Below are positions 1 through 27,233 of a DNA stretch of 27,233 bases, in pieces (positions within the stretch are counted from its first letter, which is position 1; the number at the start of each line of letters is the position of its first letter). This stretch comes from a virus, in the IMG/VR virus record IMGVR_UViG_3300005826_000034, positions 1-27,233 of that record; one strand, 5' to 3'. The notes under the pieces are model-generated. The model saw nothing but the letters and a program-made list of their open reading frames with translations, searched no databases and had not been told where the DNA came from. The translations under genes and the position numbers were made by a program.

Positions 1-1
1 C

Positions 2-367
2 GACGAGGCGCGGAAGCGCGTCGCGGCGCTAGAGGCCGAGAACGCGGAACTGGTCGAGGCCAGCCGTCTAGAATTTGTATCGAACATCACTCGCTGGAGT
101 CTGAGACAGATCGACGACGATGGAGACGAGCCCGTTTACGACGGGCTCGAAACAAACGAGCATGGCAACTGGGTCCGATGGGATGAAGCCGCGTATCACC
201 TTGCTGCACTGAAGGCGGAGCGTGAGCTGTCGCGCCCGGCAATATGCAAAGGTTCCGATGACCCGCTCGGGTGCCCAGACGCGCCATGCGAGGACTGTAT
301 CCCGTGGTGGAGAGCCCGCGCCGAGAAGGCGGAGCGTGAGCAGTTACCGGTTGGCCCCGATGTCTAG
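2..367 (+). CDS. Hypothetical protein, 5' end missing
   Basis: An open frame enters from the left edge and runs 121 codons to a TAG at 365-367; its start lies outside the window. The visible N-terminal part is charged and helical (DEARKRVAALEAEN), consistent with a short coiled coil. A cysteine cluster follows, C-x8-C-x4-C-x2-C (within ICKGSDDPLGC...CEDC), which could bind zinc. The last 8 bp overlap the next small gene, so the two are probably translationally coupled. I do not recognise the family. It heads the visible run of small + strand genes before the replication proteins, which fits an accessory early phage protein. That it is coding is supported by the uninterrupted frame and the overlap geometry; the function is unknown. 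Confidence 0.6.
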   Translation, partial: DEARKRVAALEAENAELVEASRLEFVSNITRWSLRQIDDDGDEPVYDGLETNEHGNWVRWDEAAYHLAALKAERELSRPAICKGSDDPLGCPDAPCEDCIPWWRARAEKAEREQLPVGPDV

Positions 368-551
368 CCCCTGGATCGTCCGCCATCGAAACGGCTGGTG
401 CGCGGTAGCGGGCAACCGCAAGCCCGCCGACGACGCGCACAACGTGCCGACGCGATGCAGGCACGTCGTAATTCTACCGTGGGACATAAAACGCGGGCGC
501 CCGACGTGCCCGGAGTGCAGGCGCCGTAGACGAGGGAACGACAATGGGTAA
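360..551 (+). CDS. Small Cys-containing protein, hypothetical
   Basis: 63 residues from an ATG at 360 that overlaps the stop of the preceding gene (ATGTCTAG). The frame is open further upstream to an ATG at 222, but that extension would overlap the upstream gene by about 145 bp, so the 360 start is preferred. The protein has a CxxC pair (CPEC) near a strongly basic tail (CRRRRRGNDNG) plus two further Cys residues, suggesting a small zinc-binding, possibly nucleic-acid-binding protein. Its 3' end overlaps the next gene by 8 bp. No clear Shine-Dalgarno precedes it, so coupling to upstream translation is likely. Function unknown. Confidence 0.55.
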   Translation: MSSPWIVRHRNGWCAVAGNRKPADDAHNVPTRCRHVVILPWDIKRGRPTCPECRRRRRGNDNG

Positions 552-1089
552 CTTGAAGTGCCGGCGCTGCGGGTGTCGGGATAGCAACGTCCTGCCCCGC
601 GACTACTACAACGTGTTGGTCAAGGCGCCGCGCCACGGCACCGAGATCGCGTGCTTGTCCGCGCTGAAGAAACGAGTACGGAAGCTCAAGCGTGAGCGCG
701 ACGAGGCGCAGGCACTCGTGCGCGAGTACGCGAGCGAGCCGAGTGCGGCGGAGCTAGCCGAGATGATCGATCTAAACGATATGGCCGCGCGCGTTGTCGC
801 CATGTGCGCGCAGCGGCTGTGGTCAATGCACTGGACACACCGGGGCGCATATCTGCACCTGGAATCGTCAGAACTGATCGAGGCGGTGCGAGGCAAGCGC
901 AGCAGCAGCGAGCTAGAGCGAATCCGAGCCGTAACGGAGGAAGCGGGCGATGTGCTGCTAGTGTTGATGAGCATCACGGAGTACGCCGGAGTCCCGTTTG
1001 AATCGGTAGTGCGAGAGGCACGGCAGAAACTGGCTGGCCTGGAGACGCGCCCGCCCTATCCGGGCGAAGAAAGGGAGCCTGAATCGTGA
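544..1089 (+). CDS. MazG-like nucleotide pyrophosphohydrolase with N-terminal zinc ribbon
   Basis: 181 residues from an ATG preceded by GAGGGA six bases upstream. Residues about 5-11 carry CRRCGC, half of a zinc ribbon, followed by a basic helical stretch (about 40-62). The C-terminal half matches the all-alpha NTP pyrophosphohydrolase (MazG) pattern: ExxE in ESSE (E107, E110), then ExxD in EEAGD (E133, D136), the acidic pairs that hold Mg2+ in this family. Family members cleave (d)NTPs to NMP and pyrophosphate; in phages they are proposed to clean nucleotide pools or lower host (p)ppGpp. It lies directly before the DNA polymerase, which fits a nucleotide-metabolism role. The substrate cannot be read from sequence, and the N-terminal Cys segment is an unusual addition. 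Confidence 0.75.
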   Translation: MGNLKCRRCGCRDSNVLPRDYYNVLVKAPRHGTEIACLSALKKRVRKLKRERDEAQALVREYASEPSAAELAEMIDLNDMAARVVAMCAQRLWSMHWTHRGAYLHLESSELIEAVRGKRSSSELERIRAVTEEAGDVLLVLMSITEYAGVPFESVVREARQKLAGLETRPPYPGEEREPES

Positions 1090-1119
1090 TCTCGTACCAC
1101 TGCACCGGAGAAGGAACCG

Positions 1120-3144
1120 ATGCTCCTCGTTGATTTCGAGACGCGCTCCCGCTGCGACCTGAAAGCAGCGGGAGCGTACCGATACGCGCGCGACCCGAGT
1201 ACCGAGATCGTGTGCTGCGCGTTCGCAGACTCCGACGACCCCGAGGGCGACGTGTTCGTGTGGCGTAACCCGCTCGTTTACACGCGGGGTTGCCAGCTCC
1301 CGCCAGCGTGGGTGACCGCGTTGGTGCAGGACGCCGACTACTTCGCCGCACACAACGCGCAGTTCGACCGGCTGATATGGGAACACGTCGGCACCGACAC
1401 GGCACCGTCGCTGTTCATCCCGGGTGTTGATTTGGCCGACTGGTACTGCACCGCGGCTATGTGTCGTGTGAACGCGCTCCCTGGCGCGCTGGACGACGCC
1501 ACCCGCGCGCTGGATGCGAAGCACCGGAAGAACCACGCCGGCGGCGCACTGATCCGCAAGCTGTGCATTCCGCGCGCGGATGGCACGTTTTGTGAGGACC
1601 CCGACGACCTGGATGCCATGGCCGCCTACTGCGCGGACGACGTGCGCGCCACGCGCGAGCTGATGCAGCGCTGCCGCCCGCTGACGCTGCCCGAGCTGCA
1701 CGACTGGCACGTGAACGAACGTATCAACGACCGGGGCGTGTGCATCGATCTGGAACTCGCCACGCTCGCCACCCGGTACGCGACGGATGAGGCCGCGGAG
1801 ATCGCCGCGTGCCTGCGCCGCGTGACAAATGGGCGCATCACGAAGCACACGCAAACCGCGCGCGTGCGCGATTTCGTGCTGGAGCATGTCCAGGAAACAC
1901 CCGACGCGCTCGACGTGATGACCCGATACAAGGCCGGGACCAAGAAGTATTCTATCGACAAAGCCGCGCGCGCGGAGCTGCTGGACCGGGCGGCGGAATT
2001 CAACCTGCCCGATCACGTGGTCGAAGTGATCGAGCTGACCGACGACGGCAACCGGTCAAGCGTGGCGAAGTTCCGCAAGATGATCGACCGCACCGAGCAA
2101 GACGGGCGCGCGCGCGGTGCCCTGGTGTACGCCGGGGCCGGGCAAACGCTTCGCTTCGCCTCCCGCGGCATCCAGCTCCACAACATGCGCCGCGACTGCG
2201 CCAAGCAGCACGACGCAGACGCACTGGTTGACCGCATGGCCGCCGGCGAGCCGCTGACGGATGTCATGAACACGCTTAGCGGCCTGCTGCGACCCACCAT
2301 CGTCCCGCAGACGGATCACGATGTGCTGGTGGTAGGCGACTGGTCCGCCATCGAGGCCATGGGTCTGCCGTGGCTGGCGGATTCGCCAGGCGCGGAACAA
2401 ATGCTGGATGTGTTCCGCCGCGGCGAGGATCCGTACGTTTACACGGCAGATGGGATCGGGGTCGATGACCGGCAGATCGGGAAAGTCTCACTGCTCAGCA
2501 TGGGCTACGGCGGTGCTGTCGGCGCATTCAACGCCATGGGCCGCAACTACGGCGTGAGACTGCCCGAGGCACAGGTATCAACCATCGTGAAGCGCTGGCG
2601 CAAGGCGAACGCATGGGCGCCGGATTTCTGGTATGACCTGCACCGGGCCGCGGTGCGCGCGGTGCGTAACCCAGGCGTTGAAACGCAGGCCGGGCGCGTG
2701 CGGTACCTGTTCGCGCCTGAGCTGCTTGATGGCACGCTGCTGTGCATACTGCCGGGGGATGTGGTGCTGCAATACCCGCGCGTGCGCGTGACGTACACCC
2801 GCCACGGCAACGTCGAGCTGAGCGCCCTGAAAGCGAGCTGGAAACCGAAGGCCGACGCGACCGAATGGCCGCGCGTCACGCTGTGGCACGGTCTACTTGC
2901 CGAGAACTCCACGCAAGCGCTATGCGCTGGCATCCTGCGTGAGAAGCTTCGCGCGCTGGACCCCGGGCCGTACCCGGTCACGTCGCACTGCCACGATGAG
3001 ATCGTACTGGAATGCCCCGAGGCTGAAGGGTATGGTGCTGCCGAGTACCTGCGATCCGAGATGAGCCGGATACCGCCGCACCTGACCGGATTGCCGCTCA
3101 AAGTAGAGCCGACCGTGTGTTACCGCTACGGCCACAAAGCGTAG
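1120..3144 (+). CDS. Family A DNA polymerase with 3'-5' exonuclease
   Basis: 674 residues, ATG preceded by GGAGAAGG. Replicates the phage genome with proofreading. The exonuclease domain shows all three motifs: DxE (D5, E7), NxxFD (N79-D83) and YxxxD (Y170-D174). The polymerase domain shows motif A DWSAIEA (D407, E412), the O-helix motif B R451-x3-K455-x7-Y463-G (RQIGK...MGYGG) and motif C HDE (H625, D626, E627). The position equivalent to E. coli Pol I Phe762 is Leu, and the usual Arg after IE(A/L) in motif A is Met414. There is no 5'-3' exonuclease domain, as is usual for phage versions. The gene follows MazG by 30 bp and precedes the primase-helicase, forming a replication block. Confidence 0.92.
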   Translation: MLLVDFETRSRCDLKAAGAYRYARDPSTEIVCCAFADSDDPEGDVFVWRNPLVYTRGCQLPPAWVTALVQDADYFAAHNAQFDRLIWEHVGTDTAPSLFIPGVDLADWYCTAAMCRVNALPGALDDATRALDAKHRKNHAGGALIRKLCIPRADGTFCEDPDDLDAMAAYCADDVRATRELMQRCRPLTLPELHDWHVNERINDRGVCIDLELATLATRYATDEAAEIAACLRRVTNGRITKHTQTARVRDFVLEHVQETPDALDVMTRYKAGTKKYSIDKAARAELLDRAAEFNLPDHVVEVIELTDDGNRSSVAKFRKMIDRTEQDGRARGALVYAGAGQTLRFASRGIQLHNMRRDCAKQHDADALVDRMAAGEPLTDVMNTLSGLLRPTIVPQTDHDVLVVGDWSAIEAMGLPWLADSPGAEQMLDVFRRGEDPYVYTADGIGVDDRQIGKVSLLSMGYGGAVGAFNAMGRNYGVRLPEAQVSTIVKRWRKANAWAPDFWYDLHRAAVRAVRNPGVETQAGRVRYLFAPELLDGTLLCILPGDVVLQYPRVRVTYTRHGNVELSALKASWKPKADATEWPRVTLWHGLLAENSTQALCAGILREKLRALDPGPYPVTSHCHDEIVLECPEAEGYGAAEYLRSEMSRIPPHLTGLPLKVEPTVCYRYGHKA

Positions 3145-3147
3145 GCG

Positions 3148-3184
3148 AAAAAAAGCCCCCGCACGGGGTGAACCATACGGGGGC
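3148..3184 (-). terminator. Rho-independent terminator facing the - strand
   Basis: GCCCCCG at 3155-3161 pairs perfectly with CGGGGGC at 3178-3184 (7 GC pairs, 16-nt loop). On the - strand the stem is followed by seven T (A run at 3148-3154), the classical intrinsic-terminator layout. On the + strand there is no U tract. It lies between the DNA polymerase and primase genes, both of which run on +. It would therefore stop antisense transcription arriving from the convergent late operon, not the operon it sits in. Confidence 0.65.
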
Positions 3185-3226
3185 AACACACACACCACAC
3201 TGTCGATGACCGATGAGGATCCCGAA

Positions 3227-5692
3227 ATGCAACGCAACGATAGCGTAACCGATGCGACACCGCAACCCGACAACGTACACCACCTTCCTGACCCGATACG
3301 CTACGACACCGAGGCACTGGCCGCGTTCCTGGACGCCGTGTTCGCCGCGGACGACTTAGCCGACGACGAGCACATCTTGGGGTGGGCGGTACGTGGGCGC
3401 CCTGGCTATCCACGCGACGTGGACGTGATGATCGACACGCGCCTTGCGCGCTCGACGCAGCCGATGGCGCTCTACTACGGCACGGCCACGGCGCGCCCCG
3501 CCGAGGACGACAAGCGTCTATACAACCGCAAGGCGCTGTGTGTTCGCACGTTCGTCGTGGTGCTGGACGACATCGGCACCAAGGTGGCTATCGCGGACCT
3601 ACCCGAGCCGCTACGCACCCCGTCCTACGTCATCGAGTCGAGCCCCGGCAATTTCCAGTACGGGTACATCCTGGACACCCCGATAGCAGACCTGGACGCC
3701 GCGAGCGCGCTCGTCAGGCTGTTGTACGGCGCCGGAGTGTCGGACGGCGGGGGCGCGCTCGCAAACAAGCTGGTACGGCTCCCAGGCGGCGTGAACGGCA
3801 AGCCCGGCGAGAACGAGCAGTTCCCGGTGCGCCTGGTGGAGCTCCACCCCGCGAACCGGTGGTCCCCCGACGACCTGCTGCGCGCCGCCGGCGTTCAAAC
3901 GACCTGGACCGACGTGCTGCGCGACGGACCCAAGGTGTTCAAGGCGACCGACCGCAAGAAGGTAACGGCGTGGTCGAGCGTGGTAGCCACGAGCCCGAAT
4001 CTGGACGGCCTGCTGGATCCGGTGCTGGAGTGGATGTACGAACGCGATCTGGTGTCGCAGGAAGTAGGCGACTGGGCCACCGTGAGGTGCCCGTGGGCGC
4101 ACGAACACACGACGGGCGACGAGGGCGCGGGGTACTCGCCCTTGGGGCGCGGATCGCCGCCTCACGACGTGCACAGGGGTTTTCACTGCTTCCACGAGCA
4201 TTGCCGCGACCGCACCGCGCGCGACTTTCTGACCTGGGTCGCCGCGAGCGGGGGCCCCGAGCTGCCCGTGCGCGACGACACGACCCCGCTGCACACCAAC
4301 TGGACGTACGACCCGGGCGAGGACCGCGCGTACCCGGTGCGCGTGCCAGGCACAGAGACATCCGAGGGCGTTGCGCTGAACGTGTTGAAACGCCTCTACC
4401 CAAGCAAGGTTCGGATCCCCACATCGGAAGGCAAGACGCTGACGCGCTCAGTGGTGGATATATGGGTAGAGTCGCCGCACAGGGTGCTGACGTACGGCGC
4501 ACTGCCTGACCCGACCACATCGGCGCCCATCTCCAACTACGCCGGCGGGCAGTACATCAACACCTTCCGAGCACCCGCGTGGGCCGCACCGGACCCGCAG
4601 CGGTACCAGCATGACGTGGAGAAGTTCTCGGACTTCATCGAGTACCTGATCCCCCGGGAGGACGAACGGGCATTCTTCCTGGACTGGCTCAGCGCCAAGG
4701 TGCAGCAGCAGGCGTTCCGCGGCCCGGCAATCCTGATGGCAACGCCGACGCAAGGCACCGGGCGCACCACGTTGGGAGCCATGATCTCAACGCTACTCGG
4801 GGGCTCTAACACCACCACCGTGGACTACGACCGGCTTGTGGGCGCAAACACCTTCAACGACTGGCTGTTGCACACCCTGGTCATCTGCAACGAGGTGTAC
4901 CAAGGCCGCAGCGCGCCCGGTAACGCATTCTTTCGCAATTTCGAGCGGTTGAAAACGCTCATCGACTTCCAGCCGCTCACCATCGCGATCAATCGCAAGA
5001 ATCAGCACATCCGCGCGTACCCGGTTTTCACGTCGTTTTTGATGTTCTCCAACCACATGGACGCGCTGCCGGTGGATGTAAACGACCGGCGATTCTACGT
5101 GCTGTCGAACACGTGGGACCGCAGGGACAAGAAATACTTCACCGACCTGAACGCCTGGCTTGAAGATGCGCCGCACCCCGGCGCGCCGCCGGCCTGGGGC
5201 GCGTCGGTGGACCACTGGCTACGAAACCGCGACGTGGACGTGACCAAGCTCTACGCGCCGGCGGCGATGACCGCGACGAAACACGACATGATACAAAGCT
5301 CGCGCACCGCGGCGTCGGTGTTCGTTGATGAGCTGGTAGACCGGTGGTTCGGCAACTACATCAGCGTGGCCGCGCTGGAAGAACTGATCACGGACGGCCC
5401 CGTGGACCTGTCCGACCGCTTGGGCCTTGAAGGCAACCCCCGCGCACTACGAATTCAGCTCAGCTACGCGCTGCAACGGGTCGCCAAGCGCCCGCTGGCT
5501 GCGATGCAGAAGCGCGTGCGCCTGCACGGGAACTGGGGCAGCAAGCAGCACACCGTGTGGGTACTGAACCGGGCACCGCGGCCCGTGCAAGAGGCTGTGT
5601 TGACCGGCGCGCTGGACACGCAAGCCATCCTCGCGGACTTCGACAACAACAACCCCACGGATCTGCGGGCCTGGATCGCAAGCAATATGTAG
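3227..5692 (+). CDS. Primase-helicase fusion (AEP primase, Zn knuckle, SF3-like helicase)
   Basis: 821 residues. An upstream in-frame ATG at 3206 has no ribosome site, while the ATG at 3227 has GAGGA seven bases upstream, so 3227 is chosen. The N-terminal domain resembles RepB-type archaeo-eukaryotic primases: VLDD (D114/D115), SSPGNFQ (138-144) and RLPGGVNGK (184-192). A Cys/His cluster follows (C288, H292, H294, C321, H323, C326), likely a zinc knuckle. The C-terminal third resembles phage DUF5906/D5-type helicases, with a P-loop-like TPTQGTGRTT in which Arg513 stands where the Walker A Lys is expected, then VICNEVYQG and FLMFSNH. Role: primer synthesis and fork unwinding for the adjacent polymerase. 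Its stop codon forms part of the TAGTNNNACTA palindrome. Confidence 0.85.
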   Translation: MQRNDSVTDATPQPDNVHHLPDPIRYDTEALAAFLDAVFAADDLADDEHILGWAVRGRPGYPRDVDVMIDTRLARSTQPMALYYGTATARPAEDDKRLYNRKALCVRTFVVVLDDIGTKVAIADLPEPLRTPSYVIESSPGNFQYGYILDTPIADLDAASALVRLLYGAGVSDGGGALANKLVRLPGGVNGKPGENEQFPVRLVELHPANRWSPDDLLRAAGVQTTWTDVLRDGPKVFKATDRKKVTAWSSVVATSPNLDGLLDPVLEWMYERDLVSQEVGDWATVRCPWAHEHTTGDEGAGYSPLGRGSPPHDVHRGFHCFHEHCRDRTARDFLTWVAASGGPELPVRDDTTPLHTNWTYDPGEDRAYPVRVPGTETSEGVALNVLKRLYPSKVRIPTSEGKTLTRSVVDIWVESPHRVLTYGALPDPTTSAPISNYAGGQYINTFRAPAWAAPDPQRYQHDVEKFSDFIEYLIPREDERAFFLDWLSAKVQQQAFRGPAILMATPTQGTGRTTLGAMISTLLGGSNTTTVDYDRLVGANTFNDWLLHTLVICNEVYQGRSAPGNAFFRNFERLKTLIDFQPLTIAINRKNQHIRAYPVFTSFLMFSNHMDALPVDVNDRRFYVLSNTWDRRDKKYFTDLNAWLEDAPHPGAPPAWGASVDHWLRNRDVDVTKLYAPAAMTATKHDMIQSSRTAASVFVDELVDRWFGNYISVAALEELITDGPVDLSDRLGLEGNPRALRIQLSYALQRVAKRPLAAMQKRVRLHGNWGSKQHTVWVLNRAPRPVQEAVLTGALDTQAILADFDNNNPTDLRAWIASNM

Positions 5693-5700
5693 TGGTACTA
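5690..5700 (+). promoter_or_regulatory. Palindromic operator candidate TAGTGGTACTA
   Basis: TAGT-GGT-ACTA is a perfect 4+4 dyad with a 3-bp spacer, ending 29 bp before the small RHH-like gene. The same 11-mer occurs inverted at 26638-26648 in front of terS. It also contains TGGTACTAT, which reads as an extended -10 (TGnTACTAT, 5693-5701), though only a weak -35 (TGGATC, 5672-5677) lies upstream. If the RHH-like protein binds here it would block its own promoter. Function is inferred. Confidence 0.4.
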
Positions 5701-5703
5701 TCG

Positions 5704-5725
5704 GCGCACTGAAAAATCAGGGCGC
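5704..5725 (+). promoter_or_regulatory. Stem-loop covering the ribosome site of the RHH-like gene
   Basis: GCGC-A-CTGA, loop AAAA, TCAG-G-GCGC: two 4-bp stems separated by one A/G mismatch. The only Shine-Dalgarno-like bases for the start at 5730 (AGGG, 5719-5722) lie in the right arm. In RNA this could lower translation; as DNA it is a further dyad next to the operator candidate. Confidence 0.4.
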
Positions 5726-5729
5726 GCGG

Positions 5730-5882
5730 ATGAAACGCAACACGCCACAGAAGCGCTACGAAGAACGCCAGCGCGAGAGTCGCGGCATGGTGAAGGTGTG
5801 CATCTGGATCCCCGCCAGCGCAAAGCAGCGCGTCCTGAAGATGGCCGCGGAGCTGCGCCGGCTGGCGGGGGGCGAGAGCTGA
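5730..5882 (+). CDS. Small ribbon-helix-helix-like protein (50 aa)
   Basis: 50 codons from ATG 5730 to TGA 5880-5882. The N-terminus is basic and charged (KRYEERQRES). It is followed by MVKVCIWIP (20-28), an alternating hydrophobic pattern typical of the ribbon strand of Arc/MetJ-type proteins, then an amphipathic helix to about residue 46. Only one helix follows the strand, so a complete RHH fold is not assured. Short phage proteins of this shape (K-V-x-V/I-W-V/I-P-helix) are common. It is the last + strand gene, 37 bp after the primase and 7 bp before the convergent stop at 5890, and a palindrome lies just upstream. A transcription-factor role is inference from fold pattern and context. Confidence 0.6.
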   Translation: MKRNTPQKRYEERQRESRGMVKVCIWIPASAKQRVLKMAAELRRLAGGES

Positions 5883-5889
5883 GCTACGC

Positions 5890-6135
5890 TCAGGCCGGGG
5901 GGTCCTTGAGCAGATCCCCGTACGCCTGCACCGTGGCCGGTGTCTTGGGCTTGGGCTTGGGCTTGGGCTCGGGCTCGGGCGGGGCGGACATCACGCTCTG
6001 CGCCAGCTTCACCGTGGACGTGAGCCACAGTTTCAACGCAAGCGCGTTCTCGGGCGGGATGTTGGCGGCCTGGATGAGCGCCAGGAAGTAGTTCTGCGCT
6101 TCCTCGTCGGTCGGGATCTGGAGATCGATTTGCAC
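5890..6135 (-). CDS. Hypothetical protein with Pro-Lys repeat
   Basis: 81 residues from a GTG at 6135 with AAGGG upstream; the start overlaps the stop of the preceding gene (TAGTG). Longer readings of the frame would overlap the upstream gene extensively. The first ~50 residues are soluble and helical. Residues ~50-64 form a PEPEPKPKPKPK stretch, encoded by a hexanucleotide tandem repeat at about 5946-5980. No transmembrane segment is visible. It is the last gene of the late operon, next to the membrane-protein cassette. It could belong to the lysis cassette or be a structural extra; function unknown. Confidence 0.6.
   Translation of the reverse strand: MQIDLQIPTDEEAQNYFLALIQAANIPPENALALKLWLTSTVKLAQSVMSAPPEPEPKPKPKPKTPATVQAYGDLLKDPPA
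5946..5980. repeat. Hexanucleotide tandem repeat (GGGCTT)n/(GGGCTC)n
   Basis: On the + strand GGGCTT is repeated about four times, then GGGCTC about twice, in phase with the codons of the 81-residue gene. It encodes the EP/KP repeat on the - strand. Repeats of this type can change copy number by slippage without breaking the frame. Confidence 0.75.
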
Positions 6136-6494
6136 TACGGTGGACCCTTCGTGAGTAGGTGGAACACCAGTGTACCAAGGCCACCCAGGGCAGCGGTAGC
6201 CACCGTGGCCGCGGTGCCCATCACGATCCTTCGGGTCTGCGCCAACTGCTCGCGCATCATCAGTGACGTGCCCGTCAAGCCGTTGTCGCCGCGTTCGCCC
6301 ACGACCATACGCTCCAGCCGCGCGAACCTGTGATCGACGCTGTTGCACGTTTGAACAAGATCGTGGTTGAAGCTGTCCATCGCGCCTTTCACGTACGCAC
6401 GCAACGCCGGGTCGAGCTGTTCTACCCGCGCCTCCAGCCGGTCCACTGCGGCGCGCAGCAATGCCAGCTCGGTGGCGTAGTTGGGTTCGTTCAC
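6135..6494 (-). CDS. Coiled-coil membrane protein, XhlA-like (lysis cassette)
   Basis: 119 residues from a GTG at 6494, which overlaps the preceding stop (GTGA) and has AGGA just upstream; a longer frame to 6623 would overlap the previous gene almost fully and is rejected. Residues ~8-30 form a heptad-like coiled coil (ELALLRAAVDRLEARVEQL) and ~50-75 another charged helix. Residues ~90-114 are a single hydrophobic helix (IVMGTAATVATAALGGLGTLVF), with a short LTKGPP tail. An N-terminal coiled coil followed by a C-terminal transmembrane helix is the layout of XhlA/hemolysin-type phage proteins that anchor or assist lysis factors. The assignment rests on topology and neighbours, not on catalytic residues. 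Confidence 0.6.
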   Translation of the reverse strand: MNEPNYATELALLRAAVDRLEARVEQLDPALRAYVKGAMDSFNHDLVQTCNSVDHRFARLERMVVGERGDNGLTGTSLMMREQLAQTRRIVMGTAATVATAALGGLGTLVFHLLTKGPP

Positions 6495-6679
6495 TTCCTG
6501 TCCAACTGTTTCAACAGGTAGTCTATGAACTCGCGCAGGGACCGCCGGCCAATGACATACCCAAGCCCAACCAGCAACACCACGAGCGAGGAAAGCGGAA
6601 ACAGCCGAATCAGATCGGGCCACGCAGGGATATGCGCTCCGGTGATGACCGCCGTAGCCGCATCCTTGGCGATGTCCAT
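6491..6679 (-). CDS. Small single-span membrane protein, possible holin partner
   Basis: 62 residues from the ATG at 6679, which overlaps the preceding stop as TGATG (a GTG one codon earlier is less likely). One hydrophobic segment spans ~26-43 (LFPLSSLVVLLVGLGYVI), followed by a basic charged tail (GRRSLREFIDYLLKQLDRK), predicting an N-out, C-in inner-membrane peptide. Set between two other membrane proteins, it is likely part of the lysis cassette: a pinholin, antiholin or accessory protein. No sequence motif distinguishes these. Confidence 0.55.
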   Translation of the reverse strand: MDIAKDAATAVITGAHIPAWPDLIRLFPLSSLVVLLVGLGYVIGRRSLREFIDYLLKQLDRK

Positions 6680-7155
6680 CACCCCACCCGGTTCGGTTTT
6701 ACTTCATCGCCGCCGGTTCGCTGCTGGAAGCGGTTGATCGCTGCGCTCGCGATGTCGCCCATGTGTGGGGCGGCAAAGTAGAACGCCAGGATCAACATAA
6801 CCGCGCCGTTCATGTCAGTGGCCGCGGCAAGTGCAATCTTCGCGGTAGCCGTCAACTGCTCAGCCTTGCCCAACCACCACACGCCGACCATCTGTGTAAA
6901 CACGGATGTCAGATACATCATCAACCACACGCCCGTGATAGCCAAGGCGATGAGGCGGCGCGCGATGTTCTGCCCTGACGTGGCGGCCATCCACGAAACC
7001 ACCATCTTGCGCGCTTCACTTCGGTCCGCCGCGGCGTCGCCGGCTTTCTCCTCGTCCGTATAGATGAGCGCGTCCAACCCGTTGGTGACGCCATCTACGA
7101 CACCCTTTACGGCCTCAGGCGCGCCGAACAGTCGGCCAAAGAGCCCGCCGAGCAT
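6679..7155 (-). CDS. Putative holin of the 3TM / gene-transfer-agent type
   Basis: 158 residues from the ATG at 7155 (TGATG overlap with the preceding stop). The N-terminal ~60 residues are amphipathic (MLGGLFGRLFGAPEAV, then charged TDEEK...RSEARK). Hydrophobic helices lie at ~66-95 (RRLIALAITGVWLMMYLTSVF, continuing to VGVWWL) and ~116-130 (GAVMLILAFYFAAPH). This resembles the 'holin of 3TMs, for gene-transfer release' family in spacing and the RR(L/P)I.LA.TGVW-like entry. Holins open the inner membrane at the end of infection. It is the first of three consecutive membrane proteins. An alternative is a non-lysis membrane-associated virion protein. Confidence 0.6.
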   Translation of the reverse strand: MLGGLFGRLFGAPEAVKGVVDGVTNGLDALIYTDEEKAGDAAADRSEARKMVVSWMAATSGQNIARRLIALAITGVWLMMYLTSVFTQMVGVWWLGKAEQLTATAKIALAAATDMNGAVMLILAFYFAAPHMGDIASAAINRFQQRTGGDEVKPNRVG

Positions 7156-7517
7156 CACGCACCCCCGGGGAGCTTGTTAGCCGCGGCCCGTGCACGGGCA
7201 ATGTCCCGTGGTGCGGGCCCCGCAGCGTCGAAATCGCCAGTGTCCCCTGGGTGCAGAACGTCGGTTGTCTCGTCGGGCGCCACTGCATCGACAGCGCACA
7301 GGTGCGTTGCAAACGGCGTGGTCAGATCCTTGATCACCTGCTGCCGCTCTGCATCACTCGCCGCGTCCACGTAGGCCGCGACATCGGCAGGCACCGTGAC
7401 GTGCTGGCGCAGCGTGTGGACGCCGCCCCCATCGCATGTGACGGTACCCGTGATGAGCAGTCGGGACGCCACCCCGCCTGCACGGGTAACAAACACTTCT
7501 TCGATGTGGATGTTCAT
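7155..7517 (-). CDS. Hypothetical protein downstream of tail fibre
   Basis: 120 residues from ATG 7517, with GGGGCAGGG upstream overlapping the region after the fibre stop. The first half has alternating hydrophobic, beta-like segments (IHIEEVFVTR, RLLITGTVTCDGG, HTLRQHVTVPADV). The second half is polar and helical. No transmembrane segment or catalytic motif is visible. Being between the fibre and the holin, it could be a fibre-associated protein or chaperone, but this is only positional. Confidence 0.6.
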   Translation of the reverse strand: MNIHIEEVFVTRAGGVASRLLITGTVTCDGGGVHTLRQHVTVPADVAAYVDAASDAERQQVIKDLTTPFATHLCAVDAVAPDETTDVLHPGDTGDFDAAGPAPRDIARARAAANKLPGGA

Positions 7518-7526
7518 ACCCTGCCC

Positions 7527-8765
7527 CTAGAGAACCTTGACCCACCCGGTACTGCCCGTGCCCGTCTGTTTCAGCCACAGCTCCCCGGTGCCCGCGTTGT
7601 TCACACACGCCAAGCTCCCAGGCTCCGCAACAACAGCGCCCTCCGGTGACGCCGCCAACACGGCGATCTTGGCGCGTTGCGTCGTGTTCACGAGGTCTAC
7701 CGATGCCACAGCGCCGGTGGACTGAAACTGCGCACACGGCGTGGGATTCCCTCCGTCACCTCTCGCAGTGGAAATGGTGAAACCGCCAACGTGCGCGCCC
7801 GCGGTAGCGGACACGCAATCGGCAATGGTCACGGCGTACCGGACCCGGGTACCCGCGGCGTCAGTCGCGTCGTAGTTGGTGCGCCCTACACCCTGACCGC
7901 TTGCCATCGGGCCACCGTTGCGGAAAAAATCGATCCCGTGGCGCGCCGTTGACGCCGGCGCCGTACACTCCATGAGTAGGCTCGCGCCGGTTTCCGATGC
8001 CTTGACGTGGCACTTAGCCGCCGGGAACTCGGTGACTGCACCCCCAATGAGCATGTCCCCCGGATGCGCGGTGTGCGTGGTGCCAAGACGCAGCACCAAC
8101 GAACTCGTGGGGCCGGTAAACAGGTAGAAATCGCGGTTTCCGCGATGCGCGCCAGCCGTAGGGTCAACCACAGACCACGCGTCTATACCGTAGGTCGCTT
8201 GGGCATCCACGGTATTCCGCGCCCGCGCGGTGACGCCCCACACAATGTCGCCTGCCGCGGCCTGAACTCTGCGATCAAACAACAGGCCCGTGTTGTCGGA
8301 AGCTGTCGTGGGGCTTGTGTACTGCAAGTACAGAACCGGCCCCAGGGTAGATCGGCTCACGAATAGCGGAATCCGCGTGCCCGTACTCGAAACCTCGACC
8401 TGTACGGTAGTAGCGGGGACGCCGGCCACGTCGCCACTGAACAGTATCGGAGCCGCGAGGGCCGAGCCCGCGGCGTTGAAACGCACTACAGCCGTTCCTA
8501 GATGGTTGACGAACAGCCCGTTTTCGGTGCGCTGTAGTCCCGTGTTCACTTCATCCACGAAGCCAACCGCCGCGTTCTCGGCGGTGCCATCAGGCACGCG
8601 CAACGGCGCCAGCATCCCGCCGCGCCCCTGTCGGTCGAGCGAATTGGTCAGCTCGCTGCCCAGGTCTGACATGGTGGGGTTGGCCCACGACGTTGTGATC
8701 GTGGTCCCCGCTACGACCGGATTGCCGGTTGGCAGTGTGTAGTTGCCCGAAGCATCGCGCGGCAT
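7527..8765 (-). CDS. Tail fibre / receptor-binding protein
   Basis: 412 residues, ATG preceded by AGGAGA. The N-terminus (MPRDASGNYTLPTGNPVVAGTT, followed by SWANPTMSDL) matches the virion-attachment segment common to many phage tail fibres. The middle is rich in Thr, Ser, Gly and Val with alternating beta pattern and little charge, as expected for a trimeric beta-structured shaft. The C-terminus (AVVAEPGSLACVNNAGTGELWLKQ, then GWVKVL) is a recurrent phage fibre end module. It should bind the host receptor and set host range. It follows the last large internal protein directly and precedes the lysis genes, a usual place. No intramolecular chaperone or depolymerase signature is visible. Confidence 0.85.
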   Translation of the reverse strand: MPRDASGNYTLPTGNPVVAGTTITTSWANPTMSDLGSELTNSLDRQGRGGMLAPLRVPDGTAENAAVGFVDEVNTGLQRTENGLFVNHLGTAVVRFNAAGSALAAPILFSGDVAGVPATTVQVEVSSTGTRIPLFVSRSTLGPVLYLQYTSPTTASDNTGLLFDRRVQAAAGDIVWGVTARARNTVDAQATYGIDAWSVVDPTAGAHRGNRDFYLFTGPTSSLVLRLGTTHTAHPGDMLIGGAVTEFPAAKCHVKASETGASLLMECTAPASTARHGIDFFRNGGPMASGQGVGRTNYDATDAAGTRVRYAVTIADCVSATAGAHVGGFTISTARGDGGNPTPCAQFQSTGAVASVDLVNTTQRAKIAVLAASPEGAVVAEPGSLACVNNAGTGELWLKQTGTGSTGWVKVL

Positions 8766-8768
8766 GAT

Positions 8769-11432
8769 CTATTCTCCTGTGGCGAGCGCAGCAGCGGCGC
8801 CGGCGGGTGTGCTTAAACGGCGCACGAGCGCTACCGCGCGCGAAGCCACGTCGCCCGGTGGCACGTCGGGCGCGGCGAACCTGGCGATGTCGCCGGCGAA
8901 GCGCTCGGGGTCCGTCAGCAGGTTGAACAACGCCGCGCGGAACTGTGCTTCTGGAATGTCCTGCAACGCAGATTTCGTTGCCTGGCTACCCAAACGGGCC
9001 ATTATGAGCTGGTTGCCCGGCGCGTTGCTCGCCACCGCAGCGCCGGCGAGCCGAGACAACCCCGCCGCCGTAGTGGCCGCGGGCCCCGCAGGAACCCGCC
9101 GGTAGAATTCCGAGTCTGGTACCGTGCCCCCGCGCGCGTACAAACGGCGCAGCAGGTCGTCGGCCTGCTCCAGCCGCGTCACTTCGTCACCGTCGAACAC
9201 CTGGCGCAACGCGGCCCGCTGTGAGGCGCGTAGCGGCTTGTCACCCTTCCCGACCGTGCGCGCCAGCGCGTCGCGGTACGCCGCTTTGAGCCCTTCAACG
9301 GCTTCGGTGCCCGCGCTGCGCGCGGTGCGCGCGAGCCGGCGCGCGGTGGCGACAGGTTTCTTGCTGCGGAGCGCGGTAGTGGCAGCGTCCACGGCATCCA
9401 TGCCGCCAGCCGAAAACGCGTACTCGGGCATTTTCTCGACCGCAGCGCGCCCCGCGCGCGCCGCGCGCTCCGCGGCCTTGCGCGCCTCCGCGGCACTCAG
9501 CCCCAAGCGCTCGGACTCGTCCAGCGAGGCGATCACAACGTCAGCCTCGTCGCGCAGCTCCGGGTAGCGTTTCAACTGCTCGGGACGCTTCTCCACCCAT
9601 GCGCGGGCCTTCGCCGCGCTCGGGGCGCCTTCACTCGGCACCGCGGCGTCGTAGAAGCTCCGCAGGAACGACTTTCGCAGCGCGCCCGTGAGCTCCCCGG
9701 GCAGCTCCGCCGCCTCCTCCGCGGTGCGCGCGGCGTCCACCCGGGCCGCGCCTTTGGTGCCGGGCACCGTCAACGTCTCGCCAACCAGCCCCGGCGCCCC
9801 GGCCTTGCGTGCGGCGCGACGCGCGGCGGCGAGCGGCGGCGCGTTCTCCAGCGCTTGAAGCTGCTTCTGGCTGGCCGCCAGCGCGGCTTCGTAGGCGTCA
9901 CTGACTCGGGGATCGCTCGTCACCGCGGCCTGTAGCCGGGTGGTCAGCTGCGTGGCGAGCGCGTCCAGGTGCTTCGCCCGCCCCCCGGCCTTGACTTCGC
10001 TCGTCATGGCCTCTCGCACACCCCTGACGAGATCGTGTATGTCTTGCGCGCTGACGTTGCCATCGAGCGAGTCGATGTCTTTCAGCTCCGTGGCGTACTC
10101 GCGGCTGAACCGGCGCCGTTGCAACGGTTTCAGCCCCTTCAGGAACGCGCTTACTTGCTCCTTGACGGAGGCTGCGGGGATGATCGGCGCCTGGATCTCC
10201 GGGGCCTTCCACGCCGCGTCGGCTGCGCCTTTCAGCACGTCGCGCACGTTGCCCTCGGCGGCCACCGCAGCCGCACCCGCCTGCTCGCGCGTGGGCACCT
10301 CCTGCGCGCGCTGTACGAGCCCCTGCCGGATGCTCTCGGCCTGAGCCTCCATCGCACCGGCCCCGGCGCCCCGGCGCGCCTGTGCCTCGCGTGTGCGCCT
10401 CAGAGCGCCTCGCACGCGCCCTTTCGCGGCCTTGGTGGCCGCCGCGGGCACGCCGGCGGGCGCAAGTTCGGTCACGATGTCCGCGGCCACGTCACGAGTC
10501 GCCTGGTTCTCGGCGTCCAGCACGCGCGCGACGTTTGCACGCTCGTCCGCGGTACCGTGAGTGACACGCAGCCCGCGTTCAGCCGCGCGGAGCTGCGGAT
10601 TGCCGGTCAGGGTGCTGACGGTGCCGCGCTCGCCGCGCCCGGTAGCGCTGGCAAGGTTCCGCAGGACGCCTTGTACGTCACCACCTTCGGCCTCGATCAG
10701 CTCAACGACACGTTTCGCCGCCGCGCGCCGGATGGTCGTCGGTATCGCGGTGCTGCTCAGCCTGCTAGCGAGGCTCCCGAGTCCTTCCGCCACCTTGGTG
10801 CCGGCGGCGCGCGAGAGCGCGGGCAGGAACCCGCCGCCAAGGCTGCCGATCAGTTCGTACACCAGCCCTTCGGTGTCGTCTGCGCCCGTCTCCTCGGCCA
10901 GCGCGCGCCCGCCGGCGGCGCCCAGGGCACCGCCGATCATGGCCGCGGGGGCCGCAAAGCCCCCCGCACCCGCGCCGCCGGCAAGCGCCTGCACGCCCGA
11001 CCGCAGGGCCTCGTAGCCCGTGCCTTCTGCTCCACGTGGAACCAAGCGTTCCTCGGGCTCGGGGATGATGTCTGGCACCTCCAGCGTGCCTTGTGCAATG
11101 TTCCACGCCGTGCGCGCGGGGGCAGACACGACGGTCGCAGCGATCCGGCCCGGCGTCAGGAATGCCTCGCCGGCGGCCTGCTGCAAATCGCGCCCACGCA
11201 GTTGCTCGCGTGGCGACACGTCGCCAACGTCGAGCGGGTCGCGCGCGGCCTCGGCCTCGAAATCCCGCTCGGTGGGGTCCGCTACGCGCTGCACCTCGGG
11301 CGCCGCCGGCGCGACCGGCTCGACCTTCGCGAGCATCGCGCCCCACCGGCTCCCCGGCTTCGCCGGCTCCGCGGGGGCCTTGTTGGCCACCGAGTCGAGA
11401 AGCGCACTCCAGCGTGTCGCCTGCTCAGCCAC
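8769..11432 (-). CDS. Large internal virion / ejection-type protein (887 aa)
   Basis: 887 residues rich in Ala, Arg and Glu, mostly predicted helix; the ATG overlaps the preceding stop by 8 bp. An N-terminal repeat-like pair (RWSALLDSVANKAP / SRWGAMLAKVEPVAP) is followed by a Gly/Ala-rich hydrophobic stretch at ~145-180 (ALAGGAGAGGFAAPAAMIGG) that could insert in or cross a membrane. Long charged helices follow. Size, composition and position between the nozzle and the fibre fit an ejection protein that leaves the capsid with the DNA and lines a channel across the envelope. No lytic transglycosylase motif is apparent. Homology was not testable here, so the role is inference. Confidence 0.65.
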   Translation of the reverse strand: MAEQATRWSALLDSVANKAPAEPAKPGSRWGAMLAKVEPVAPAAPEVQRVADPTERDFEAEAARDPLDVGDVSPREQLRGRDLQQAAGEAFLTPGRIAATVVSAPARTAWNIAQGTLEVPDIIPEPEERLVPRGAEGTGYEALRSGVQALAGGAGAGGFAAPAAMIGGALGAAGGRALAEETGADDTEGLVYELIGSLGGGFLPALSRAAGTKVAEGLGSLASRLSSTAIPTTIRRAAAKRVVELIEAEGGDVQGVLRNLASATGRGERGTVSTLTGNPQLRAAERGLRVTHGTADERANVARVLDAENQATRDVAADIVTELAPAGVPAAATKAAKGRVRGALRRTREAQARRGAGAGAMEAQAESIRQGLVQRAQEVPTREQAGAAAVAAEGNVRDVLKGAADAAWKAPEIQAPIIPAASVKEQVSAFLKGLKPLQRRRFSREYATELKDIDSLDGNVSAQDIHDLVRGVREAMTSEVKAGGRAKHLDALATQLTTRLQAAVTSDPRVSDAYEAALAASQKQLQALENAPPLAAARRAARKAGAPGLVGETLTVPGTKGAARVDAARTAEEAAELPGELTGALRKSFLRSFYDAAVPSEGAPSAAKARAWVEKRPEQLKRYPELRDEADVVIASLDESERLGLSAAEARKAAERAARAGRAAVEKMPEYAFSAGGMDAVDAATTALRSKKPVATARRLARTARSAGTEAVEGLKAAYRDALARTVGKGDKPLRASQRAALRQVFDGDEVTRLEQADDLLRRLYARGGTVPDSEFYRRVPAGPAATTAAGLSRLAGAAVASNAPGNQLIMARLGSQATKSALQDIPEAQFRAALFNLLTDPERFAGDIARFAAPDVPPGDVASRAVALVRRLSTPAGAAAALATGE

Positions 11433-13005
11433 CGCTACGGCGCTCCTGCTCCAGCTGCATGAGGAGGGTTTCCACCTGTCCGCGGCTCAAATCCTCGACG
11501 CGCTTGATCTCGTCAGGCGTTGCACCATCCTTCCGCATCTTGTCGGTCAGGACCCAGCGCAGCGAGCCCGCTTCCGACGTGGGCGGCGGCGTCAGATCGA
11601 ACCCGCCCGCGGTCAGGATGCTGTTGGCCTGTTCCTCCGTGATGGACTTCTTGTTCTCGCGCAAGCTGCGCTCGTTTGCACGCGCTACGGCCTGCATCCG
11701 GCGCGCCACTTCGGCAGCGTGGATGAACCGCGCGGCGGTAACTTTCTCGTCCTCGGCTGGCGGTGCTACGGACTGCCGGACCAGCCGCAGATCCTTATCC
11801 GACACAGGCGTGAGCGACGGAATCGTGGCGAGCTTTTCCAGCGTCAAGCTGGCACCAACGCGGTCCAGCGCGATGGTTGGCTGCGTCAGCGAGATGATGT
11901 ACTGCGAGATAGGTCCGCTCTCGGCGCCTTCGCCTATCGCCGCCACGCCTTCGTCGTACAAGCCCGCGAGGCGCCCGTAGCCTGAAGCCGTTTCAACGAG
12001 CGCGTCCGCGCGCTCGATGGCCGACTTGCCCGCCGCAGTGCCGGCGGCCTTGGCTTGCGCGGCCAGCTCGTTGAACGGCAGCGCGCCGCGCGCGTACTGC
12101 TCCGACAGCCCCCGATTGTACGGGACGCGCTCACCATCAGGCCCCGGCTCCAGGAAAAACGCCTCCCCGGTCTTGGTCGGGAAGTACATGATGCCGAATT
12201 CGTCCTCACGTGGTGCGAACACCTTGGCGCCGCCGCCGCTGCCGCCGCCGCGCCCGCCGGCGTACTTCCGATCCAGCGTCGAGCTGGCCGGGCGCATCCC
12301 GCGCAGCTCGTCGGGGGTGATGGGTTGATTCGTAACAGCGTCCACGAAGCCCCCCGCCGGCAGCGGGCGCACCACGCGGCTACGCGACGGGTTGGTGGGA
12401 TCGATCCACGTCTCGCCCTGCTTGGGCCGCGAGCGCTCCTCCTCACTCTTGCGAAGCTCTTGCGTGCGCCGTAGAACGCTGCCGACGTTGGCCGCCGCGC
12501 CGGTCGCCTGCGTGGCCTGTGCGGCGCCTCCCGCGGCCACACCCGGGAGCGTGGACCCCGCCAGCGCGGCGCCCAGGTCGCGGCGCCCGCCGAGCGTGCG
12601 CGCGAGTACCGCCGGGTCGCCCTCGCCGGTCATCTGCGCCTGCATCACGGGGTCCACACCGCCGGGCGCCTGCAACGCCTGCTCCATCATGGCGCGGGAC
12701 GTGTTTTCACGCAGGGCGGTGTTTTCACGCGCTCCGCGCTCCGCGCCGGCGCGCAGGTTCGTACCAATCGCGCGGCTGCCCGCGGTGGCTGCGAAGCCAA
12801 GCGGATGCCCGGCGACCATGAACCGGCCCGTGTCGATCATGCCGGGTGCCGGTGTGGCGCGCAGATCTTCGCCCCGGCTGTACTGCCTGCTCGACTGCTC
12901 GTCGCGCCCTTTGTAGTCCCGCAACAGGCCCGCCATGATGCGCTCCCGCTCTCCCGGCGGAAGCGCACCTAGCCACGTGTTGAACTGTTCCAGCGTTTGA
13001 GACAT
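11425..13005 (-). CDS. Probable internal virion protein (526 aa)
   Basis: 526 residues; ATG overlaps the preceding stop as TGATG. Mostly helical and Ala/Arg/Glu-rich. A glycine linker at ~248-258 (GGRGGGSGGG) separates an N-terminal helical half from a C-terminal part. The latter begins with a short beta-containing segment (FGIMYFPTKTGEAFFLEPG) and ends in charged helices. It sits between two other large unassigned virion proteins, which together resemble an ejection-protein block of podoviruses. No enzyme motif seen; function inferred from order and composition only. Confidence 0.6.
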   Translation of the reverse strand: MSQTLEQFNTWLGALPPGERERIMAGLLRDYKGRDEQSSRQYSRGEDLRATPAPGMIDTGRFMVAGHPLGFAATAGSRAIGTNLRAGAERGARENTALRENTSRAMMEQALQAPGGVDPVMQAQMTGEGDPAVLARTLGGRRDLGAALAGSTLPGVAAGGAAQATQATGAAANVGSVLRRTQELRKSEEERSRPKQGETWIDPTNPSRSRVVRPLPAGGFVDAVTNQPITPDELRGMRPASSTLDRKYAGGRGGGSGGGAKVFAPREDEFGIMYFPTKTGEAFFLEPGPDGERVPYNRGLSEQYARGALPFNELAAQAKAAGTAAGKSAIERADALVETASGYGRLAGLYDEGVAAIGEGAESGPISQYIISLTQPTIALDRVGASLTLEKLATIPSLTPVSDKDLRLVRQSVAPPAEDEKVTAARFIHAAEVARRMQAVARANERSLRENKKSITEEQANSILTAGGFDLTPPPTSEAGSLRWVLTDKMRKDGATPDEIKRVEDLSRGQVETLLMQLEQERRSGG

Positions 13006-15230
13006 CAGCTCTCACCCCCGCCGCCCTGATTGGCCCTCGCGGCCTGCTGCGCGGCGATGCGCGCAAGGGCCGCCTGCCGCTGTTGCGCGGCGAGAAGCGC
13101 CGCCCGGGCCGCCTGCTGCTCCTGTGCGGTACGCGCTGCCGCGGCCTGAGCCTGGGCACGCGCCGCTGCCTGGGCCGCTGCCTGGGTCGCTGCGGCGTTC
13201 CCTGCGGCGCCGGGGGCCGGGGTGATCGGAACTGCCGCTGCCGCGGCGAAGTCCTCGGCCCGCTGGCTCGCGGAGTCGTGGGGGTTGGTCTGCGGGCCGA
13301 ACATGCCGACGCTCGTCGTACCCGCGGCATCCTCACCCGTGAAGCGTTGCGTAGCCCCCGACGCTACCGCCGTGGTCTGGTTGCTGATGTCAGGCATGAC
13401 CTGATTCACGGGCATCGCCTGCCCATCCGGCCCGATGATGGTTTCCGCCGGGCCCACCTCCTTGTAGATCCACTCACCCTGGCTCGCGCCCGGCTGAATC
13501 ACGAAATTGGGGTTGTTCAGGTCGCGGAACGTGAACGGGCCATCCTGGTGGTTCCGATTCGGCACGACCGGCCCCACACCGGGCACGTTGATCGGCGTAC
13601 CGTTCAGCGCTGCCTCGGTGAGCGCATCGCGCCCCGCGGTCATCTGGTAGCTGTCCCGGCCAAACAGTTGCTCGGCCAGCAGCAGCCCCGCGATGGCCCC
13701 GCCGAAGATACCGACTGGACCCATCGCCATGATGCCCGCGCCAACGTCTCCGAACATGCCCGGCGCCGCGGCGGCCTCGGGCGCACCAGCCGCTACCCCG
13801 GTGTTCAACGCGGAAAGCGGCGCCCCGTTCAAATACGCCTCCAACGCAGCGGCGGACGGCACGCCCGTATTCCCGGCGGATGCCAGCGGAATGCCCACCC
13901 CGGCACCGGTGAATGACCCAGCACCCGGAACAAGGGTGGACAATCCGGCAGTGGTTATGTCCCCCGCGAGCGCGCTACCGGCGGCATTCTGCGCCCCTGT
14001 AGTCGGCCCCGCGCCGCCCGCGAACGGATCTCCCGGCACAGGGATCGCGGGCGCGGACCCGCCCGGCACACTGGTTGGTGGGTTGCCCGGCGGGTTGCCC
14101 GGCGGGTTGCCCGGAGGGGCGCCCGGCGGCGCAACCGGATCCGTGACGGGCGGCGTGCCCGGCGGGCCAGCAGTTGGCGGCATGCCCGGCGGGATCGGGA
14201 TGTCGGGCAAGCCGCCACCGTCACCGCCGCCACCGTCACCGCTGCCACCGTCATCGCCACCGGGCAGCGGGAACAGATCGGGGAACTGGTCGCGCAACCA
14301 GTTACCGATCAGGCCGCCGCCCTCGCCGCCCAGGTCGTTGAAAAACCCGCCAGCGCTCGTGAGTGCGTTCAGGAACTGCTGCCGCTGGCCTTCGCTCAGG
14401 TTGAACAGGTCCGCCTGTGCGCCGAAAGTCTGCGCGGCAGCGTCGGCCCGGTCCTGCGCGGTGCCTTGCGCCGCGCCAGGTACGTTCTGGAAGCTCGGCG
14501 TTTCAACGCCCGTACCTTCCAGGAGTGCGTTGATCTCCGCGAGCGGCACGCCCCGGCGTTCCATTTCCTCCCGGATCTGCGCGTCACGCTCGCTGCGCGA
14601 CTGCCGCTGCTGAGCGAGACTCTGATTGAACGACTGCCCCGCCTCCGCGCGGCCCTCACCCACGCTCGCGCGCAGCGCGTTCTGGTACGCGTCGTTGCGG
14701 TCGCGACCGAAGTTCGCCATGGCGTCGTCGTACGCCTGATCGCCCGGGCGCAAACCCTGGCTGCGGAGCTTTACTTCGGTCTGCTGCTGACGCTGATCCC
14801 ACATCGGATCCAGCCGCGACGTGAAAGTGTCGTACACGGCTTTTTCGCCGCTCTCGCGGAACACATTGGGATCGCCCAACGCGGTAACGTCGCTGAACTG
14901 CGAGTAGTCGATGGGACTGCTCATCGCGTCCGTGACCTGCCCGAACATGCCCTGCGCGGTGTTTACACGGTCCTGGCTGATGCCCTGCTGCGTGTCGAGC
15001 GTGCCTTGCAGCGTCGGGTTCAGCGAAACGGTCTGGTCCCACAACGTGATGGGCTCGCCCGTCACCGGGTCCACACCCGCGCTGGCGGTCCAGTCGAGGT
15101 TGGCCCACGGGTTCGACTGGCTTGGACGGTTCGCTGCCGTCTGCTGGTTCAGGAACCGCGTTTGCGCGTCCTCGGTCTGCTGCGTGAGGGCGGCGTAATC
15201 CGGGGCCGCGGGTGGGTTCTGTCCGTCCAC
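13005..15230 (-). CDS. Large virion protein with Gly/Pro-rich linker and helical C-terminus
   Basis: 741 residues from a GTG at 15230 with AGGAG eight bases upstream, 10 bp after the GNAT stop. An in-frame ATG at 15290 would overlap the acetyltransferase and has no ribosome site. The N-terminal ~270 residues are polar and helical, with Q/N-rich phrases (NPTLQGTLDTQQG, LDPMWDQRQQQTEVKLRSQG) typical of a phage protein found after the tail nozzle genes. Residues ~320-395 are low-complexity Gly/Asp then Pro/Gly repeats. A hydrophobic segment (MAMGPVGIFGGAIAGLLLAEQ) follows. The last ~60 residues are an Ala/Gln/Arg coiled coil. A likely role is tail completion or DNA ejection; catalytic motifs are absent. 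Confidence 0.65.
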   Translation of the reverse strand: MDGQNPPAAPDYAALTQQTEDAQTRFLNQQTAANRPSQSNPWANLDWTASAGVDPVTGEPITLWDQTVSLNPTLQGTLDTQQGISQDRVNTAQGMFGQVTDAMSSPIDYSQFSDVTALGDPNVFRESGEKAVYDTFTSRLDPMWDQRQQQTEVKLRSQGLRPGDQAYDDAMANFGRDRNDAYQNALRASVGEGRAEAGQSFNQSLAQQRQSRSERDAQIREEMERRGVPLAEINALLEGTGVETPSFQNVPGAAQGTAQDRADAAAQTFGAQADLFNLSEGQRQQFLNALTSAGGFFNDLGGEGGGLIGNWLRDQFPDLFPLPGGDDGGSGDGGGGDGGGLPDIPIPPGMPPTAGPPGTPPVTDPVAPPGAPPGNPPGNPPGNPPTSVPGGSAPAIPVPGDPFAGGAGPTTGAQNAAGSALAGDITTAGLSTLVPGAGSFTGAGVGIPLASAGNTGVPSAAALEAYLNGAPLSALNTGVAAGAPEAAAAPGMFGDVGAGIMAMGPVGIFGGAIAGLLLAEQLFGRDSYQMTAGRDALTEAALNGTPINVPGVGPVVPNRNHQDGPFTFRDLNNPNFVIQPGASQGEWIYKEVGPAETIIGPDGQAMPVNQVMPDISNQTTAVASGATQRFTGEDAAGTTSVGMFGPQTNPHDSASQRAEDFAAAAAVPITPAPGAAGNAAATQAAAQAAARAQAQAAAARTAQEQQAARAALLAAQQRQAALARIAAQQAARANQGGGGES
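14080..14127. repeat. 12-bp tandem repeat (about four units)
   Basis: GGGTTGCCCGGC appears at 14080 and 14092; GGGTTGCCCGGA at 14104 and GGGGCGCCCGGC at 14116 are one- and two-base variants. In frame on the - strand it encodes a PPGN/PPGA repeat within the linker of the 741-residue virion protein. Confidence 0.8.
14215..14258. repeat. 15-bp tandem repeat (about three units)
   Basis: CCACCGTCACCGCCG at 14215, CCACCGTCACCGCTG at 14230 and CCACCGTCATCGCC at 14245. In frame on the - strand it encodes a Gly/Asp/Ser repeat in the same linker. Confidence 0.8.
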
Positions 15231-15240
15231 TTCTGTACTC

Positions 15241-15684
15241 CTACCCGTTGACCGCGACAGGACGCGGGTGCCAGAAACGGCAGTTCTCACGGCGCAAGGA
15301 CATGACCACCAGCCCTACTCCGTCCATCACGCCATCGGGCACCACACAGTGTGTGGTGAACCCGAGTCGCCGCCCGAATCGCATGGCTGCCTGGCGGTTG
15401 GCCGGTAGCAGGCCGAGTACCACTTTACGCCCACACAGCGTGAAAACGTAGTCCGCGCACGCCTCCAGGAACCCGTGGCGCAGAACCATCTTGTTTTCGA
15501 TCACCGGATGCACGCGCACCGCCGTGTGCGTCCACGAGTCGAACACCACCGCGGCGAGTACGCGCCCGGTGTCCTGATCGCAGGCCACCACACCTTTTGT
15601 GTCCGCGGTCTGCAACAGCGTGACGCGCTCCGTGATCCAGCTCCAATCTCGCGGGCCGTCCAGCGCTCGAAACTGCACGTTCAC
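15241..15684 (-). CDS. GNAT-family N-acetyltransferase
   Basis: 147 residues from a GTG at 15684 that overlaps the nozzle-gene stop (GTGA), with GGGAGG upstream. The fold pattern fits GNAT: beta strands VVACDQD and VLAAVVFDSW, a helix, then KVVLGLLPANRQAAMRFGRRLGF at ~87-109. In the last, the N-x-x-A-x-R-x-x-x-x-L-G-F end is the acetyl-CoA-binding motif A/B region. It would transfer an acetyl group to an amine; the target is not known. Small acetyltransferases set inside late operons next to tail genes recur in phages, so it may modify a virion or host protein. The catalytic residue cannot be assigned from sequence alone. Confidence 0.75.
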   Translation of the reverse strand: MNVQFRALDGPRDWSWITERVTLLQTADTKGVVACDQDTGRVLAAVVFDSWTHTAVRVHPVIENKMVLRHGFLEACADYVFTLCGRKVVLGLLPANRQAAMRFGRRLGFTTHCVVPDGVMDGVGLVVMSLRRENCRFWHPRPVAVNG

Positions 15685-17327
15685 TGCGTGAACCTCCCGA
15701 ACTCGCCGCCGACGGTCCAGCCTATGTCCGTGGATGCCAGCGTAGTGCGCGCCACAGCTTCACCGCGCATCCCCACCGCGAGCGTGCGCCCTTCGCCCGT
15801 TACTCCGCGTAACGGCGCAGCAGCCCCTAGCGTGTCCGAGCCCCACACGACGGCATCCCACAATGCCGTGTCCCACTGCCCGGTGGCGCCGGCGGAGAAC
15901 CCGAACGACGGGTTCAACGCGGCGTCCACCTCGTAGTCGTAGACAAACGTAGTTTGAACGGAAACGGGCTGACTGCTTATGAAGTCAGGCCGCGCGAACA
16001 CGCCATACTTGAAACGCCCGGGGGCGCCCAGCGCGAGAAAACCTTGCAACATCTCAAACTTCAGCGTCTCGCCTGCGGGGTTGGCAAATGTCACGTTGTC
16101 GCGACCGGCGTCCATACGCAGAACACGCCCATCCTTCGTACCCACCATCAGGGCGCCAAGCCATGTGTTGAAACACAGCCCGGGAACGCCGCGCCACTCA
16201 CCCCACCCGCCTACGGTCACGTTCAGAACAAACTGCCGGTACACTCCCGTGCTTGACACCGGGATGCTGAGAACCACCTGGCCCTCGTTGGAATTCGGTA
16301 TGATGTCCCACCCGTAGTTCTGACCGTAGGCGTCAACAAGCGCTCGCACGAAGCGCGCTATTTTGTTGTTTTCTTTGCGCCGCTCCTCTCCGAGCTGTGC
16401 AACACCCTTCAACAGCTCGTCCATGGACGTGATGCCGAAATCCGAAATGACCCGCATATTCCCGCCAAACTCGGACGCAATGCGGCGGCCTTTCGGCACC
16501 TGCCCGACGAAGAACGTGCCGACGTTGTTCCACGTCGTGGCTGCTGACGGGTCGGCACCGCGCCACGGGATCACATCGCCCGCGCGCCCTACGGCTACCA
16601 GCAAATCGTCCATACCGGCGCCATCGTCTAGCGTCCAGTTGTAGAGCCCCACCAGGTCGCCACCGTGGCGGAACTTACCGCCGAAGGTGAATTTGGTTGC
16701 TGCGCCACTCTTGGCTCCGACGTCTAGATACCAGCCCGTCGTGCTTGCGCGCTGTGTAAACCACATGCGCTCCTTGTGGATCACGACATGCACTAGCTCG
16801 TCCTCGGGCACTCCCGTGATACCTGGCCGCGCAACCGTCCCCGCTATCGGGTCGTACTCAAACACGCCGTTCTGCTCATCGGTGAAGATGATCACATCGG
16901 TGTCGTTCTGCGCGAAGAAGTGTGCAAACGCGATGTACCCGGCATCGCCGCTTGGGTCAGGCCACGGGAACAACAAGGTAGGCGCTTGATCGTTGTTCGT
17001 TACGTCCCACACACCTTCGATGTTGAACGCAAACAGCTTATCTACGGTGACACCCGCGATGCCCTCGTAGGGCAGAACCGAGCGCACCTCTTGCGCCGCG
17101 CCAGGCCCCGAGCCGATGTTGATCGACCACTCGCGGTGCCCCAACCGCGTCCGCATACCGTACTCAGCCGGGATGAGGTTGTACGAATAGATAGTATTCA
17201 ACGGGTCGTTGCTGGCGATGTTCTGCGTGCCATCCAGACCGTGTACAGGCGCGGGCAGCACGGCGGTCTGCAACTGCGCGCGCTGGCCCTGCACCATCCC
17301 CCGGCGTTTTGCCGCGTGGACCGCCAC
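15681..17327 (-). CDS. Tail nozzle / tail tubular protein B-like (P22 gp10-like)
   Basis: 548 residues from a GTG at 17327 overlapping the previous stop (TAGTG); an alternative start is the ATG at codon 11 (MVQGQRAQLQ). The N-terminal phrase DPLNTIYSYNLIPAEYGMRT and the repeated beta-rich units (LPYEG...DKLFAFN, DTDVIIFTDEQNGVFEYD, RMWFTQ, LCFNTWLGALMVGTKDGRV) fit the beta-propeller-containing tail hub proteins of podoviruses. These close the tail and hold packaged DNA. It follows the adaptor gene directly, as expected for head-tail assembly. I cannot separate a P22-type from a T7-type assignment by reading alone. Confidence 0.7.
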   Translation of the reverse strand: MAVHAAKRRGMVQGQRAQLQTAVLPAPVHGLDGTQNIASNDPLNTIYSYNLIPAEYGMRTRLGHREWSINIGSGPGAAQEVRSVLPYEGIAGVTVDKLFAFNIEGVWDVTNNDQAPTLLFPWPDPSGDAGYIAFAHFFAQNDTDVIIFTDEQNGVFEYDPIAGTVARPGITGVPEDELVHVVIHKERMWFTQRASTTGWYLDVGAKSGAATKFTFGGKFRHGGDLVGLYNWTLDDGAGMDDLLVAVGRAGDVIPWRGADPSAATTWNNVGTFFVGQVPKGRRIASEFGGNMRVISDFGITSMDELLKGVAQLGEERRKENNKIARFVRALVDAYGQNYGWDIIPNSNEGQVVLSIPVSSTGVYRQFVLNVTVGGWGEWRGVPGLCFNTWLGALMVGTKDGRVLRMDAGRDNVTFANPAGETLKFEMLQGFLALGAPGRFKYGVFARPDFISSQPVSVQTTFVYDYEVDAALNPSFGFSAGATGQWDTALWDAVVWGSDTLGAAAPLRGVTGEGRTLAVGMRGEAVARTTLASTDIGWTVGGEFGRFTQ

Positions 17328-18076
17328 TACACGCTGCCGTAGCCCATGTCCGGGATGTTGCCGTATCCCAGGTAGCTAGGCCCCCATGTCCCGCGTCCGG
17401 CGTTCAGCACCGGCGCCGGTATATCGCTGCCCGAGTACATCGCGAACGCCTGGTTGAAATCGTCCTGCGCCTTGGTGGTGTCCCGCCCCTGGGACTCCAA
17501 CAGCTTGAGCTTCACGCACCGCGTGATGAGCAGGCGTGGAAACGTAACGATGTCGCTCGTTACGTCGGCGCGCGACTTGAATGTTTCCGTCGTCTGGTCG
17601 TACGCCCACGCATTGCTGATGTACTCGTACGCAATCTCCAGGTTATCCGGCGGCGGATCTGGAAACAGCTTGATCTGACCCTGCACGATGCGGAACGAGA
17701 GGAGTATGGTGCTGGTGGCGAGATTGCGGCCCTGCAACCGCTGCCAGTCCTGCGGCGACAAGCTGCCGTACACGGGGCGCGCATTCGTGCGGTCCCACAT
17801 GGTCGTTCCGATCATGCGCGCGTAGTCCTCGGGCAGCGCGGTACCCGGCTCGTCCTGGTCGATGATGGTATTGAACGTCGCTTCCGTTTGCAGGTTCTCC
17901 CAATCGAACAGCGCCGTGAGCTCATCGCCAGCGATGTTCAGCAGGTATTTCGCCTGCACGAACCAGTTATCGGGCGAGGCGTACGGATCCGTTACCGGCG
18001 GGTGCCCGGTTTCCGCGGCGACGTTGTTCAGGATGCCCCCCGCCGTGGCCGCCGTCTTGGGTACTTCACGTGCCAT
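17327..18076 (-). CDS. Head-tail adaptor (tail tubular protein A-like)
   Basis: 249 residues; ATG overlaps the previous gene by 11 bp. Characteristic phrases are LLNIAGDELTALFDWENLQ, the segment ALPEDYARMIGTTMWDRTNARP, YGSLSPQDWQRLQ and the beta strand pair FRIVQGQIKLFPDPP / LEIAYEYISNAW. This combination recurs in phage proteins encoded between capsid and tail-nozzle genes. They are thought to form the ring below the portal. The length exceeds P22 gp4 and T7 gp11, with an extra Gly/Tyr-rich C-terminal tail (GYGNIPDMGYGSV). Role by gene order and recognisable phrases; homology not tested. Confidence 0.65.
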   Translation of the reverse strand: MAREVPKTAATAGGILNNVAAETGHPPVTDPYASPDNWFVQAKYLLNIAGDELTALFDWENLQTEATFNTIIDQDEPGTALPEDYARMIGTTMWDRTNARPVYGSLSPQDWQRLQGRNLATSTILLSFRIVQGQIKLFPDPPPDNLEIAYEYISNAWAYDQTTETFKSRADVTSDIVTFPRLLITRCVKLKLLESQGRDTTKAQDDFNQAFAMYSGSDIPAPVLNAGRGTWGPSYLGYGNIPDMGYGSV

Positions 18077-18800
18077 CGGTTACCTCGGCAGTGGTGCGCC
18101 GGCGCGCGCGGCGGCGCGCCACCACCTCGCTCTCCGCAACCGGCGGCGGTGCGGACTCTGCCGGCGCGGCAGGCGTGGGGGCGGGGGCGAGCGCAGCGTC
18201 CAGCGCGGTGTGGGCGATAGTGGGCGCGGAGGCAGCCTCCAACGCGGCGAGGCGTTCCGAGAGCTGCGCGATCAGGTTCTCCTGCGCCACGAGCTTGGCA
18301 TCGCGCTCCGCCAGCGCTGCGTTCAAACGCTCCAGCGGCGCGTCGGACTCGGCGAGCTCCAGCCAGTTCTGTGCGTGCTGCTTGAGCCCCGCAAGACCGG
18401 GAATGCTGGTGATGCTCGAATCCGGCACGTTCGCCAGGTCCTCCACCGTCTTGATCGCCAGGTGCGCGAGCTGGTCAACCATCGAACGGCTGACCTTCGG
18501 CCACTCGCTCAGCGGCGTGCCCTCCTGCGGCATTTCCACGCGCTGTTTGAACGCCGCGTAGTGCCGCGGAAAGCGGGCCTTGTCCCGTGCCGTGGCGGGG
18601 CGCGCGATGGAGTCGTGCGAGCCCGGGGACCGGATGTCGATGTACTCGCAGTCGCGGTAGATCGGGCGCCCGGCGGCCACACTGGCGGCGGTGTCGGGGC
18701 GAGACTTGATGTAGAACTTCACGAGCAGACGCGCATCCAGCGCGTCTTGCGTGTCGGGCATGAAGTCCTCGGGGTTCGCCGTTTCGAGAGTCGGATCCAC
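18066..18800 (-). CDS. Capsid-region protein with helix-hairpin-helix-like segment
   Basis: 244 residues from a GTG at 18800 preceded by GAGGA at an eight-base spacing; the open frame continues to 19271 but that would run across the upstream gene. The N-terminal region (RLLVKFYIKSRPD, YRDCEYIDIRSPGSHDS) is followed by RHYAAFKQ...GTPLSEWP. A helix-hairpin-helix-like segment (~106-150; GLAGLKQHAQNWLE at its end) comes next, then a coiled coil (~150-190), an Ala/Pro-rich linker and a basic tail (ARRRARRR). Similar proteins are often found just after the major capsid gene in phages with this gene order. A DNA-contacting capsid component is possible; function unproven. Confidence 0.6.
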   Translation of the reverse strand: MDPTLETANPEDFMPDTQDALDARLLVKFYIKSRPDTAASVAAGRPIYRDCEYIDIRSPGSHDSIARPATARDKARFPRHYAAFKQRVEMPQEGTPLSEWPKVSRSMVDQLAHLAIKTVEDLANVPDSSITSIPGLAGLKQHAQNWLELAESDAPLERLNAALAERDAKLVAQENLIAQLSERLAALEAASAPTIAHTALDAALAPAPTPAAPAESAPPPVAESEVVARRRARRRTTAEVTDGT

Positions 18801-18834
18801 AGTGTTTTCCTCGTGTGCTGTCAGGTGGGGGCCT

Positions 18835-19227
18835 TCAGGGGACCGCAGTCCAGCCCGCGGCCAGGCTTGCGAGCGTGGCGTTGCCGGCGGGCACCGGGAT
18901 CGTGCCGTCGCCGGCACCGTTGGCTCCCGTGCGAATCGTGGAGTCGGGGAGCGTACCGGCGCTGCCCTCACTGGTGCCCGCCGCGGAGTAGCCGTCGCCG
19001 CCGATGTGCTGGCTGATCTGCCCGGCGCGCGCGTTGCCGAACTGGTCCAGCAGCGTGAACTGCTCGGGCGTGCCCACGACGGCCCCCGCGGCCATGTTGA
19101 TGCCGATGCCGGCGGCGCAGCTGCCCGCGAGATTGGCGCCGTTGGCGAACGACGCGGCGGGCACCTCGGCCTCGCGCGCGGCCTTCGCCGCGTCGTCGAT
19201 GAAGTAGCAGGGATCGAGCTGTGCCAT
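18835..19227 (-). CDS. Small capsid-associated protein, possible decoration protein
   Basis: 130 residues, ATG with AGGAGA five bases upstream. Rich in Gly, Ala and Thr, with a short helical N-terminus (MAQLDPCYFIDDAAKAAREA) and a weakly charged remainder predicted mostly loop/beta. It lies immediately downstream of the major capsid gene and shares a similar leader with it (TGTTTCAACA and AACACC before the ATG). This position is usual for head decoration or cement proteins. No motif proves it. A different overlapping frame continues upstream from 18800 but has no ribosome site until 18800. Confidence 0.55.
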   Translation of the reverse strand: MAQLDPCYFIDDAAKAAREAEVPAASFANGANLAGSCAAGIGINMAAGAVVGTPEQFTLLDQFGNARAGQISQHIGGDGYSAAGTSEGSAGTLPDSTIRTGANGAGDGTIPVPAGNATLASLAAGWTAVP

Positions 19228-19263
19228 GGTGTTCTCCTGGCGTGGAGTGCTGTTGAAACATCA

Positions 19264-19285
19264 CCCGGCACATCCGTGTGCCGGG
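19264..19285 (-). other. Perfect 9-bp stem-loop after the capsid gene
   Basis: CCCGGCACA (19264-19272), loop TCCG, TGTGCCGGG (19277-19285). It lies 17 bp after the major capsid stop on the - strand. There is no T run on that strand, so it is better read as a 3' stabiliser or processing hairpin, or a weak terminator, than as a classical intrinsic terminator. A T run at 19297-19302 belongs to the + strand. Confidence 0.6.
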
Positions 19286-19301
19286 GAGCCTTGGGGGCTT
19301 T

Positions 19302-20309
19302 TTACGCCCCGTTGGCGTCGTAGCGACCCTGGAACGCGCGCCCGGAACAGGTCAGGTTGCCGGCGAAGGCGAGGATCTGGACCACGGCGTCCTGGTTGGT
19401 CGCGTAGCGCCGGTTGGGCGACAGCGGCACCATGTTCCGCGCGCTGTGCGGGCGGTAGTGGATGTAGTTGGTGTTGAGGAAGTACGCCGTGCCGCCCGGC
19501 GCGCCGACACCGCCCGACGCCGCGCTCGGAAAGTACAGGCCGCCGTCCAGCACCACGTCCGCGGTCATGAACTTGACCGTGGTGAAGCCGGCGTCGGCCA
19601 TGTCGGTGTTGCTGAACCGCTGCTGCGCCTGGAGGCTTGCGATGTAGGTGTTCCAGACGGACGAGTCCGCCGGAATCAGGTCGGGCGCGTCGTTGCCCCG
19701 CACCAGTTGCGACCAGAGCAGGTTCCAGAAACCCTGAATCTTCGTCGGGTCCAGGCCATTGGTAGCAGTCTGGTCGCTGACCTTGTTCTGCCAGAAGGCG
19801 AACGTGCCCCCGTCGATGCCGCCGTACGGCGCCGCGGTGGGATCGAGCGGCAGCGCAGCCTCCAAGCCGGTGAGCTGCTTGCCGCCGGCGGCGGTGCCAT
19901 CGGAGTAGATGCCCGCCGTGACGAGGTTCTGCATGGTGGCCTCGGCCACGTTCAGCCGACCTTCCATCAGGTCGATCATGCGCTCCTTGCCCATGTTCTG
20001 GAGCTGTTCCAGTCCACTCAGGATGCAGGGCACCGCGGCCTGCTTGATGTCGAACTCCGCGGCGCTGATCACGTCCGCGACACCAGTCGGCAGCAGATCG
20101 TACCCGCTGTACCAGCCGGCGTTCGTGTTCTCCGCGAAGGTGAGCTCCTGGAGGATCTTGGTGCCGCCGCCGAACGTCTTGATCTTGCCGCGCTGGCTGA
20201 GCCGGCGAAGGATGGCGTTGTTGTTGGTCGTGTTGTCCGCGAGGACGCGCGAACGGTTCTCGATGGTCGTCGCCATGATGGCGTCGTAGTTGGGATTGGC
20301 AAATGCCAT
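19302..20309 (-). CDS. Major capsid protein
   Basis: 335 residues, ATG with AAGGGG upstream. The N-terminus (MAFANPNYDAIMATTIENRS, then LADNTTNNNAILRRL) and the phrase TFGGGTKILQELTFAENTNA followed by GWYSGYD are typical of a group of HK97-fold phage capsid proteins with length near 330. No N-terminal delta domain is fused, consistent with a separate scaffold gene upstream. It forms the icosahedral head. Order scaffold-capsid-small capsid protein supports the call. It appears to have its own promoter (20422-20450) and a hairpin-flanked message, as suits the most abundant virion protein. Confidence 0.85.
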   Translation of the reverse strand: MAFANPNYDAIMATTIENRSRVLADNTTNNNAILRRLSQRGKIKTFGGGTKILQELTFAENTNAGWYSGYDLLPTGVADVISAAEFDIKQAAVPCILSGLEQLQNMGKERMIDLMEGRLNVAEATMQNLVTAGIYSDGTAAGGKQLTGLEAALPLDPTAAPYGGIDGGTFAFWQNKVSDQTATNGLDPTKIQGFWNLLWSQLVRGNDAPDLIPADSSVWNTYIASLQAQQRFSNTDMADAGFTTVKFMTADVVLDGGLYFPSAASGGVGAPGGTAYFLNTNYIHYRPHSARNMVPLSPNRRYATNQDAVVQILAFAGNLTCSGRAFQGRYDANGA

Positions 20310-20395
20310 GGTGTTGACCCCTTGTGTCGGTGTTGAAACAGGCTGTAGCGACCTGCCTACGGCTGGGGTCAGAACGGCTGGGCTTGTGCTGCCGC

Positions 20396-20411
20396 GGGGG
20401 CCTGGGCCCCC
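20396..20411 (-). other. GC-rich stem-loop in the capsid leader
   Basis: GGGGGCC (20396-20402) and GGCCCCC (20405-20411) form a near-perfect palindrome. Relative to the promoter proposed at 20422-20450 it would lie within about ten bases of the 5' end of the capsid transcript, where stem-loops are known to protect messages from decay. Confidence 0.55.
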
Positions 20412-20421
20412 TTTCCGGTGG

Positions 20422-20450
20422 AATCTAGCCTAGTTTCAGCGGGTTGTCAC
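20422..20450 (-). promoter_or_regulatory. Candidate sigma70-type promoter for the capsid gene
   Basis: On the - strand GTGACA (20450-20445, 5/6 to TTGACA), a 17-bp spacer, then TAGATT (20427-20422, 4/6 to TATAAT). The -35 begins right after the scaffold stop codon. Predicted start of transcription near 20415, about 105 bp before the capsid ATG. Confidence 0.5.
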
Positions 20451-20451
20451 C

Positions 20452-21567
20452 TCATCCACCGCCCACTACCGCGTCGTACGCGCGCGCGATGTCGTCGCGC
20501 AGGCTGCCGGTACTCTGCCCCGGCCCCGGGCCTGTGCCTACCTGCCCGTTTGCACGCACCACGTCTGCGGTGGCCTCTTTGCTGGCTACCCTGGCGCCCT
20601 GCTGCATCCGCGCGCGGGAGGCGATCACGCTGGCTACCGCCGGGTTGGCCTGGCACGCGGCCTGATACGCCTGTTCCATGCTGAGCGAGCGGCCCCGCTG
20701 CGCGGCGAGTGACATCAAATCGGCCATGTCGGCGGCCACGTCGGAGAAAAACTCGTGCTTCGGATCCTTGGCGAAAGCGTCCAGCGCGGTCTGGAACTGC
20801 GTCTGCTGCGCCTGAGCTTGCCGCTGTAGCATCTGCTCGATGGGCCGCAGGCGCGCGTCCAGCTCGGGCGGGATGGCCGCCTGGGGCGCCTTGGCGGGCG
20901 CCGCGGCGCCCGGCAGGCTGGCCGATAGCGCGTTGTCGAGCGCGTCCAGATCGACCCCGTAGTGGGCCACCAGCTCCGCGACCCGCTTCGCCTTCTGCTC
21001 CGCGGTGCCCATCTTGAGGACCGAAGCCGTGTTGAGTAGCCGCTCGACGCCCGCCACAGGGTCCGTGATGCCTTCTGAGGCCAGTACCGCCCTGTAGGGC
21101 TCCACAGCTCTCTGGAAGCGCTCCGCGGCCTTCCTGGACTCCGCGGAACCGTTCAGGCCGGCAGTGATGTCCAGCTCGCGACGGTGAATCTCCCGGCGCT
21201 GCGCCTCGGTCAGCTTGTCCCACCCTTCGCGCGCCGCCGGGCGCCAGCCCGCCGGCGGCTTCGCCACGCGCTGTGCCGTCAGGCCCGCGTAGCGTGTGGC
21301 GTCGTCGGGATACGCCTCATCGGCTACGAAAGCGTCGTCGCCGGGCTCGGCGGCGCCGCTGCCGGCGGCGGTTGGGTGGTCGTCGGTTCCGGGCGACGAC
21401 GCTCGCGTGTCAGATACTTCCGTTTCCGCCGCAGCCGCTGCTTGTGATGCCTCCCGCGGCGTATCGTCCTGCCCACTGATTACCTCCTGGCCTGCGTCGC
21501 CTTCTGCCTCCGCGATGGCCGCCTCCAGCGCATCGCGAAGGGACGGGTTCTCCTGTTCAGTTGCCAC
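20452..21567 (-). CDS. Scaffolding protein
   Basis: 371 residues from a GTG at 21567 with AGGAG seven bases upstream, inside the end of the previous gene. It is strongly acidic and Ala/Glu/Asp-rich in the first ~100 residues. The segment KPPAGWRPAAREGWDKL, with QRREIHRRELDI following, is characteristic of many phage scaffolds. Helices and a coiled-coil-like Gln-rich part follow (QMLQRQAQAQQTQFQTAL). Scaffolds direct capsid assembly and then leave the head. The position just before the major capsid gene is standard. No protease domain is visible, so self-cleavage is not predicted. Confidence 0.8.
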   Translation of the reverse strand: MATEQENPSLRDALEAAIAEAEGDAGQEVISGQDDTPREASQAAAAAETEVSDTRASSPGTDDHPTAAGSGAAEPGDDAFVADEAYPDDATRYAGLTAQRVAKPPAGWRPAAREGWDKLTEAQRREIHRRELDITAGLNGSAESRKAAERFQRAVEPYRAVLASEGITDPVAGVERLLNTASVLKMGTAEQKAKRVAELVAHYGVDLDALDNALSASLPGAAAPAKAPQAAIPPELDARLRPIEQMLQRQAQAQQTQFQTALDAFAKDPKHEFFSDVAADMADLMSLAAQRGRSLSMEQAYQAACQANPAVASVIASRARMQQGARVASKEATADVVRANGQVGTGPGPGQSTGSLRDDIARAYDAVVGGG

Positions 21568-21570
21568 AAT

Positions 21571-21912
21571 TCAACTCCTGTGATGGGCTTCGAGGGCACG
21601 CTTGATGCTCTCGATGCGGTGTTCCCGGTCACGCCGGGTGCTGGATCGACGCCGCTCGCTCAGCTCGCGCGCACGCCGCGCAAAATACTCCGCGCCGTTG
21701 TTCTCTCCGTAGTCGCCGTGCAGCGCCACGCCGTGCGCGCGGTTGTGATCGCGCAGTCCGCGGCGGGTCTGGATTACGGAGCCGTCCACCGGCGAAACGA
21801 ACGGCTCGATGTCGCCCACAACAGCCGTGGCCGCCGGCGCCGTGCGGGGGCGCGGAAGTCGCTCGACCAGCTTGCCGGTCACGGAGTCCTGGACCCATGT
21901 CTTGCGCGCCAT
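21571..21912 (-). CDS. Conserved phage head-region protein, unknown function
   Basis: 113 residues; ATG preceded by AAGGAGGT, a full-length Shine-Dalgarno and the strongest in the window. The core reads IEPFVSPVDGSVIQTRRGLR followed by DHNRAHG, a pattern seen in proteins encoded near the portal in many phages. The C-terminal third is a basic helix (RRARELSERRRSSTRRDREHR). The strong ribosome site implies high output, consistent with a virion component, but no role is established to my knowledge. Confidence 0.65.
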   Translation of the reverse strand: MARKTWVQDSVTGKLVERLPRPRTAPAATAVVGDIEPFVSPVDGSVIQTRRGLRDHNRAHGVALHGDYGENNGAEYFARRARELSERRRSSTRRDREHRIESIKRALEAHHRS

Positions 21913-21924
21913 CGTGTACCTCCT

Positions 21925-22287
21925 TCAGCGCCGCGGACGGATGTGCCGCGCCTGCGGCGGCGGCACCGGGCACCCGCAGTGCAAACAGCGCACGGGGCGC
22001 GGCACCGGAAGGCCGTCACCGTCAAGCGGCGTCATCTGGCCGATGTTCTGCTGCGGCAGTGGGCGCACGGGCAGGTAGAACGCCTCGCCGTCACACGCGA
22101 CGTGGTAGTAGGCGAACTCGGGCCGGCGGACGGTGGGCGCGTCGTCTCGCGCCGGCACCGGTGCAGGCACCAGGCGCACATCCAGGACCCCTACGGCAAG
22201 CGGCGGCACGGGTGGCCCGGAGTCCACGATGTCGGCGGCGTCAGGCACCACCGGTACCGTACCGCGCGGGCTGCGTTTACGTGTCAT
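21925..22287 (-). CDS. Hypothetical Pro-rich protein with CxxCxC
   Basis: 120 residues; the ATG overlaps the portal stop by 11 bp. The first half is rich in Pro, Val and Asp. The centre has an aromatic beta-like stretch (EFAYYHVACDGEAFYLPVRP). The C-terminus carries RCLHCGCPVP before a basic tail, a possible half zinc ribbon. Located between portal and scaffold; no family recognised. Confidence 0.55.
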   Translation of the reverse strand: MTRKRSPRGTVPVVPDAADIVDSGPPVPPLAVGVLDVRLVPAPVPARDDAPTVRRPEFAYYHVACDGEAFYLPVRPLPQQNIGQMTPLDGDGLPVPRPVRCLHCGCPVPPPQARHIRPRR

Positions 22288-24496
22288 CGTCGTTCTCCTT
22301 CGGTTCGGGGGTGGTCATGATCTTGGACGCCGTTTGCACGCGCGTCTCGCGGATCTTGTTGGCGGTCTGAACCATCATCTTCTCCAGGTCTTGCCGGTGG
22401 CCGATGCTGCCCTTCATCACCTCCGCTTCGACACCCGCGCGCTGCTGCTCGGCGTTGATCGCGGACGTAACCTGCTCCACCTGCATCTCGGCCTGGGCTT
22501 TCAACTGAATCAGCCCCGCCTCGCGCATGTAGTCCGCCTCCGTCTCGCGCATCTTCGCCTCGTGCGCGGCCATCTGCGTTTCGATGTCCGCCACCTTGTC
22601 GGCTTCGCGAAGTTGCAGATCGGCCTGTAGCTTCGCCTGGATGCGGGCCACGTCACCTTCCGATTTGGCCTTCTCCTTCTGCGCCTCCGGGTCGGGTTTC
22701 TCCTGGCCCTGCTGCGCCTTCTGCTGCGCCATAATGGCCTCGATGGCCTTGTCGATGACGCCCTCGATCTCGTCGGAACCGCGAAAGCCCGCCAACGTCC
22801 ACTGCAACATCTGGAGCATGAATGGCATGGTCTGCGGGTCAAACTGGATGATGGGCCCCGCCGCGGTCATGAACTCGGAAACGCCCTTCAACACCTGTGC
22901 GCGCTGCGCCTGCAACTGCGCGTAGTCCGCAAGCGCGAGCGATTCCGCTTTCACTTCCACCTGGAGCCGGGCGCGCACGGGCTCTTTGATCCGCGCGATA
23001 GCCGCCTCGATGAGCTGCGGATCCTCCATCAGCGCTTCGACGTTGGCGTACAGCGCGATGCTTTGCGGCTCGAAATGGCGCGCGATGACTTCGGCTTTCA
23101 GCGCCATTAGTTGCGTAGCAAACCGCGCGTACTGCTCCTGCAACTGCTGGATACGCGCGGATCCGAACTTCACTTTCTCGTCGGTCTGTCCAACGCCCTC
23201 GTACTGGTTCGCGAGCGAGCCGCGCATCACGTCGGCCATGCCCGAGACGTTGTAAAGCAGCTCGATAGTCTCGTCACGGAGCTGACGCAGATTCAGGAGG
23301 GTGGCAACCAGGTCCGCGATGGGTACCCACTCGATAGCGCCCTTGAGCCCGCCTTTCTCTCCAAACAGCGCCCAGTTCTTCACCGGGATGAGTACGTTAT
23401 CCACGCCCTCGTTGAAGATGCGCTGCAACTCGGGCGTGCTGTCGTCGTACGCGCCGACTGCCTTGACGGCATCCGTGATCACGGCGATGCGCGTCTGTAG
23501 CTGGTCGATCTCGTTGTAGAGATCTTCGGTCAGGTGGTAGTCCGGCGTCGGGCGGTAGATCGAGCTTGTCGGGTTCGCCATGAAAAACGTAGGCGACGGG
23601 AAGAACGCGCCGAGCTCCAGCGGATCCGGGGTGGTCTTGAGGATGGCATCCACGCCATCGCTCCACTCGTACACGGTGCGTGTTTCCTTGCACCAGATCT
23701 GCCACACCTCGGCCTTCAACCAGTAGTTGTTGTCCTCCGGTATGTCGGACGCCTCCGACTTGGCGTCCACATTCATCTTCTGCTGCTTGTACGTCAGGTC
23801 GCCCGCGCGCTTCTCTCCGTAGCGCTCGGTGGCCTCATCCTTGGTGTACCAGTGCCGGTAGGCCAGCCAGCGCAGATCAGCCGCCGTACGCGTCCAGCTC
23901 CACAGCACGTCGCGCCAGTGCACGTACGCCACCGGCGCAGCCTCGGACACGACGTACTTTTCCGGTTCCGGCGGCGCCGGCGGGGGCATGCCGATCTCGA
24001 CTGGCTGCGGGGGCGGCGTGCGCTCGCCCGTCTCCACCTCGTAGCGCACCCGCGCGCAGCCCAGGCCCGGTACGAGACGATCCAGAAGCGCGGTCGTCAG
24101 CACGGATTCGTACTGCACCGGGTTCTCGGCCATGTCGTTGTTCAGGAGGCGTTCCATGATCACCGCGGCCACACGCGCCACGTCGTCTTTCGAGTCGTCG
24201 TAGCGGCGCTTCACGTCCACCTTGGGAACGCGCCCGTAGAGCAGGCTGTAGAGCGTTTGCACGTTGCTGTAGAAGATGTTTAGACGGAACCCCGCCGTTT
24301 CCGGTGTGCCCACGTCGGAACTGGTGGCTTCACGCTCGTCTATGTAGCGCTTGTGGATGCGGTCGGCTTGCTTGTGCCACCGGCGCAGCATCGTCTGAGA
24401 CGCGGCGATCTCGTCGGACCAGTACGCGGCCTTGCCTTGCGGCGTGGCCGGGTAGTCCTTCAGGGACGTGATGCTCGCTGTGTTCGTGTAGGCCAT
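22277..24496 (-). CDS. Portal protein
   Basis: 739 residues; the ATG overlaps the terL stop (TAATG). The protein forms the dodecameric vertex through which DNA is packaged and ejected. Typical portal phrases are the N-terminal AYWSDEIAASQTMLRRWHKQ, the stretch RLNIFYSNVQTLYSLLYGRVPKV, LVPGLGCARVRYEVE, and a central IDQLQTRIAVITDAVKA region. The last ~150 residues are a long charged coiled coil (within EKAKSEGDVARIQAKL and ETQMAAHEAKMRETEADYM), reminiscent of the barrel extension of large podovirus portals. Length is near that of the P22-like class. Gene order terS-terL-portal-scaffold-capsid supports the call. Confidence 0.85.
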   Translation of the reverse strand: MAYTNTASITSLKDYPATPQGKAAYWSDEIAASQTMLRRWHKQADRIHKRYIDEREATSSDVGTPETAGFRLNIFYSNVQTLYSLLYGRVPKVDVKRRYDDSKDDVARVAAVIMERLLNNDMAENPVQYESVLTTALLDRLVPGLGCARVRYEVETGERTPPPQPVEIGMPPPAPPEPEKYVVSEAAPVAYVHWRDVLWSWTRTAADLRWLAYRHWYTKDEATERYGEKRAGDLTYKQQKMNVDAKSEASDIPEDNNYWLKAEVWQIWCKETRTVYEWSDGVDAILKTTPDPLELGAFFPSPTFFMANPTSSIYRPTPDYHLTEDLYNEIDQLQTRIAVITDAVKAVGAYDDSTPELQRIFNEGVDNVLIPVKNWALFGEKGGLKGAIEWVPIADLVATLLNLRQLRDETIELLYNVSGMADVMRGSLANQYEGVGQTDEKVKFGSARIQQLQEQYARFATQLMALKAEVIARHFEPQSIALYANVEALMEDPQLIEAAIARIKEPVRARLQVEVKAESLALADYAQLQAQRAQVLKGVSEFMTAAGPIIQFDPQTMPFMLQMLQWTLAGFRGSDEIEGVIDKAIEAIMAQQKAQQGQEKPDPEAQKEKAKSEGDVARIQAKLQADLQLREADKVADIETQMAAHEAKMRETEADYMREAGLIQLKAQAEMQVEQVTSAINAEQQRAGVEAEVMKGSIGHRQDLEKMMVQTANKIRETRVQTASKIMTTPEPKENDDDT

Positions 24497-25938
24497 TACT
24501 GGAGCCTCATGCGCTCGAAAGTGTATTGCGTCCGCTCACGGTCGCTGAACAGCGCGTCCAGAGTGTAACCCGGCGGCTGGATGATCGTCGTTGAAGGCAC
24601 CAACAGCCCCGCGGCGGGCTGTGCGCGCTCGTGTCGGGCGCGTAGCGTCTTGGGTTGCTGGCACACCAAGGCGAAGTACCGGAAGGCGTCAGCACCGTCT
24701 GAGGCCCAATCGTGCAGCGGCGTGTCTACGAACCGCTTCATGATGTCGTCGTAGCGCCGCCGGTAGGCCCGCAGCGCCTCGATGCCCGCGAAACAGTGTT
24801 CCAGGTTGAAACGGCAGTAGGGCAGGATCATCCGCGCGGCGTCTATGCCCTGCTGCACGCGCAGGTTGGGAACCTTGCGTACCGGGTACGGCGCACGGTG
24901 GTAGTCCAGTGGCCGGTCAAACTGGTCGGTCTGCGGCGGATCCCAAAATTGCTCAATGGTCGAGCGCTTGGTCGCCAGCGTCTTGGCTTCAGCGTCTTGT
25001 GGCAACCAAATCGTGCCGTACTCGTAGCCCTTGGCGTCCAGCAGATCGAAGTAGAACACCAGGTCGTGGCCCGAGAATTCCTCGTAGTCGATCAGGTCGG
25101 GGCCTTCGGGGCCGTCGTGCCAGAACCAGATAGCCGTGGAATCCTTGCGCCCCAGGTCGAGCGCGGCGTGAACAGGCGTGCCGGGTACGTGTTCCGGGAT
25201 GCCGGCGAGAATGTGGCCGCGCTCCTCCAGTTTCGAGATCTGCGAGGCGTAGTACGTGCCCCGTACCGCGGCGTTCGGATTGCACTCCATCTCCTGTTCC
25301 CATTCTTCGTCCGTCATCTGCGCGCGCATCTCGTCCAACGCTTCCGCGGGCAGAATCCCGGACTGGCTCGCCTTCAGCATCAGCTCATACCAGTTGGGTA
25401 GCTGCTTGGCGCGCTGCCACACCTGGTAGAAATGGTTCTTGCCCTTGATGGTGCCGATGAACACCGCCCACCCGTGGCGATCCATGAGCGTGGGCAACAG
25501 CACTTCACCCCACAGCCCCGGACGGCAGTCGCCGTACTCATCGAGAATGAGCCCGTCGAGGTAGATGCCGCGCAAGCTGTCCGGGTTGTCCGAGCCGTAC
25601 AGGCGGATGGTGGCGCCGTTCAGGAGGGTGACCGACAGCTCCGATTCGCGGATGTCTTTCGCGGACGCGATGAACGGGCGCGCCATGTCCTTGAGGTAGG
25701 TCCACGCGATGGCCTTAGCCTGGCTGTAGAGCGGCGCAACGTAGGCGTAGCGCGGGTTGTGCTTGTGGGAGTAGAGCGCCCTGATCACCAGCTCAGCCAC
25801 GCACGCTACCGTCTTGCCCGCGCGCCGGTGCGCGACGATGCACGCCCACCGCTCGTTGCGCTGATGCAGCGCGATGAACTGCTGCCGTGGCTGATACGGC
25901 AGCTCGCGAACGTCGGAAGGCGCGAGAAGGGCGGACAC
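24496..25938 (-). CDS. terL: Terminase large subunit (ATPase and nuclease)
   Basis: 480 residues counted from a GTG at 25938. Pumps DNA into the head and cuts it. Walker A is AHRRAGKT (36-43), Walker B LILDE (D133, E134), the coupling motif GTIKG (162-166), and the RNase H-like nuclease starts at LDLGRKDST (D261, D266). The GTG has no ribosome site. A better start, the ATG at 25983, overlaps the terS stop as ATGA and has AAGGAA seven bases upstream. It is in frame but separated by a TGA at 25950-25948. Either the true start is the GTG, or the gene has acquired, or the sequence wrongly shows, a stop at codon 12. Confidence 0.9.
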   Translation of the reverse strand: MSALLAPSDVRELPYQPRQQFIALHQRNERWACIVAHRRAGKTVACVAELVIRALYSHKHNPRYAYVAPLYSQAKAIAWTYLKDMARPFIASAKDIRESELSVTLLNGATIRLYGSDNPDSLRGIYLDGLILDEYGDCRPGLWGEVLLPTLMDRHGWAVFIGTIKGKNHFYQVWQRAKQLPNWYELMLKASQSGILPAEALDEMRAQMTDEEWEQEMECNPNAAVRGTYYASQISKLEERGHILAGIPEHVPGTPVHAALDLGRKDSTAIWFWHDGPEGPDLIDYEEFSGHDLVFYFDLLDAKGYEYGTIWLPQDAEAKTLATKRSTIEQFWDPPQTDQFDRPLDYHRAPYPVRKVPNLRVQQGIDAARMILPYCRFNLEHCFAGIEALRAYRRRYDDIMKRFVDTPLHDWASDGADAFRYFALVCQQPKTLRARHERAQPAAGLLVPSTTIIQPPGYTLDALFSDRERTQYTFERMRLQ

Positions 25939-25979
25939 TGCGCTGAATCAGCCCGCGGCTACTGTGGGTTTGCTGGTGG

Positions 25980-26597
25980 TCATGCGATTTCCTTCAGTCG
26001 TATCGGCTTCGCATCCAGGGTTTCGTGATACGTGTCGAGTGCTGTGCGCGGCATGACATCCTGGTTGATCTGGATATTCACCGTGGTGGGCGCCTGCATG
26101 GCGTTGGTGTGCACCAGTGAGCCGTCCATACGGTTCAGCTCACGCAAGGCCGCGATGGCGATACCCGGGTCACGCGTTTCGCTGTTCGCCGCGATGCGCC
26201 ATAGGACGTTCTTGCGGAGCTCGACACTCGGGCCAGCAACGGTCGCGTCATGCTGGCCCAGGAGGCGGACGTACTCGCGAACGCCAGGGTGCTGCGTCAA
26301 CAGGATGCTGACACGGGTTGCCGAGTAGCCGAGCTGCTGCGCGATGTCTTTGTTGCTCTTGCCGCGGTGGTGTAAACGGGCCACTTCGGCCTGGCGCGGG
26401 CGCAGTGCCGACGCGGCGCACTGCGTGAGGGCCCGCAGCGATTGGAGGTGCTTGAAGTAGCGGTCGTTCGCTGGATCTTCGTGGTCCAGCAGTTCTTCGG
26501 GCGCGTGAAAACGCGTGACGCCAACATCGGCGTCATCGTCATCGAGCGGATCGAGATAGTCCGCTACCTGCGCTGCGTTTACTCGTCGGCGTGCCAT
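25980..26597 (-). CDS. terS: Terminase small subunit-like DNA-binding protein
   Basis: 205 residues from the ATG at 26597; a TTG at 26633 extends the frame by 12 codons but has no ribosome site and coincides with a likely -35 box. An acidic N-terminus (YLDPLDDDDADVG) precedes a helix-turn-helix of response-regulator/sigma-4 style at ~65-105 (LRPRQAEVARLHHRGKSNKD...LGYSATRVSILL). A helical region follows, then ALRELNRMDGSLV, common in small terminases. It recognises viral DNA and hands it to TerL, whose gene follows. The repeats upstream of this gene are candidate binding sites. Confidence 0.75.
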   Translation of the reverse strand: MARRRVNAAQVADYLDPLDDDDADVGVTRFHAPEELLDHEDPANDRYFKHLQSLRALTQCAASALRPRQAEVARLHHRGKSNKDIAQQLGYSATRVSILLTQHPGVREYVRLLGQHDATVAGPSVELRKNVLWRIAANSETRDPGIAIAALRELNRMDGSLVHTNAMQAPTTVNIQINQDVMPRTALDTYHETLDAKPIRLKEIA

Positions 26598-26604
26598 GGG
26601 CGCC

Positions 26605-26633
26605 CGTATAGCACGCGCTACTGCATGGGGCAA
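26605..26633 (-). promoter_or_regulatory. Candidate late promoter in front of terS
   Basis: On the - strand TTGCCC (26633-26628, 4/6), a 17-bp spacer and TGCTATACG, an extended -10 (TGnTATAcg; hexamer 26610-26605). The predicted first base is about 26598, next to the terS ATG, which has no ribosome site. The message could therefore be leaderless. Confidence 0.5.
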
Positions 26634-26637
26634 GAAG

Positions 26638-26648
26638 TAGTACCACTA
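26638..26648 (-). promoter_or_regulatory. Palindromic operator candidate TAGTGGTACTA (second copy)
   Basis: Identical, in the orientation of the downstream gene, to the copy at 5690-5700. It is centred about 45 bp upstream of the predicted terS transcription start, just beyond the -35, a place where activators bind. Role inferred. Confidence 0.4.
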
Positions 26649-26683
26649 TCCGTGAACCCCCGGAGCGTGGGGATAACCCCCCA

Positions 26684-26706
26684 TGAAAATAGTCCGGACG
26701 TTTTCA
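26684..26706. promoter_or_regulatory. Large dyad around GTCCGGAC
   Basis: TGAAAA at 26684, the 8-bp palindrome GTCCGGAC at 26692 and TTTTCA at 26701 form nested inverted repeats, off by one base in the spacers. It lies about 90 bp upstream of terS and looks like an operator. Confidence 0.45.
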
Positions 26707-26742
26707 AAATCGATCCGCCCCCAAGCCAGCCCGCGCGCGCCC

Positions 26743-26774
26743 GCACCGTTTGCACGGACAGCTTGCGACGGTGC
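26743..26774. repeat. 7-bp inverted repeat GCACCGT/ACGGTGC
   Basis: Perfect arms at 26743-26749 and 26768-26774 with 18 bp between; the loop contains most of the first CGTTTGCACG repeat. Confidence 0.5.
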
Positions 26775-26876
26775 CGGCGTTTGCACGCGCCGCTGGCGCC
26801 GCTGGCGCGCTTCGAGCCTGTGACCCACGCCCACCGCGCCGGCTAGCCGCCCGCGCCTGCTACCGGCGTTTACACG
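26747..26876 (+). repeat. Three direct repeats CGTTTRCACG
   Basis: CGTTTGCACG at 26747 and 26778, CGTTTACACG at 26867, all on the + strand; the last two share a preceding GG. Same motif as seven copies inside genes elsewhere. Three direct repeats next to terS recall the way small terminases bind iterated sites. Confidence 0.65.
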
Positions 26877-26886
26877 GGCTCCGGGC

Positions 26887-26930
26887 GCCTGTGCATGCTG
26901 TGCATGCTCGCCACGGGGGCATGCACAGGC
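26887..26930. repeat. Perfect 12-bp inverted repeat containing TGTGCATGC
   Basis: GCCTGTGCATGC (26887-26898) and GCATGCACAGGC (26919-26930), 20 bp apart, with a further TGTGCATGC between them at 26899. Confidence 0.75.
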
Positions 26931-27032
26931 TAAGTACCTGATTTATCAGCATTTTCTGATCTGCTGTGTTTGCTCTGTGCATGCTCGAAATGGGGCATAC
27001 ACAGCCTAAGCCGCTGATATTGTTAGCGTTTT
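26899..27032 (+). repeat. Imperfect 57-bp direct repeat, period 77 bp
   Basis: Copy 1 26899-26955 and copy 2 26976-27032. Both begin TGTGCATGCTCG, contain GCATRCACAG-CTAAG, CTGAT and end GCRTTTT; roughly three quarters of positions agree when aligned by eye. Copy 2 carries its own inverted repeat, CTGTGCATGC (26975-26984) with GCATACACAG (26995-27004). Confidence 0.7.
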
Positions 27033-27038
27033 GGCCTT

Positions 27039-27216
27039 TGTGTGTGCATGTGTTCTCTTTTCGGGGCAGAAGTCAGTCACTCCACGGCTGGCCGGCCCAG
27101 CGGCTGGGGCCGTCAGCCGCCGCCAGGGCTCCCTGGCCTATTCCCCCTATTATTACTCTAATTCCTACCTATTCTCAGAGTCAGTTATCATCGAAAAGAG
27201 AACACATGCACACACA
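27039..27216. repeat. Perfect 25-bp inverted repeat flanking 128 bp
   Basis: The left arm (27039-27063, ending TTCTCTTTTCG) is exactly complementary to the right arm (27192-27216, starting CGAAAAGAGAA). Each arm contains GTGCATG. Twenty-five perfect pairs cannot be chance. No flanking target-site duplication is evident. Confidence 0.85.
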
Positions 27217-27233
27217 CACGTGAAACCCCGCGC

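Follow-up and report, generated by a model that had tools for sequence, protein, structure and literature searches.

Start of terL and a putative 11-codon ribosome relay behind terS in a virus contig

Introduction

Where does the large terminase gene begin in IMG/VR virus record IMGVR_UViG_3300005826_000034, and does an in-frame stop codon break it? The record is identical with the whole stretch of DNA analysed here (27,233 bases, referred to as the window) and is possibly a fragment of a virus genome. On the minus strand, two codons compete for the start of terL. The upstream one, the ATG 25983-25981, overlaps the terS stop TGA 25982-25980 as ATGA, has AAGGAA ahead of it and encodes MTTSKPTVAAG before a TGA is reached. 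The codons for F, S and A then lead in the terL frame to the downstream one, the GTG at 25938. The original prediction, made from the letters alone, took the ATG for the best terL start and the TGA for an interruption of the gene. All of these letters are exactly as it described; the interpretation is not supported by the positions at which related viruses start their terL genes. Overall, the locus poses an unremarkable question of gene start, and its coupling arrangement is of modest interest.

Gene layout of the locus

The genes are arranged in the order terS, terL, portal, and head and tail genes. The features under discussion are the following.

25980..26597, minus strand: terS, small terminase subunit; ATG at 26597, stop TGA 25982-25980
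25989..25994, minus strand: Shine-Dalgarno-like AAGGAA of the mini-ORF; duplex of -5.7 kcal/mol
25948..25983, minus strand: 11-codon mini-ORF MTTSKPTVAAG, read from the sequence; ATG 25983-25981, stop TGA 25950-25948
25939..25947, minus strand: spacer of 9 nt from the mini-ORF stop to the probable terL start; 8 nt in the counterpart of relative L171
24496..25938, minus strand: terL, large terminase subunit, 480 aa from the probable start GTG 25938-25936 to a TAA stop

The gene at 24496..25938 encodes a phage large terminase (TerL), a subunit of the DNA-packaging motor, as family models matched over its ATPase region. These include Terminase_6N (E=6e-9, 36.3 bits against a cut-off of 22) and phrog_2 (E=2.5e-35). 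Its frame is uninterrupted from the GTG at 25938 to the TAA ending at 24496. The evidence for terS comprises an HTH-like match that scores under the Pfam cut-off, 51-52% identity to the TerS of L171 and 25% identity to that of L031 (E=3e-11); the assignment also rests on the adjoining terL. A TTG at 26633 is an alternative possible terS start.

Relatives were found by alignment-based scans. Among phage records there was no match to TerS and no close DNA relative, the best covering 22% of the query at 69%. Single-protein scans of viral and genome contigs with TerL or portal returned nothing usable.

The arrangement at ATG 25983 had been described as the layout used throughout the operon. Most starts do possess a Shine-Dalgarno sequence, but the ATGA overlap is no general rule: portal starts with a 1-nt TAATG overlap, and g17327 with a GTG that overlaps TAG and lacks a strong ribosome site.

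The contig end upstream of terS harbours an inverted repeat of 34 nt (27030-27063 and 27192-27225, 88% complementary, arms 128 nt apart). Repeated CTGTGCATGCTCG units lie at 26898-26918 and 26975-26995, and CGTTTGCACG units at 26747-26896. This region may serve packaging or regulation.

Position of the terL start

The start of TerL was surveyed in 198 distinct relatives, taken from IMG/VR and from phage records, by measuring the in-frame stop and the possible starts upstream of x-Y-x-P-R. This is the first motif common to all TerLs compared and lies upstream of the HRRxGK P-loop region. In these relatives TerL usually starts 5-13 residues ahead of the motif. The GTG at 25938, which is the only ATG, GTG or TTG between TGA 25950-25948 and the motif, gives 13 residues (-39 nt), whereas ATG 25983 would give 28 residues (84 nt). 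Within the stretch that the ATG start would need, an in-frame stop occurs in 165 of the 198 relatives and in 60 of 67 near relatives. Near relatives with a single possible start have offsets of -9 to -39 nt, the sole exception being L173 at -99.

Individual proteins agree with the survey. The TerL of L178 has its ATG at exactly -39, the position of the GTG, with a TAA directly ahead. The TerL of L031 begins MGAQLAEINLTYEPR and aligns with MSALLAPSDVRELPYQPR of the window from its first residue, and an in-frame TAA stands three codons ahead of its ATG. The chain in PDB 4zni (Thermus phage-type; entry 'Phage terminase large subunit', solved ATPase domain) is a remote homologue in the ATPase region (E=1e-13) with the same starting place, aligning from residue 6 of the window TerL. 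Read from the GTG, the N-terminal core is complete, with x-Y-x-P-R 13 residues in and HRRAGK about 36 residues in, as in the relatives.

Judged by these comparisons of sequence, terL very probably starts at GTG 25938. The gene is most likely intact, and the TGA does not break it. In relatives, TerL largely begins at the GTG position or close to it and the sequence ahead is unrelated, which had been named in advance as the observation that would speak against an upstream start. An alignment of TerL N-termini had also been proposed, and it revealed no relative with an MTTSK-like sense-coded tail; the tail of L173 is long but unrelated. The two closest relatives are nevertheless awkward for the GTG start, since L171 has no canonical terL start and L173 carries a 33-residue tail from a single possible start.

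The contrast in ribosome sites that drew attention to the ATG is real, the anti-Shine-Dalgarno duplex being -5.7 kcal/mol at ATG 25983 and -2.5 kcal/mol at GTG 25938. The GTG value is unexceptional, because relatives with one possible terL start have a median of -3.0 and 39% of them are as weak as -2.5 or weaker. RNA structure over the GTG or the ATG was not more stable than in shuffles.

Several relatives have unusual terL starts of their own. In L091, L092, L093, L256, L257 and L259 there is no ATG, GTG or TTG between the in-frame stop and x-Y-x-P-R. The sole plausible start is an ATA 15 nt ahead of the motif, which overlaps the upstream stop as ATAG (-4) and is preceded by a Shine-Dalgarno-like AAGGA. 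Initiation at AUA is suggested by L256, which keeps ATAGACGCTCAA but differs in the sequence ahead of it, and the recurrence of the pattern in several contigs argues against a simple sequencing error. The open stretch L171:1443-1538 likewise lacks a canonical terL start; the intervening ORF stops 8 nt ahead of an ATA at 1527. In L147, L148, L150, L151, L155, L156, L157 and L159, the only possible start ahead of the motif is CTG (or ATT). In L282 and L283, just before 2464, the terL frame has a stop 9 nt ahead of the motif and no start, and ATG GCT TTT TAC occurs in another frame, which could reflect a frameshift, an error or an unusual start.

The short reading frame between terS and terL

If terL starts at the GTG, the signals at ATG 25983 belong to something else. 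The closest relative found, L171 (IMG/VR contig 3300031539_004741), has a TerL 62% identical to that of the window. As in the window, a Shine-Dalgarno sequence and an ATG sit on its terS stop (AGGAA and TGATG) and open an ORF between terS and terL. That ORF is a different gene of 91 codons, against 11 in the window; its stop lies 8 nt ahead of the likely terL start, and the L171 terL, unlike that of the window, has no ATG, GTG or TTG start. In the next relative, L173, the contig does not reach terS, and a 90-codon ORF directly precedes terL. BLASTP found no match between the two ORFs, while a global shuffle test indicates that they are homologous (Z=7.6, 0 of 1000 shuffles). Other ORFs lie between terS and terL in L031 and L178. 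In view of this arrangement in the four relatives, ATG 25983 most plausibly opens whichever frame comes next after terS.

The mini-ORF shares its position and its start signals after terS with the 91-codon ORF of L171. From this shared layout, ATG 25983 is probably the start of an intervening cistron that now has 11 codons and is a leftover of the relatives' small gene. TGA 25950-25948 is most likely the ordinary stop of this separate cistron and not an interruption of terL. No copy of the L171/L173 ORF was found in the window. Searches by tblastn with these ORFs gave no match at the mini-ORF site, where 11 codons are too short, and the 11 residues resemble no part of either ORF. The window, L171 and L173 form a clade (support 100/92), within which a nested position of the window among L171/L173 rests on a weak fork (98/42). 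We infer that the intervening gene was lost in the window rather than gained by L171 and L173, a direction that hangs on this weak fork.

The coding signal of the 10 codons after ATG 25983 was not significant, being equalled in a fraction of 0.10 of shuffles and 0.16 of non-coding windows. An apparent coding score, obtained against off-frame coding DNA, disappeared in these two comparisons.

Spacing and the proposed relay

An upstream ORF was in range in 63 near relatives, and in 61 of these terL starts between -14 and +16 nt from the stop of that ORF. Spacings of -4, -1 or 0, typical of translational coupling (PMC12548453), are the most frequent. The window is an outlier if the distance is taken from the terS stop (41 nt) but fits if it is taken from the mini-ORF stop (9 nt). 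Reinitiation in E. coli drops by 80-100% (PMC10666635) or to below 3% (PMC2268962) when the gap is 38-40 nt; the spacing rules of the host here may differ. With the terS stop 41 nt away and the mini-ORF stop 9 nt away, the mini-ORF plausibly relays ribosomes to terL. Because of the spacing in near relatives and the literature on reinitiation gaps, a relay is the most economical mechanism. However, terL might manage without a relay, as some systems are reported to show coupling across gaps of about 40 nt or longer (PMC12548453).

In the proposed mechanism, ribosomes that terminate on terS would use the 4-nt ATGA overlap to start again, read the 11 codons and stop 9 nt ahead of GTG 25938. They would then reinitiate at this GTG, which has a weak ribosome site. 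Synthesis of TerL would in this manner remain coupled to that of TerS despite terS ending 41 nt upstream. Given the GTG start, it is reasonably probable that the mini-ORF acts as such a translational relay. Comparable geometry was found at 7 of 454 stop triplets of the minus strand, and at 1 of 454 when a ribosome site was included, a count framed after the case had been seen.

A short upstream ORF coupled by reinitiation is an already known kind of arrangement. For bacterial leader ORFs, a role in supplying the next gene with reinitiating ribosomes has been proposed (Korolev et al. 2016, PMC4833913). In many bacterial phyla their distance peaks at 10-11 bp ahead of that gene, a scale on which a 9-nt gap counts as 10 (PMC4833913). 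The mini-ORF has two features of such a short upstream ORF, namely its own start and ribosome site and a stop 9 nt from the next start. Unlike those leader ORFs, it sits inside an operon and overlaps the stop of the upstream gene, so that 'relay' would describe it better than 'leader'. The iraD leader ORF of E. coli (PMC5574718) is likewise short, lies upstream, has a ribosome site of its own and drives translation of the next gene by coupling. Its stop overlaps the iraD start and the regulator CsrA acts on it, whereas the window has a 9-nt gap and no known regulator. No paper on a mini-ORF between terS and terL was found in the literature searched, which is weak evidence of absence. The original prediction had offered a leader peptide that keeps TerL low as one option. 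A short leader ORF with reinitiation survives from that proposal, but the geometry suggests that it would deliver ribosomes rather than hold TerL down.

Alternative explanations

Taken as a whole, the reading that terL is intact from the GTG and that the mini-ORF is the stub of an intervening gene and serves as a relay is favoured on balance, with considerable doubt attached. Its main competitor retains the GTG start and regards the upstream ATG...TGA frame as chance or an inert relic without a role; terL would then be translated either through weak initiation of its own or through coupling to terS across the 41 nt. All the evidence on the start position applies equally to it, the mini-ORF has no significant coding signal, the common frame of ATG 25983 and GTG 25938 is a 1-in-3 coincidence, and weak ribosome sites are usual for terL among relatives. 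However, it leaves the window an outlier among near relatives when spacing is taken from terS alone, and the Shine-Dalgarno sequence and ATG on the terS stop are matched in L171. We consider a frame without a role possible, though rather less likely. A stronger version of the relay, in which the mini-ORF is selected to set the TerL:TerS ratio and reflects a wider habit of the clade, in which terL initiation relies on arriving ribosomes, is unlikely. The relatives in which terL seemingly starts at an AUA overlapping the terS stop as ATAG would be the extreme of such a habit.

The remaining explanations make the ATG a past or present start of TerL. If TerL was formerly made from ATG 25983 with a 28-residue tail, a nonsense mutation created the TGA and the gene now depends on reinitiation at the GTG. 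The single frame and the good Shine-Dalgarno sequence at the ATG fit this history, and the long tail of the second closest relative, L173, makes it possible in principle. Yet no relative has a similar sense-coded tail, the alignment of the window tail with the L173 tail does not surpass that of shuffles (p 0.88), the stretch contains an in-frame stop in most near relatives, and the equivalent ATG in L171 starts another gene. Such a mutation is therefore quite improbable. A sequencing or assembly error at the TGA is conceivable in a single metagenomic contig, but correcting it would give TerL a long tail that nothing in the relatives requires. Because the ATG and the GTG share a frame, only a substitution within one codon matters, and an error is very unlikely. 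Readthrough or recoding of the TGA into a longer TerL has the slimmest chance of all. The frame is open on either side of the TGA, but nothing upstream of it is conserved and near relatives have in-frame stops here. Moreover, TGA is the normal stop of terS and of many other genes in the window, and wholesale recoding, which had already been thought unlikely, finds no support.

Significance

A likely annotation trap is corrected by this analysis: ATG 25983 has the better ribosome site, yet terL does not start there, and the gene is unbroken. The relay, if true, would be a compact case in which the two subunits of the packaging motor are kept translationally linked after the loss of the gene between them.
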